Below are positions 1-54,332 of a DNA stretch of 54,332 nucleotides, in pieces. This DNA comes from Acidimicrobiales bacterium (lineage in GTDB: Bacteria > Actinomycetota > Acidimicrobiia > Acidimicrobiales > SHLQ01). A program made the position numbers and the translations under genes. The stretch is taken from the NCBI GenBank assembly GCA_020628865.1, contig JAHDEJ010000014.1, forward strand, positions 1-54,332, written 5' to 3'. The notes below the pieces were generated by a model, which was not told the origin of the DNA, ran no database searches, and saw only the letters and a program-made list of their open reading frames with translations. Numbering within the stretch: position 1 is the stretch's first letter; every line of letters begins with the position of its first letter.

Positions 1-116
1 CGCTCGGACGCCGCCTGCGCGACGCCGGCCGAACCACACTCGAACGCCACACCCTTGCACGAGAGTCCAACGAGTTCGCCGCCGTCGTCGACGAGCTCCG
101 CACCCTCACGAACTAG
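1..116 (+). CDS. C-terminal end of an unidentified protein (5' partial)
   Basis: An open frame enters from the left edge and stops at the TAG at 114-116. The last 37 residues are arginine- and glutamate-rich and helical looking, ending in VVDELRTLTN. It lies 20 bp before the next gene on the same strand and just upstream of sulfotransferases, so it may be a glycosyltransferase or another member of the same glycan operon; that is inference from context only. Too little is visible to name a family. Confidence 0.45.
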   Translation, partial: LGRRLRDAGRTTLERHTLARESNEFAAVVDELRTLTN

Positions 117-136
117 CCTGACGGCGAAGGAGCACC

Positions 137-433
137 ATGGCCAACGACCCGTCCACCGGCATCGAACTCGCCGAAGCAGTCACCGACGCAGAACACGCCG
201 AGCTCGACTTCCTTCGGTATGCCACCGCCCACCTGCAGTCCCGCGTGACCGAACTCGAGAAGCAACTCCTGGAGACATCGCGAGACCGGGACACGATCCG
301 TCACGAACGCAACCTCATGGCGCAGGATTTCCAGTGGACGCTGAGCCGGCTGAACAACTCGCCGATCGCCCCGATGCTGCGACGCATGGACGGTTTCAAC
401 AAGCTCAACGAGAAGTGGGGTCAGCCGTCCTGA
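137..433 (+). CDS. Small coiled-coil protein of a sulfotransferase operon
   Basis: This 98-residue soluble protein starts at an ATG 6 nt after a clear Shine-Dalgarno (AAGGAG). Residues about 20-60 have heptad-like spacing of L, V and charged residues (HLQSRVTELEKQLLETSRD) and should form a coiled coil. No signal peptide or membrane segment is seen. Its TGA overlaps the next ATG (TGATG at 431-435), so translation of the two is probably coupled. Short coiled-coil proteins of this kind often accompany polysaccharide genes, where they may act as scaffolds. The family is not recognised and the function is unknown. Confidence 0.75.
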   Translation: MANDPSTGIELAEAVTDAEHAELDFLRYATAHLQSRVTELEKQLLETSRDRDTIRHERNLMAQDFQWTLSRLNNSPIAPMLRRMDGFNKLNEKWGQPS

Positions 434-1296
434 TGTCGCCGACGCGCTACGCCGGCCGCTTCGGCGGTCCCGGCGTCGACGACAGCCAACCGGGCCCGGC
501 CACCGTCGAGTCCCTCTTCACCGGCAACGGCACGATCATCGCCGATCCGGTCTCGTTCCCGTGGGCGTTGGTCGACGACGGACACTGGCGCCAGCCGGTC
601 CTCGTCGACCTTCGGCAGTGCAACGACACGGACCTCGTCGCCCTCCGAACGGTCCTGCCCGTCCTGACCCCCGACGACCGGGTCGTCGCCTCCGAAGCCC
701 AGCGTCAGGAGCTTCGCCGGGAACTCCCGCTCCCCGAGGACTCGTTTCTCGGCGACGTGCCTGACGATGCCTCGGCGCTGTTCGCCCTCCTGCACGAACG
801 GAAGCTCCGACGGGCCGTACTCCGCGAGGCGCTCGCGCCAGTGGTGCGCGACGAACTCTGGGCGACGGTGGGCATCGAAGCCTCCCGCCCACTCGTCGTC
901 GCCGAACTCGGTGCCGACGACGGGTGGACCGAAGCACTCCTGCCCAAACCACACACCCTCGAGCGGGTCGACGACCCGGGCGATCTCACGGCGGACTCCG
1001 CCGCAATCGTGGTCGTGCATGGGCGAGCGGTCTCCCCGTCCGCCATCGCCGCGGCGCGCAGCGCGTTGAACCCCGGCGGACTGCTGGTGTTCGTGCTCGA
1101 CGAGGCAGCCGTCCACGGTGCGAGCGGCCCGGCTCCCCAATCCCTCATCGCCATGATGAACGAGTCGACCTCGCATCACCACGTCGTCGAGCACGTGTGG
1201 GTGCTGTCCGAACGCCCCGGACGTCCGATCACCGGCGGCCTGATCACGGTTCGGCCACTCGGCGGAGCCACCCCGCCCGACGGGGACCCGACATGA
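433..1296 (+). CDS. Methyltransferase-fold-like protein of unknown function
   Basis: This 287-residue protein starts at the ATG coupled to the preceding stop. The C-terminal half has the layout of a class I SAM-dependent methyltransferase: a hydrophobic strand ending LVVAELGADDG, later AIVVVHGRAVSPSAI, then the typical loop-strand LNPGGLLVFVLDE. The usual glycine-rich GxGxG motif is reduced to ELGADDG, so SAM binding may be weak or lost. The N-terminal half is not recognised. Its TGA overlaps the next gene's ATG by 4 bp (ATGA at 1293-1296), placing it in an operon with two sulfotransferases. A degenerate methyltransferase acting on a surface glycan is my best guess, with low certainty. A longer upstream extension of this frame is antisense-like noise over the coiled-coil gene. 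Confidence 0.6.
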   Translation: MSPTRYAGRFGGPGVDDSQPGPATVESLFTGNGTIIADPVSFPWALVDDGHWRQPVLVDLRQCNDTDLVALRTVLPVLTPDDRVVASEAQRQELRRELPLPEDSFLGDVPDDASALFALLHERKLRRAVLREALAPVVRDELWATVGIEASRPLVVAELGADDGWTEALLPKPHTLERVDDPGDLTADSAAIVVVHGRAVSPSAIAAARSALNPGGLLVFVLDEAAVHGASGPAPQSLIAMMNESTSHHHVVEHVWVLSERPGRPITGGLITVRPLGGATPPDGDPT

Positions 1297-2084
1297 GCGC
1301 GTTGTTCATCGCCGGATTCCACCGAAGCGGAACCTCCGCCGTCGCCCGCTCGTTCCACCTCGGCGGCCTCTTCCTCGGCGACGAACTCCTGGGGTCCGAA
1401 CCGTCGAACCCGTACGGCCACTTCGAGGACAAGGCCGTCATCGACATCCATCAGGAACTACTCGAGGTCAACCGAACCGACTGGAAGTCCCACCGCGCCT
1501 TCGACCCGATCGTTCCCGATGCCAGCTGGGACGCAATGCGCTCCCTCGTCGAGGCACGAACCGCGCTCGGCCGTCCATGGGGGTTCAAGGACCCGCGCGT
1601 CTGTCTCTTCCTTCCCCTCTGGCTCCACCTGGTCCCCGATGCTCGGATCTTTCTGGTGTTCCGCACGCCAGCCGAGACGATCCGTTCCCTCCACATGCGC
1701 CACAGCCGCCAGCTCATCGAGGGGAAGGGCCGGCCGGAGACACACCTCGAGTTCTGGCAGATCCCCAACCTCGGTGCCCGCATGTGGCTCCACTACCACG
1801 AGACCCTGCTGCGAACGCTCCCCGACGAAGACCGCGTCCACGCCGTGCACTTCGGCGACCGTGTTGCCGTCTCCCGGGCCGTCACCGCCGTCAACCAGCG
1901 ATGGGACATGGGATTGACCGAACGCGGCGACGACGCTCTCGACCCAGAACTCGGCGCGCAGGATGTCGACCCGATCCGGGTCACGGACCCACAGCTCGTG
2001 GACGACATCGAAGCCATGTGGTCCCGTTTGCATCGACTCGCCGAACGGTCGGCCGAGCGTCTGGCAACTGCCGGATCCCAATGA
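1293..2084 (+). CDS. Sulfotransferase family protein (first of two)
   Basis: This 263-residue protein is a probable PAPS-dependent sulfotransferase. The N-terminal strand runs into the 5'-phosphosulfate loop GFHRSGTS at residues 8-15, the family's P-loop-like signature. A second strand, ARIFLVFRTPAETIRSL, carries the arginine and downstream serine expected of the 3'-phosphate-binding motif. The conserved WGFKDPR stretch lies between them. No signal peptide or membrane anchor is seen, so it acts in the cytoplasm, perhaps on a lipid-linked or nucleotide-linked glycan. It overlaps both neighbours by ATGA. The acceptor cannot be read from sequence. Confidence 0.8.
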   Translation: MSALFIAGFHRSGTSAVARSFHLGGLFLGDELLGSEPSNPYGHFEDKAVIDIHQELLEVNRTDWKSHRAFDPIVPDASWDAMRSLVEARTALGRPWGFKDPRVCLFLPLWLHLVPDARIFLVFRTPAETIRSLHMRHSRQLIEGKGRPETHLEFWQIPNLGARMWLHYHETLLRTLPDEDRVHAVHFGDRVAVSRAVTAVNQRWDMGLTERGDDALDPELGAQDVDPIRVTDPQLVDDIEAMWSRLHRLAERSAERLATAGSQ

Positions 2085-3007
2085 GCGGGCCGGCCTTTCT
2101 CTGCATCGGCGCCCAGAAGGCCGGAACCACCTGGCTCTACCGAGCGCTGGAGAACCAACCCGACCTGTGGCTGCCTCCCGTCAAGGAACTGCACTACTTC
2201 GACGAGAAGCGGCTTCATCCACGCTCCTGGTACGAGCTGCTGCGCGGCACGGACGGCATCGCCGGCCGCTGGCGTCGACAGCTCGGCACCGAACGACGAC
2301 GTCGGATCCACGAGGCCGACCATCCGGCAGCGACGGAACGAGCCGAATGGAGTCGCAACTACTTCTTCGGCCCGACGTCTCCCGAGTGGTACGCATCGCT
2401 GTTCCCCGCCGATCGCATCGGCGGCGACATCACCCCCGAATACGCGCTCCTTGACCCGCAGGGCATCGCGGACGCGCTCACCATCAACCCGGACCTCCGG
2501 GTGATCTACCTGCTTCGCCACCCCATCGAACGGGAATGGTCCGGGGCCGTCATGCGCAGTCGGGGGCTCGGCCGATCCACCGACCTCGTGTTGAAAGGCG
2601 GTCGACGCCGACACGCCCGATACCTCGAGAATCTCGGCCGATGGCAGGCAGCGCTTCCGCCGGGGCGCCTGTTCGTCGGATGGTTCGATGACATCGCCCA
2701 GCATCCCCAGGAGCTGCTCGGCGAGATCCTCGAATTTCTCGGGGCACCCGCCACCAACGCGTCGCTGCCGACCGGCCGACCGAACAGCGGAGGCGCCTCG
2801 ACGATGCCCGGTCGCCTCGCCGCACCACTGGCTTTGGAACTGCGACCGCAACTGCGCGAACTGGCGACCCGATTGGGCGGCCCCGCAATCGAATGGGCGG
2901 AGACCGGCGCCTGGCTCGAGTCCGCCAGCCCCGACGACGACATTCCGTATCCGTTCCATCGCCCCGGAGCCCCTGACCGCGTCGGAACATCAAGTCTCAT
3001 TCTGTGA
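2081..3007 (+). CDS. Sulfotransferase (second of two)
   Basis: This 308-residue protein has the canonical sulfotransferase 5'-PSB loop GAQKAGTTWL at residues 10-19 and the 3'-phosphate-binding motif LLRHPIEREWS. PVKELHYFD after the P-loop is typical of heparan-sulfate-like or Stf0-related sulfotransferases. Its ATG overlaps the stop of the first sulfotransferase, and no further gene follows in the operon. The two sulfotransferases differ strongly in sequence, so they probably modify different positions or acceptors and are not a recent duplication. The acceptor is unknown. Confidence 0.87.
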   Translation: MSGPAFLCIGAQKAGTTWLYRALENQPDLWLPPVKELHYFDEKRLHPRSWYELLRGTDGIAGRWRRQLGTERRRRIHEADHPAATERAEWSRNYFFGPTSPEWYASLFPADRIGGDITPEYALLDPQGIADALTINPDLRVIYLLRHPIEREWSGAVMRSRGLGRSTDLVLKGGRRRHARYLENLGRWQAALPPGRLFVGWFDDIAQHPQELLGEILEFLGAPATNASLPTGRPNSGGASTMPGRLAAPLALELRPQLRELATRLGGPAIEWAETGAWLESASPDDDIPYPFHRPGAPDRVGTSSLIL

Positions 3008-3043
3008 CTCAAGTCGCCCGCTCGACGTGACGAAATCTGTCAT

Positions 3044-3529
3044 GTGGAGCAGGCAAGAACACCCAATCGCAAACTCGTCGTCGTCGACCTCGAGAATGTG
3101 CTCTTTGGCGTGCACGAGCAGCTCGTCGGCGCCGACCTCCAGGCGCAGACGGAGCTGATTCTCGACCTGGCCCAGGCCCGCCGTCTCGACGATCAGCTGA
3201 TCGTCGGGTGCAATCCGCACCTCGCGTTCGCGGCCAAGGCCGCGTTCCCTCGGGCTCAGCTCCTCACCCGCAAAGGCGCAGACGGCGCAGACCGGGCGCT
3301 CATCGAGCACCTGGACATCGCCCATGTTGCCGCCCGGTACCGCGAGCTCTGCATCGTGTCGGGCGACCATGCCTTTGCCGACCTTGCTCACGAGGCCCGG
3401 TGGAACGGCCTGACGACACGCGTGGTCGCCCCACATCAGGGGTTGTCGGCTGCGCTGCGGTTGCAGGCCGACGTCGCCGTGCGCCTCCCCAAACCTGCAG
3501 GAGGTTGGTCCGATGCGGCCGCAGCCTGA
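3044..3529 (+). CDS. NYN/PIN-like domain ribonuclease
   Basis: This 161-residue protein has the acidic residue pattern of the NYN branch of PIN-like nucleases: VVVDLENV near the N-terminus (D15, N18), KGADGADRAL (D80, D83) and IVSGDHAFADL (D108, D113). These aspartates normally bind Mg2+ or Mn2+ for RNA cleavage. The start is a GTG with only a weak ribosome site. The end overlaps the PilZ-type gene by 17 bp, so the two are probably co-transcribed. No toxin-antitoxin partner is visible. The fold assignment is good; the substrate is unknown. Confidence 0.75.
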   Translation: MEQARTPNRKLVVVDLENVLFGVHEQLVGADLQAQTELILDLAQARRLDDQLIVGCNPHLAFAAKAAFPRAQLLTRKGADGADRALIEHLDIAHVAARYRELCIVSGDHAFADLAHEARWNGLTTRVVAPHQGLSAALRLQADVAVRLPKPAGGWSDAAAA

Positions 3530-3950
3530 TTCCGACGACGTCCAGCGCCTCTGGCGCAAGGCCGATGCGCATGTGCTCGAGCGTCGCTTCTTCGAACGCA
3601 CCCGCGTCGCTGCGAACGGCGAGCTGCTGTGGGCAACGAAGAAGATGTTCGGTCGAGTTGCCAACCAGCGCGCCTTCCTCGTGACCGAAAATCTGTCGCG
3701 CGACGGCGCGAAGGTGCTGCTGCAGGAAGAGCACCATTTCCCCGTGGGTTCACGAGCCCGCCTGAAACTCGGCATCGAGTTCACCGAGGTGGAGATCCTC
3801 GGCGTCCAACGCCCGCCGCAGGGCAAGACGTCGCTGCGTCTCACGTTCATCAACCCGAGCGCGAAGTTCAACCGGGTGGTCGAGCAGTACCTGCCGGTGG
3901 GCAACGAGTTCGAACGGGTACCCCACGAAACCCAGTGGGCCGGCCTCTGA
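3513..3950 (+). CDS. PilZ-domain protein, probable c-di-GMP receptor
   Basis: This 145-residue protein starts after a strong Shine-Dalgarno (AGGAGG). It shows both halves of the PilZ c-di-GMP-binding signature: RxxxR as RFFER at residues 25-29, and (D/N)xSxxG as NLSRDG at residues 60-65, with the expected spacing and strand pattern (FPVGSRARLKL, VEILGVQR). It is a single soluble domain without an output domain, so it would act by protein-protein contact. Two GGDEF-EAL proteins that could make or break c-di-GMP lie 3.3 and 6 kb downstream on the same strand. It overlaps the NYN nuclease gene; that pairing is unusual and its meaning is unknown. Confidence 0.75.
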   Translation: MRPQPDSDDVQRLWRKADAHVLERRFFERTRVAANGELLWATKKMFGRVANQRAFLVTENLSRDGAKVLLQEEHHFPVGSRARLKLGIEFTEVEILGVQRPPQGKTSLRLTFINPSAKFNRVVEQYLPVGNEFERVPHETQWAGL

Positions 3951-3951
3951 C

Positions 3952-4608
3952 TCAGCGCTTGTCGCGTCGGGCCTCGAGCGTCATCTGCTTCTTCGTGGCG
4001 GCCCAGCCGCAGATCGGACAACTGCCCAGATCGTGATTTCGGGCCGGACAGTATTCGCGGCCGAAGAAGATGATCTGCAGGTGTCGGTCCGCCCACGTCT
4101 CCTCTGGAAACACGGCTTTGAGGTCCCGTTCCGTCCGTTCGACCGTCGTACCGTTCGACAACCCCCACCGATGGGCAAGTCGATGGATGTGCGTGTCCAC
4201 GGCGAAGGCCGGCACGCCGAACGCACCGGACATCACAACACTTGCCGTCTTGTGTCCCACGCCGGCGAGCGACTCGAGAAAGTCCCAGTCCGGGATGATC
4301 TCTCCGCCGGCGTCGAGGATCTGGTGCGCCATCGTCGAGAGGTTGCGCGCCTTCGTCGGGGCCAGACCGAGCTGCTTGATGTGACTGAGGATCTCGTCCG
4401 GTGACAGCGCCGCCATCTTCTCCGGGGTGTCGGCAACGGCAAAGAGGCCCTTGGTCACCTCGTTGACCTTCTTGTCGGTCGTCTGCGCGGAGAGCGCCAC
4501 GGCAACCACGAGCGTGTACGGATCCGTGTGGTCGAGGGGAACCGGAGGGTTCGGGTAGAGGTCCTCCAGGATCTCACCGATGCGATCTGCCTTCTCCGCA
4601 CGCTTCAT
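3952..4608 (-). CDS. nth: Endonuclease III-type DNA glycosylase with altered iron-sulfur cysteines
   Basis: This 218-residue base-excision glycosylase/AP lyase removes oxidised pyrimidines. The helix-hairpin-helix LAGVGHKTASVV carries the catalytic lysine at residue 120 and AVDTHIHRL the catalytic aspartate at 138, the same numbers as the E. coli enzyme. C187 is present, but the canonical C-x6-C-x2-C-x5-C cluster motif is not: position 194 is Leu, C197 is present, an extra Cys sits at 200 and position 203 is Ala. A normal [4Fe-4S] cluster is therefore doubtful. The start ATG at 4608 gives family length; a much longer reading frame upstream runs antisense through other sequence and is rejected. 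It converges with the PilZ gene. Confidence 0.9.
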   Translation of the reverse strand: MKRAEKADRIGEILEDLYPNPPVPLDHTDPYTLVVAVALSAQTTDKKVNEVTKGLFAVADTPEKMAALSPDEILSHIKQLGLAPTKARNLSTMAHQILDAGGEIIPDWDFLESLAGVGHKTASVVMSGAFGVPAFAVDTHIHRLAHRWGLSNGTTVERTERDLKAVFPEETWADRHLQIIFFGREYCPARNHDLGSCPICGWAATKKQMTLEARRDKR

Positions 4609-4746
4609 GACCTGACCGTAGCCGCCTGGCCCACGACCCCACACAAGAAATTTCGGGCAATTCCCGACCGATTGACGCTTCGTTGTCAGACGGCGTCTCC
4701 GAGCTTCCGTAGCGTGACTTGCGAGCCACGGGAGGTGCGGGAGCCA

Positions 4747-5418
4747 ATGATCGACATCACGACATTCCAGAACTACGGAGAGGGCCTCGACGGCTGGAGC
4801 TATCGGGGACAGGACCGCTGTCGCCGCAAGCTCGCCGACACCGTGGCGCTGCTCGTGTTCGCCTCCGACCTTGGCGGTTGGGAAGGCAAGTACGGCACAG
4901 AACTCCGTGAGACCCACGTTCGGACGGTCAACGCAGTCGACGACGGCCATGTGCTGTCGGCCCCGATCTCGCTTGCCGCCCCGTTCGAGGGTGAGCAGCT
5001 CGAGATTCGCACCATCTGCCTGGAGATCGACGGAACCGCAGACCTCGATGCGCTGTTGGACGACGCGGCCAACGGTTTCGAGGTCAGCATCGGAGGCCAT
5101 CAGCCCCGACCCTGGCACGACCCGTTCCTGGCGTTCGGCTCGACGTGGTGGACTCCCAACGCCGTCTCGTACCGAACACTGTTCGAGGATTGCTGGACCG
5201 TGAGCGTCGCCAACCCGGTGGTCGGTGGACGCGAGCCGCTCCAAACCGTCGTCGCCGAGGATGCCCGGCCCGACACGGTGGCCCGACATCTGGCCCGCCG
5301 CGACATCACCCGACTGGTCTCGTTCGAAAGCGACGGGACCGTCGGCCACGAGCGTCGCCGGTATCAACATCGGGGCGAGGCCACCGACTGCGCCATCGGC
5401 ATCACCTACACCGCCTGA
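4747..5418 (+). CDS. Conserved-type hypothetical protein, 223 aa
   Basis: The ATG at 4747 has a good ribosome site (GGGAGGTGCGGGAG). The product is soluble and acidic with no signal peptide, no membrane segment and no motif I recognise. Two stretches look strand-rich (ADTVALLVFASDLGG, ISLAAPFEGEQLEIRT), and two cysteines are present near DRCRRK and IRTICLEI. It is divergent from endonuclease III across 138 bp. Its TGA stop is formed by the first unit of a palindromic tandem repeat array, so the repeats define its 3' end. No function assigned. Confidence 0.65.
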   Translation: MIDITTFQNYGEGLDGWSYRGQDRCRRKLADTVALLVFASDLGGWEGKYGTELRETHVRTVNAVDDGHVLSAPISLAAPFEGEQLEIRTICLEIDGTADLDALLDDAANGFEVSIGGHQPRPWHDPFLAFGSTWWTPNAVSYRTLFEDCWTVSVANPVVGGREPLQTVVAEDARPDTVARHLARRDITRLVSFESDGTVGHERRRYQHRGEATDCAIGITYTA

Positions 5419-5536
5419 ACGTGCCTGGCACCATTCACGCCTGAACGTGCCTGGCACAATTCGCACCTGAACGTGCCTGGCACCATTCGCACCTGAACGT
5501 GCCTGGCACCATTCACACCTGAACGTGCCTGGCACC
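5415..5536 (+). repeat. Tandem array of five 26-bp units with an 11-bp palindrome
   Basis: Five near-identical units begin at 5415, 5441, 5467, 5493 and 5519. Each starts CTGAACGTGCCTGGCAC, and the first four continue to ATTCRCRC-type ends with only one to three base changes. The core GTGCCTGGCAC is a perfect odd palindrome (GTGCC-T-GGCAC). The period is 26 bp, not a multiple of three, so it is not coding. The array starts inside the stop codon of the gene at 4747-5418 and runs into a long hairpin. It could be a binding-site array, a source of small RNA or a recombination product. Confidence 0.9.
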
Positions 5537-5559
5537 TTTGGGGGCAAAAGGTGCCAGGC
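5527..5559 (+). terminator. Perfect 13-bp hairpin closing the repeat array
   Basis: Left arm GCCTGGCACCTTT (5527-5539) and right arm AAAGGTGCCAGGC (5547-5559) are perfectly complementary around a 7-nt GC-rich loop. The flanking ACGT at 5523-5526 and 5561-5564 can extend the stem past a single bulged T. The left arm is the core of the fifth repeat unit, and the right arm is an inverted copy of it. No U-tract follows, so a classical intrinsic terminator is not proven. It still sits exactly where transcription from 4747-5418 should end. Confidence 0.6.
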
Positions 5560-5710
5560 TACGTGTGACGGTGGTCACGTTTTGCATGGCGATTGTTTGC
5601 GCTGATCGCCGATCCGCATGGGCCAATCGGCTCACAATCGAACTCCGCAGACCGAAGGGAATGTTGCCGACGGGCAGAGCGCCCGGGGTGTCGAACTGCG
5701 GAGGCGACCC

Positions 5711-6187
5711 ATGGAAGGCACGACGAGCAGCACCGGTACAGAACCACTGGCGCCGTTTCTGACCGACGAACAGTACGAGCTCCTGTTCGACGAGCCCCGA
5801 CCGCACATCGAGGTGGCGCCAACGCCCCGCACCAGTCGCGTGCGCTCGGGTGCGGCCACCGGGACCCGATGGGACCGACGAGCCCCAACCGCTGAACGCC
5901 ACCTGGCACCGCCGCCCATCCCGACGCTCGACCTCACCGGCGCCGAAAGTCGCCTCGAGCTCGACATCTTCGCCGACGACCGCGGCAACCGAACCATGGA
6001 CGTCGCCCGCAGCGCGCGAGTCCGGGCCATCGTCGCCGCCGACGAGGTTTCCCAAGCGACCGCTGCCGCTCGCAAGGCCCGCACGCAGCGCAACGTTCGC
6101 AACCGCGCCGTGTCGCTCGCCTTTGCGTTCGCCGGCCTCACCGCAACCATCGCACTCTGGATGATCGCGATCGTCGTCTACTACTGA
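5711..6187 (+). CDS. C-terminally membrane-anchored protein of unknown function
   Basis: This 158-residue protein starts at an ATG behind GGAGGCG. The N-terminal 130 residues are polar and proline-rich, probably partly disordered. The last 25 residues form one strongly hydrophobic helix (FAFAGLTATIALWMIAI) ending in VVYY, giving a tail-anchored or single-pass topology with the long domain in the cytoplasm. An amphipathic basic stretch rich in R and A (KARTQRNVRNRAV) precedes the helix. It lies alone between the repeat array and a dioxygenase. The family is not recognised. An in-frame upstream ATG at 5618 lacks a good ribosome site. Confidence 0.55.
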   Translation: MEGTTSSTGTEPLAPFLTDEQYELLFDEPRPHIEVAPTPRTSRVRSGAATGTRWDRRAPTAERHLAPPPIPTLDLTGAESRLELDIFADDRGNRTMDVARSARVRAIVAADEVSQATAAARKARTQRNVRNRAVSLAFAFAGLTATIALWMIAIVVYY

Positions 6188-6216
6188 TCCGCCTCCACCG
6201 GGGCAACAGCGCCCGG

Positions 6217-6222
6217 TAGCGT
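6217..6222 (+). promoter_or_regulatory. Probable -10 box of a leaderless transcript
   Basis: TAGCGT matches the actinobacterial TANNNT -10 consensus and ends 7 nt before the ATG at 6230, with no Shine-Dalgarno between. This spacing puts the transcript 5' end at or very near the start codon. Other starts in the window have similar boxes (TAGGGT at 42434, TAGGTT at 52057, TACGCT before mftF). No convincing -35 is seen here. Confidence 0.45.
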
Positions 6223-6229
6223 TGTCGCC

Positions 6230-7204
6230 ATGACCGGCGTCGAACTGCACCCTGTCGAAGGGGCAGGAGTCGAGGTGCACTGCGCCGACATCACCGAACT
6301 CGGCGACGCAGCCTTCGAGCAGGTCGAGTCCGCCTTCCGCGATCACGGGCTCCTGTACTTCCGCGAGCAATACGTCACCGACGGGTGGTTCCTCCGGTTC
6401 GCCGCCCGATGGGGCGAACTCCGAGCGGACCCCGAACTCCCGACCCACCCCCACCTGCCGTCGCTCGGCGTGGTGCACCGGCCCGCTGAACAGGCCGAGA
6501 ACCACGGCGGGCAATGGCACAGCGATCGGAGCTTCGAGCCCGAACCCCCCGCTGCGACGCTGCTCGTCGGCCGCGAGCTCCCACTCGGAGGCGGAGGTAC
6601 ACGCTTCGCCAATCTCTATGCGGCCTACGACGCACTCGACAGCGCCACCCGCCGGCATCTCGAGGGCCTCCGGGCCGTCCATCGGAGTCCGGATGGGCAG
6701 GCTGAACACACCCATCCGCTCGTGATTCGCCATCCGGTGAGCGGCCGCGCCGTCCTCTACGCCAACCCGTCGTTCACGGCGGATATCGAAGGCATGGACC
6801 CGAACGAGTCTCTTGCGCTTCTGAACCAGCTCTTCGCCCACTGCACGACCGACGAGTTCTGCCACACCTTCACGTGGGAACCCGGATCGATCGTCCTCTG
6901 GGACAATCGGGCCGTGAATCACCTGGCCCTCAACGACTACCCCGGTCAGGCTCGCACGCTGCATCGGGCACTGCTGGCCGGTGCAGCGCTCGCCCCGGCG
7001 GCTGCGCCGACACCCACCGACCCGACGATCGCCCAACGGGCAGGGACGACCGTGGCGGGAGCGGTGGTCACCGCCGCAATGCTTGGGCTCGGACACGTCA
7101 TCGAACCCGACAAGGCCCGACCAGACATCGAGATCACGGCCGACGCCCCGGAGCAGGAACCGCTCGACGAGCTCGACTTCGGTTCGCTGCCACCGCTCGA
7201 CTGA
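6230..7204 (+). CDS. TauD/TfdA-family Fe(II)/2-oxoglutarate dioxygenase with a C-terminal extension
   Basis: This 324-residue enzyme has the iron-binding facial triad of the TauD family: HxD in QWHSD (H97, D99) and the distal histidine in NHLALND (H231). The 2-oxoglutarate-binding arginine follows in ARTLHRALL. The catalytic core ends near residue 252. The remaining 70 or so residues are not typical: an alanine-proline linker, a hydrophobic stretch TVAGAVVTAAMLGLGH that may touch or cross the membrane, and a very acidic tail. The substrate could be taurine, a sulfonate or a carnitine-like compound and cannot be told. The gene is probably transcribed alone from a leaderless promoter. Confidence 0.85.
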   Translation: MTGVELHPVEGAGVEVHCADITELGDAAFEQVESAFRDHGLLYFREQYVTDGWFLRFAARWGELRADPELPTHPHLPSLGVVHRPAEQAENHGGQWHSDRSFEPEPPAATLLVGRELPLGGGGTRFANLYAAYDALDSATRRHLEGLRAVHRSPDGQAEHTHPLVIRHPVSGRAVLYANPSFTADIEGMDPNESLALLNQLFAHCTTDEFCHTFTWEPGSIVLWDNRAVNHLALNDYPGQARTLHRALLAGAALAPAAAPTPTDPTIAQRAGTTVAGAVVTAAMLGLGHVIEPDKARPDIEITADAPEQEPLDELDFGSLPPLD

Positions 7205-7247
7205 AAACCCGCTCCACTCGGCCTCTGAAGATGCCGAGAAACTGAAC

Positions 7248-9134
7248 GTGGGCGGTACCACGACTTCCTTTTCTCGTACGGCGTTTCTTCAGATCCGCGT
7301 CGTCCAGTCGCGCATCGGCGCTGCCCTCCTTCTGCTGCCCACCGCGGTGATCGGCCCCACGCTGTTGTGGAACACCGGCGTGAACACCGACATCCTCTTC
7401 GGCATTGGGAGCTGTTTTGCGCTCGCTGCAGCGGTGCTGCTCGGCGCGATCCTCGCCGACCGATTCGAGTACGACAATCTCGCCAGCGAGCTCGACATTC
7501 TCGTTCGCTGGTCACTGGCCCTGCTGTTCAGCGTCATCCCGTGGCTCGACCTCGAAAGCCCCGGCCAGGCCGGCAGCAGCCTCTTGATGTTCTTCCTGCT
7601 CGCAATCCAGACCGCGGTGAACTTCGAGTTCGTCAGCCGACGGTCCCGTTTGCTGGGCCCGTTCATCCTCGGGCAGGTGTCCTACCCGATCGCCTTCCTG
7701 GCCGCCGGGAACGCCACCATGACCGGGCTGACGCTGCTGTGGACGGCGACGAGCATCCCGGCCTACGTGCTGCGAAGCCACAACGAACGGGCCGCCCTGG
7801 ATCTGGTGGAAGGTCATCGTCGTTCCGCTCGGGTCGACACCCTGACCGGTCTCGCCAATCGGGTGGCGCTCATCGAAGCCGTGCAGCAGACGTTCGCCCA
7901 GGGCCGACGGGCTCACCTGGTCGCATTCGACCTCGACGAGTTCAAAGCGGTCAACGACACGTACGGTCACGGCGCAGGCGACGCGGTGCTCATCGAAGTC
8001 GCACGCCGGCTCACCGCCGGATTGCCCGAACGGTCCACTGTTGCCCGGCTCGGAGGCGACGAATTCGTCGCATGGGTTCCCTGGCAGGCCGAAGTCGCCG
8101 GCAACCCGACCGAACGTCTCGTGTCGCAGGTCGAAGAGACGCTCTCATTGATCGGCGAGGGCATCCAGCACGGGGCGCACTCGCTGCGAACCATGGCCAG
8201 CGCCGGCGTCACCGTCGCCACCCCCGGCGACGACCTCGACGAGCTCCTCAACGAAGCCGACATGGCCATGTACTGGAGCAAGGGCAGCGCGCAACAGGTC
8301 ACGCTGTTCGACGCCCAGATGCGGTTCGATGCGATGCATCGGGTTGCGGAGGAACAGCGTTTCCGCGAAGCCATCGACATGGGCAGCATCATCTTCTGGG
8401 GCCAACCCATCATCGGCGCGGCAACCGGCCGCGCGAGCGGCATGGAGCTGCTTGCCCGCTGGCCGCAACCCGATGGCAGCGTTGCTCACGCCGCCAGTTT
8501 CATCGGCCTCGCCCGCGAGACCGGTCTCGAGATCGAGCTCGGTCGTCAGGCGTTGGTCGCGGCGAAGGAGCTGCTCCTGCGATGGGCTGACGATCCCGAT
8601 TTGCGGCATCTCGAAGTCAACGTCAACCTCTCACCCAAGCACCTCGGCCAGGGCCTGCTGGGCGACATCAATGCCGTCGTTCGCGACCTTCCGGACCCGG
8701 GTCGTCTCGGTCTCGAGTTCGGCGAAGCAGAACTCATCGACGAGACCCGGGAAGTGTTCATCGAGCTGGCCCAGATCCGGGCTGCCGGGCCGCGCATCCT
8801 GATCGACGACTTCGGCGTCGGCTACTCGTCGCTGACCTACCTGCGCACGCTGCCGATCACCGGAGTCAAGGTCGATCCATCGTTCGTCACCGACATCCAC
8901 AAAGACCCGAAGAAGCAGGCCCTCACGAGCGCCATCCTCGGCCTGGCCAAGGCGCTCGAACTCACGGTGACCGCCGAGGGCGTCTCCGCCGCAGAGGACT
9001 ACCAACGCCTGCGGACGCTCGGTGTGCATGCCGCCCAGGGCAACCTGTTCGCCTCGTCATCGCCGCTCACGATCTGCGAGACCCGGGCCCGCTCCCCCTT
9101 CGTCGACCTCGGCACGACGATTCGAGCCGCCTGA
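7248..9134 (+). CDS. Membrane GGDEF-EAL protein (c-di-GMP synthesis/hydrolysis)
   Basis: This 628-residue protein has about six N-terminal membrane helices (residues about 20-185), a GGDEF domain from about 197 with an intact LGGDEF motif near 269-273, and an EAL domain from about 390. The EAL signature reads ELL (GMELLARW). Other phosphodiesterase residues are present: NVNLSP, LEFGEAEL, DDFGVGYSSL, VKVDPSF and AEGV. The second Glu of AEGVE is Ser. Both halves may therefore be active, or one may be regulatory. The start is a GTG 43 bp after the dioxygenase stop; the longer frame overlapping that gene is rejected. The N-terminal membrane region resembles a sensor without an obvious ligand domain. 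Confidence 0.88.
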   Translation: MGGTTTSFSRTAFLQIRVVQSRIGAALLLLPTAVIGPTLLWNTGVNTDILFGIGSCFALAAAVLLGAILADRFEYDNLASELDILVRWSLALLFSVIPWLDLESPGQAGSSLLMFFLLAIQTAVNFEFVSRRSRLLGPFILGQVSYPIAFLAAGNATMTGLTLLWTATSIPAYVLRSHNERAALDLVEGHRRSARVDTLTGLANRVALIEAVQQTFAQGRRAHLVAFDLDEFKAVNDTYGHGAGDAVLIEVARRLTAGLPERSTVARLGGDEFVAWVPWQAEVAGNPTERLVSQVEETLSLIGEGIQHGAHSLRTMASAGVTVATPGDDLDELLNEADMAMYWSKGSAQQVTLFDAQMRFDAMHRVAEEQRFREAIDMGSIIFWGQPIIGAATGRASGMELLARWPQPDGSVAHAASFIGLARETGLEIELGRQALVAAKELLLRWADDPDLRHLEVNVNLSPKHLGQGLLGDINAVVRDLPDPGRLGLEFGEAELIDETREVFIELAQIRAAGPRILIDDFGVGYSSLTYLRTLPITGVKVDPSFVTDIHKDPKKQALTSAILGLAKALELTVTAEGVSAAEDYQRLRTLGVHAAQGNLFASSSPLTICETRARSPFVDLGTTIRAA

Positions 9135-9172
9135 CGTGTGACGGTGCCGGCCCGAAGTGCGATCATGGGCCG

Positions 9173-9976
9173 GTGAGCCTCGACGCCGCGGCTGCAGAAG
9201 CCGGCTACACCCTCGTGAACCTGGCTGCCCGCGGCGAGCGCAGCTCGGTCTATCGCGCCGACGATGCCTCGGGCGAACGGGTGGCGTTGCGGGTCTTCGG
9301 TTCGGACGTCTCCGCCGACGCCATTCGGGAACGGGTCGCAGCGCTCGACGCCGTCGACCATCCGAACGTCCTTCGCATCCGTGACGTGCTGGACCTGGAC
9401 GGCGAGCCCGCCGTCGTGACCGACTGGTTCGACGGCGCTCCGCTCGACGATGCGCTCGGCGGGCCCGAGGCCATGCCCGAGGTCCGAGCGGAACGAGTTG
9501 CCCGACAACTCCTCGAGGGATTGCGGGCTCTCCATGCGGAGGGCATCGCCCACGGAGCGTTGTCGGAGCACAACGTCCTCGTGGATGGTGACGACATCCT
9601 GCTCGTGGACCTGGCGCTGGGCGCCGACGTGACGGCCGAGCCGGCCGCCGACCTCCAGAACGCAGCACCCATTCTTCGATCGCTCTTCGCTCGAACCGAC
9701 GTCCCCGCATGGCGCACGGAGGCGATCGATGCTGCCGGTCGAGGCGCGGGAGCCACCGACGCAGCTGCGCTCATCGATGCCGTGCTCCCGTCCAGAAGGG
9801 AACGGACCCGCCGCGAACGCGTCGAAACAGAGGAGAAACCGCCGGTCCTCATGATGATTGCGGTCGGACTGGGCGCCGTCCTCGTCACCCTCGGAGCGTT
9901 CCTCTGGCTCGGACCGGACGAGGACCCACTCCCCGGACCGACGATCACGGGCGAGGAGACCGAAACGGGCTCCTGA
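9173..9976 (+). CDS. Membrane-anchored pseudokinase (PknB-like fold)
   Basis: This 267-residue protein keeps the outline of an N-terminal bacterial Ser/Thr kinase, but key residues are changed. The glycine loop is degenerate (ARGERSSVY), the VAIK lysine is arginine (VALRVF, R40), and the HRD catalytic aspartate is alanine (HGALSEHN, H127-A129). The DFG motif is DLA (D146), so only one metal-binding Asp remains. The C-terminal lobe is shortened. A single membrane helix (LMMIAVGLGAVLVTLGAF) lies near the C-terminus with a short external tail. The GTG start follows the upstream gene by 38 bp. It sits between two similar GGDEF-EAL genes. Catalysis is unlikely; a binding or scaffold role fits better. 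Confidence 0.75.
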   Translation: MSLDAAAAEAGYTLVNLAARGERSSVYRADDASGERVALRVFGSDVSADAIRERVAALDAVDHPNVLRIRDVLDLDGEPAVVTDWFDGAPLDDALGGPEAMPEVRAERVARQLLEGLRALHAEGIAHGALSEHNVLVDGDDILLVDLALGADVTAEPAADLQNAAPILRSLFARTDVPAWRTEAIDAAGRGAGATDAAALIDAVLPSRRERTRRERVETEEKPPVLMMIAVGLGAVLVTLGAFLWLGPDEDPLPGPTITGEETETGS

Positions 9977-10041
9977 GACTTTTGGCCCATGGATTGGGCA
10001 ATTTGACTCATATTCGCCTCACGCCGGCCGACCACAGTCGC

Positions 10042-11988
10042 ATGGCGACCGCCACCCTGACCCGCCCCTCCGCCGACGGAACGTCCCGACGCATGCCCAG
10101 CATCGTGAACTGGCTGGTTCACGTGCCGGTCGCCAGCGTCATGGCGTCCCTGCTCTGGTACCTGCCGATCTCGCGTCCACTCGTCCTCGTCTGGAGTGGG
10201 CTCATCGCCGTCACCGGCGTGTGGCTTTCCCGGAAACAGCGCACCGTGGAACAAGGCCGATCAGCGATCGCAATCGATTTCGCTGCCCGCTCCGTCCACT
10301 CGCTGCTCTTCGCCGCGGTGCCGTGGATCGGGGGCGCCGTGCTCGCGACGTCCGACACCCGACATCTTCCGCTGTTCGCCCTGGCCATGTACCCGCCGGT
10401 CGCGCTGCAGTTCTCGGCAGAACACCGAACGCTGGTGGTCCCCTTCGCTGCCGTCCACCTCGCCCACATTCTCGCCTACGTGGTGAGCGGTCATGTCGGG
10501 CTCGCCATTCTCGCTGCGCTCTGGTCCGTCACGATCAGCACCATCGTCAGCCTCTCCTCCCAGGAGGGTCGGGCGTTCCGGGAAGCCATGGACGCCAACC
10601 TCGAGTCGGCTCGAATCGACGAGCTGACCGGACTGCTCGGGCGCACGGCATTCGATGAGGAGATCGAAGCCATCGTCGAACAGGGCGAACCCCACGCGCT
10701 GGCGATCATCGACCTCGACCGGTTCAAGGTCATCAACGACACCCTCGGCCATGCGTTTGGCGACGCCGTCCTGCGGGCCGTCGGAGACCGACTGCTCCAC
10801 GTCCTGCCCGACGGCGTCATCGCCGGTCGACGTGGCGGCGACGAGTTCGCCGTCCTCATCCCCACCGACTCGGAGCGGGCCCTGCGCGGCATGCTCCACC
10901 GGACCGTCGACCGCATTGCGGAGCCGATCCGACACAACGACCACACCATGCAGGTGGAAGCCAGCGCCGGCGTCACCGTCTTCACCGGTTCCGCAACCGC
11001 AGAGCAGGTACTCGTCGAGGCCGACCTCGCCATGTACCGCGGCAAACGGACGATCGGCAGCCGGGTGACCGTCTTCGATCAGAAGATGGCCGACGACGCG
11101 TCGCATCGGGCGGATCTGGAACGTCGCCTCCGTCGTGCGATCGAGAACGACGACATCGTCTTCTGGGGCCAGCCCATCACCAGGGTGACCGACGGATCGC
11201 CGATCGGACTCGAACTGCTCGCTCGCTGGCCCCAGCCGGACGGGTCGCTGATCAGTCCGATGGAGTTCATTCCGGTCGCCGAAGAAACCGGCCTCATCAA
11301 CGACCTCGGTCGCAAGGCTCTCGCGGCCGCGGCGAAGCTGCTCACCCAGTTCGCCAACCATCCCGAGCTGGCGACGGTCCGGGTCAACGTCAACATCTCG
11401 CCGATCCACGTGGCCGCCGGCCTCGAACGCGACGTGCGGGCGACCGTCCGACGCATCCCGGACCCGACCATGCTCGGGCTCGAGTTCGTCGAAACCGGTC
11501 TGATCAGCCAGGCGGAGATGAACAACTCCGTGCTTCAGAATCTGCGCGACCTCGGCGTTCGAGTCGTGATCGACGACTTCGGTGTGGGCTACAGCTCGCT
11601 CACGTACCTCCGAACCTTCCCGATCAGCGACCTGAAGATCGACCGGTCGTTCATCGACGGCATCCACAAGAACCGAACCCAGCAGGTGCTCACCCACGCC
11701 ATCTGGCAGATGACGAACGAGCTCAGCATCCCGGTGGTCGCCGAGGGCGTCGAGACCGACGAAGATCTGGAGACGATCCGGGCGCTCGGCATCCACTCGG
11801 CGCAGGGCTACGGAATTGCCCGACCGGAACCGCTCGGCGAAGCCGTTCACACGCTTCGTCGTCTGGCCCGGAAGTCGAACCGTCGACAGAACCAGGCGCT
11901 CAGCGAGCTCCGGCAGGTGGTCCACGATCTGCGCTCGTCAGGTTCCGGAACGCTGGATCTGCGGGACTCGGCGAACCGTTCCGCCTGA
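10042..11988 (+). CDS. Second membrane GGDEF-EAL protein
   Basis: This 648-residue protein has the same architecture as the one at 7248: about six membrane helices, a GGDEF domain with RRGGDEF near residues 265-269, and an EAL domain with ELL in place of EAL near 391. The EAL catalytic set is better kept than in its paralogue: VNVNISP, LEFVETGLI, DDFGVGYSSLTYL, LKIDRSF, AEGVETDEDL and SAQGY. The C-terminal 40 residues after the EAL domain are basic and helical. The ATG at 10042 has no strong ribosome site. The similarity to the first copy over both domains, with the pseudokinase between, suggests an old duplication. It converges with the MFS gene 2 bp away. Confidence 0.88.
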   Translation: MATATLTRPSADGTSRRMPSIVNWLVHVPVASVMASLLWYLPISRPLVLVWSGLIAVTGVWLSRKQRTVEQGRSAIAIDFAARSVHSLLFAAVPWIGGAVLATSDTRHLPLFALAMYPPVALQFSAEHRTLVVPFAAVHLAHILAYVVSGHVGLAILAALWSVTISTIVSLSSQEGRAFREAMDANLESARIDELTGLLGRTAFDEEIEAIVEQGEPHALAIIDLDRFKVINDTLGHAFGDAVLRAVGDRLLHVLPDGVIAGRRGGDEFAVLIPTDSERALRGMLHRTVDRIAEPIRHNDHTMQVEASAGVTVFTGSATAEQVLVEADLAMYRGKRTIGSRVTVFDQKMADDASHRADLERRLRRAIENDDIVFWGQPITRVTDGSPIGLELLARWPQPDGSLISPMEFIPVAEETGLINDLGRKALAAAAKLLTQFANHPELATVRVNVNISPIHVAAGLERDVRATVRRIPDPTMLGLEFVETGLISQAEMNNSVLQNLRDLGVRVVIDDFGVGYSSLTYLRTFPISDLKIDRSFIDGIHKNRTQQVLTHAIWQMTNELSIPVVAEGVETDEDLETIRALGIHSAQGYGIARPEPLGEAVHTLRRLARKSNRRQNQALSELRQVVHDLRSSGSGTLDLRDSANRSA

Positions 11989-11990
11989 GG

Positions 11991-13142
11991 TCAGAAGTCC
12001 GGCGAAATACGGATGCACAGGGCGGCACCGGCTGCGCTCGTCAGCGCGACGAGCGACCACATCCAGCCGTAGCCGACCGACTCGATCAGCACACCGGTGA
12101 TCAGCGGTGCGGAGAAGACCCCGAGGTAGACGCCCATCTGCGTGATGCCAGTCGCCGCGCCGGCGGCAGCCTCGTTCGTTCGCACGATGCCGAAGTTCGT
12201 GAAGACCGGCCAGATCCAACCGCCGGCGAAGGCGAGAACGGTGGCGGCGATGTGGACCCCCTCGTTCCGCATGCCCAGAAGCACCATGCCCACCGCGCCG
12301 AAGAGCACCGTGACCCCGGCGACGAGCAGGGGGCGGGCCGTCATCGTGTCGAGGCGCACGCCGGCCGCCAGCCGCAGCGTGATGCCCGAGGCCGCTCCGA
12401 CGCTCAGCATGAGGCCGGCGAAGCCCGGCGAGAGCCCGGCGTCCACGCCGGATGCCACGACCCAGGCGTTCAGCGCGCCCGCGCTGAACGCCAGCAGACC
12501 GCCGACGACACCGGCGAGAATCAGTGATCGGCGCGTGGACACCGGCTCCGTGCTTCGCTGCACCCCGGCCGCCGCCGGGCTCGAAGCGATCACGCTGCGC
12601 ACGGCGACCATCGCCAGCAGCGCCAGCACCGCTCCACCGGCGTACGCCCAGCGCCAACCCACGGTGAGTGCAATCGCCGGAACGGCGAGCCCGCTCAGCA
12701 TCGACGCCGTGGGCATTCCGGACTGCTTCAGCGCGATCGACAGCCCGAGTCGCGGAAGACGGGCTTGTGCCAACGCCAGATTCACCGCCGTCTGATTTCC
12801 GGCGTTCACGAAGCCGCACACCGCAAGGGCACCGACCAGCGAAAGAAAACTCTCCGCCACGAGTGCGATGAACAACTGCGAGACCGCGGACACGACGAGC
12901 ACGATCGTGATCTGGCGCCGTGGGCCGATCCGTTGCGCCAGCCGTCCGAGCACGATGGAACCCGCTGTCGCCGCCAGGAAGAAGCCGCCAAGCCCCCAGC
13001 CGTACGTGGACTCGGTGACGCCGAGGTCGTCGCCCACCTGCACGGCCAGCGCGCCGGTGAGAAAGCCGGGAAACACGGTGGCGATCGTCGCTCCCACGAG
13101 GGCACCGATCGTCAGATGATGCCCGTCCGAACCGCTGCTCAC
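11991..13142 (-). CDS. Major facilitator superfamily transporter
   Basis: This 383-residue integral membrane protein has about 12 hydrophobic helices and a GRLAQRIGPRRQI loop between helices 2 and 3, matching the MFS motif A region. The start is a GTG directly after a G-rich ribosome site. No pathway gene is adjacent: it lies between the GGDEF-EAL gene (convergent) and the last gene of the liv importer, with 42 bp separating it from that. The substrate cannot be deduced. It resembles small-molecule or cyanate-type MFS exporters only in general layout. Confidence 0.82.
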   Translation of the reverse strand: MSSGSDGHHLTIGALVGATIATVFPGFLTGALAVQVGDDLGVTESTYGWGLGGFFLAATAGSIVLGRLAQRIGPRRQITIVLVVSAVSQLFIALVAESFLSLVGALAVCGFVNAGNQTAVNLALAQARLPRLGLSIALKQSGMPTASMLSGLAVPAIALTVGWRWAYAGGAVLALLAMVAVRSVIASSPAAAGVQRSTEPVSTRRSLILAGVVGGLLAFSAGALNAWVVASGVDAGLSPGFAGLMLSVGAASGITLRLAAGVRLDTMTARPLLVAGVTVLFGAVGMVLLGMRNEGVHIAATVLAFAGGWIWPVFTNFGIVRTNEAAAGAATGITQMGVYLGVFSAPLITGVLIESVGYGWMWSLVALTSAAGAALCIRISPDF

Positions 13143-13184
13143 TCCCCCAGTCTTTCAGCTCCACGAGGAGCCACCGGGACCCGA

Positions 13185-13949
13185 TCAGTGTCCACCCAAG
13201 AAGGCTCGGCGAACGTTCGCATTCCCAAGGAGATCATCGGCGAGCCCATCATACGTTTGGCGACCGAGTTCGATCACATAGCCCCGGTGGCTCGCCTGCA
13301 ACCCCTGACGCGCATTCTGTTCGATCATCAGCACAGTGAGCCCGATCTCCTGATTGAGTCGAGTGATCGCCTTGAAGATCGACTTGGTGATGATCGGTGC
13401 GAGACCCGCAGAAGGCTCATCCATCAACACGAGCCGGGGCTCCCACATCAGCGCTCGACCGATTTCGAGCATCCGCTGTTCACCACCGCTCATCGTTCCC
13501 GCCTCCTGGCGGGAACGCTCTCCGAGCCGCGGAAACAGGTCGTAGACGTAGTCGATTCGCTCGGCAACTTTGGCCTTGTCCGTGGACAGATACATGCCGA
13601 GCTCGAGGTTCTCGTGCACGGTCATCTGCGAGAACACACTTCGTAGCTGCGGAACGATCGTGATGCCCGCAGTCTTGAGTGCGTCTTGTGGGCGAATGTT
13701 CGTGATGTCGCGTCCGTTGCACAAGACGGTGCCCTTTCGAACGCCCAACATTCCGTAGACCGCCTTGAACACCGTCGACTTTCCTGCGCCGTTCGGTCCG
13801 ATCACGCAGACGATTTCGCCCTCGTTCACATGCAAGGTCACGCCTTGGAGAATGTCGATGTTCGGGTCGTAGCCCGCGTAGATGTCTTGAACTTCGAGCA
13901 ATGGACGCGACCCCGATCCAGGAGCCCCGTTTCCGTTAGTTCCCAGCAT
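13185..13949 (-). CDS. livF: Branched-chain amino acid type ABC transporter ATPase (LivF)
   Basis: This 254-residue ATPase has Walker A (GPNGAGKST), signature MSGGEQRML (Met in place of the usual Leu) and Walker B (LVLMDEPSAGLAP), followed by the H-loop region. The length and VPQLRSVFSQMTV are typical of LivF. It is the last gene of the liv operon; its start lies inside the end of livG (14-bp overlap). The ATG at 13949 is chosen because the longer frame runs far into livG. It powers uptake of branched-chain amino acids or, in this class of organisms, possibly amides or urea. Confidence 0.9.
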   Translation of the reverse strand: MLGTNGNGAPGSGSRPLLEVQDIYAGYDPNIDILQGVTLHVNEGEIVCVIGPNGAGKSTVFKAVYGMLGVRKGTVLCNGRDITNIRPQDALKTAGITIVPQLRSVFSQMTVHENLELGMYLSTDKAKVAERIDYVYDLFPRLGERSRQEAGTMSGGEQRMLEIGRALMWEPRLVLMDEPSAGLAPIITKSIFKAITRLNQEIGLTVLMIEQNARQGLQASHRGYVIELGRQTYDGLADDLLGNANVRRAFLGGH

Positions 13950-14709
13950 CGCCTGCTCCTTCGGTGCCGTCGTCGCCAAAGTAGGCCTCGATGACAGCTT
14001 CATTTTCCATGATCTCGTCTGGGGCCCCCTCGGCGAGCTTCTCGCCATAGTTCAGAACCACAACGCGGTCGCACAGGTCCTTGACGAACCGGATGTCATG
14101 CTCGACGAGCAGGAACGACACGCCTTGTTCCTGATTCAGGATCCGAATTCGGTCTTTGATCTGTTCGACCAGGCTGGGGTTCACTCCAGACATCGCCTCG
14201 TCGAGAAGCACGATGCTTGGGTCAGACATCAGCGCCATCCCGAGCTCGAGTAGACGACGTTGGCCGCCACTCAGCGAGCTCGCTTGTTGGTCCCGCAGAC
14301 GCGAGAGCAGGAGGAAGTCGATCAGGCGATCGGCCCTCTCGGTGGTCTCCTTCGTGGGTTTGCGGAACGACGACAGCAGGCTGATGTCGCCCCACTGCAC
14401 CGACAGCTCCATATTCTCGAGAACGGTGAGTTCGCGGTACACCCGCAGAACCTGGAACGTACGTGACAGGCCGATGTGCGCCACCTGGTGGGGCTGCATC
14501 TTGCTGATGTCGGTGCCGTTGAGCATGATGCTGCCCTCATCGATGGTTTGCACCCGACTGAGACAGTCGAAAAGCGTGGTCTTGCCACTACCGTTCGGCC
14601 CGATCAGGCCAACCATTTCGCCTGCATCGACGTGAATGTCCACGCCACCGACGGCCGTGAGCCCGCCGAATCGGCGGACGATGCCCGAGGCTTCCAGGAC
14701 TCGTGTCAT
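13936..14709 (-). CDS. livG: Branched-chain amino acid type ABC transporter ATPase (LivG)
   Basis: This 257-residue ATPase has Walker A (GPNGSGKTT), signature LSGGQRRL and Walker B (IVLLDEAMSGVNP; Ala replaces the usual Pro after DE). The FGGLTAVGGVDI opening and LNYGEKLAEGAPDEI end are typical of LivG. It overlaps livM by 4 bp and livF by 14 bp. It forms the ATPase heterodimer with LivF on the cytoplasmic side. Confidence 0.92.
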   Translation of the reverse strand: MTRVLEASGIVRRFGGLTAVGGVDIHVDAGEMVGLIGPNGSGKTTLFDCLSRVQTIDEGSIMLNGTDISKMQPHQVAHIGLSRTFQVLRVYRELTVLENMELSVQWGDISLLSSFRKPTKETTERADRLIDFLLLSRLRDQQASSLSGGQRRLLELGMALMSDPSIVLLDEAMSGVNPSLVEQIKDRIRILNQEQGVSFLLVEHDIRFVKDLCDRVVVLNYGEKLAEGAPDEIMENEAVIEAYFGDDGTEGAGDAGN

Positions 14710-15809
14710 GACGTTCTCCCATCCCAGGTCGGGTGCATGGCCACTGGGTCGTTGGGGTGTTCGTTCTCGGAGTCCGAAATCGATGACTCCTGGGCTTCCA
14801 AGACCGCTGACTCCATGCCGTCGAATGTCGAGCTTCGCTCCCGGAAACGGTCAAGGAAGGCAACCTCGCCACGAACAAGGCCCATCAGGCCCTTCGGCAG
14901 GTAGAGCACCACGGCGCCAAGCAGCAAACCCTGAACGATGAGGTGCGTCTGCAACAGCGACTCCTGGGTCCACAGCAGTTCTCGAAGGACGAACAAGAAG
15001 ACCATTCCAATGATCGGACCCGCGACCGTTCCGAGCCCGCCGAGCATGGTGCCCATGACGGCATCGATCGTTCGGACCTCAACGAATGCAATGTCGGGGT
15101 CGAGGAACGTGTTCTGATACGCCCACATGCCTCCGAGCAGACCCGTGATTGCGCCCGACAAGGTGAACACCATCACCTTGTTGCGGGTGGTGTCGATGCC
15201 ACGCATCTCGGCCCCGATCTCATCTTCACGAATCGCGATGAGTGACGCACCGAAGCGCGTCCGACGAAGCCACCACGACAGGTACACCAGGAACAGGACG
15301 AAGATCAGCGTGATGTAGTACCAGAGCGGTCGGTTGATGACCGGCTTGATCGTCAGCCCGATGCCGCGGTTCGTGAGCGGACCCACGACGCGTACGACTT
15401 CCCGGAAGAACACGAAGAAGCCAAGCATCGCGATCGAGAAGTACGGACCCGACAATCGCATCGTCAAACGCCCGACCAGGTTCGCGACCAGCGCGGTGAA
15501 GAACATCGACACGATGAGTGCCGGGACGAGCGGCCATTGCTGCGGAATCCACTCGGACTCGTTCGACATCAGCACGCCCGTCGTATAGGCGCCGATGCCC
15601 CACCAGACCGCGTGGCCGAAGTCGACGTAGCCCGTGAATCCGCCGGTCAGGTTCCAGCTGATGGCTGTCCCGACACTTGCCAACAGCAACGTGACGGTGA
15701 ACAGGGTTGAGTCGTTCCCGTAGTGGCCCAACATCGGCAGAAAGAACAACATCGCGACGAGCAGCGCCGCGAGGACCAGCCCGATCGTCTTGAATACGGC
15801 CTTGTTCAT
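14706..15809 (-). CDS. livM: Branched-chain amino acid type ABC permease (LivM)
   Basis: This 367-residue permease has eight or nine hydrophobic helices and the LivM hallmarks: NLTGGFTGYVDFGHAVWWG near residue 60 and the cytoplasmic coupling loop with RIREDE-like residues (LIAIREDEIGAEMRGI). The C-terminal 55 residues after the last helix are acidic and polar (ESSISDSENEHPNDP), longer than usual for LivM. It overlaps livG by 4 bp, and its ATG shares one base with the livH stop. It forms the channel with LivH. Confidence 0.92.
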   Translation of the reverse strand: MNKAVFKTIGLVLAALLVAMLFFLPMLGHYGNDSTLFTVTLLLASVGTAISWNLTGGFTGYVDFGHAVWWGIGAYTTGVLMSNESEWIPQQWPLVPALIVSMFFTALVANLVGRLTMRLSGPYFSIAMLGFFVFFREVVRVVGPLTNRGIGLTIKPVINRPLWYYITLIFVLFLVYLSWWLRRTRFGASLIAIREDEIGAEMRGIDTTRNKVMVFTLSGAITGLLGGMWAYQNTFLDPDIAFVEVRTIDAVMGTMLGGLGTVAGPIIGMVFLFVLRELLWTQESLLQTHLIVQGLLLGAVVLYLPKGLMGLVRGEVAFLDRFRERSSTFDGMESAVLEAQESSISDSENEHPNDPVAMHPTWDGRTS

Positions 15810-16708
15810 CAGTGGCCTCCTGCATCAACGGGACGAAGGCCGCCGAAGAGACCCTGAGGACGGAGCACCAGGGTCACAACGAGCAACCCGAACGCCGTGA
15901 TGACCGCAAGCTGCGAGCCGGAACTCCCCGGTGCATACGTGGCGACGAGACTCTCGAGGAGACCGAGGAACATCGCCGCACCGAGCGTGCCCTTGACCGA
16001 ACCGAGTCCGGAGAGGGCGGTGATGACGAAGGCCCGGAGCGCCCATGGCGGGCCCATGAACGGGAAGACGGGGATGATCGTCGAGGTGAGTGCGCCCGAC
16101 ATTGCGGTGATGCCGATGCAGAGAGCGAAGGTGAAGGCGTAGACCCACTTGATGTCGATGCCGACGATCTGGGCGGCCTCGCGGTTCTGGGCGGCGGCAC
16201 GAATGCTCTTGCCGAGCCGAGTTTTCTGCAGGAAGGTCTGCAGGGCGACGAGCACGATGATCGCGACGACCAGCACGACCGTGTGCTTCCTCGGGATGGT
16301 GGCGATGTCGCCGAGTTCCCAGAAGCCCCGCTGAATGTCGCTGTTGACCCGACGGAAGTCGGCGCCGGCGATGAGCTTGACGGAGTTCGACATGATGATC
16401 GACACCGCAAACATCACGAGGAGTGAAACGAGGTGGGGCCGATCGATCACCTTGTTGACAACCAGTTTCTGCAGAACGAAGCCGACCACGAACATGATGA
16501 GGAAGATCGGCAACGCGCTGTACAGCGGCTCGACCCCCCACTCAGATCTCGCGTACCAGGCCATATAGGCGCCAACCATGATGAATTCGCCATGAGCGAA
16601 GTTGATGACACCCATGACGCCCCAGATGATCGAGAAGCCGAGCACCATGAGTGTCAGGAAGCCACCGACGGCGATGCCGTTGATGAGAGCTTGAACAAGC
16701 GTGTCCAT
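15809..16708 (-). CDS. livH: Branched-chain amino acid type ABC permease (LivH)
   Basis: This 299-residue permease has the LivH signatures: LGFSIIWGVMGVINFAHGEF near the N-terminus and, in the cytoplasmic loop, SIRAAAQNREAAQIVGID, the coupling region contacting the ATPases. ALSGLGSVKGTLGAAM follows, as in other LivH proteins. It is the second gene of the operon, preceded by a 120-bp gap with a strong hairpin after livK. Confidence 0.92.
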   Translation of the reverse strand: MDTLVQALINGIAVGGFLTLMVLGFSIIWGVMGVINFAHGEFIMVGAYMAWYARSEWGVEPLYSALPIFLIMFVVGFVLQKLVVNKVIDRPHLVSLLVMFAVSIIMSNSVKLIAGADFRRVNSDIQRGFWELGDIATIPRKHTVVLVVAIIVLVALQTFLQKTRLGKSIRAAAQNREAAQIVGIDIKWVYAFTFALCIGITAMSGALTSTIIPVFPFMGPPWALRAFVITALSGLGSVKGTLGAAMFLGLLESLVATYAPGSSGSQLAVITAFGLLVVTLVLRPQGLFGGLRPVDAGGH

Positions 16709-16757
16709 TGGACCAGGGTTTTCCTAAATCGTTGATCTTCGATGGGTAGTACCGCCA

Positions 16758-16795
16758 TATTCGGGGGCTGACCGCAGCGGGTCATCCCCCGAATA
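16758..16795 (-). terminator. Strong hairpin between livK and livH
   Basis: The arms 16758-16767 and 16786-16795 form 10 perfect pairs (TATTCGGGGG with CCCCCGAATA). After one mismatch, five more pairs form (16769-16773 with 16780-16784) around a 6-nt loop. There is no U-run on the transcribed strand. Such a hairpin after the binding-protein gene commonly lowers read-through or protects the upstream mRNA, giving more LivK than permease; that role here is inference. Confidence 0.65.
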
Positions 16796-16828
16796 CAACG
16801 GAAGGGGCCTTTGGCCTGTTGCCGGCAG

Positions 16829-18181
16829 TCAGTTCCCCCGTGGGTAACTGAAGTCCGCAATGGCTGCTCCGTCAGGCGCAACGACGTTGATCGCTCCGTC
16901 CTGAACCTGCACGGTTCCCATTGGCTTGGACGTGTTGACGCCACGGTCGTCGAATCCGATCGGGCCGTAGAACGTGTCGACGTTCATGGCACGAAGTGCG
17001 TCGCGAACGGCGGCGGTGTCGGTGGTTCCTGCCTGTTCGATTGCGATGTGCAATGCAAGTCCCGAAGCCGCCGCTGACGCTGCCTGGTAGACCGGAGCCT
17101 CACCCCAGTACGACTCGTAGCGGGTAGCAAAGTCCTGCGCTGATCCCAGCCACTCGCCCGAGTACGCCATCGTTGGCTCCCACTGCGTCGGGCCGACGAC
17201 GCCCTCGACCGAGTCACCGAGCTCGTCGATGAGCTTCGGATTCGATGGACCGACAGTGATGAGCATTCCGTCAGGCGCGAAGCCCACATCGTCAGCTGCG
17301 TTGGTGAACAACACCGCGTCGATGTAGTGGCCGCCACCGATGAAGATGTCCGGCTCAAGCTCACGGAACTTCGAGATGATCGGGCTCAGGTCGGTTGGGT
17401 CCTTCGGGTACGTCTCGACAGCAAGCACCTCAATGCCGTTGTCCTCGAGGTGCTTGATGGCGCCGTTCGCCACTGCCGTTGGGAACGAGGTGTCCTCGTA
17501 CGCAACAACCGCGGTCTTGGCTCCCTTGGCTGCAAACGCCTCGATACCGGACTTGGTGTAGTCCGACGCAACGGTCGCGACCAGGAACAGGTTCTGGAAG
17601 TCGCGTTCGAACATCGAGTCCGAGGTTCCGTTGCCCTCAACCATGATCACGTCAGCTGCTTCGGAAATCGCCGAGGCGCCGGTCGTCAGACCGCTGGAGT
17701 ACGGGCCGAGCAGGAACTCGACGCCGTCCTCATCGATCAGACGTTGCACGAGGTTCGCTGCAGTGTCTGCGTCGGACTCGTCGTCGTAGTAGATGATCTC
17801 GACCTCGTAGCGGCCGTCCGGCAGCTGGATGCCGCCGTACTCCTCGTTGACCCACTTGGCCCAGGTGTCGTAGCCCTGACGGGAGTCTTTGCCTTCGACC
17901 GAGAACTTGCCCGTCTCGCTCAGTGCGGCGCCGATCTTGATGGTGCCGACGATGGTGTCCGCCCCCTCTTCGGCCATGGCGTCATCTTCTGCGCCGTCGT
18001 CCGTGGCGACGTCTGCGGCATCTTCGGCCACGTCCTCCACAGTGTCCTGGGCGGACTCTGCGGCATCAGCCACAGCTTCTCCGGCCGAATCCACGACATC
18101 TGTTGCATCGCTACCGCATGCAGCGGCGACGAGCCCAAATGCCATGAACAGTGCGAGCGCCAAGCGCAAGCGTTTCCTCAT
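16829..18181 (-). CDS. livK: Periplasmic-type substrate-binding lipoprotein (LivK family)
   Basis: This 450-residue protein begins with a lipoprotein signal peptide; the lipobox cysteine is C22 (LVAAAC). About 55 residues of highly acidic, alanine-rich linker follow (repeated A-D-E-V), then a type I periplasmic binding fold starting IKIGAALSETGKFS. The fold is about 370 residues, normal for LivJ/K and amide-binding proteins. The start has an excellent ribosome site (AGGAGGGG). The gene heads the livKHMGF operon and is separated from livH by a hairpin. The ligand could be a branched-chain amino acid, an amide or urea; no urease or amidase gene is nearby to decide. Confidence 0.9.
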   Translation of the reverse strand: MRKRLRLALALFMAFGLVAAACGSDATDVVDSAGEAVADAAESAQDTVEDVAEDAADVATDDGAEDDAMAEEGADTIVGTIKIGAALSETGKFSVEGKDSRQGYDTWAKWVNEEYGGIQLPDGRYEVEIIYYDDESDADTAANLVQRLIDEDGVEFLLGPYSSGLTTGASAISEAADVIMVEGNGTSDSMFERDFQNLFLVATVASDYTKSGIEAFAAKGAKTAVVAYEDTSFPTAVANGAIKHLEDNGIEVLAVETYPKDPTDLSPIISKFRELEPDIFIGGGHYIDAVLFTNAADDVGFAPDGMLITVGPSNPKLIDELGDSVEGVVGPTQWEPTMAYSGEWLGSAQDFATRYESYWGEAPVYQAASAAASGLALHIAIEQAGTTDTAAVRDALRAMNVDTFYGPIGFDDRGVNTSKPMGTVQVQDGAINVVAPDGAAIADFSYPRGN

Positions 18182-18338
18182 GGGATTCCCCTCCTGGTGA
18201 AAATTGGCCGCGGGACAGCGGCCGTTTGCCTTACCCGGCTGAACTTACGGAGGGGCCGAATAGCAAGTCTCTAAACAACGGGCGTTACGCATAGACAATT
18301 CGTAAACCCTGGGAGACAACCACCGGGCGGCCACGATG

Positions 18339-19019
18339 TCAGTCGCCCAACCGGTAGCCGAGGCCGTGCTCCGTCGCAAAGTACGGCGTCTCGTCTTCGC
18401 TCTCGATCTTGTTGCGGAGGCGACTGACGTAGATGCGGATGTAGTGGGTCTCGGTTTCGTAGCCGGGCCCCCAAACGGCGGACAGCACCATCTGATGCGG
18501 CACGGTCTTGTTGAGATTGACGGCGTAGGTACGCAGCACGCTGAACTCGGTACGCGTGAGGTTGAGCTCCTCGTCCCGCAGCCACGCTCGGTTCGCATCG
18601 ACATCGACCCGCAGGTCCCGGAACTCGATCGCTTCGCGCGCCGCGACCGAGTCCCGCGATTGGGATCGACGCAACACTGACCGAAGGCGGGCGAGCAACT
18701 CTTCGACCCCGAACGGCTTCGTGAGGCAGTCGTCGGCTCCGCAGTCGAGGGCCAGCACAATGTCTCGTTCATCGCCCATCGCCGTCAACACGACCACGGG
18801 AACATCGCTGAACTGACGGAGCTGACGGCAGGTTTCGTAGCCGTCGAGGTGCGGCATCATGATGTCGAGAATGACCAGATCAGGTTGTTCGTGACGAACC
18901 ATCGCCAACGCTTCGAGACCGTTCGACGCCTGATGGACCGTGAACTCGCGAGCCTCGAGGTTCCGACGAACGAACTCACGCATGGGGGCATCATCGTCGA
19001 CGATGAGGATCGAGGTCAT
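18339..19019 (-). CDS. OmpR/KdpE-type response regulator
   Basis: This 226-residue regulator has a receiver domain with acidic pocket D8-D9-D10, phosphoacceptor D52 (LVILDIMMP), T79 and K101 (LTKPFG), then a winged-helix DNA-binding domain (LNLTRTEFSVL, THYIRIYVSRLRNKIE). The ATG overlaps the kinase TGA by 4 bp, so the pair is co-translated. The target genes are not identified; the liv operon lies immediately downstream on the same strand with a 157-bp gap. The sequence is close to the KdpE/MtrA sort but not specific enough to name. Confidence 0.92.
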   Translation of the reverse strand: MTSILIVDDDAPMREFVRRNLEAREFTVHQASNGLEALAMVRHEQPDLVILDIMMPHLDGYETCRQLRQFSDVPVVVLTAMGDERDIVLALDCGADDCLTKPFGVEELLARLRSVLRRSQSRDSVAAREAIEFRDLRVDVDANRAWLRDEELNLTRTEFSVLRTYAVNLNKTVPHQMVLSAVWGPGYETETHYIRIYVSRLRNKIESEDETPYFATEHGLGYRLGD

Positions 19020-21343
19020 GCGTGCTCGCGAAGGCGAATGAGCCGCGGAAGAGAGAATCGGAACTCGGCGCCGGTTCCTTCCGTCGGATCAGTGATCCAC
19101 ATGCGGCCCCCATGGGCCTCCACGAAGCCCTTCGAGATGGCGAGGCCGAGCCCCACGCCCCCATGCTCGGCTGCCAGGCCTGTCTCTCCGCGCACGAAGG
19201 TGTCGAAGACATGGTCACGCAACGCGGGATCGATACCACGCCCGTGATCCCGAACGCAGAACTCCACGGCATCTTGCGTGGTCACAACCGACACTTCCAC
19301 CACCGCGTCTCGGGGCGAGTACTTGCAGGCGTTCTCGATCAGGTTCCGGAGGCTGGTCACGATCCTGGCTGCGTCGATGTCGACCGCGCCATGCGGCAGC
19401 TGGCCGATTCGAATTCGATGCGCCTCATGTGGAAGCCCGTCAACCACAGTGTCCACGATCACCGACAACGCCACCGGCATCTTCTGCAACGAGACCATGC
19501 CCGCATCGATCCTGCGCATGTCGAGAATGCGCTGCACGAGTTCGGTGAGGCGATCAGCTTCAGCACTCACGAGCTGGAGGAACTCGTTCTGATCGGCCGG
19601 GTTCCAGCTCACGTCTTCAGCAAGCAGCGTGGTGGCGTACCCCTTGATGAGCGCAAGCGGCGTGCGAAATTCGTGAGAGACCGCCGCCAGCAGTCCCGAC
19701 TTCATTCGTTCCAGCTCACGATCACGACTCACATCGGACCACGTCTGCCCGCTGCCGATCTCCTCCCCTCGAACGTCCCGAACGACGAACCTGCGGATCC
19801 GAACACTCCGTACCTCCTCGCCCACGGGCACGTCCACGTCGAGCCATGCGTCGGACGACGAAGGCAGCGCACCAAGATCAAGTGCGAGGTTCTGGCCGGC
19901 GGTTCCACCCACTGCGTTGGCCAGGAGTTCGTCAGCCCGAGCACCGCGAGACAGCGGGAAGGCAGCGGGGAGGAACTGTTGCATCGTGGCGTTGGCAAAG
20001 AGCACCCGACCGTCCGCCCCCTCGACGAGGATTCCCTGCTCCACACTCTCGACGATCGCCTCGAGCCGCGACGTCTGGCTGCGGAGTCGGGCATCGGTCT
20101 GGGCGAAGAGTTCAGCGTTCCGCAATGCGGCACCGGCGATGCTGGCAAAGGACTTGGAGAGCTCGATCTCATCCCACGACCATGCCCGAGGCTCAACCGA
20201 GTGCAGGACGAGCGCAGTCGCCACCTCCAGGCCGCTGGAGAGCGGCACAGCGAGAATGCTGCGGTAGCCGTGCCGACGGCCCCGCTCGCGCAGCTCCGTC
20301 CCTGCGACCTCGGACTCGGTGTCGGTCACCTGAACCGGCACACCCTCCCGGATCGACCGGAGGGACGGTTGGGTCTCGATGGCTCGGACGGTCTGCATTT
20401 CGGCGATCCAGCCATCCGGGTGCCCGCGCGATGCGGCCACCTCAAAGGCCTGTCGACGACTGTCATGATGCAGGATCGCTGCCCGATCGATCGAAAGCAG
20501 TCGTTGCAGGTGCTCGAGGGCGGTCTCCAGGACGACCCCCGGTTCGAGTGAGCCACCGAGTGCGCTCGCCGCCTGAAACAACCCCTCGGCCTGACGAAAA
20601 CCGCGAGTCGAGTCCTTCTCGATCTCCAACAGCGTCTCGCCCAACCGTTGCAGTTCGAGGGGTCGCGGTGGAATCGCTGCGAGCCCGGCTCGCGTCTCCG
20701 CTCGGACCTCGCCGCGCACACGAAGATCCTCAGTGGCGTCCACGAGCATCTCCAACGGGCGCACGACCCGCCGATGCAAGCCGATTGCGATGGTGAGCAA
20801 GACGCCCACCATCGCAATCGTTCCCAACGTCAGGGCCACCACTGTTCCGGTGAGAAAACCCAACGCATCGGGCGCCGGACGGCCAACGATGAGGGTTCGA
20901 TCGTCGCGGGCGACCACGCGGCTGAACCACCACGTCGTCCCGGAGGGATCTTCGTCGGTGAACGATCGAGTCGGGCTTGCGCGAGCGTCGTCGGCAACGT
21001 CGCGCCACCAGCTGCGGAGGTCGACCGATTCGCTTGCGGCGTCCGATGTCCATACCGCAGCCAGGCTTCCATCGGGTTCGAGCAGCAGCCCTTGATGCCC
21101 TGAGGCATCGAGAAGGCTGCCGATCGACGCAGTTGGCGCCAGGCCGATCACCGCGCTCAACGCCAGATCCTCATCCCGCTCTGCTGTCACCGCCGCCCGA
21201 TATCCAACGGTTGCGACCACCACCGGCCCCAGGAGAGCGGCCAGAAGCAGCCCCGCAACAACCCGGCGAAGAAGCGCCGATGCGCGCCGGTTGGCGTCCG
21301 GGTCTTCCCAGATCTGACCACTATCGCTCTCGGTCGTGTACAT
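19016..21343 (-). CDS. Membrane sensor histidine kinase with HAMP, GAF and PAS-like domains
   Basis: This 775-residue kinase has an N-terminal membrane helix, an external domain of about 130 residues, a second helix (LTLGTIAMVGVLLTIAIGL), a HAMP linker, a GAF domain around 275-420 and a PAS-like segment around 435-530. HisKA follows with the phosphorylated histidine in SHEFRTPLA near residue 557, then a HATPase domain with N-box NLIENACKYS and G-box DHGRGID. The ATG at 21343 is chosen over upstream starts because it precedes the first membrane helix and follows a GGTGGAG ribosome site that lies in a small hairpin. It is paired with the regulator at 18339. The external domain suggests an extracellular signal; the ligand is unknown. 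Confidence 0.9.
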   Translation of the reverse strand: MYTTESDSGQIWEDPDANRRASALLRRVVAGLLLAALLGPVVVATVGYRAAVTAERDEDLALSAVIGLAPTASIGSLLDASGHQGLLLEPDGSLAAVWTSDAASESVDLRSWWRDVADDARASPTRSFTDEDPSGTTWWFSRVVARDDRTLIVGRPAPDALGFLTGTVVALTLGTIAMVGVLLTIAIGLHRRVVRPLEMLVDATEDLRVRGEVRAETRAGLAAIPPRPLELQRLGETLLEIEKDSTRGFRQAEGLFQAASALGGSLEPGVVLETALEHLQRLLSIDRAAILHHDSRRQAFEVAASRGHPDGWIAEMQTVRAIETQPSLRSIREGVPVQVTDTESEVAGTELRERGRRHGYRSILAVPLSSGLEVATALVLHSVEPRAWSWDEIELSKSFASIAGAALRNAELFAQTDARLRSQTSRLEAIVESVEQGILVEGADGRVLFANATMQQFLPAAFPLSRGARADELLANAVGGTAGQNLALDLGALPSSSDAWLDVDVPVGEEVRSVRIRRFVVRDVRGEEIGSGQTWSDVSRDRELERMKSGLLAAVSHEFRTPLALIKGYATTLLAEDVSWNPADQNEFLQLVSAEADRLTELVQRILDMRRIDAGMVSLQKMPVALSVIVDTVVDGLPHEAHRIRIGQLPHGAVDIDAARIVTSLRNLIENACKYSPRDAVVEVSVVTTQDAVEFCVRDHGRGIDPALRDHVFDTFVRGETGLAAEHGGVGLGLAISKGFVEAHGGRMWITDPTEGTGAEFRFSLPRLIRLREHA

Positions 21344-21715
21344 GGCAACAACTCCACCCGAAAGGGTGGGCCACGAATGTCTCGAATGCAATCCCCGCCG
21401 TACGCATTGGGTCGCTTGTTTATGAGCTTTTGACGATTTGACGCCGCGATGGGCGCCCGACCGGCCGCCTACCGTCTCGGGCTGGCACGACGACAACCGC
21501 TGCACGCCCTTCGCTTGAGCGCCGATGCACAATCAGCATCAAACGGTCACGTCGTTGCAGTTGGGTGAAGAGGCAGCGACGGCGCTACAGCAATCGACGA
21601 GAATACCGATCCTTCGATTGGGCAGGTCGGCGTCGTAGGAGTCCACCCAACTGCACGCCACTTTCGACCAGTCCACCGGTTCGTCCGGTCATGAGCAAAC
21701 AGACCCTGGTGCGCC
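21344..21715. other. 372-bp intergenic region without a gene, with nested inverted repeats
   Basis: No convincing coding frame lies here. From the left it holds the kinase leader hairpin (21354-21369). Then come a 12-bp perfect inverted repeat TGCAGTTGGGTG (21556-21567) / CACCCAACTGCA (21644-21655) enclosing a second, 7-bp inverted repeat CAATCGA (21591-21597) / TCGATTG (21614-21620), and the left arm of the mftF 3' hairpin. The nested repeats look like a structured RNA or leader, but the transcribed strand is unknown. Confidence 0.5.
21354..21369 (-). promoter_or_regulatory. Hairpin overlapping the histidine kinase ribosome-binding site
   Basis: On the transcribed strand CCACCC (21369-21364) pairs with GGGTGG (21359-21354) around a UUUC loop. 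The 3' arm contains most of the GGGTGGAG Shine-Dalgarno used by the kinase start at 21343. Folding would hide the ribosome site, which could keep kinase levels low or make translation conditional. Confidence 0.4.
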
Positions 21716-21728
21716 TCATGACCGGACG
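21682..21728 (-). terminator. 14-bp perfect hairpin containing the mftF stop codon
   Basis: The arms CGTCCGGTCATGAG (21682-21695) and CTCATGACCGGACG (21715-21728) are perfectly complementary across a 19-nt loop. The mftF stop codon (21716-21718) lies inside one arm, so the hairpin forms only from the very end of the mRNA. No U-tract is seen. A role in 3'-end formation or mRNA stability is likely. Confidence 0.6.
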
Positions 21729-23143
21729 GACTCCCCCCGCTGCTCATCGCGGCGCAGCCCGGGGATGCCGGTGAAGCGCGGGCGGATCGCCCCGAGTGAC
21801 CGCTCGGCCCACATCCCCCTCCACACGCCGGTGCAGTAGGCGGCATCGTCCAGCGTCCGCAGCGCGATCCAACGAACGGGGTCGATGTCGGGGCGGACCT
21901 CCACCCACTCCACGGTCGGTGCCGCCACGAGCGCTGCGAGAAGTGGCCCCGGACGTCGGGCACGCACTGCGGCGACGACGGCAATCGGCAGCCAGGCCCG
22001 GCCGACTGCCTGGGCGAGCCAACGGCCGCTGAACAACGTGCCTCGCCCGCCAAGGCGAAACGCCGTTTCGACAGGGTCGGAGACCGACCCGCGCAAGCGG
22101 CGGGCGAGCGCAGCCGTGCTCCCCACACCGAGCGCGAGGCCCATGGCGCGGACCGGGCCGCGGCCGAAGGCCAGGAGCAGCCAGGTCGCCAGACTCCACG
22201 CATTGAGCCGAACCGGAGCCGCAGACCCCGGATGCCGCTGGTCGAGCGGTGCAGCAGCCGAGCCATAGCCAATGCGTTGTTGCCACATCGACCGCCACGA
22301 TGCTCGAGGCGCATGCACCGCGCTCGCCTCCGGCGCATACCGCACCCGCCAGCCGGCCCGATCGAGCCGCCACACGAGATCCACGTCCTCGCCGAAGCGA
22401 AGTCCGGCATCGAACCCGTCGAGTTGCTCGAACGCGGAGCGGCGGACGAGCAGCACGGCCGTGGGAACGTGCGAGACGCGTGCGTCCGACCGTACCCGGG
22501 ACGGGCGGGGGCCGAGGTCGAGGGGCGAACGGTACGACTCGTAACGGCCGCGAAGTCCCGCCGCCGGACCGGACCGGACTCGTGGCGCCACTGCGCCGAC
22601 CTGCGGGTCGGCGAAATGTCCGGCAAGCAGCGCAGTCGCCCCTTCGTCCAGCGTCACCCCCGCATCGATGAAGCCGATGATCGGGGCCGCGCCCTCAGCA
22701 GCCCCCGTCGTGCGAGCAACTCCCGGGCCTGCGTTGTCGACGATTCGGATGTATCGCCAGCCCTGCTCCGCACACCGTCGACGCAGCTCGTCGGCGTTCG
22801 GGCCGCCGTCGTGCACCACCGTGGTTCCGGCGGGAAGGGTCGGGGCGATCGGTTCGGCGCCGTCGTACACGGGAACGACCCAGTCGACCTCTGCGTCATC
22901 CAGCGGCTCCGGCACCGGGTTCGCCATCCCCGCATCGGTGAGCGACCGCCAGAGCCGACCGACCGCCGGTGTCCACGAGGGCGTCGTTTCGGATCGAAGC
23001 CCGGCGACAAGCTCCATCCCCCGACCCGAAAGACGAAGGATCCGAAGCGGCGAACCACCCACCAGAGAACGCGCGTCGTGGTCGATCTGCACGTCCGACT
23101 CGAGGACCACCGGAAGCCCCTCCGGCAGTTGCGATGGCTCCAT
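21716..23143 (-). CDS. mftF: Mycofactocin system glycosyltransferase MftF
   Basis: This 475-residue protein is a GT-A type glycosyltransferase that adds glucose units to premycofactocin. The N-terminal 85 residues are a family-specific domain (LRILRLSGRGMELVAGL). The GT2 core follows, with VDWVVPVYDGAE, IGFIDAGVTL in the DxD position and FGEDVDLVWRLDRAGWRVRY, then hydrophobic C-terminal helices. It is divergent from mftABC over 50 bp and probably has a leaderless promoter (TACGCT at 23152-23157 on the other strand). Finding it next to mftA makes the assignment secure. It is the outermost gene of this mft block. Confidence 0.93.
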   Translation of the reverse strand: MEPSQLPEGLPVVLESDVQIDHDARSLVGGSPLRILRLSGRGMELVAGLRSETTPSWTPAVGRLWRSLTDAGMANPVPEPLDDAEVDWVVPVYDGAEPIAPTLPAGTTVVHDGGPNADELRRRCAEQGWRYIRIVDNAGPGVARTTGAAEGAAPIIGFIDAGVTLDEGATALLAGHFADPQVGAVAPRVRSGPAAGLRGRYESYRSPLDLGPRPSRVRSDARVSHVPTAVLLVRRSAFEQLDGFDAGLRFGEDVDLVWRLDRAGWRVRYAPEASAVHAPRASWRSMWQQRIGYGSAAAPLDQRHPGSAAPVRLNAWSLATWLLLAFGRGPVRAMGLALGVGSTAALARRLRGSVSDPVETAFRLGGRGTLFSGRWLAQAVGRAWLPIAVVAAVRARRPGPLLAALVAAPTVEWVEVRPDIDPVRWIALRTLDDAAYCTGVWRGMWAERSLGAIRPRFTGIPGLRRDEQRGESVRS

Positions 23144-23193
23144 GGCGCTGCAGCGTAGTAATTTGATGAGCGCACGACCGACAGGGAGCCATC

Positions 23194-23316
23194 ATGCAGC
23201 CAGAAGCCACCGACGAACTCGAGACCGAAACCGTCGAAGAGACCGACGCCGAGCTCGTGGAAGAGGAGCTGCTGGTCGAGGAGATCTCCATCGACGGCAT
23301 GTGCGGCGTCTACTGA
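23194..23316 (+). CDS. mftA: Mycofactocin precursor peptide MftA
   Basis: This 40-residue peptide follows a GGGAG ribosome site. It is strongly acidic (long runs of E, T and D) and ends with the diagnostic core IDGMCGVY, whose terminal Val-Tyr is decarboxylated and cross-linked by MftC. It is followed by mftB after 5 bp. The gene is below the size many gene callers accept. Confidence 0.95.
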   Translation: MQPEATDELETETVEETDAELVEEELLVEEISIDGMCGVY

Positions 23317-23321
23317 ATCGG

Positions 23322-23618
23322 GTGCAACCACTCGCTTCTGATCAGGCCTGGACCCTCAGCTCGTCCATCGGACTGCGGCCCGAACCGTTCGGCGCGCTGG
23401 CGTACCACTTCGAGTCCCGCCGCCTGGTCTTCCTCAAAACCAACGACCTCGTCGACCTGGTCCGCTCGCTGGCCGACCATCCGACGATGAACGACGCACT
23501 GGATGCAGCCGGGCTGGAAGGCCGACGTCGCACCAGCCACCTCACCGCACTCGCCTCCCTCGCCGACGCCGGCGTGATCGAGCTGCGCTCACCGATCCCC
23601 GCCGAGGCCACCACATGA
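23322..23618 (+). CDS. mftB: Mycofactocin peptide chaperone MftB
   Basis: This 98-residue protein is the RiPP recognition element that binds MftA and presents it to the radical SAM enzyme. It shows the PqqD-like pattern LRPEPFGALAYHFESRRLVF followed by a helical segment (DALDAAGL). The start is the GTG 5 bp after the mftA stop, without a strong ribosome site, implying coupling. The end overlaps mftC by ATGA. Confidence 0.92.
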   Translation: MQPLASDQAWTLSSSIGLRPEPFGALAYHFESRRLVFLKTNDLVDLVRSLADHPTMNDALDAAGLEGRRRTSHLTALASLADAGVIELRSPIPAEATT

Positions 23619-24763
23619 CCACACGAACACCCCCGTTGACCGAGCAGCTCAAGCGCGGGCTGGACGCTCCCATCTGCCTGACCTGGGAACTCACTTACGC
23701 CTGCAACCTCGATTGCCTCCATTGCCTCAGCGCCTCGGGACGACGCGACCCGAACGAGCTGAGCACCGAGGAGTGCCTCGCCGTCATCGACGAGCTGAAC
23801 CGCCTGCAGGTGTTCTATGTGAACATCGGTGGCGGCGAGCCGATGATCCGCCGGGACTTCCACACCATCGTGGACCACGCCATCGCCAACCACGTGGGCG
23901 TCAAGTTCTCGACCAACGGCACCTTCCTCGACAAGGAAGCCGCACGGCGCTTTGCCTCGATGGACATGCTCGACATCCAGATCAGCCTCGACGGATTCGA
24001 CGCCGGCACGAACGACGCACTTCGCGGCGAGGGCAGCTGGGCGGCCGCCCGCCAAGCCATGGACAATCTGGCGGCCGCCGATTTCGGCGAGTTCAAAATC
24101 TCGATCGTCGCCACTCGCCACAACGTGAGCCAGCTCGACGACTACAAGCAGATGGCCGACGACTACGGCGCGCAGCTCCGGCTCACCCGCCTCCGACCGT
24201 CCGGCCGCGGCGTCGACAGCTATCAGGACCTTCGCCTCAGCCACCAGCAACAGCGCGACGTCTACCACTGGATCATGGATCGACCCGACGTCCTGACCGG
24301 CGATTCGTTCTTCCACCTCAACGCCCTGGGCGAGTCACTCCCCGGCCTCAACATGTGCGGGGCCGGCCGAATCGTCTGCCTGATCGACCCGGTCGGCGAC
24401 GTCTACGCCTGCCCGTTCGTCATCCACGACGAGTTCAAAGCCGGCAACGTCCGTGACGCTGGCGGCTTCACCGGCGTCTGGCAGAACTCCGAACGATTCC
24501 TGGAGCTCCGAGAGCCCGAGAGCGCTGGGGCCTGCGCATCCTGTGGCAGCTTCGACGCCTGCGGCGGCGGGTGCATGGCCAGCAAGTTCTTCACCGGTCT
24601 CCCACTCGACGGCCCGGACCCGGACTGTGTGTGGGGGCACGCCGACGACGCGCTTGCCGCCGTCGACGGATCGGCCATCCCGCGGATGACCAGCGATCAC
24701 TCCAAGCCGGGTGCACGAACCGACGCGTCGGTTCCCGTGCTGCTCACCACGAAGCGCCCCTAG
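23615..24763 (+). CDS. mftC: Mycofactocin radical SAM maturase MftC
   Basis: This 382-residue radical SAM enzyme oxidatively decarboxylates the MftA C-terminal tyrosine and forms the valine-tyrosine cross-link. The CxxxCxxC motif is C30, C34, C37 (YACNLDCLHC), and GGGEPM is the SAM-binding motif. The C-terminal SPASM region carries the auxiliary cluster cysteines (GACASCGSFDACGGGCM, PDPDC). It overlaps mftB by 4 bp and ends the rightward mft block. The next gene is convergent. Confidence 0.95.
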   Translation: MTTRTPPLTEQLKRGLDAPICLTWELTYACNLDCLHCLSASGRRDPNELSTEECLAVIDELNRLQVFYVNIGGGEPMIRRDFHTIVDHAIANHVGVKFSTNGTFLDKEAARRFASMDMLDIQISLDGFDAGTNDALRGEGSWAAARQAMDNLAAADFGEFKISIVATRHNVSQLDDYKQMADDYGAQLRLTRLRPSGRGVDSYQDLRLSHQQQRDVYHWIMDRPDVLTGDSFFHLNALGESLPGLNMCGAGRIVCLIDPVGDVYACPFVIHDEFKAGNVRDAGGFTGVWQNSERFLELREPESAGACASCGSFDACGGGCMASKFFTGLPLDGPDPDCVWGHADDALAAVDGSAIPRMTSDHSKPGARTDASVPVLLTTKRP

Positions 24764-24773
24764 ACGCGCCAAA

Positions 24774-24806
24774 CCCGTCGGCCCGAGCGAAGTCGGAACC
24801 GACGGG
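24774..24806. terminator. Possible bidirectional terminator hairpin
   Basis: CCCGTCGG (24774-24781) and CCGACGGG (24799-24806) are complementary over 8 bp around a 17-nt loop. The hairpin lies in the 52-bp space between mftC and the convergent small gene, where transcription from both sides should end. No U-tract is present. Confidence 0.4.
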
Positions 24807-24815
24807 AATGGAGAA

Positions 24816-25118
24816 TCAGACCTTCTTGCGAGGGATGTCGGCGTTCTTCAGCACCTTGCCGTCGGCATCGAGAATGCCGGCCTTGGTACCGATGGACAGC
24901 GTGTTCGCAAGCACCAGATCGGCGCCGTTGATCATCACCCACTTGTAGCCCTCAAGCTTCTTCGCACGCTTGAAGACCTTCTTCATGTCGTTCAACTCCG
25001 CGGCAAGCAGAAGCTGCCCCTTGTCGAACACCATGTCGGCCTTGCCGCTCTCATCGGCCGAAGCGCCGACGGTTTCTGCGGCCTGGGCCATCATCTGGTC
25101 GTGGTTCAAGCGGGCCAT
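24816..25118 (-). CDS. Unrecognised 100-aa protein at the end of the PTS operon
   Basis: This 100-residue soluble protein has no motif I know. It is lysine-rich, with the central KVFKRAKKLEGYKWVMI and the ends MARLNHDQMMAQAAETVG and ADIPRKKV. The ATG shares one base with the EIIA-HPr stop, so it is clearly the last gene of the PTS operon and translationally coupled. It could be a small regulatory or enzymatic partner of the transporter, but nothing in the sequence shows which. Confidence 0.65.
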   Translation of the reverse strand: MARLNHDQMMAQAAETVGASADESGKADMVFDKGQLLLAAELNDMKKVFKRAKKLEGYKWVMINGADLVLANTLSIGTKAGILDADGKVLKNADIPRKKV

Positions 25119-25849
25119 CAGAGTTCTGCTTCCGGTGTGGTGAGAATGCGGGTGACTTCGGCCAGCGCGGCATCGCCGTCTTCGCCGGTCACGTCGATTG
25201 ACACCGTATCGTTCGAAACGGCCCCGAGCGACAGCAGGCTCATGATGCTGTTCGCCTTGGCGGAACGGCCGTCCTTCGAGATGAGGATCTCGCCGTCGTA
25301 CGCCTTGGCGTACTCCACGATCAGGCTTGCGGGGCGGGCATGAAGGCCGGCCTCGCTGGTGATGGTGACCTCGGCGCTGACGGAGTCGGGCTCGTCGTCC
25401 TCCACCGGCGTGTTCAGCGTGGCGTGCAGGTGGGCGGCATCGGTCGTGCTGCCGAGTTCGGCGGCCAGATCCTCGTCCTGCAGAACCTCGGCGATGTGCG
25501 ACAGGATCTGCACGTGCTCTTCGCCACTGGCGGCGAGTCCGATCACAAGGTGTGCCGTGCCGACGCCCCAGTCGATCCCCTCGGGGTACTGGGCCACGAC
25601 GATGCCGGTGCGCTGGATGGCTTCCTTGCTTTCGAAGGTGCCGTGCGGCATCGCCACACCGTTGCCGAGGAAGGTCGAGACCTTCTGCTCACGCTCGAGC
25701 ATGCCGTCCACGTAGTCGCTGGTGGCGTGTCCCCGCTCGACCAGCATGTTGCCGACGAACGAGATCGCTTCGTTCATGGAAACGCTCGGAAGTCCGATGA
25801 CGACGGCTTCACGGGCGAGGAGTTGATCATCTTGGGTGGCTGGGCTCAC
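25118..25849 (-). CDS. PTS fusion protein: mannitol/fructose EIIA plus HPr
   Basis: This 243-residue protein fuses two phosphocarrier domains. The EIIA domain of the mannitol/fructose class (residues about 10-150) has its phosphorylated histidine at H69 (AMPHGTFESK). A short acidic linker leads to HPr (about 157-243), with H170 in GLHARPAS and the regulatory serine equivalent S201 in NSIMSLLSLG. Phosphate passes from EI to HPr, then to EIIA and EIIB. The start is a GTG overlapping the EIIB stop by 4 bp. FruB-type proteins have the same pair of domains, but here the EIIA is next to a mannitol-type EIIB. Confidence 0.92.
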   Translation of the reverse strand: MSPATQDDQLLAREAVVIGLPSVSMNEAISFVGNMLVERGHATSDYVDGMLEREQKVSTFLGNGVAMPHGTFESKEAIQRTGIVVAQYPEGIDWGVGTAHLVIGLAASGEEHVQILSHIAEVLQDEDLAAELGSTTDAAHLHATLNTPVEDDEPDSVSAEVTITSEAGLHARPASLIVEYAKAYDGEILISKDGRSAKANSIMSLLSLGAVSNDTVSIDVTGEDGDAALAEVTRILTTPEAEL

Positions 25850-26178
25850 AGGACCGACACCACGTCGTCGCCGGCCTTGAGGGTTTCCACCAGCTTGGTG
25901 ACGGCAGGGTCACCGAAGAAGAGCATGAAGGAAACGATGGCAGCGTCCGGGAACTGGGTCCGGGCACTCGCTGCGAGAGATTTGTGCGTGACGATCACGT
26001 CGGCGTGGCTCGGGACCTGGTTCACCGGTGAGTGCACCACTTCGATGTCGAGCTTGGCCTTCTTGACCATTTTTTGCAGCTGCTTCGCGCCCATGAGGCT
26101 GCTGCCCATGCCTGCCTCGCAGGCAAAGACGATCAGCTTGACGTCGCTTGCTGACTTGACCACCAGGCCATCTGACAT
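25846..26178 (-). CDS. PTS mannitol-type EIIB
   Basis: This 110-residue cytoplasmic EIIB carries its phosphorylated cysteine at C20 in FACEAGMGSSLMGA, the classical motif of the mannitol family. It passes phosphate to the sugar alcohol bound by EIIC. In E. coli MtlA the B, A and C domains are fused; here EIIB, EIIA-HPr and EIIC are separate. A 132-bp gap with a hairpin separates it from EIIC. Confidence 0.93.
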   Translation of the reverse strand: MSDGLVVKSASDVKLIVFACEAGMGSSLMGAKQLQKMVKKAKLDIEVVHSPVNQVPSHADVIVTHKSLAASARTQFPDAAIVSFMLFFGDPAVTKLVETLKAGDDVVSVL

Positions 26179-26256
26179 TTTCGTCTCAGTTCGTGTTCAG
26201 TGGCGCCCGTCATGGACGCCGGTTCGGGGGGTGGGTGAAAAGTGTACGAAGAGAGA

Positions 26257-26286
26257 AATTGGGTGCGGCTCTTTCGAGCCGCACCC
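26257..26286 (-). terminator. 13-bp hairpin between the EIIC and EIIB genes
   Basis: TTGGGTGCGGCTC (26257-26269) and GAGCCGCACCCAA (26274-26286) pair perfectly around a 4-nt loop. On the transcribed strand TTTCTC follows, a weak U-rich tail. It may partly end transcription after the EIIC gene or fix the ratio of membrane to soluble PTS parts. Confidence 0.6.
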
Positions 26287-26310
26287 AACGTCTCTGGGTC
26301 GCCGCCTACG

Positions 26311-27492
26311 TCAGGCAGACGCTCCGGGGAGATTCATACCAGGCACGTCCGGCATGGCATCGGCCAGCGATGCATCGCCGTCTTCGAGGTCGGTCATTTC
26401 TGCGACCGGGAAGAGCCGGAGCAGAATCGAGCCGACGAAGAAGCTCGCCACGGCTCCAACTGCGACACCGGCGAGGACACCGAATGCGGCGCCTCCGCTG
26501 GTCGGAAGCAGTGTGAGGTAGGCGAAGATACTGCCCGGTGATGGCGGACCAACGAGGCCTGCGTCGGTGGCGACGAAGACGATGTCGGCGGAGATGCCAC
26601 CGGCCCACATGGCGCCGATCATGACCGGGTTCATCAGGACGTACGGGAAGTACACCTCGTGGATGCCACCGAGGAAGTGGATGATGGTTGCGCCAGCGGC
26701 AGCCATCTTGGCGAGGCCCTTGCTGGCGAACCAGTAGGCGCCGAGGAGACCGAGGCCCGGTCCGGGGTTCGACTCGAGCATGAAGTAGATCGAGCGGCCG
26801 GAGTCGGCAACGTCGGTTGCACCCAGCGGGGTCAGCACACCGTGGTTGATGGCGTTGTTCAGGAACAGCACCTTGGCAACCTCGATTGGGATGTCGGCGA
26901 GGGGAAGGAGACCGGCATCGGCGATGCCCTCCACCATGTTGCCGAAGGCCCGTGCGAGTGCAGCCATGACCGGACCGACGATCCAGTAGCCGAGGAAGGC
27001 GAGGCCGAGACCGGCGAAGCCCTGCGAGAAGTTGTTGAAGAGCATCTCGAAACCGGTGGGAGTCCGGGACTCGAGGAATTCGTCAACCTTCTTCATCACG
27101 AAGCCGGCGAGCGGGCCAATGACCATGGCGCCGAGGAACTGAGGCGGATCGCCGCCGATGGTCTCGCCAGCGGATTCGATCTCGAAGGAAGCTCCTCCGA
27201 TGACACCGAACACGGCGATGGCGGCGAGCACGCCACCACGGTGACCGTGGACGAGCTTGCCACCCGTGTAGGCCACCAGCGTCGGCAGCATGTACTTGAT
27301 CATCGGACCGACGAGCGCACCCGTCAGATCACCCCAGATTTCGCCGTCATTGCCCCCACCGAAGCCGAGCTCTGCGAGCCAGCCGGTCGGAATGACGAGT
27401 GCGGTGATGAGGCCCCAGGCGATGAATGCTCCGATATTCGGAATCACCATCCCTGCGAGCCAGCCCCCGAAACGTTGTAGACGTTCTTGCAT
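26311..27492 (-). CDS. PTS mannitol-type EIIC permease
   Basis: This 393-residue integral membrane protein matches the N-terminal (C) domain of mannitol permeases. It opens QERLQRFGGWLAGMVIPNIG and contains NNAINHGVLTPLG and the substrate-loop signature GGIHEVYFPYVLMNP (GIHE, the GI(x)E motif). It has about eight membrane-associated segments. The ATG at 27492 follows GGAGGG and is used because the longer frame has no sensible N-terminus. Probable substrate: mannitol or another polyol. Its gene is preceded by a 258-bp leader. Confidence 0.92.
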   Translation of the reverse strand: MQERLQRFGGWLAGMVIPNIGAFIAWGLITALVIPTGWLAELGFGGGNDGEIWGDLTGALVGPMIKYMLPTLVAYTGGKLVHGHRGGVLAAIAVFGVIGGASFEIESAGETIGGDPPQFLGAMVIGPLAGFVMKKVDEFLESRTPTGFEMLFNNFSQGFAGLGLAFLGYWIVGPVMAALARAFGNMVEGIADAGLLPLADIPIEVAKVLFLNNAINHGVLTPLGATDVADSGRSIYFMLESNPGPGLGLLGAYWFASKGLAKMAAAGATIIHFLGGIHEVYFPYVLMNPVMIGAMWAGGISADIVFVATDAGLVGPPSPGSIFAYLTLLPTSGGAAFGVLAGVAVGAVASFFVGSILLRLFPVAEMTDLEDGDASLADAMPDVPGMNLPGASA

Positions 27493-27750
27493 AACGATTT
27501 GTCCCTCCAATTTAGGTACCACGAGCATTCCCCAACAGGTGTGACGATCGCCACTTCCAATAGGGCGGTGGCCCCTTCCGACAAGTTGTGCGCAGCCCGG
27601 GTTTGACTTCTGGGAAATCGCGGTGAAACACGCACGAAACAAAGCGAAAGCCTTGATAAACCAACAGACTCGGACGCAGATGGTCCGACCGACGTGTCAG
27701 CGGCCTCCGACAACTTGCCCGAGGCGCAACTTGACGCAGGACCGTTTTTG
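27493..27750 (-). promoter_or_regulatory. 258-bp leader of the EIIC gene with repeated CAASTTG motifs
   Basis: No gene is seen. The odd palindrome CAASTTG occurs three times, at 27582-27588, 27711-27717 and 27728-27734. The first two sit in a shared longer context: TCCGACAA, then a GC-rich stretch, then TTGAC, near 27575-27607 and 27705-27735. These are plausible sites for the PRD regulator encoded immediately upstream. A possible promoter is TTGTCG, 16 bp, TATTGG within 27560-27590. All of this is inference. Confidence 0.35.
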
Positions 27751-29256
27751 TCAGACGTGTGTGGAAAGCACTCGGACGTCCGCCGAGGAGAGCAACGGGC
27801 TCACAACGACGACCGGTGCGCTGTCCTCGGCAAGGGGCACCGTGGAGATCACGACATCGAAGTTGGACGTGTCTCGTTCCTCGTACTTCGGCGCCGAGAG
27901 CACCTCGGCCAGCGCGAGCTGGGGGAACTCGGCCTGCAGGCGGGAAACCAGCACCCACGCGGTGGCCATACCACTCGGACACACCACGAGCGCTTGCTTG
28001 CGCGGCCGCAGGTGGGCCCGCTCCATGGCGCCGGACAGGTACATGGTGATGAAACCGACCTCGTCGGCGGGAAGTGTGGCGTCCAGGGAGTCACCGATCA
28101 GGTCGGCGACCCGCTGCGAGACGACGTGGACGTCGGGATAGCGCTCGATCACTTCAGCCAACAGCGGGTTGTGCACGGGAAGCCCGTACCGCAGCCGAAC
28201 CTGGAGCCTGCTCAAGTGCATCGCCAGGCTGCGGCGGAGCTCATCGTCGGCCCCGAGCGACGCATGCAGGTTGTCGGACGCCTCGGCAAGGATCGTGTCG
28301 AGCAAGTCGGAATGGTCGGCTCCTTCTGCGGGAACCTCGGCCAGCGCATCGAGTCCGAGCAGGTACTCGGCGAGTGCGGCGATCTCCTCGTCGGGCAACT
28401 GTTGCCGTCCGGTCTCGGCCAGCGCATCCGCGAGCAGCCGAACACTGTCGAAGACCGGATGGTCTCGGAGCGACCGCAGCTGGCCGGGGACGAGCTCGAG
28501 CGTGCTTCCTGCCTCGTAGCGGGCCTCGGTGATCGCCAGATACATCGTGAAAACGAGATCGCTGTTGCCGGTCGCCAGGCGGTCCGTGAGCGGGCTGGCC
28601 TCGAGCGACTTGTGACACTCGCGGATCGACAGCGCAGCGAAGCGATCCCGCAGCCCGGCCGGCACACGAACCTGGACGAGCTCGGCATCGTCGAAGTCGG
28701 TGGTCAGCAGTTCGGTCAGGACGTCGTTCGGAACCGCCTCGAGCAGGAGTTGCACCAACGCGCGCCGAATCCGCTGCTCGCTTCCGTGGAGCGCGATTCC
28801 CTTGCCTGGACGGCGAACGACCGGCAACCCCATCCGATCCAGCCAGGGCTCACAGCGGCGAAGGTCGCGACGGGCGGAGGTCTTCGACACCTCGAGCTCG
28901 TCGTTCAGCTGGTCGAGCGAGATCGTGTCGGGCCAGGACCAGAGCAAGAGGTCCAGCAGGAGGTGTTCACGCTCCTCGGGCGCGTACACACGTGGTGCCA
29001 GATCCCGATCCGCCAGATCGTCGAGAATGCGTTCGCGTGTTGCCGCATCGGCAACAACCGACAGGCCGCTCCCCCGCTGGCGCCGCAACTCTGCGCCGTG
29101 CGACCGCAGATAGTTCTCGGCGGCGGAGAGCCGATAGCGCACGACACGCTCGCTGAGCCCGAGGTCGTGGGCGAGGTGAGAGGTCGACCTGGCCTCGTCC
29201 TGGGACAGCAGCCATCGGGTGATGCGAATCACCCGCGTGTCGAGAGGCACGCTCAT
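27751..29256 (-). CDS. PRD-domain PTS transcription regulator (MtlR-like)
   Basis: This 501-residue regulator has two N-terminal helix-turn-helix domains (STSHLAHDLGLSERVVRYRL near residue 25; ISLDQLNDELEVSKTSARRDL near 110) and two PTS regulation domains (about 195-400) carrying histidines for phosphorylation. The last segment resembles an EIIB domain with its cysteine in VVCPSGMATAW. The EIIA-like C-terminal domain present in Bacillus MtlR is absent. It overlaps ptsI by 4 bp and is followed by the EIIC leader, its probable target. PTS phosphorylation should set its activity according to sugar supply. Confidence 0.88.
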   Translation of the reverse strand: MSVPLDTRVIRITRWLLSQDEARSTSHLAHDLGLSERVVRYRLSAAENYLRSHGAELRRQRGSGLSVVADAATRERILDDLADRDLAPRVYAPEEREHLLLDLLLWSWPDTISLDQLNDELEVSKTSARRDLRRCEPWLDRMGLPVVRRPGKGIALHGSEQRIRRALVQLLLEAVPNDVLTELLTTDFDDAELVQVRVPAGLRDRFAALSIRECHKSLEASPLTDRLATGNSDLVFTMYLAITEARYEAGSTLELVPGQLRSLRDHPVFDSVRLLADALAETGRQQLPDEEIAALAEYLLGLDALAEVPAEGADHSDLLDTILAEASDNLHASLGADDELRRSLAMHLSRLQVRLRYGLPVHNPLLAEVIERYPDVHVVSQRVADLIGDSLDATLPADEVGFITMYLSGAMERAHLRPRKQALVVCPSGMATAWVLVSRLQAEFPQLALAEVLSAPKYEERDTSNFDVVISTVPLAEDSAPVVVVSPLLSSADVRVLSTHV

Positions 29257-30950
29257 GGCAGAATCAGCTCGTCCAGAATCATCTCTCGGAATTCTGCCCC
29301 ATCGGTGGCCTCGGCGAGTGCCGCAAGGACCCGGGTGCGCAATTCTGGCTTCTGTTCACTGACGGTCGCCTTGATGAGGTTCACGGCGCTTGGCGTCACG
29401 GAAAGCTTGTCGACGCCGAGTGCGGCGAACACCGAGGCCGCCACCGGATCGGCGGCCGCGAGACCGCACACCGAGACCGAACGGCCGGCCGGCGCAGCGC
29501 CGGTGACAGTGGCCCGGCACAGTGCGAGCACGCCCGGATGCAGCGGATCCTGGAGTGCTCCGAGCGCTGCATGGGTTCGATCGGCGGCCAACGTGTACTG
29601 CGTCAGATCGTTGGTTCCGATCGAGAAGAAGTCGACTTCTGCAGCGACCGCGCCAGACGTGAGCGCCAAAGAGGGCACCTCGACCATCACACCGAGCGGG
29701 AGATCACCGATCTCCGCGCCCTCGTCGACGAGCGCAGCCCGCACCTCGGCCACGCGGGTCCGCACCCAGCGCACCTCGGAGGCACTGGCGACCATCGGAA
29801 TCATCAGCTGCACCGGCCCATGTGCTGCGGAACGGAGACAGGCGCGAACCTGCGTGTCGAACAGTTCGCTGAACTGCTCGTAGAGGCGGACGCCACGAAT
29901 CCCGAGAAACGGGTTCTCTTCCTCGTCCATGTCGAGGAACTCCGCCGGCTTGTCGCCGCCGATGTCGAAGGCGCGGATGACCACCGGGTCCTCGAAGCCC
30001 TCGGCGGCAGCCCGGTAGGCGGCGTACTGCTCTTCCTCGGTGGGCGGCGTCGAGCGGTCGAGGAACAAGAACTCGGTGCGGAAGAGGCCCACGCCGTCGG
30101 CCGCGGCCGCAACGCCGTCTTCGATGTCCGACACGTTGCCGACGTTCGAGGCGACCGTAATCGGCGCGCCATCGAAGCTGGCTTTGGTCCCGTGAGCGCC
30201 GGCCGCCCACTCGGCGATCTTCGCGGCCCGCTCGGCACGGGTCGCAAAGTCGGCCTTGTCGTCGTCGTTGGGATCGAGGATGAACTCGCCCGAGCCGCCA
30301 TCGAGGGCAGCCGCAGCGGCACCATCAGCGGCGGCGACGACACCATCCAATGCGACCACAGCGGGCACACCCAGCGAACGCGCAATGATCGCCACGTGGC
30401 TCGTCGGGCCGCCCTGCTCCGTCACGAAGCCGAGCACGCGCTCCGGATCGAGATCGGCCGTCTGCGCGGCGGTCAGCGTGACTGCAACCAGGATGCTCGG
30501 CTCGTCGAACGAAAGATCGGACGCCTCGACGCCGGCGAGATGCAGCTTGAGCGCCGTCGCCACCTCGGCGACGTCTGCACTGCGCGCAGCCAGATACGGG
30601 TCGGGCAGCGACGCAAGCATCGCCTCGAGCTCGTCGGATGCCGTCTGCAGCGCATCGGCAAGGCTCAGACCGGACGACAGATGGCCGTCGATTGCGTCGG
30701 CGAGCATCGGGTCTTCCGCCATCAGCGCCTGGGCCTGCAGAACCTGACCAGCCTCGTCCTGGCCCCGCTCGGTTGCGGACGTTGCCCGTGCGTTCAGCGA
30801 TGCGGCAACTTCGGGCATCGCCTCGGCCACGGCGGCCGAAGGATAGTCGAAGGCGGGCAGTTCGACGACCTCGTCGCGCAGGACCACCAACGGGCCGTGT
30901 GCGACTCCCGGTGACGCTCCGATTCCCTGCAGTCCGACGCGTGCGTTCAT
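29253..30950 (-). CDS. ptsI: PTS enzyme I (phosphoenolpyruvate-protein phosphotransferase)
   Basis: This 565-residue enzyme moves phosphate from PEP to HPr. The active-site histidine is in TEQGGPTSHVAIIARSLGVP near residue 185. The PEP-binding barrel follows, with VGLFRTEFLF, ENPFLGIRG and the conserved cysteine loop SVCGLAAADP. Its length is normal for the family. ATGA-type overlaps join it to the regulator downstream and the membrane protein upstream. Together with the EIIA-HPr fusion it makes the operon independent of any general PTS genes elsewhere. Confidence 0.95.
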   Translation of the reverse strand: MNARVGLQGIGASPGVAHGPLVVLRDEVVELPAFDYPSAAVAEAMPEVAASLNARATSATERGQDEAGQVLQAQALMAEDPMLADAIDGHLSSGLSLADALQTASDELEAMLASLPDPYLAARSADVAEVATALKLHLAGVEASDLSFDEPSILVAVTLTAAQTADLDPERVLGFVTEQGGPTSHVAIIARSLGVPAVVALDGVVAAADGAAAAALDGGSGEFILDPNDDDKADFATRAERAAKIAEWAAGAHGTKASFDGAPITVASNVGNVSDIEDGVAAAADGVGLFRTEFLFLDRSTPPTEEEQYAAYRAAAEGFEDPVVIRAFDIGGDKPAEFLDMDEEENPFLGIRGVRLYEQFSELFDTQVRACLRSAAHGPVQLMIPMVASASEVRWVRTRVAEVRAALVDEGAEIGDLPLGVMVEVPSLALTSGAVAAEVDFFSIGTNDLTQYTLAADRTHAALGALQDPLHPGVLALCRATVTGAAPAGRSVSVCGLAAADPVAASVFAALGVDKLSVTPSAVNLIKATVSEQKPELRTRVLAALAEATDGAEFREMILDELILP

Positions 30951-31627
30951 TTCAGATCCTTCTCGAATACTCGATAGAGCAGCGCACCCATGACAAGGGT
31001 GATGCTGCTGGTGACGATGAGCCCGGCCGCAGCGCCGCCGATCCGCGCGGCCAGGGGCAACGACGGGAAGCCGGCGGCGATCATGCCGAACAGGTTGAAG
31101 ATGAAGAGCAGACCACCGACGGCGAAGAGTCCGGTCCGCCGGCCCTCGGTGAGTCGCACGCTGGTTCCGAGCGCCATCATTCCGCCCTTGGATGCGTCGT
31201 CGGCGACGACGTACCCGTGAAACGCATAGAGGAGGACCACGAACAGCGATGGGATGCCGGCAAAGTACTGGATGCCGAGAAGCACACCGGCCCAGAACCA
31301 GAACGAGGCAACGAACTGGTGGAAGAACCGCTTCGGATCGACGAACGGTTCGCCGAGTTCGACCTTGCGACCGTCAGCTGCTGCGAGGGCGTAGCGGTAC
31401 CACGGGACAGATGCGGTGGCCGCGAGGATCAGTCCGGTCAGGTCCAGAGCGATGTACTCGAGTGTCCGCCCCTGATCGAGCAGGTCCTGCGCCGGCCAAC
31501 GAAGCGCACCATAGATGGCGAACGTGATCACTCCGCCAAGGGTCAGGGGAATGACCGCCCCCCACCAGGCCTTGACCGAATCCGTGAAGGTCGGCAGGAG
31601 TTCCACTCCGAAGGTCGAATCGCTCAT
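30947..31627 (-). CDS. Membrane protein of unknown function in the PTS operon
   Basis: This 226-residue protein has about six hydrophobic segments (VIPLTLGGVITFAIYGAL, FFHQFVASFWFWAGVLLGI, FAVGGLLFIFNLFGMIAAG). It matches no transporter family I can name. It is linked by 4-bp overlaps to ptsI and to the PfkB kinase. Co-translation with metabolic enzymes suggests a tied role, such as a sensor or membrane accessory, but there is no direct evidence. Confidence 0.75.
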   Translation of the reverse strand: MSDSTFGVELLPTFTDSVKAWWGAVIPLTLGGVITFAIYGALRWPAQDLLDQGRTLEYIALDLTGLILAATASVPWYRYALAAADGRKVELGEPFVDPKRFFHQFVASFWFWAGVLLGIQYFAGIPSLFVVLLYAFHGYVVADDASKGGMMALGTSVRLTEGRRTGLFAVGGLLFIFNLFGMIAAGFPSLPLAARIGGAAAGLIVTSSITLVMGALLYRVFEKDLK

Positions 31628-32574
31628 GTGTCTCCCAAGAGGGTCAGGCGATCGGGAACCCCGGCGGTCACCTCCGGCCCCGCACCGGGGGCTGGGGGTG
31701 TGAATGCCGTCGTTTCCGACTGCACCGCAGCCGCCCCCCAGGCGACTGCAGTTCGCAGTGCATTTTCGCCCAGACCGCCCGCAGAGAGAAATCCAGCCAA
31801 CATCGCGTCGCCGGCGCCGACGGTGTTTCGCACCTCGACCGGTTCGCTCCAGGCGTGAATCGCACCGCCCGAATCGACCAGCAGCGCGCCGTCGGACCCC
31901 ATGCTCACAAGCACCTGTTCGATGCCGCCCGCCACGAGCGCCGTCGCCGCGTCGACCACGTCGCCAACCGTCGTGAACGTCGCACCGACGGCTTCGGCAA
32001 GCTCGCTCGTGTTCGGTTTGATGAGTGCCGGCCCGGCTTCCATCGCCCGGACGAGCGCTGCACCGCTGGCGTCGATGGCCACACGCACGTCGGAGTCGGC
32101 CAGCGCACCGACCAGCTCTGCGTGGAAGGCGTCACCGCAGCCGGCCGGGACCGACCCGCAGGAGGCGAGCCATCCGGCGCCGGAGGCCATCGCCGCGTCG
32201 ACGGTGGCGTCGACCATCGCCGACACCTCGTCTGGGGTCAGCGTCGGACCGGCCTCGTTGAACTTCGTCGTCGTGCCATCGGACTCGATGACCGAGAGGT
32301 TCGACCGCACGGCCTCGGCGATCGGGCTGACAGTGATCGCCATCGACGCAAGATGGTCTTCGAGCAGCGCCCGAAGCGCCGCACTGTCGGCCGCGTTGGC
32401 AGGGAAGACCGCCGTCGAGGCGAGCCCGGCCGTGGCGAGCGCCCGCGCAACATTGATCCCCTTGCCTCCGGCTTCCACCGTGGTTTGCAACGACCGGTTC
32501 ACTTCGCCGACCTCGACGCGCTCGACCAGCATCGTGCGGTCGAACCCCGGGTTCGGCGTGAGCGTGACGATCAC
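31624..32574 (-). CDS. PfkB-family sugar kinase, 1-phosphofructokinase-like
   Basis: This 316-residue kinase opens MIVTLTPNPGFDRT, the pattern of FruK and LacC (TLNPAxD), and ends with the PfkB ATP-site motif VGAGDAMLAGFL containing the catalytic aspartate. GGKGINVARAL is also conserved. FruK converts fructose 1-phosphate to fructose 1,6-bisphosphate; LacC acts on tagatose 6-phosphate. It follows the dehydrogenase gene by 5 bp, so it should use the product of that enzyme. The exact substrate is inferred, not proven. Confidence 0.88.
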   Translation of the reverse strand: MIVTLTPNPGFDRTMLVERVEVGEVNRSLQTTVEAGGKGINVARALATAGLASTAVFPANAADSAALRALLEDHLASMAITVSPIAEAVRSNLSVIESDGTTTKFNEAGPTLTPDEVSAMVDATVDAAMASGAGWLASCGSVPAGCGDAFHAELVGALADSDVRVAIDASGAALVRAMEAGPALIKPNTSELAEAVGATFTTVGDVVDAATALVAGGIEQVLVSMGSDGALLVDSGGAIHAWSEPVEVRNTVGAGDAMLAGFLSAGGLGENALRTAVAWGAAAVQSETTAFTPPAPGAGPEVTAGVPDRLTLLGDT

Positions 32575-32579
32575 GTCAC

Positions 32580-34340
32580 TCAGCTCGCGTGGTACTTCTC
32601 GAAGAGGATGCGTTCGGCTTCGTCGGTCCAGGTGTTGTTCTCGCCCAGGGCGGCAGCAATGTCCGGATCATCGGCGGCGAGCTGCTCGAGGCTCTGGAGC
32701 TCGAGACCACTGAGCTGCGGGAAGATGACGACCTTGCCGGCGTAGTCGCCTTCCATGAGTGCACGGACACCGCTCTGCCCGGCCTCGATGCCACCGACTG
32801 CGGCGAGCGCTCGGCCCGGCGACAGCGATCCATCGAGCGCCTTTTCGAGCACGGTCGCCTGATCGTCGATCGACGAACCCGACGTGCCGGTGAACTGCGC
32901 GTTGTGCAGGTAGGTGTTGCTGAGGTCGAGCGGTGCCATCGTTCCGTTGGGAACGCCGGCGAACAACACGAGCATGCCGTTCGGCCCCATCCAGGCTCCG
33001 GCCTGGGCCATCACCGGGCCGACCGGCACGGTGACGATCACATCGTCGGCGCCGCCTTCGGCGTACTGCTCGACGAGCTCGACGACCTTTTCCGGTTCGT
33101 TGCCGGGGTTGATGAAGATGAGCGTCTTGCCGTGTTCTTCGGCCAGCGGTGCCAGCAGGGTGCGGGCCGCTTCGATCCGGTCGTCGTCGAGGTCCGAACC
33201 GATGAGCACCGACGGCCCGTCGGCGAACTCGATCGCACGCTGGATGTGCATCTGCCCCATCGGGCCGGCGGCACCGACGAAGAGGGCGGTGCCTCCCTTG
33301 ACGACGTCGCAGCGGTTCCGGGCTTCGCCATAGGCGCCGGCGATGTCGGGACCGGTGGTTCCGATGAACGCGATGTAGTGGTAGTGGAGGCGGCCGACGT
33401 CGACCTGGGGCAGACCGTCGAGCGCCGTCGTGCCGACCATGTTCATGGTGCCGCGGTAGGCGATCGCCTTACCGAGCTCTTCCATGAGGGCGGCGTGGCG
33501 GGGATCGAGGACGATGATGTCGTCGAATCCTTCACCGCCGGTGAGTTCCTCGCTCAGGCCGGCGACATCTGCAGCGCCGATGCCGTTGCGTTCGATGACC
33601 TCCGCGCCGGACGACTTCTTGTCGTTGACCAGGTCGCGGGTGGTCTCGGAGACGTTGCTGAGGATGATGCGGGCCGGAGCATCGAGGCCACGGCTCATCG
33701 TGTACACGGTCGATGCGGAGCCATCGCCGATGATCAGCATCGTGCCGCCCTCGAGGGGTTCGAGGCGCCGACGCTGCGTGTAGGACGCTTCGACGCAGGC
33801 CCACGGCTCGGACAGCGCTGCGGCCGCGTAGCCGATCTCGTCCGTCACGGGGATCACGTAAGCGCCATGGTCGGCGTCGAGAACCTCGGGGCCGATCAGG
33901 TGGTACTGGATCAGTCCGCCGGGGACGGTGTAGCCGTAGGCGGCGGCCCGACCGTCGACGTAGATGTCGGGCTGGATGGCGAGTCGCTGACCGGCCGAGT
34001 AGTTGTCGGCCAGGTCGCTGCCGACTTCGATCACGGTGACGCTCACTTCATGGCCGAGGCGGGTCGGTTCGACCTTCAGGTCTCGCCCGTACAGCTTCGG
34101 GTGGTCGCCGCCCTGCTTGATCAGCTTCACGTCCGAGAAGCACAGGCCAACGGCGTCGACTCGGATGAGCAGCTGGTTCGCGGCCGGCGACGGGATCTCG
34201 ACCGGCTCGGGGGCGCCATCGATGCCAATGCTCTCGATCCCGGTTCCATACGTGTTCCAGGCGAGATTCGGACTCGGCAACGGGGTCTTGCCCGCTGCGA
34301 AATCCATGTACGTCCAGTCCCCTTGCTCAGCCACAGTCAC
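32580..34340 (-). CDS. Zinc-type medium-chain dehydrogenase with two Rossmann domains
   Basis: This 586-residue protein starts like a polyol-type MDR enzyme. Likely zinc ligands are C67 (GLCFSD), H97-E98 (LGHEVSV) and E178 (SEPWACV), the Cys-His-Glu pattern of sorbitol dehydrogenases; the four-cysteine structural zinc lobe is absent. Two complete nucleotide-binding domains follow: the first from about 198 with GDGSAS, the second from about 349 with GAAGPMGQ, each ending with its own G-rich closing strand. Family members such as sorbose-1-phosphate reductase or YggP have one and about 410-425 residues. The start is a GTG behind AAAGGGG. It is the first gene of the PTS operon and probably oxidises the polyol phosphate. 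Confidence 0.85.
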   Translation of the reverse strand: MTVAEQGDWTYMDFAAGKTPLPSPNLAWNTYGTGIESIGIDGAPEPVEIPSPAANQLLIRVDAVGLCFSDVKLIKQGGDHPKLYGRDLKVEPTRLGHEVSVTVIEVGSDLADNYSAGQRLAIQPDIYVDGRAAAYGYTVPGGLIQYHLIGPEVLDADHGAYVIPVTDEIGYAAAALSEPWACVEASYTQRRRLEPLEGGTMLIIGDGSASTVYTMSRGLDAPARIILSNVSETTRDLVNDKKSSGAEVIERNGIGAADVAGLSEELTGGEGFDDIIVLDPRHAALMEELGKAIAYRGTMNMVGTTALDGLPQVDVGRLHYHYIAFIGTTGPDIAGAYGEARNRCDVVKGGTALFVGAAGPMGQMHIQRAIEFADGPSVLIGSDLDDDRIEAARTLLAPLAEEHGKTLIFINPGNEPEKVVELVEQYAEGGADDVIVTVPVGPVMAQAGAWMGPNGMLVLFAGVPNGTMAPLDLSNTYLHNAQFTGTSGSSIDDQATVLEKALDGSLSPGRALAAVGGIEAGQSGVRALMEGDYAGKVVIFPQLSGLELQSLEQLAADDPDIAAALGENNTWTDEAERILFEKYHAS

Positions 34341-34530
34341 GGTGCAATCCCCTTTGCGAAGCGCGCGCGACCACGTTCGAGCCGGCGTCTACCGATCTTC
34401 GGATCCCACCCATCCCCCAGCAAGTGGCAGATTGCAAGAAACGAGATCCGCCAAGCTTGGTCGCGCGGACCATGTTGTGCTCGGCGCTCTCACCATACCC
34501 CAGCGTCGAAGTCGACGATCGGGAGAAATG

Positions 34531-35016
34531 TCAGGCGGCGCGTTGGGTGGCGATTGCGGCGATCAGTTCGTCGTGGATGCGATCGAACTCCTTGCCGAAG
34601 CGCGGCGCGATCCCCACATGGATCGGACCGTTCTGGTTCCACGGCCGACGGATGTAGAGCACCCGGCCCTCCGTGTCGAGCTTGCCGCCCGAGTCCGACA
34701 GCAACACGGTGTCCTTCTCGGCCCGCACCTCGATCTCGGCCTCCCACACCGGCACCGTGGTCGTGCTGAAGAAGTTCCGAATCATCACGCCGGCCTTCGA
34801 AACGGTGAGCCGAAGCTGTGCCACCCGCACGACGATGGCGATGTGGGCGGCCAACCAGATCCACGCAAGGATGCTCGGCGACTGCACCGCCGTCCAGAAC
34901 GAGGGAATGGCCAACGCCGCCGTCAGAACGATGATCGTCTTGGAGGCCTTCGCAATGACCTTCACGTCGTCGTTGGTCGGGGCGGAGTTCAGATGGGGGG
35001 TCTCTGCAACTGTCAC
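34531..35016 (-). CDS. Two-helix membrane protein with a PH-like domain
   Basis: This 161-residue protein has two hydrophobic segments near the N-terminus (TIIVLTAALAIPSFW, ILAWIWLAAHIAIVV). A strand-rich cytoplasmic part follows (LRLTVSKAGVMIRNF, WEAEIEVRAEKDTVLL, VLYIRRPW), like bacterial PH domains. The GTG at 35016 is preferred to an upstream TTG at 35082, which lies in the likely promoter (TTGTAC, 16 bp, TACTTT on this strand). It sits between mftE and the PTS operon. The function is unknown. Confidence 0.55.
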   Translation of the reverse strand: MTVAETPHLNSAPTNDDVKVIAKASKTIIVLTAALAIPSFWTAVQSPSILAWIWLAAHIAIVVRVAQLRLTVSKAGVMIRNFFSTTTVPVWEAEIEVRAEKDTVLLSDSGGKLDTEGRVLYIRRPWNQNGPIHVGIAPRFGKEFDRIHDELIAAIATQRAA

Positions 35017-35133
35017 GATGTCACCGATTCTTGTGCGCCTGGAGCAAAAAGTAGCGTCAGGCCCATTCGGTACAAGGACCAAACAGTTGAGTTCACTGCA
35101 TGTTTACAAACACATGACAGCGGGCACAGCGCT

Positions 35134-35799
35134 TCAGGAATGATCGAGCTCGTCCGCCAATTGCTGACGCAGACGTTCCCAGAGCCGTTGGCCTTCCTCC
35201 GCTGACGCGCCGGTCGGATCACCGAGGATTCCGGTGGCGCTGTGTGCCCGCAACCCATCGCGCTGGAGCGCGGGCAGGAGCTCACCGATCGGCGTGGTCG
35301 TACCGGTGACCGCGCGATCCATGTCGACGACGTCCGGAGCGATGGCCAGCAGCAACGACGTCTCCGTTCGGCCGGCGTGGGCGTCGCCGGGAAGCTGCGG
35401 CCACACCGCTCGGACGTCACGGCCGTCGGCGACCGACTGCTCCACGGCGGCCAGCACGGCCTCGTGGTTTCCGCCATGTCCGTTCACGATCACGACCCGC
35501 CGATGCGGTGGGATCGCCGACCGCACCAGCTCGACGAGCAGGTTGGCGAGTGCGGCGGTTCCGATCGACAAGGTGCCCGGAAAGTCCGAGTGCTCGCCGC
35601 TGCTGCCATAGGGCAGCGCCGGAGCGACGACGACGTCGGTCCGGCCGTCCGCAGCCCGGCGACACCACTCGGCGGCGATCCGCGTGTCGGTGTCCATCGG
35701 CAGGTGCGGGCCATGCTGCTCGGTCGCCCCCAGGGGCACGAGCAATGTCGTCCCGTCCACCGGCAAATCGGGCCAGGCCGTCGGCCCGAGGTCCACCAT
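35134..35799 (-). CDS. mftE: Mycofactocin system creatininase-family peptidase MftE
   Basis: This 221-residue metal-dependent amidohydrolase releases the terminal Val-Tyr-derived dipeptide from modified MftA. Creatininase metal ligands are visible: GATEQHGPHLPMDTD near residue 24-38, HSDFPGT, the NGHGGNHEAV glycine loop and DAHAGRTETS. The gene follows mftD by 1 bp. It is 10.4 kb from mftC, an unusual separation for this cluster. Confidence 0.93.
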   Translation of the reverse strand: MVDLGPTAWPDLPVDGTTLLVPLGATEQHGPHLPMDTDTRIAAEWCRRAADGRTDVVVAPALPYGSSGEHSDFPGTLSIGTAALANLLVELVRSAIPPHRRVVIVNGHGGNHEAVLAAVEQSVADGRDVRAVWPQLPGDAHAGRTETSLLLAIAPDVVDMDRAVTGTTTPIGELLPALQRDGLRAHSATGILGDPTGASAEEGQRLWERLRQQLADELDHS

Positions 35800-35800
35800 C

Positions 35801-36970
35801 TCAGAGACGCGGTGGGCAGAACCCGTCCGGAATGATCACGTCATCCGGCGAAAGATCGGCGATGGACGACTTGCCCAATCCGAGCAGGGTCGAGTCGATC
35901 CCGTTGCGAAGAATGTCGAGCACGTTCTCCACGCCGGCCTGGCCGTTGGCCGCGAGACCCCACAGGTACGCACGCCCGATCAGCACGCCTCGCGCGCCGA
36001 GCGCCAACGCCTTCACGACATCGCTGCCGCGCCTGACGCCTCCGTCGAGCAACACCTCGATGTCGGCGCCGACCGCGTCGACGATCTCCGGCAGGACCCG
36101 GATCGGGGCCGGCGAACTGTCGATGTTGTTGCCACCGTGGTTGGACACCGAGATGGCGGTCGCCCCGGCGTCGACGGCGCGCCGTGCCTCATCCGGCCGG
36201 CCGACGCCCTTGACCATGAACGGCCCACCCCACGCCTCGACGAGCCGGGCCACGTCCTCCCAGGTGGGTGGCGGCGTTCCCATCCACGTGCCGTACGCCT
36301 CGAAGAATCCGGGCGCCGGAGCGTCCTTCGGGCCGAAGTTCGGCACACCGAGCTGCGGAAGCGCACCGGAGCGCACCCAGTCCTTCAGCCATGCCGGCCG
36401 GGTCAGGACGTCGGGTGCATGCTTCATCGCCGTCTTGAGGTCGATCGACTGTGGGATCTCCGGGCTGCCCCAGTCCCGCCCGTGCGAAAACGACCAGTCG
36501 AGTGTCAGGATCATCCCGACGGCACCGGCGGCCCGAGCACGTTCCATGCGCCCGATCATCGAATCGAGATCGCCGGCCCAGTAGATCTGGAAGAAGAGCT
36601 GCGGATTGCCCTGGATGACCGATTCGATCGGCTTGCTCCCGAACGAGCTCAGCCCCATGGGAATCCCCCGGGCGGCCGAACCTCGAGCCACCGCTTCTTC
36701 ACCATCGGGGTGCACGGCCTGCACGCCGGTCGGCGAAATCATCACCGGCATCGAGGCAGGCTGGCCCATGATCGTGGTGTCCATGGCCCGTTCCGGCGAC
36801 TGCCCGGCGGTCACAGGCCGAAGGCCGAGTTCGTTGAACGCCTGGAGATTGTCGTTCATCGACACGCCGGCTTCGGCACCGGCGATCAGCGCTCCATAGA
36901 CCGAACGCGGGAGACGCTTCTTCGCCCGCTTCTGGGCGATCGCAACCGTCTCGAACCACTCGTTTGCCAT
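35801..36970 (-). CDS. mftD: Pre-mycofactocin synthase MftD (FMN-dependent)
   Basis: This 389-residue enzyme belongs to the FMN-dependent alpha-hydroxy acid dehydrogenase family and oxidatively deaminates the cyclised dipeptide to premycofactocin. Visible features are KRLPRSVYGALIAGAEAG at the N-terminus, LTLDWSFSHGRDWG (the family's substrate-loop variant), VKGVGRPDEARRAVDAGA, SNHGGNNIDSS and LDGGVRRGSDVVKALALGA, the FMN phosphate-binding strand. It forms a tight pair with mftE. The acyl-CoA synthetase gene lies 33 bp upstream and is probably in the same transcript. Confidence 0.92.
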   Translation of the reverse strand: MANEWFETVAIAQKRAKKRLPRSVYGALIAGAEAGVSMNDNLQAFNELGLRPVTAGQSPERAMDTTIMGQPASMPVMISPTGVQAVHPDGEEAVARGSAARGIPMGLSSFGSKPIESVIQGNPQLFFQIYWAGDLDSMIGRMERARAAGAVGMILTLDWSFSHGRDWGSPEIPQSIDLKTAMKHAPDVLTRPAWLKDWVRSGALPQLGVPNFGPKDAPAPGFFEAYGTWMGTPPPTWEDVARLVEAWGGPFMVKGVGRPDEARRAVDAGATAISVSNHGGNNIDSSPAPIRVLPEIVDAVGADIEVLLDGGVRRGSDVVKALALGARGVLIGRAYLWGLAANGQAGVENVLDILRNGIDSTLLGLGKSSIADLSPDDVIIPDGFCPPRL

Positions 36971-37003
36971 GCCGTCACGATAGACGGAACGGCGCTGGAG
37001 GTT

Positions 37004-38626
37004 TCAGTCCAGTCCGAGCCCATCGAGCGCCGCCTGCTTCGCCCAGCGATAGTCGGACTTGCCGTTGGGGCTGCGGACGAACGGGGCGACGCGGACCAGC
37101 ATCTTCGGGGCCTTGTAGGCGGCGATGTGGTCCTTGACCGACGCGATGACCTCCTCGTCGGTGACCGACGAGTCCGGGTCGATGGACACGACCCCGCACA
37201 CGGCCTGTCCCCACCGATCGTCGGGCACGCCAACCGCATTCGCGTCGATCACTGCCGGATGCAGCTTCAGCGCTTCCTCGACCTCCTCGGGAAAGATCTT
37301 CTCGCCGCCGGAGTTGATCGACACCGATCCTCGTCCGAGGAGGTTGATCGTCCCGTCCGTCTCGACGGTGGCGAAGTCGCCGGGGATCGCCCAGCGGGTG
37401 CCGTTGATGATCGGGTAGGTGGCTGCCGTCTTCTCCGGGTCCTTGAAGTAGCCGTCGGGGAGCACACCCCCGACGGCGAGCTTTCCGACCTCGCCCGAGC
37501 CGGCGACCACGGGGGTGCCGTCCTCCCGGACGACCGCAGCGTTCGGACCGAGCACGAACTTGGCGGTCCGCTCCGTCTCTGCCGTCTCGCGTTTGGACAC
37601 CTGCACGCCGAAGCCGACCCCCTCGCTCGCCCCGAGGGTGTCGATCAGTGTGAGGTCCGCATGGTCGAGCAGCGCCTGCTTCGACTCGGAGGACCACATG
37701 AGGCCCGACGAGACGATCTGACGGAGCGACGAGAGATCGTGGGGTTCGCCTGTGTCACGGCAGCGGTCCAGCTCGGCGATCATCGGCTTGCAGAAGGCAT
37801 CGCCGACGACCGTCAGGCGCGTGATGCGCTGCGTGGCGACCGCATCGAAGAGCACCGCCGGATCGAACGAGCGTTGCGGCATCGTCGCCACGGCACCGCC
37901 GAAGCAGAACGTGCGCTTTGCGATGATGCTCGACGTGCCGTGCATCAGCGGCGCTGCCGCCATGACCCGATCGGTCCGCTGCCGTTCGCGAACCGAAACG
38001 ACCACCTCCAGCGCCTCGTCGGCCGAGCCGGGCAGATCCCGCTTCTGGGCGGCGTACTCACCGGTCATCGCGCTCACCAGCGCCGAGTGGGCCCACATCA
38101 CGGCCTTTGGGTGTCCCGTCGTGCCGCCGGTGTAGAGGAACCAGTGGTCGGCCGCACTCCGCTCGATCGGCGACGCCGGTTCATGTGCGGCGATGACGTC
38201 CTCGTAGCGCTCGACGCCGTCGGGGAGTTCACCATCTCCAACCTGCAGGATGAGCCGGAGTTCAGGCAGCTCGTTGCGGACCTCGAGCACTCGCGGCACC
38301 AGGTCCGCATCAGCGACGACCACGGCCGCGTCGGAATTGTCGAGCAGATAGCGGAGCTCGTCGGTCAGGTAGCGATAGTTCACGTTGCACGGGATCGCCC
38401 GCTGCTTGAACGCTGCGAACTCGGACTCGAGGTATTCCGGACCGTTGTGCAGGTAGTTGGCGACCTTGTCGCCGTGCCCGACACCGTGTGCGGCGAAGGC
38501 GGCTGCCAGGCGAGCCGACCGATCCTCGAACGCTCCCCAACTGCGGACGAGCTCGCCATGCAGCAACGCGTCGGCGTCCGGATCCAGGGCAGCCACGCGC
38601 TCCCACAGGTCGGCTTGGTTGAACAT
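37004..38626 (-). CDS. Acyl-CoA synthetase (AMP-binding family)
   Basis: This 540-residue adenylate-forming ligase has the P-loop-like core YTGGTTGHPKAVMW near residue 165, the A5-type motif GASEG, the conserved DFATVETDG with LGRGSVSINSGGEK, and the late catalytic lysine in SPNGKSDYRWAK. It activates a carboxylic acid to acyl-AMP and then acyl-CoA. Its length and the long insertion after the P-loop resemble actinobacterial FadD3- or FadD19-like steroid or fatty acid ligases. It is divergent from the nitroreductase gene and probably co-transcribed with mftD. The substrate is unknown. Confidence 0.88.
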   Translation of the reverse strand: MFNQADLWERVAALDPDADALLHGELVRSWGAFEDRSARLAAAFAAHGVGHGDKVANYLHNGPEYLESEFAAFKQRAIPCNVNYRYLTDELRYLLDNSDAAVVVADADLVPRVLEVRNELPELRLILQVGDGELPDGVERYEDVIAAHEPASPIERSAADHWFLYTGGTTGHPKAVMWAHSALVSAMTGEYAAQKRDLPGSADEALEVVVSVRERQRTDRVMAAAPLMHGTSSIIAKRTFCFGGAVATMPQRSFDPAVLFDAVATQRITRLTVVGDAFCKPMIAELDRCRDTGEPHDLSSLRQIVSSGLMWSSESKQALLDHADLTLIDTLGASEGVGFGVQVSKRETAETERTAKFVLGPNAAVVREDGTPVVAGSGEVGKLAVGGVLPDGYFKDPEKTAATYPIINGTRWAIPGDFATVETDGTINLLGRGSVSINSGGEKIFPEEVEEALKLHPAVIDANAVGVPDDRWGQAVCGVVSIDPDSSVTDEEVIASVKDHIAAYKAPKMLVRVAPFVRSPNGKSDYRWAKQAALDGLGLD

Positions 38627-38712
38627 CGACGGACTCCCCCTGCATCGGCCAGTTCACTTTCCCACATCGTTGCGGCAGACTCGATGTGGACACCGAGAAC
38701 CTGGAGAACACC

Positions 38713-39153
38713 ATGAAGTGGGACGCACCGTACGAACCGAACAAGTGGGGATGGGTCGCCACGCAGGTCGAGGAGTACGAGGCATCCGGCGGCACCGAGG
38801 CGAACACCCTCAGGGACACCGGGCTGCCGATCATGATCATGTGGACGATCGGCCACAAGAGCGGAACGCTCCGCAAGATCCCGCTGATGACGGTGGAGCA
38901 CGACGGCGAGTACGCCATCATCGCCTCGAAGGGCGGAGCGCCCGAACATCCCGGCTGGTACCACAATCTGATCGCCGATCCCGAGATCCGCATCCAGGAC
39001 GGCCCGGAACCGAAGGACTACCGGCTCGAGCTGCTCTCCGGTGACGAACGGCAGATGTGGTGGGACCGCGGCGTCGCCGCCTACCCGCCGTACCAGGAGT
39101 ATCAGGACAAGACCGACCGGGAGATTCCGGTCTTCGTCGCTCGCGAGGTCTGA
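38713..39153 (+). CDS. Deazaflavin (F420)-dependent nitroreductase-like protein
   Basis: This 146-residue split-barrel protein matches the DDN family of F420H2-dependent reductases: TIGHKSGTLRKIPLM near residue 46, then VEHDGEYAIIASKGGAPEHPGWYHNLIADPEI, the family hallmark. The ATG at 38713 follows a GGAG ribosome site; a GTG 27 bp upstream lacks one. It faces the acyl-CoA synthetase across a short divergent promoter region. It implies the organism makes F420. The substrate could be a quinone, nitro compound or fatty acid derivative. Confidence 0.85.
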   Translation: MKWDAPYEPNKWGWVATQVEEYEASGGTEANTLRDTGLPIMIMWTIGHKSGTLRKIPLMTVEHDGEYAIIASKGGAPEHPGWYHNLIADPEIRIQDGPEPKDYRLELLSGDERQMWWDRGVAAYPPYQEYQDKTDREIPVFVAREV

Positions 39154-39160
39154 GTCCGGC

Positions 39161-40669
39161 TCAGGCGGCCGGCCAACGAATTTCGAACCGCGCCCCGCCG
39201 AGGGGTGCATCTCCGACATCGATCGAGCCGCCCATCTTCTCGACGGTGGAGGACACGACGGCGAGGCCGAGGCCGGCGCCGCCACGGTCCCGTGTTCGTG
39301 CGTCGTCGAGACGGACGAATCGGTCGAAGACCTTTTTCCGGTCGCGCGGCGGAATCCCGGGACCGTCGTCGTCGACCCAACAGATGACCTCATCGCCGCT
39401 GGTCCGCACACCGACGGCAACCTGTTCCGCGGCGTGACGGGCGGCGTTGTCGAGCAGATGCGCCACCGCGCGGCCGACGTCGTCGGGCTGGCCGACGACA
39501 CGGCCGGCCGAGACCGCGCTGCGATCCACCGGGACGCGACGAGTCCGGTGCGACTCGTCGAGGACGACCTCGTCCACGTCGACCTCACGAGGCCCCTCGG
39601 CCGAGCGGCGTCCTTCGTCGCTCCGGGCGATGGAAAGCAGATCCTCCACCATCGCCCCCATCCGCCGGCTCTCGGTCAGCACGACCTCGGACAGCTCCGC
39701 GACCGACGTCGTGTCGGGTGCACGGCGGGCCACTTCGGCCTCGCTTTGCAGCACGGCCACCGGGGTGCGGAGTTCGTGGGATGCATCGGAAATGAACTGT
39801 CGGCGGCGCAGGTCGCTGGTCTCCAACCGACCGAGCATCGTGTTCATCGTGCTCGCGAGAAGCCCGATCTCGTCGCGGCGCCCCGGCTCGGGCACCCGTT
39901 CGCTGAGGTTGCCGGAGGAGATCTCCCCCACCCGTTGCGTGATCGCCCCGACCGGGCCGAGTGCACGCCCGATCAGCAACCAGGCGGCTGCGCCGGCGAC
40001 CACCGTGAGCACTGCGGCACTCAGCCACAGCGCACGGGACACCTCGTCGAGCGCACGAAGTTCGTCGGTGACTTCCACGATCGTGCCGAGCTGTGCGCCA
40101 TCGATGGGCACGGAGGCGAACTCGAACACCCGATCCCCGGCGTCGTCGTCGGGAAGGCCGACCAGGTCGAAGATCCCGCCACCGATTTCGTCGAAGGCCG
40201 ACGAAAGGATGAGCACGTCATCCACGCCGTACTCCGGCTCGGTCTCCATGGCGCCGCGCTCGTCGATCGCGACGACGCTGCCCGTGTTGAGTAGGAGGTA
40301 CAGCCGCCCATCCGGGGTCCCGAACTCGGAGATGAGCTCCGGGTACAAGCCGAGTTCGTTGATGATCGAGACCACGTACTCGACTTCGAAACGATTGAAC
40401 TCGTCACGTTCGAAGGTGAAGTCCTCGTCCAGGATCACGTCGAACTCGTTGCCGAACACCGCTTCGGCGCCGATGACCTGCTCGGAAACATCGAGGGCCG
40501 AGATCGCCCCGAACTCGATGAAGGCCATCAGCTGGTCGTCGACAGCGGACTCCCGAACGTTGTTTCGGAGGATGCTCATTCCGACCAGAACGGACAACGC
40601 CGACACCAGCCCGGTGAGGACGAGCAGCGAAAGCGTCAACCGCGTCCGCAGCGACACGCCGCCCGTCAT
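39161..40669 (-). CDS. Membrane sensor histidine kinase
   Basis: This 502-residue kinase has an N-terminal membrane helix (LTLSLLVLTGLVSALSVLVG), an external acidic domain to about residue 210, a second helix (LWLSAAVLTVVAGAAAWLLI), HAMP (ALGPVGAITQRVGEISSGNLSE), HisKA with the phospho-accepting histidine in SDASHELRTPVA, and a HATPase domain (HLLDNAARHA, DDDGPGIP, GGAGLGLAVV). It overlaps its regulator by 4 bp (40666-40669). The layout is like MprB/BaeS envelope-stress sensors. It converges with the nitroreductase. Confidence 0.92.
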   Translation of the reverse strand: MTGGVSLRTRLTLSLLVLTGLVSALSVLVGMSILRNNVRESAVDDQLMAFIEFGAISALDVSEQVIGAEAVFGNEFDVILDEDFTFERDEFNRFEVEYVVSIINELGLYPELISEFGTPDGRLYLLLNTGSVVAIDERGAMETEPEYGVDDVLILSSAFDEIGGGIFDLVGLPDDDAGDRVFEFASVPIDGAQLGTIVEVTDELRALDEVSRALWLSAAVLTVVAGAAAWLLIGRALGPVGAITQRVGEISSGNLSERVPEPGRRDEIGLLASTMNTMLGRLETSDLRRRQFISDASHELRTPVAVLQSEAEVARRAPDTTSVAELSEVVLTESRRMGAMVEDLLSIARSDEGRRSAEGPREVDVDEVVLDESHRTRRVPVDRSAVSAGRVVGQPDDVGRAVAHLLDNAARHAAEQVAVGVRTSGDEVICWVDDDGPGIPPRDRKKVFDRFVRLDDARTRDRGGAGLGLAVVSSTVEKMGGSIDVGDAPLGGARFEIRWPAA

Positions 40670-41340
40670 CGCTTCACCGCAACCTGGTAGCCGATGCCAC
40701 GCACGGTCCGGACCGTCTCCGTGCCAAACGGCCGGTCGATCTTTCGGCGGACGTACCCGACGTACACCTCGGCGATGTTCGGGTCACCGTCGAAGTCCAT
40801 GCCCCACACGCTGTCGATCAGCTCGGACTTCGGCACGACGTTCGGCGAGCGGCGCAGCAGCGTCTCGAGAACGGCAAACTCCCGAGGGGTCAGCTCGATC
40901 GAGGTGTCGCCCCGACGACACGACAGCTTCGCCGGGTCGATCTCGAGGTCGCCCACCGTGATGGTGTCCGGACGGGGCGACGTCCCCCGACGGATCAGCG
41001 ACCGCAGGCGGGCGACGAGGACCACATGGGAGAAGGGTTTGCGGAGGTAGTCGTCGGCGCCGAGCTCGAAGGCGTCGGCCTCGTCGTACTCCCCGTCCTT
41101 GGCGGTCAGCATGAGGATCGGGGTCCAGATGTCCTCCGACCGCAGATGCCGGCACACCTCGTACCCGTTCATCTCGGGAAGCATGATGTCGAGCACGATG
41201 GCGTCGTACGCACCTTCCCGGGCGCGCCACAAACCGTCGGTGCCCGTCTCGGCCAGATCCACGCTGAATCCGTCCGCCTCGAGGCCCCGCTTCACCGACC
41301 GACCAAGCGTCGGTTCGTCTTCGACCACCAGCAATCGCAT
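40666..41340 (-). CDS. OmpR/MprA-type response regulator
   Basis: This 224-residue regulator has receiver residues E7-D8, phosphoacceptor D51 (IVLDIMLP), T79 and K101 (LRKPFS), then a winged-helix domain (SIELTPREFAVLETLLRRSP, AEVYVGYVRRKID). The ATG at 41340 is used because it opens the conserved MRLLVVEDEP; longer frames cross the divergent promoter. A leaderless -10 (GATACT, 41352-41347 on this strand) sits 6 nt before it. It is transcribed before the kinase gene, and its probable DNA sites lie just upstream in the divergent region. Confidence 0.93.
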   Translation of the reverse strand: MRLLVVEDEPTLGRSVKRGLEADGFSVDLAETGTDGLWRAREGAYDAIVLDIMLPEMNGYEVCRHLRSEDIWTPILMLTAKDGEYDEADAFELGADDYLRKPFSHVVLVARLRSLIRRGTSPRPDTITVGDLEIDPAKLSCRRGDTSIELTPREFAVLETLLRRSPNVVPKSELIDSVWGMDFDGDPNIAEVYVGYVRRKIDRPFGTETVRTVRGIGYQVAVKR

Positions 41341-41363
41341 GTCACCAGTATCAACGGTTCTTC

Positions 41364-41411
41364 CTGAGAGAAGACTGAGAAGGTTCTCAGGTGGTCTCAG
41401 ACTGGCCTCAG
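41364..41411. promoter_or_regulatory. Array of five phased CTGAGA/TCTCAG half-sites
   Basis: Two copies of CTGAGA start at 41364 and 41375 (11 bp apart). Three copies of YCTCAG start at 41385, 41395 and 41406 (10 and 11 bp apart). All five are on one face of the helix, and the second set is the reverse complement of the first. OmpR-family regulators bind such 10-11 bp direct repeats. The array lies between the response regulator start (41340) and the secreted-protein start (41477), so it fits autoregulation and control of that gene. Confidence 0.65.
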
Positions 41412-41476
41412 GGAGCCCTGTGATCGTGAACGTCGTCAGCCAGCCGGCAGACACGACACACAGGAGATTCCCCCTC

Positions 41477-42304
41477 ATGAACACCCCCGATCCCAAGCCC
41501 CGCAAGGGCCTCGCCCTCGGCAGCGCCGCCGTCGGCGCCGCAGCAATCCTCGGCTCGCTCCTCGCCTTCAGCGGTGGCGCTGGCGCCCAGGATGCTCCCG
41601 AGCTCAGCGAGCCCGCCGCCGCCGAGGTCGTCGAAGACACCAACGCGCTGGTCGGCGACGCAGAGATCATCGAGCTCGGCGACGACATGATCGAGCTCGA
41701 TCTGGAACTCGACGGTGCCTTCGCCGAGTACGACGAGGCGTTCGCCGCCTACGACGAGTGCATCGAGAACGAGCTCGGCATCGACTTCGAGTCCGCTGAC
41801 GAAGCTGCGTGGGAAGCCATCACCGACGATGCCTGGACCGCCGCCGACGCTGCGTGCGAAGACCAGCTCCCCCAGGAGATTCGCGACATGAACGCCGCAT
41901 GGGAGAACTACGACAACTGTCTCGCCGAGAACGGCCTCGACTTCTCCGACGAAGTCCTGGCATTCGACGAGGTCGGCGACGAAGCGCTGGCCGCCGAGTT
42001 CGGCGCCGCCGTGTTCGTTGAGGACGGCGACAACTTCACCATGGCCGAGTTCGGCGAGGCTGACGGCATCATCACGATCACGCAGACCGACGGCGAGATC
42101 GTCGTGGCGACCGAAGGCGACGTCGAGCTCCTCGACGAGGACGTCTTCGACATCGAGATCGACGAGGAATGGGAAGCCGCTCACGCCGCTTGCGAAGGTG
42201 AGCTCCCCGAGGACGCCTTCTTCGGCGAAGCGCTGCTCGACGAGGACGACCTCGCCCTCTTCGACCTGACCGACGACGCCGTCGAGGTTCCGGCTGACGC
42301 CTGA
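41477..42304 (+). CDS. Secreted, highly acidic protein with an internal duplication
   Basis: This 275-residue protein has a signal peptide (hydrophobic residues 12-33, likely cut after A37 in AGA-Q). The mature part is extremely rich in D and E. Four cysteines (95, 127, 148, 239) fall into two similar modules: YDECIENELGIDF ... AACEDQLP and YDNCLAENGLDF ... AACEGELP. This suggests a duplicated unit with one disulfide each. The ATG at 41477 has an AGGAGA ribosome site. Its promoter carries the phased operator array. It may bind cations or act as a periplasmic stress protein; neither is proven. Confidence 0.75.
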   Translation: MNTPDPKPRKGLALGSAAVGAAAILGSLLAFSGGAGAQDAPELSEPAAAEVVEDTNALVGDAEIIELGDDMIELDLELDGAFAEYDEAFAAYDECIENELGIDFESADEAAWEAITDDAWTAADAACEDQLPQEIRDMNAAWENYDNCLAENGLDFSDEVLAFDEVGDEALAAEFGAAVFVEDGDNFTMAEFGEADGIITITQTDGEIVVATEGDVELLDEDVFDIEIDEEWEAAHAACEGELPEDAFFGEALLDEDDLALFDLTDDAVEVPADA

Positions 42305-42326
42305 TCCCACCTCAAGCTCCACCTGC

Positions 42327-42405
42327 CTCGGGGCACCCCTCCCCCCGTAGCCATACCGGGCCCCGAGACAGCATCAACTCCCCGCCACCCCTTGGCGGGG
42401 AGTTG
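42327..42405 (+). terminator. Two consecutive hairpins after the acidic protein gene
   Basis: The first pairs CTCGGGGC (42327-42334) with GCCCCGAG (42360-42367). The second pairs CAACTCCCCGCCA (42375-42387) with TGGCGGGGAGTTG (42393-42405), 13 perfect pairs around 5 nt. There is no U-tract, but the second stem is very stable and lies 70 bp past the stop codon. Confidence 0.6.
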
Positions 42406-42433
42406 GCGCGTCCGGGCGCACGGCGGGCAGAAG

Positions 42434-42439
42434 TAGGGT
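42434..42439 (+). promoter_or_regulatory. Probable -10 box of a leaderless transcript
   Basis: TAGGGT ends 6 nt before the ATG at 42446 with no Shine-Dalgarno between, the spacing expected of a leaderless actinobacterial mRNA. It directly follows the double hairpin, so this gene likely has its own promoter. Confidence 0.4.
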
Positions 42440-42445
42440 CGGCCC

Positions 42446-43357
42446 ATGCGGTTTCGTCTGTCGTGTGTCGTCATCGTCGCTGCGCTGATCGCAACGGCAT
42501 GCGCTTCGGCAGCCGAGATGGCGCAGCCGGCGACGGCCACGGCCGAACCCCCACCGACAACCACGTCGTCGACCGAAGCAATCCCCGCCACCAGCGAACC
42601 GCTCGTTCCACCCACGACCGCCGCAGACTCCACGACTGCCGTACCACTCACCGGCTCTGCGCCGCCGGAGTGGCTCGGGACGCGGGAACTTCCGCTGCGC
42701 CCCGGTGAGACCAATGGCGTCGCCCAGCCGACACCGCCGGAGCTCATCGACCGTCAGTTGTGGACGGTCGACCACCTCCCGCCGCCGTTGGACGACACGT
42801 TCGTCCAGGAGGTGACCATCCCGGCGCCGGCCGATGTGATCGCCCGGTCGACGTGGAACGAGAGCTGTCCGATCGCGGCGGAGGACCTTGCGTGGGTGAC
42901 TGTGTCGTTCTTCGGCTTCGACCATCGGTTTCACACGGGAGAACTGCTGGTCCACCGGACCCACGCCGACCCGATCGCCGACGTCTTCCGCCAGCTCCAC
43001 GACATGCGCTTTCCCATCGAAGAGATGCGGGTGACGACACGGGCCGACCTCGACGCGCCACCGACCGGCGACAGCAACAACACGGCGAGCTTCGTCTGTC
43101 GCCCCGCGGTGAATTCCACGTCCTGGTCGCAGCACGCGCTCGGCGCTGCCGTGGACATCAACCCGTTCCACAATCCCTACGTGAAGGAAGACCTCGTCCT
43201 CCCCGAACTCGCATCCGCCTACCTCGACCGGGATCGATTCGCCCGGGGCATGATCCACGCGGACGTCGTGGCCGCGTTCGAGACGATCGGTTGGGGGTGG
43301 GGCGGCAACTGGAACTCGGCGCTGGACTGGATGCACTTCAGCAGCAGCGGCGGTTGA
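42446..43357 (+). CDS. M15-family D-alanyl-D-alanine carboxypeptidase-like lipoprotein
   Basis: This 303-residue protein begins with a lipoprotein signal whose cysteine is C19 (ALIATAC). A Thr/Pro/Ala-rich linker to about residue 75 probably spans the cell wall. The C-terminal domain has the zinc site of M15 peptidases: SQHALGAAVDINPF (the SxHxxGxAxD motif) and a late DWMHFS with the third ligand and catalytic acid. It should cut peptide cross-links or D-Ala ends in peptidoglycan. It is unlinked to the neighbouring secreted-protein gene except by position. Confidence 0.87.
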   Translation: MRFRLSCVVIVAALIATACASAAEMAQPATATAEPPPTTTSSTEAIPATSEPLVPPTTAADSTTAVPLTGSAPPEWLGTRELPLRPGETNGVAQPTPPELIDRQLWTVDHLPPPLDDTFVQEVTIPAPADVIARSTWNESCPIAAEDLAWVTVSFFGFDHRFHTGELLVHRTHADPIADVFRQLHDMRFPIEEMRVTTRADLDAPPTGDSNNTASFVCRPAVNSTSWSQHALGAAVDINPFHNPYVKEDLVLPELASAYLDRDRFARGMIHADVVAAFETIGWGWGGNWNSALDWMHFSSSGG

Positions 43358-43364
43358 GCCCGGC

Positions 43365-44174
43365 TCAGCCGTCGAGAACCGTGTACCCCTCGTTCACGTA
43401 GCCGTTCTCGGCCGCCGGGATGAACCGGGAGGCCGCATCGACGGACGCCCACCGGCCGCCGAGAAGCCGGTCATCGGCGACGCGCTCGATGGGACGAACG
43501 CGATGACCCGGGAAGAACGGGTTCGATGGCTCGTTGCTCATGGCGTTGTACGAACAGTGCAGGATCGCCCGGCTTCGCTCGCTCGCATTCGGACCGGAGC
43601 CGTGCAGGGTGCGGCAGTGAAAGGCGACGAGGTCGCCGGGTGCCAGCTCGAGGTCGACGACACCGTGCTCGTCGATCAGGCCGGCCACGACCGTCGGATC
43701 GGCCGCCCGACCGGCGCCGACCGCCGGGTGGTCGATGTCGCCAGCCAGGTGTGAACCGGGGATGACGCGGAGACAGCCGTTGCTCGGATCCTGGGCGTCA
43801 AGTGCGATCGAGACCGTCGTCATCGCCGGTCGTGGACAACCCTCCTCGATCCAGAAGCCGTAGTCCTGGTGCCAGTCCCACGTTCCCTTCGAACCGGGGC
43901 GTTTCCAGGAGATCTTCGAATGCCAATGGCTCACCGGTTCCCCGACCAGCGTCTCGGCAAGGTCGACCACCGTGTCGCAACGCGGGATCATCCCGAGCAG
44001 GTCGTCGCCGCAGTCGGTCCAGACGTTGAGTTCCTGCCGCTCACCGGCGCTGTCGACCACGACGATGGCGCCCGACCCGACCGCCGTCCGGGCGGCGTCG
44101 GTGATCGATGACGGAAACGCCGACCGGATGACGACGTACCCGTCTCGTCGATAGTCGTCGAGCCATCGGTTCAT
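43365..44174 (-). CDS. Phytanoyl-CoA dioxygenase (PhyH) family protein
   Basis: This 269-residue Fe(II)/2-oxoglutarate enzyme has the HxD motif in DWHQDYGFW and the distal histidine plus arginine in HCRTLHGSGPNASERSRAIL. The opening DDYRRDGYVVIRSAF is typical of PhyH and ectoine-hydroxylase relatives. The ATG at 44174 overlaps the nitroreductase stop, so the two are co-translated. The substrate is not evident. Confidence 0.87.
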   Translation of the reverse strand: MNRWLDDYRRDGYVVIRSAFPSSITDAARTAVGSGAIVVVDSAGERQELNVWTDCGDDLLGMIPRCDTVVDLAETLVGEPVSHWHSKISWKRPGSKGTWDWHQDYGFWIEEGCPRPAMTTVSIALDAQDPSNGCLRVIPGSHLAGDIDHPAVGAGRAADPTVVAGLIDEHGVVDLELAPGDLVAFHCRTLHGSGPNASERSRAILHCSYNAMSNEPSNPFFPGHRVRPIERVADDRLLGGRWASVDAASRFIPAAENGYVNEGYTVLDG

Positions 44175-44815
44175 CCGATGGTGTTCTTCCATTCGTCGAC
44201 GTAGGTGATCTCCTCGACCGGCGGACGCGCCGCCGGCTTGAAGTCGGTCCCCTTCGTCCAGGCGATCGGAAGCATTGCCGCCTGCGTCACGTGGTCGGGG
44301 ATGCCGAGCAGCTTGGCGGCGTCGGCCTCGCCGTGGAGGTGGATGGTCGTGTAGCAGCTCCCGAGCCCGCGACTCCGGAGTGCCAGCTGGAAGCTCCAGA
44401 TCGCCGGCACGATCGAACCGTAGAAGCCACCCATGCTGCCCACGTCCGCCGATTCGAGGCGTCCGATGATGCAGGGAATCAACAGCACCGGAGCCTTCTC
44501 CATGTTCTGCGCCAGGTAGCTGGCCGAGTCGAGGACCCGGGCGGTTTGGCTTCCCTCGTCGACGCCGTCCGACGCCGTGCTGAAGTAGTCGGCGCCGTGG
44601 CTCCGGTAGATCTCGGCGAGGCCACGCTTCTTCTCTTCGTCGCGCACCATCAGCCAGCGCCACCCCTGACGGTTGGACCCGGTGGGCGCCTGCACGGCGA
44701 GTCGGAGACACTCGATGAGCACCTCGTCCGGCACGTCACGGTCGAAGTCGAGCCGCTTGCGGACTGCCCGGGTGGTGGAGAGAAGTGCGTCGGTCTGTGC
44801 GAGGTCGAAGTCCAT
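44171..44815 (-). CDS. Nitroreductase family (FMN) protein
   Basis: This 214-residue protein opens with LLSTTRAVRKRLDFDRDVPDEVL, the FMN-binding start of nitroreductases (RAVRR pattern). QAPTGSNRQGWRWLMVRD and the GLGSCYTTI loop follow. The C-terminus ends WKNTIG. It probably reduces quinones, nitroaromatics or enones with NAD(P)H. The ATG at 44815 gives normal family length. It is followed by a 4-bp overlap with PhyH and preceded by a 173-bp spacer with direct repeats. Confidence 0.88.
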   Translation of the reverse strand: MDFDLAQTDALLSTTRAVRKRLDFDRDVPDEVLIECLRLAVQAPTGSNRQGWRWLMVRDEEKKRGLAEIYRSHGADYFSTASDGVDEGSQTARVLDSASYLAQNMEKAPVLLIPCIIGRLESADVGSMGGFYGSIVPAIWSFQLALRSRGLGSCYTTIHLHGEADAAKLLGIPDHVTQAAMLPIAWTKGTDFKPAARPPVEEITYVDEWKNTIG

Positions 44816-44867
44816 GGCCCCACACTGCCACGAGCGCCCGGCGCCGGCTGCATGGAGCGGCGAAGCC

Positions 44868-44988
44868 GGTACCAGACCCTGCGTGGTGGAACGCCCGAGC
44901 GGAGCGGGTACCAGACCCTGCGTGGCGGAACGTCCAAGCGAGCCCAGACCAGACCCTGCGTGGTGGAACGCCCCGAGCGGAGCGGGAA
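44868..44988. repeat. Three direct repeats of about 39 bp
   Basis: Copies of CCAGACCCTGCGTGGYGGAA start at 44872, 44911 and 44949, 39 and 38 bp apart. Each is followed by an ACG-CCGAGCGGAGCGG segment in two of three copies. The last copy abuts the TauE stop codon. No reading frame on either strand is credible. Function unknown; candidates are a nucleoid or regulator binding array or a past amplification. Confidence 0.8.
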
Positions 44989-45708
44989 CTACAGAATGAA
45001 GATGCCGAGACGGACGCTGTAGCCGACCATCACGGACCAGAAGAGCACGGCGAAGCTTCGTTCCCCGGCCCGTTCGTTCATCGTCGACCCGAACCATGTT
45101 CCGAGCGCCATCAGCGGCACGGCGGCCAATGCCAACAACACGCTCGGGCGGGTGAGCAATTGTGCTTCGGCGAAGATCGCTGTCTTCGTGGCATCGCCGG
45201 CGAACGAGGCGAGTGACGCCGCACCGACGAAGTGCCGGCGGCCCAGATCGAGGTTGCGGATGGCGACGCCCTTCAGCGGGCCGGAGGTGCCGGAGAAGCC
45301 GCTCGATGCCCCGGAGACGAAGGCGAGCACGGGCGCGAGCCCGGCCTTCACCCGGCCGATCTGTTTGCGTTCGACGACGACGGACACGACGAACATCGCC
45401 ACGACCGCCACCCACACCACCCGTTCCGGAGCGCGCACCAGAACCGTCGAGCCGAGCGCAGCACCGAGCACGATCAACACGGTGATTCCGGCGGCAGCCC
45501 GAAACGGCAGGGTCTTGCGGTAGGCGATGATCTTCGCCACGTTGTTCATCGCCAACAGCAGGGCGGCCAGGGCCACGCCCTCCTTCGCGCCGAGGAACAG
45601 CGACAGGGTCGGGACGAGCAGGAGGGATCCCCCGAGCCCGGCCGACGCCGAGACCGCGAACGAACAGCAGACGAGTGCCAGGACGATGATGACCGTGAGG
45701 ATTTCCAA
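44989..45708 (-). CDS. TauE/SafE-family membrane transporter
   Basis: This 239-residue protein has about seven or eight hydrophobic helices, with the family signatures AGLGGSLLLVPTL near the N-terminus and FSGTSGPLKGVAIRNL in the middle (the second repeat of the fold). Members export sulfite, sulfonates or other organic anions. It follows the Asp-box protein gene by 9 bp and may be co-transcribed. The substrate is unknown. Confidence 0.85.
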   Translation of the reverse strand: MEILTVIIVLALVCCSFAVSASAGLGGSLLLVPTLSLFLGAKEGVALAALLLAMNNVAKIIAYRKTLPFRAAAGITVLIVLGAALGSTVLVRAPERVVWVAVVAMFVVSVVVERKQIGRVKAGLAPVLAFVSGASSGFSGTSGPLKGVAIRNLDLGRRHFVGAASLASFAGDATKTAIFAEAQLLTRPSVLLALAAVPLMALGTWFGSTMNERAGERSFAVLFWSVMVGYSVRLGIFIL

Positions 45709-45717
45709 GGGAGTCGC

Positions 45718-48700
45718 TCAGGCCTCGATTGCGTTGACACCGTGGGCGGCGAGTGCCTCGTTGGCGGCGGCCACGTCGCCCGCCATCACCGATGCCAGAG
45801 CGTCGAGCTGCTCCCGGATGAGTCCCGCCAGCTTGTCGAACACGTCGTGGGACTGTTGGGTCGGGCGGGCGTCGGCGCTGCGGACGACGGGAATCAAACC
45901 GCCGAGTCGTTCGATCAGCGCTTCCCGATAGTTCAACGAGTCGCCGGGCGAGGTCAGCTCCCGCTGGATCAGCACCGCATCGACGGCAGTGAGGGATTCG
46001 TCTGCGGTCGTGAGTGCCGTTCGAACGTCGTCGGCGTCGGCGTCGAGCTTTCCGAGCCGCTCGGCGAGTTGGGCCCGGATCGAGGCGATGTCGTTCACGG
46101 CCTGGCCGGCCTCCGAGAGGAGGTCACGGATCGCGAGCTGAAGCTCGAGCTGGGCGACGAGGTCGCCGTGGTCGACGCTGACCCGCGGGTCGAGCACGAG
46201 CTCGAACGGCTGGTCGACAGACCAGTCGCCGGATGCGAACCGGGCCGTGTACGTGCCGGGCAATGCCAGGGGTCCCGGTGGGCGGCCGTGATAGTCGTCG
46301 CCGAAGATCTTCACGCCATCGGCGTGGGTCATCGGCCACAGGAACTCGTTCATGCCCACGTTGGCGGGCAGGTACAGACCGTCGCGGTCCTCCTTCGCCT
46401 CGGGCATGTCGCTCGTGTAGCCGTCCACCTCGTTCCCGTCGGCGTCGAGAATCGTGAGCGTCATCGGTTCGTCCGGCGCCGCGGACTGGTACCAACGGAA
46501 GGGCACGCCGCGGTCGACGTCGTCGCCGCCGTCGATGACCCGCTTGCGCTTGTGGCCGGTCGGTTCTTCGTCCACGTAGAACGTGGCGTTCTGACCGATC
46601 GTGACGTGGTAGTTCTTGCCGCCGGGCGAGCCCCAGAAGTCGGCGAAGAGATCGAGCGGAGTGCGAACGGTCGGCCGCGGCGCAAACACGTGCCGGTCCG
46701 CCGAGAGCGCGTCCCCATCCAGCTGATGGAGCTGACTCACGTCGTCGAGGATCCAGAAGGAACGGCCGTGCGTGGCGAGCACGAGGTCGCCGTGCTTCAC
46801 GACCAGGTCATAGATCGGCGTGACCGGCAGGTTGGACTGGATGGACTGCCAGTTCTGTCCGGCGTCGAACGATGCCCACAGGCCCAGCTCCGTGCCGACG
46901 TAGAGGAGACCCCGGCGGTCGGGATCTTCGCGGATGACCCGACAGAACTGCCCCTCGGCGATGCCGTCGGAGATCCGATCCCAACTCTGTCCGAAGTCCT
47001 GCGTCCGGTACACGTACGGCTCGTAGTCGCCCATCTTGTGGCGGGCGACCGTCATCCACACGGTGCCCTCGTCGTGGGGCGACTCTTCGAGCATCGTCAC
47101 CTGCGAGAACTTCGGCAGGTCGGGCGGAGTCACATCCGTCCAGCTGCCGCCGTCGTCGTGCGACACGTGAACGAGCCCGTCGTCGGAACCGGCCATGAGC
47201 GTGCCGGGGCGATGGGCCGAGGCGATGAAGGAGAAGATGGTGGCGTACATCTCGGCGCCGGCGGTGTCCATCGTGAGCGGACCGGACACACCCATCGTGT
47301 CCGGATCGGCGACGGTGAGGTCCGGGCTGATCGCTTCCCAGCTCTGCCCTTCGTTCGTCGTCTTGAAGACCTTGTTGCCGCATGCGTAGAGCACGTTCGG
47401 GTCCTGGGGCGAGAAGACGATCGGATAGGTCCACTGGAAACGGACGTCGGCGGTGTTGCCGTCGTGGGCGCTCTCCGGCCACACCGACACGAGCTGGATC
47501 TGACCGGTTCGGTGGTCGTACCGCTGGAGGGCGTCGCCGCCGCCGGGAGACGAACCGATCGCTCCGACGAAGACGGTGTCGGGGTCGCCGGGCTTGGGTG
47601 CCACGTAGCCGCTCTCCGCCGTGCCGGGTGGGTAGCAGTCGGCCCAGTTGATGGCGCCCTTGCCGGTCCGGCTCGGGACCGCGATGCTCGAGTTGTCCTG
47701 CTGGCTTCCGTACACCAGGTACGGATACTGATCGTCGACGGCCAGGTGGTAGAACTGCGCCGTCGGCTGGTTGTAGATCGTCGACCAGGAATCGCCGCCG
47801 TTCATCGACACCCAGGCGCCGCCATCATCGGCACCGATCATCCGATCCGGGTTCGTCGGGTCGATCCAGAGGTCGTGGTTGTCGCCGTGCGGCGTGTGGA
47901 ACTCGGTGAAGGTCACGCCGCCGTCGACCGACTTCCACGCCTTCATGTTCAGAACGAAGACGGTGTCCGGATCCGTCGGATGCGCAAAGACGTGTTCGTA
48001 GTACCAGGGGCGCCAGCCGAGCTCCGGCTTCGATGAGGTCTTGGTCCACGTGTCGCCATGGTCTTCGGAGCGATAGAGGCCTCGCTTGCGGCCCTCGGCC
48101 TCGACCATCGCCCACACGCGACCCTCGCGGGCTTCGGACACGCTGACGCCCATCTTGCCGAGGGTGCCGTCGGGCATGCCGTCGTTGCGGCTGATGTCCT
48201 CCCACGTGACACCGCCGTCCTTCGACCGCCACAGCCCACAGTCCGGTCCTCCGGAGTCGATCGACCAGAAGGTGCGGCGAGCCTGCCAGATCGTGGCGAA
48301 GACGATGCGAGGGTTGTGGGGGTCGATGGAGAGATCGACGGCTCCTGCGCCTTCGCTGACGTGGAGCGTCAGTTCCCAGGTCTCACCGCCGTCGGTCGTC
48401 CGGTAGACGCCCCGCTCGGGATTGCCCTTGGCGGAGTGACCGAGCGCGGCCACCCAGACCGTGTCCGGATCGTCGGGATGGATGACGATCTCGCCGATGT
48501 GCCGCGTGTTCTCGAGGCCCATGTGTTGCCACGTTCGTCCGGCGTCGGTCGATCGGTACACGCCGTCGCCGTGGCTGACGTCGATGCGAATGGTGGACTC
48601 GCCCGTGCCGGCCCAGATCACGTTTCCATCGGACGGGGCGACGGCCAGCGCGCCGATCGATCCCGCGGTCAGGAAGCCGTCGGTGATGCATTCCCAGAAC

Positions 48701-48864
48701 TGGCCGCAGTCGTCGGAGCGCCAGACGCCTCCGGCGACACCGCCGAAGTAGAAGACGTTCTGCTTCTTCGGGTCGGCCGCGATCGCGACGACACGGCCAC
48801 CGCGTGTCGGTCCGATGCAGCGGTAGCGGAGTCCTTCAAGAAACTTCGGATCGACGGTCGACAC
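45718..48864 (-). CDS. Large Asp-box (BNR) beta-propeller protein
   Basis: This 1048-residue protein contains at least eleven Asp-box motifs (SxDxGxTW type, such as STDAGRTW, TTDGGETW, SKDGGVTW, SEDHGDTW, TTNEGQSW, TQDFGQSW) spread over residues 40-620. They would form two seven-bladed-like propellers, as in sortilin/VPS10 and sialidase-related proteins. The C-terminal 400 residues form a beta-rich region and then a helical region (VAQLELQLAIRDLLSEAGQ). The GTG at 48864 has an AAAGGGGGG ribosome site. No signal peptide or membrane segment is seen, unlike many relatives. Catalytic sialidase residues are not evident; it may bind carbohydrate or protein. Confidence 0.85.
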   Translation of the reverse strand: MSTVDPKFLEGLRYRCIGPTRGGRVVAIAADPKKQNVFYFGGVAGGVWRSDDCGQFWECITDGFLTAGSIGALAVAPSDGNVIWAGTGESTIRIDVSHGDGVYRSTDAGRTWQHMGLENTRHIGEIVIHPDDPDTVWVAALGHSAKGNPERGVYRTTDGGETWELTLHVSEGAGAVDLSIDPHNPRIVFATIWQARRTFWSIDSGGPDCGLWRSKDGGVTWEDISRNDGMPDGTLGKMGVSVSEAREGRVWAMVEAEGRKRGLYRSEDHGDTWTKTSSKPELGWRPWYYEHVFAHPTDPDTVFVLNMKAWKSVDGGVTFTEFHTPHGDNHDLWIDPTNPDRMIGADDGGAWVSMNGGDSWSTIYNQPTAQFYHLAVDDQYPYLVYGSQQDNSSIAVPSRTGKGAINWADCYPPGTAESGYVAPKPGDPDTVFVGAIGSSPGGGDALQRYDHRTGQIQLVSVWPESAHDGNTADVRFQWTYPIVFSPQDPNVLYACGNKVFKTTNEGQSWEAISPDLTVADPDTMGVSGPLTMDTAGAEMYATIFSFIASAHRPGTLMAGSDDGLVHVSHDDGGSWTDVTPPDLPKFSQVTMLEESPHDEGTVWMTVARHKMGDYEPYVYRTQDFGQSWDRISDGIAEGQFCRVIREDPDRRGLLYVGTELGLWASFDAGQNWQSIQSNLPVTPIYDLVVKHGDLVLATHGRSFWILDDVSQLHQLDGDALSADRHVFAPRPTVRTPLDLFADFWGSPGGKNYHVTIGQNATFYVDEEPTGHKRKRVIDGGDDVDRGVPFRWYQSAAPDEPMTLTILDADGNEVDGYTSDMPEAKEDRDGLYLPANVGMNEFLWPMTHADGVKIFGDDYHGRPPGPLALPGTYTARFASGDWSVDQPFELVLDPRVSVDHGDLVAQLELQLAIRDLLSEAGQAVNDIASIRAQLAERLGKLDADADDVRTALTTADESLTAVDAVLIQRELTSPGDSLNYREALIERLGGLIPVVRSADARPTQQSHDVFDKLAGLIREQLDALASVMAGDVAAANEALAAHGVNAIEA

Positions 48865-48881
48865 GGTCCCCCCCTTTTCAT

Positions 48882-48951
48882 GACGGACGACTGTCCGTCT
48901 CCGCACAGTAGGCGGACGCGGGGCGAACCGGGAAGCCGTTCGTGTGAACGG
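48882..48951 (-). terminator. Two small hairpins between hpaE and the Asp-box gene
   Basis: GACGGAC (48882-48888) pairs with GTCCGTC (48893-48899). CCGTTC (48936-48941) pairs with GAACGG (48946-48951), the latter 27 bp past the hpaE stop. They could end the hpaGE transcript, but neither has a U-tract. Confidence 0.3.
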
Positions 48952-48977
48952 TGGTTGAACGGGGCCGAACCCGCCCG

Positions 48978-50435
48978 TCAGGAGGTCGTGTCGTCGAGGA
49001 TCATGAGCGTCTTGATGTCGCTGTGGAAGTCGAGGGCCCAGTCCCCGCCTTCCCGGCCGATGCCGCTGATGCCGCAGCCGCCGAACGGGGCGGTGAGGTC
49101 CCGAACCAGGAACGTATTCACCCAGACCAGGCCGGTACGCAGCGCCCGACCGACCCGTTCCGCCCGGTCTCGCGACGTGGTCCACACCATGGCGGAGAGC
49201 CCGTAGGCCGTGCTGTTCGCCAGCCGGATCGCTTCGGCCTCGTCGGCGAACGTCTGGAAGGTCAGCACCGGCCCGAAGATCTCCTGTTGCACGACCTCGC
49301 TGTCGTTCGATCGGGGCTCGATGAGCGTCGGCTCGTAGTGCAGGCTGCCGTCGACCTTGTTGCCGCCGCGAACGACCGTGTCACCGGCCGACCGGGCCCG
49401 CTCGACGAACCCGTGCACGTTGTCCCGGTGTTCGGGATGGACCATCGGAGCGACGTCGGTGCCGTCGTCTCTCGGATCCCCCAGGACGAGGGCGTCCGCG
49501 TGGGCATGGAACTTTTCGAGGAATTCGTCTCGGACGGATTCCTCCACGAGCAGCCGCGTCCCGGCGAGGCAGACCTGGCCCGAATCGTCGAACTGCCATG
49601 CAGCCCGATGCGCGGCCGCATCGAGATCGGCGTCGGCAAAGACCACGAGCGGACCCTTGCCACCGAGCTCCGCGGTGAAGGGCACGATGTTCTCGGCTGC
49701 GGCCTTGCCGATGTGCTTTGCGGTTCCCGGTGAGCCAGTGAACGTGATGCGCCGGACACGCCGGTCGGCGACGAGCGCCGCGCCCACCTCTTCGCCGATT
49801 CCCTGCGCCAGGTTCCACGTTCCCGGCGGCATGCCGGCCTCGTGAGCGAGCTTGGCGAGAAGCGCTGCGGACAGGGGCGACCATTCGGCCGGCTTGTGGA
49901 TGATCGTGTTGCCCGACGCGAGCGCCGGGGCGAGCTTCCACGTGCTGAGCATGAACGGTGCGTTCCACGGCGTGATGACGACGGCGGGGCCGGCCGGCAT
50001 CCGCTGCACCGTGTTGTCCATGTTCTTTGCGTCCCAGCGACGCTCTTCGTGCTCGACGATCAGATCGGCGTAAAGGCGGAAGTTCACCGCGCCGCGGGCC
50101 ACGAGACGCTGACGCATGGACTCGTACATGAACCCCATGTCGAGCGTTTCGACCATGGCGATCTCGTCGTTGTTGGCCTCGATCAGGTCGGCGAGGCGAT
50201 GCAGGACCTCGGCCCGTTCGTGGGGCCTCCACGATCCCCACTCGTTGAAACCCTCGACAGCTGCGGCAACGGCGGCATCGGCGGTGGTCGCATCACCGCG
50301 GGCAACGTCGGCCAGTGCGTCGCCGTCCCAGTCCATCGGCGAGCGGGTCTCGAAGGTGGTCGGAGAACCGACCCATGCTCCCCCGATGAAGTGGTCGACG
50401 GGAACCTCGATGCCCCCGACCTGCGCCGTGCGCAT
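48978..50435 (-). CDS. hpaE: Aldehyde dehydrogenase, probable 5-carboxymethyl-2-hydroxymuconate semialdehyde dehydrogenase
   Basis: This 485-residue NAD(P)-dependent aldehyde dehydrogenase has TPWNAPFMLSTWKLAPALASG, the catalytic glutamate in FTAELGGKGP, the nucleophilic cysteine in FDDSGQVCLAGTRL and the closing PFGGCGISGIGREGG. Its ATG shares a base with the hpaG-like stop, and that pairing with an FAH enzyme and a LigB dioxygenase points to the HpaE step of homoprotocatechuate meta-cleavage. The general class is certain; the exact substrate is inferred from the neighbours. Confidence 0.85.
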   Translation of the reverse strand: MRTAQVGGIEVPVDHFIGGAWVGSPTTFETRSPMDWDGDALADVARGDATTADAAVAAAVEGFNEWGSWRPHERAEVLHRLADLIEANNDEIAMVETLDMGFMYESMRQRLVARGAVNFRLYADLIVEHEERRWDAKNMDNTVQRMPAGPAVVITPWNAPFMLSTWKLAPALASGNTIIHKPAEWSPLSAALLAKLAHEAGMPPGTWNLAQGIGEEVGAALVADRRVRRITFTGSPGTAKHIGKAAAENIVPFTAELGGKGPLVVFADADLDAAAHRAAWQFDDSGQVCLAGTRLLVEESVRDEFLEKFHAHADALVLGDPRDDGTDVAPMVHPEHRDNVHGFVERARSAGDTVVRGGNKVDGSLHYEPTLIEPRSNDSEVVQQEIFGPVLTFQTFADEAEAIRLANSTAYGLSAMVWTTSRDRAERVGRALRTGLVWVNTFLVRDLTAPFGGCGISGIGREGGDWALDFHSDIKTLMILDDTTS

Positions 50436-51355
50436 CAGGCGTCCGCTTCGTCGTCGAGCTCTGAGGCACTCTCGACGTCGTCGAGCTTCGAGGCATAGTG
50501 CTTGGCGCCGGGGCCCATCGGTGCGCGGATGCCGCGGAATTCCCAGTCGCCGCCCTGGGCAGTCGACATGACTTCTTCGGAGTCCGATGGCTGAGCGCCG
50601 ACATCGGTCCGGATGGGCGTCGGTCCGGTGACGATCGTGTTGGTGAGTGCGCCGAGACCTTCGACTTCCACCGTGACGACGTCACCCGGGTATACGGTGC
50701 GCGAGTTGGCCGGCGTTCCCGAGAGCAGGATGTCGCCGGGCACCAGCGTGATGGTGCGGGCGATGTCGGCGACGATGTAGTGCATGTCCCACTCCATCTC
50801 GTCGGTGGTGGCATCCTGCTTCACCTCGCCATTGACGATGGTCTGGATGCGCTTGCCGCGGAAGTCCCAGTCGGTCACCAGGCCCGGACCCACCGGGCAG
50901 AGCGTGTCGCTGCCCTTCACCCGAAGCATCGAGCCGGCGTCGGTGTCCCGGAAGTCGTGGAGGCCGTAGTCGTTGGCCACCGAGTAGCCGGCGATGTACG
51001 CGCCGGCGTCCTCAGGTGCGATGTTGCGGCAGGTCTTGCCGATGACGATGGCGATCTCGCCCTCGTAGTTCAGCCACTCGCAGCCTTCCGGGCGGACGAC
51101 ATCGGACCCGTGGCCGGTGAGGGAGGTGATCGGCTTGTGGAAATAGGTGGGCGCCGCCGGGAGTTTCGTCATGAACTCATCGACTCGACTGTTGTAGTTG
51201 AGATGGATGCAGATGATCTTCGTGGGCTCGACCGGTGCCAGGTGTGTGGCCTCATCGATCGCCACAGTCCGGCCATCGCCGGCGACGAGCTGGTCGCCGT
51301 CTCGGGTCACCTCCGTGGGGTAGCCGTCGAGCAGAATCCGTCGAATCTCGGCCAT
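50435..51355 (-). CDS. Fumarylacetoacetate hydrolase family protein, HpaG-like
   Basis: This 306-residue enzyme has FAH metal-binding residues in NYEGEIAIVIGK, ANDYGLHDFRD and VKGSDTLCPVGPG, with GDILLSGTP near the C-terminal end of the fold. The C-terminal 60 residues extend past the usual fold. In meta-cleavage pathways HpaG decarboxylates and isomerises the ring-cleavage product. The ATG at 51355 follows GGAGG; the upstream frame crosses the MarR operator. It is the first gene of the leftward transcript. Confidence 0.85.
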   Translation of the reverse strand: MAEIRRILLDGYPTEVTRDGDQLVAGDGRTVAIDEATHLAPVEPTKIICIHLNYNSRVDEFMTKLPAAPTYFHKPITSLTGHGSDVVRPEGCEWLNYEGEIAIVIGKTCRNIAPEDAGAYIAGYSVANDYGLHDFRDTDAGSMLRVKGSDTLCPVGPGLVTDWDFRGKRIQTIVNGEVKQDATTDEMEWDMHYIVADIARTITLVPGDILLSGTPANSRTVYPGDVVTVEVEGLGALTNTIVTGPTPIRTDVGAQPSDSEEVMSTAQGGDWEFRGIRAPMGPGAKHYASKLDDVESASELDDEADA

Positions 51356-51384
51356 GTGCCGGTCCTCCAAGCGAGTGGTGAGCG

Positions 51385-51414
51385 TCATTAGTTTGGTACC
51401 GAACGATCTGCGAA
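51385..51414 (-). promoter_or_regulatory. Promoter of the hpaG-hpaE transcript with MarR operator
   Basis: On this strand TTCGCA (51414-51409) and TAATGA (51390-51385) fit -35 and -10 boxes with an 18-bp spacer. The spacer carries one copy of a palindrome around CGGTACCA (full 20 bp 51388-51407). A second copy lies inside the promoter at 52033-52062. A repressor bound here would block RNA polymerase. Confidence 0.6.
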
Positions 51415-51439
51415 GCAAGCGCTACATGAACCCGTGGCG

Positions 51440-51445
51440 TATCTT
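51440..51445 (+). promoter_or_regulatory. Probable -10 box of marR
   Basis: TATCTT lies 12 nt before the ATG at 51458. No ribosome site separates them, so the message is leaderless or nearly so. The operator at 51388-51407 is about 33 bp upstream and could also affect this promoter. Confidence 0.4.
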
Positions 51446-51457
51446 TTTGATTCGCCC

Positions 51458-51979
51458 ATGAGTTCTAACGCATCCGACCGCGAAGAAGCCGAACGCCTGC
51501 TCACCGCAGAGCGCGATGTCCAGGCCCGCCTCGGCGACCACCCACTCGACTTCGCATCGCTGGATGCCATCTCGAACATCTATCGGGCGGCCGCTGCGGT
51601 GCGCCGCCGGGCCGAGCGAGAAGTGCTGGCGAGTCACGGCCTTTCGTTCGGCGCGTTCACGATCCTGTGGGTGCTGTGGGTCTGGGACGAGATGGAGACG
51701 GCGCAGCTGGCCGAGGAGTGCAACCTCGCCAAGGGCACGTTGACCGGCATGCTCAACACGCTCGAAAAGCAGTCGCTCGTGGAGCGCAACCGCATCGAGT
51801 CCGACAAGCGGCGCGTTCTCGTGAGCCTGACCGACCGAGGGACCGAGGCGATCGCCGATGTCTTCCCCCGTTTCAACGCCTTCGAGGGCGAGATGAGCAA
51901 CGGCCTGAGCGTCGAAGAGAAGCGCGAACTCGCCCGCCTGCTCCGGGTCGTCATCACCAACGCAACCGACAGCGATTGA
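51458..51979 (+). CDS. MarR-family regulator of the aromatic pathway
   Basis: This 173-residue regulator has the MarR winged-helix core: LSFGAFTILWVLWVWDEM, a recognition region AECNLAKGTLTGMLNTLEKQ, and the wing IESDKRRVLVSLTDRG. HpaR-type and other MarR proteins bind ring or CoA-linked phenolics and release DNA. Two copies of one palindrome flank the gene at the promoters of hpaGE and the ADC-P450-hpaD operon. The ATG at 51458 is preferred to an upstream GTG at 51434. Confidence 0.88.
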   Translation: MSSNASDREEAERLLTAERDVQARLGDHPLDFASLDAISNIYRAAAAVRRRAEREVLASHGLSFGAFTILWVLWVWDEMETAQLAEECNLAKGTLTGMLNTLEKQSLVERNRIESDKRRVLVSLTDRGTEAIADVFPRFNAFEGEMSNGLSVEEKRELARLLRVVITNATDSD

Positions 51980-52032
51980 GCTGCAGCGGCGTTGCCGCGG
52001 ATCTCGACCGGGAGTGTCGAGCAAGAAACAGC

Positions 52033-52062
52033 TTGAATCGTTCGGTACCAAACGATTAGGTT
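52033..52062 (+). promoter_or_regulatory. Promoter of the ADC-P450-hpaD operon with MarR operator
   Basis: TTGAAT (52033-52038) and TAGGTT (52057-52062) form -35 and -10 boxes with an 18-bp spacer. The near-perfect 20-bp palindrome ATCGTTCGGTACCAAACGAT (52037-52056) fills the spacer. The ATG is 6 nt after the -10, so the transcript is probably leaderless. Confidence 0.7.
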
Positions 52063-52068
52063 GTGGGC

Positions 52069-52890
52069 ATGGCAGAACTCCAGGGACTCATGTATCCGCG
52101 AACCCCCACCGGCGCGGGATCGATCCTGCCGTCGCCGCCGTGGCACTACAGCGGCGAGATGCTGACGATCGAGTTCCGCACCGACCCGGCCAACGTGGCC
52201 GAGCTCCTTCCGGCGCCGCTCGAACTCGCCGACGAGGACCCGGGCGCCGTCGCCATCATCTGGGCCGACTGGCAGAGCTGCTCCGACAGCTTCGACGAGC
52301 TGATGGATCCGGCCCGGGCCCAGTACAAGGAGGTCTTCGTGGTGGTCCGCTGCAAATACGAGGGCCAGACCTATAGCCGCGCCGCCTACATCTGGGTCGA
52401 CAAGGATTTCGCCATGGCCCGGGGCCACATCCAGGGCTACCCGAAGAAGATGTCCGAGATCTGGATGACCCGGCCGATCACCATCGGCAAGGCCGGCCCG
52501 CGACTCGAGGTGGGCGGCCGCTTCGGCTGCACTCTGAGCACGTTCGGCCGACGCATCGCCGATGCCCGGTTCACCATCACCGGCGAGGCCGAGTCCGCCG
52601 GCTTCGTGAACGGCCACCCCATGCTCCACACCCGCCAGATGCCGGCGATCGAGATGGACGGACGGGACAGTCTCGACGAGCTGGTCACGATGCGAGGATT
52701 CGACGTCGAACTCGGCCCGGTGTTCTCGGGCGACGCCGAACTGACGCTCCACGACTCCCCCACCGAAGAACTCACCCGCTTCGGCGACATCGAGATCATC
52801 GGCGGCTGGTACCGCCAGGTCGGCAATTCGATGCATGGCGGCACCACGGTGTGGGCCGGACCGAACCCGATGGCGGGAGCATCCGAATGA
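52069..52890 (+). CDS. Acetoacetate decarboxylase (ADC) family protein
   Basis: This 273-residue protein opens with PPWHYSGEMLTIEFRTDP, the ADC-family start. It carries GHIQGYPKKMSEIWMTRP, where the paired lysines match the Schiff-base lysine region of acetoacetate decarboxylase. In actinobacteria ADC-like proteins also act as decarboxylases or hydrolases in ring-degradation operons. It is the first gene of a tight operon: its stop overlaps the P450 start by 4 bp. A role on a beta-keto acid or ring-cleavage product is likely but unproven. Confidence 0.83.
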   Translation: MAELQGLMYPRTPTGAGSILPSPPWHYSGEMLTIEFRTDPANVAELLPAPLELADEDPGAVAIIWADWQSCSDSFDELMDPARAQYKEVFVVVRCKYEGQTYSRAAYIWVDKDFAMARGHIQGYPKKMSEIWMTRPITIGKAGPRLEVGGRFGCTLSTFGRRIADARFTITGEAESAGFVNGHPMLHTRQMPAIEMDGRDSLDELVTMRGFDVELGPVFSGDAELTLHDSPTEELTRFGDIEIIGGWYRQVGNSMHGGTTVWAGPNPMAGASE

Positions 52891-54152
52891 GCACGTGGGT
52901 CGACGACTACCTGGCCGACCTCGGCCCCGACGACGCCGACATCACCAGCCACGACACCTACACCAACGGCGTCCCGCATGCGACCTTCACTCGGCTCCGC
53001 TCGGAGGACCCCGTGCACTGGACCGAGGAGAAGGACGGCTCGGGCTTCTGGTCCATCCTCCGATACGACGACGCCCTCGCCGTCAGCCGCGATGTGGAGT
53101 CCTTCACCTCCTCGAAGGGCATCCGCCTCGAGGAGATGGAGGACGACGAGGCCGAAGCCCGCCAGACGATGATGGAGCTCGATCCACCACACCACACGCG
53201 GTATCGCCGCCTCGTCAGCAAAGGCTTCACCCGTCGACGCGTCGAGAGCTACGAGGACCAGATCCGCGAGCTGGCGATCGAGGTCATCGAGGAAGCGCTC
53301 GACCACAACGAGTTCGACTTCGTTCGAGCCATCGCCGAACAACTGCCGATGCGGATGCTCGGACGCATGCTGGGGACCAGCGACGAAGACGGCCACAAGC
53401 TCGTCGCCTGGGGCGACGCACTCCTCGGCAACACCGACCCGGACTTCACCGACTTTCCGGTCGACCTGACCAACACCGACGAATTTCGCATGGTCCCGTT
53501 CCGGAGTCCGGCATCGATCCAGATCTTCCAGTGGGCCCAGGTGCAGGCCGAACAGCGGCGGGAGAACCCGACCGACGACGTCATCTCCCAGCTGCTCGAA
53601 CCGGCGACCGATGGTGTGCCCCTCACCGACCACGAGTTCAACAACTTCGTCACGCTCCTGGTGGCCGCCGGCAACGACACCACCCGTTACACGATGACCC
53701 ACGCCATGTGGACGCTCCTCGAACATCCGCAGCTGTGGGACGCCTGGAAGGCGCAGCCCGAGCTCACGCCGACCGCCGTCGAGGAAGTGCTCCGAACGAG
53801 CGCGGTGACGATGCACTTCCGCCGCACCGCCACGCGCGACATCGAGATGCGGGGCAAGCAGATTCGCGCCGGCGACAAGATCGCGATCTGGTTCAACTCG
53901 GCCAACCACGACCCCGAAGGCTTCGAGCGTCCGTTTCGCTACGACCTCGGGCGTGAGAGCAACGACCACATGGCGTTCGGCCGCAACGGCCCGCATCTGT
54001 GCCTCGGCGCCTGGCTGGCCCGCATGGAAGTCCGACTCGTGTTCGAAGAACTCCTGAAACGGGTCGACCGATTCGAACAGAACGGCGAGATCAAGCGACT
54101 CCGGTCCAACTTCATCGCCGGCATCAAACAACTCCCAGTGAAGGTGGCCTGA
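52887..54152 (+). CDS. Cytochrome P450
   Basis: This 421-residue P450 has the I-helix VAAGNDTTRYTM (oxygen-activating A-G-x-D-T-T), the ExxR motif in EEVLRTSA, and the heme loop FGRNGPHLCLG with the thiolate ligand C372. The length and order are those of soluble bacterial class I P450s. It lies between an ADC-family gene and an extradiol dioxygenase gene, so it probably hydroxylates an aromatic ring before cleavage. No ferredoxin or ferredoxin reductase gene is visible next to it. The ATG overlaps the ADC stop. Confidence 0.92.
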   Translation: MSTWVDDYLADLGPDDADITSHDTYTNGVPHATFTRLRSEDPVHWTEEKDGSGFWSILRYDDALAVSRDVESFTSSKGIRLEEMEDDEAEARQTMMELDPPHHTRYRRLVSKGFTRRRVESYEDQIRELAIEVIEEALDHNEFDFVRAIAEQLPMRMLGRMLGTSDEDGHKLVAWGDALLGNTDPDFTDFPVDLTNTDEFRMVPFRSPASIQIFQWAQVQAEQRRENPTDDVISQLLEPATDGVPLTDHEFNNFVTLLVAAGNDTTRYTMTHAMWTLLEHPQLWDAWKAQPELTPTAVEEVLRTSAVTMHFRRTATRDIEMRGKQIRAGDKIAIWFNSANHDPEGFERPFRYDLGRESNDHMAFGRNGPHLCLGAWLARMEVRLVFEELLKRVDRFEQNGEIKRLRSNFIAGIKQLPVKVA

Positions 54153-54153
54153 C

Positions 54154-54332
54154 ATGGGCGAAATCGTCGGCGCGGCCCTGGTCTCGCACGTACCCACACT
54201 CGTCCTCCCCGAAGAGGTACGGCGTGAACTGAACCATGGCGAAGACACGACCCTGTTCCAGGGTCTCCACGATCTCCGCGCCGAGAAGCTGGCGCCGCTC
54301 GAGGCGGACACCGTGGTCGTGATCGACACCCA
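54154..54332 (+). CDS. hpaD: Homoprotocatechuate-type extradiol dioxygenase, N-terminal part (3' cut by window edge)
   Basis: The first 59 residues are visible: MGEIVGAALVSHVPTLVLPE ... DTVVVIDTH. This matches the class III (LigB) 3,4-dihydroxyphenylacetate 2,3-dioxygenase HpaD start, including the conserved SHVP histidine and the DTH end of the second strand, both near the iron site. It is 1 bp after the P450 stop, in the same operon. The rest of the gene lies outside the window. Confidence 0.78.
   Translation, partial: MGEIVGAALVSHVPTLVLPEEVRRELNHGEDTTLFQGLHDLRAEKLAPLEADTVVVIDT

Follow-up and report, generated by a model that had tools for sequence, protein, structure and literature searches.

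A zinc medium-chain dehydrogenase with two consecutive coenzyme-type domains encoded in an acidimicrobial PTS operon

The 586-residue open reading frame that begins with GTG and occupies positions 32580..34340 on the minus strand of the window, which is the whole 54,332-nucleotide stretch of DNA analyzed here, is a zinc medium-chain dehydrogenase (MDR) in which one catalytic domain is followed by two consecutive coenzyme-type domains, designated R1 and R2. The explanation that best accounts for the whole, and which we regard as reasonably probable, is that this protein is a duplicated MDR of the SorE/YggP type, with R2 as the NAD(P) site, R1 as a partner in cis, and the conversion of mannitol-1-phosphate to fructose-1-phosphate as its reaction. 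A search of the open-access literature found no MDR chain with a duplicated coenzyme domain, and no PDB entry among the matches listed contains two. The clean split of features between R1 and R2 offers a concrete test of how an obligate dimer contact can turn internal, and a route from mannitol through fructose-1-phosphate would explain the use of polyols in many Acidimicrobiia and Chloroflexota that have a mannitol-type PTS without MtlD.

Architecture of the protein and its family

The GroES-like catalytic domain (residues 1-195, 33756..34340, on the minus strand like all other features of the protein) carries the zinc ligands C67 (34140-34142), H97-E98 (34047-34052), and E178 (33807-33809). 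The initial annotation had named these as polyol-type catalytic residues; they stand where it placed them and are invariant in all 63 homologues. Pfam recognizes ADH_N in this domain (37.5 bits) and ADH_zinc_N farther along the chain (51.5 bits), each above its gathering score, with ADH_zinc_N matching two stretches of which that at residues 361-499, within R2, is the better. R1 spans residues 197-345 (33306..33752) and R2 residues 348-505 (32826..33299), and the remainder (32580..32825) returns to the catalytic domain and ends in a tail of the SorE/YggP type (WTxEAE). A promoter and terminator scan upstream of the gene found none.

A full AlphaFold model based on 63 homologues reaches a mean pLDDT of 94.1 and a pTM of 0.92, and shows alternating strands and helices twice over, at approximately residues 197-345 (R1) and 348-505 (R2), followed by the C-terminal return. 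Among PDB entries it most resembles sorbitol dehydrogenase and further MDRs (3qe3: Z 28.5 over 333 residues, rmsd 2.7). Folded alone, R1 reaches a pLDDT of 94.6 and matches the coenzyme domains of MDRs with Z up to 10.7, and the profiles of R1 and R2 align over 144 columns with an E value of 1.8e-22; a sequence search of the PDB with the R1 profile gave no match. Prediction of the structure of the whole protein and of R1 alone, part of the check that had first been proposed, yielded Rossmann-type domains and no unrelated fold. The original description of two full nucleotide-binding domains, each with a glycine motif, is upheld as to the two coenzyme-type domains, by both the model and the profile alignment, but not as to the motif, which R1 lacks.

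A gene fusion or frameshift artefact as the source of the unusual length was rejected because many genomes encode intact homologues that are equally long. A scan of genome contigs kept 80 loci with homologues of ~560-600 residues, from Acidimicrobiia, Chloroflexota, Armatimonadota, and a few other taxa, and a further homologue lies on a Deinococcus plasmid; 97 distinct sequences in this size range make up the comparison of the two-domain family. Such homologues occur in 24 of the 301 Chloroflexota genomes sampled (~8%) and in 2 of 198 genomes of the window's own class. That relatives have about 420 residues, as was claimed at the outset, is true of SorE and YggP (410-425 residues), although homologues of 560-600 residues are common.

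SorE (410 residues) and YggP (425 residues), each with one coenzyme domain, are the nearest named relatives. The profile of the catalytic domain scores 82-84 bits on SorE, YggP, and an L. plantarum homologue versus at most 28 bits on the other MDRs of the protein's own genome. For the R2 profile the corresponding values are 85-121 bits versus at most 28, with YggP as its best single-domain match (121 bits). With the R1 profile, most single domains of the SorE/YggP type reach 24-44 bits, versus at most 9 for the genome's other MDRs. For SorE and YggP themselves, the one coenzyme domain gives 97-121 bits with R2 and 35-44 bits with R1. Because proteins of the SorE/YggP type have a single coenzyme domain and ~410-425 residues, the 586-residue protein, with its extra domain of ~150 residues, is treated as a variant lineage rather than filed as SorE. 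Judged by sequence, its architecture is a real and conserved variant among MDRs of the SorE/YggP type. Among the single-domain relatives of ~410 residues, L119, L120, and L121 have aspartate in place of the zinc-ligand histidine (GDE for GHE) and constitute a distinct, unnamed subfamily.

Divergence of the two coenzyme-type domains and the proposed role of R1

The predicted NAD(P) loop of R2 is GAAGPMG (residues 356-362, 33255..33275), as foreseen in the initial annotation, which had assigned the better glycine loop to the second domain. Each of the 63 aligned sequences fits the pattern G[AGV]xGPMG at this loop, and the model places a helix after strand 1 (residues 360-371). At the place in R1 where a dinucleotide-binding loop would sit, the window protein has GDGSAS (residues 205-210, 33711..33728) and its homologues mostly GxPxDxxxY; residues 205-223 are coil in the model, and no helix follows strand 1. 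The suggestion that GDGSAS is a degenerate NAD loop does not stand, R1 being without GxGxxG across nearly all of the family. Since the homologues mostly have a different pattern there and the helix is absent, the glycine-rich string in the window protein is a local accident. Binding of NAD by R1 is unlikely, as the R1 model does not contain the helix after strand 1 that forms the pyrophosphate-binding element, and a second NAD site in R1 was rejected, motif and helix both having been lost. The alternative raised from the start, that one of the domains may be structural, is upheld.

How the two copies have diverged is apparent from the 97 distinct two-domain proteins, of which 94 have G..G[PA]MG in R2 and only 2, by chance, have GxGxxG in R1. 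A histidine-tyrosine pair near the end of R1 (His319-Tyr320, 33381..33386; HY) is present at this site in 96 of the 97, the remaining case being a misplaced segment, and in none of the R2 domains, where the usual letters are VYL. All 15 single-domain relatives have it as well (as VHY, IHY, or FHY), located after the last Rossmann strand and ahead of a GT/S-S/T-G segment; the segment GTSGxxxxD is kept by R2. At the level of sequence, these patterns show that the copies have split the ancestral features, R2 keeping the loop and R1 the HY pair, with each losing what the other kept.

A tree of 77 coenzyme domains (R1, R2, single-domain relatives, and other MDRs) gathers all R1 domains into one clade with support of 100/100 and places R1 and R2 together on the opposite side of a branch (support 96/82) from the single-domain relatives and other MDRs. 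This topology indicates that the coenzyme domain was duplicated in tandem within the gene, once and long ago, probably in an ancestor with a single Rossmann domain; details inside the tree are unsure because some rows are long-branched. Borrowing of R1 from another MDR or Rossmann family is disfavored by the tree and by the profile scores.

In dimers of MDRs, the coenzyme domains pack together, and the stretch that precedes the interface strand extends into the substrate pocket of the neighboring subunit. Met306/Leu309 of HLADH and Met285 of the Thermoanaerobacter secondary ADH are residues that we take to be donated in this way, and the tyrosine of the SorE VHY aligns with Met285, in a pairwise alignment that is weak (~15-16 bits). 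In the mechanism proposed, the simplest reading of R1, NAD(P) would be bound by R2 alone, placed over the zinc of the catalytic site (C67, H97, E98/E178), and R1 would take in cis the place occupied in ordinary MDR dimers by the coenzyme domain of the partner subunit, with its HY segment extending to the active site or to the pseudo-dimer interface, much as its counterpart in other MDRs does in trans. That R1 is such a stand-in is a proposal whose chances we put as roughly even. In the full model a strand forms at residues 312-314, as it does at the equivalent 468-470 of R2, and it disappears when R1 is predicted by itself, which would be expected of a strand that pairs with R2; a covariation test for contacts between R1 and R2 was null (22 pairs seen versus 24 expected, Neff 64).

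R1 could instead be a structural or allosteric pseudodomain that has no partner role and either stabilizes the fold or binds some other ligand, such as a sugar phosphate or a regulator, with HY kept for folding. The whole family retains R1 despite the lost nucleotide features, and the conserved residues D314, G316, R317, H319, and Y320 could equally form a ligand site. These residues are nevertheless concentrated in the stretch turned toward the dimer partner in MDRs, and, of the features kept by the single-domain enzymes, HY is the only one that R2 has lost, an outcome that a generic scaffold does not predict, so that we consider the pseudodomain rather unlikely. The full combination of a single-chain pseudo-dimer dehydrogenase, an R1 that keeps only the residues donated across the MDR subunit interface, and a mannitol route through fructose-1-phosphate is put forward tentatively.

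Operon context and predicted reaction

Downstream of the dehydrogenase gene, on the same strand and with ends that partly overlap, are genes for a 1-phosphofructokinase-type kinase (31624..32574; TIGR03168 at 267 bits, over the cut-off, and TIGR03828 at 267 of 292), a 226-residue membrane-like protein that neither Pfam nor NCBIfam recognizes (30947..31627), PTS enzyme I (29253..30950; TIGR01417, 413 bits), a PRD-type transcriptional regulator with a weak IIB-like domain (27751..29256), a mannitol-type PTS IIC whose start codon is unsure (26311..27642; TIGR00851, 384 of 468 bits), a mannitol-type PTS IIB (25846..26178; IIB region of the MtlA model NF011663, 73 bits), and a PTS IIA-HPr fusion (25118..25849; PF00359 and PF00381, NF008319). 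Positions 25118-34340 on the minus strand form a self-contained PTS operon in an acidimicrobial genome, with its own enzyme I and with HPr fused to IIA. The membrane-like protein between the kinase and enzyme I is kept in Acidimicrobiia operons and in 28 PTS loci, and may be part of the polyol system. On the other side, a 183-residue protein (34531-35082, minus strand) with a weak bacterial PH-like match is encoded upstream of the dehydrogenase, an arrangement shared by L002, L003, L009, and L013; in the window itself, it seems to belong to the run of mycofactocin (mft) genes.

At loci of the close clade, mannitol-type PTS genes are present in 61 of 65 cases and 1-phosphofructokinase in 60 of 65, and some of the four loci without PTS genes are on short contigs. 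The mannitol-type PTS next door would supply D-mannitol-1-phosphate, which the dehydrogenase would oxidize, at the carbon next to the phosphate, to D-fructose-1-phosphate; the adjacent 1-phosphofructokinase would then produce fructose-1,6-bisphosphate, bypassing MtlD. Conversion of mannitol-1-phosphate to fructose-1-phosphate is predicted for the close clade from operon and genome content, because the gene is linked to PTS and 1-phosphofructokinase genes, because MtlD is over its cut-off in 0 of 37 genomes tested (with one near miss, G597, at 318 of 356 bits), and because E. coli yggP sits behind cmtBA in a mannitol-PTS operon (cmtB-cmtA-yggP-glpX). The sole PF01232 relative of MtlD in the window's own genome is a fructuronate-reductase-like protein.

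The polyol may not be mannitol, because the scores of IIC (384 of 468) and of the kinase (267 of 292) are under the strict equivalog cut-offs for MtlA and 1-phosphofructokinase. The same architecture might then serve another PTS polyol (glucitol, galactitol, or arabitol) and yield another ketose-1-phosphate, such as tagatose-1-phosphate or the L-sorbose-1-phosphate that is the substrate of SorE, and the IIB has a weak likeness to galactitol IIB as well. We judge this unlikely, however, as IIC, IIB, and IIA all score highest on mannitol or fructose models and the kinase is closest to 1-phosphofructokinase. In the distant two-domain clade (L065-L081 except L066, L068, and L069, together with L084), PTS genes are found at 0 of 14 loci, and the neighbors at several loci are SDR, FGGY/sugar kinase, class II aldolase, and rhamnose-isomerase-like genes; the substrate would therefore differ between the clades, and these neighbors suggest a different sugar pathway for the distant one.

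The window also contains mftB, mftC, mftD, and mftE, split by the PTS operon and on opposite strands (mftB/mftC at 22668-24760 on the plus strand and mftD/mftE at 35134-36970 on the minus strand), a disposition which suggests that the operon and the mft genes were brought together by rearrangement. The initial annotation had envisaged a dual-nucleotide nicotinoprotein, with a fixed nicotinamide in one domain recharged by mycofactocin and NAD(P)H exchanging at the other, and had looked to homologues of 560-600 residues for a tie to mft genes. Apart from the mft genes in the same window, the evidence makes this very improbable and the mycofactocin link was rejected: R1 has neither dinucleotide loop nor helix; on TIGR03989, a family of mycofactocin-dependent zinc ADHs confined to mycofactocin species (PMC3023750), the protein reaches 23.4 bits where the cut-off is 440; MftC is over its cut-off in only 10 of 50 genomes carrying a homologue, the other 40 having none above it; and the homologues, common as they are, have mft genes nearby at 0 of 65 close loci within the stretch examined per locus, the very outcome that the initial annotation had named as refuting its reading, with mft genes adjacent to the dehydrogenase gene in no genomes but this one and its neighbor L002, which is 98% identical. 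Known mycofactocin nicotinoproteins, moreover, are SDRs that bury NAD by a loop insertion (PMC5264612) and not by a second Rossmann domain.

Comparison with known systems

Among known systems, SorE, the L-sorbose-1-phosphate reductase of the Klebsiella sor operon, shares with the 586-residue protein its catalytic domain, the GPMG loop, a GTSGG segment, a WxxEAE tail, VHY, and a PTS encoded alongside, but has 410 residues, a single coenzyme domain, and a PTS of the mannose type, and a 1-phosphofructokinase gene is absent from the stretch of its locus shown. SorE also has a side activity on fructose-1-phosphate. YggP of E. coli likewise has a PTS alongside, in this case of the mannitol type, and differs in having 425 residues, a single coenzyme domain, and an annotation simply as a zinc-binding dehydrogenase. 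The operon context suggests, for the 586-residue protein, an activity of the ketose-1-phosphate reductase type. Sorbitol dehydrogenase and other polyol MDRs (3qe3, 1pl6) share the fold and the C/H/E/E zinc site, but have one coenzyme domain and act on unphosphorylated polyols. MtlD, mannitol-1-phosphate 5-dehydrogenase, performs the step after a mannitol PTS that is proposed here for the duplicated dehydrogenase, yet belongs to an unrelated, long-chain family and yields fructose-6-phosphate.
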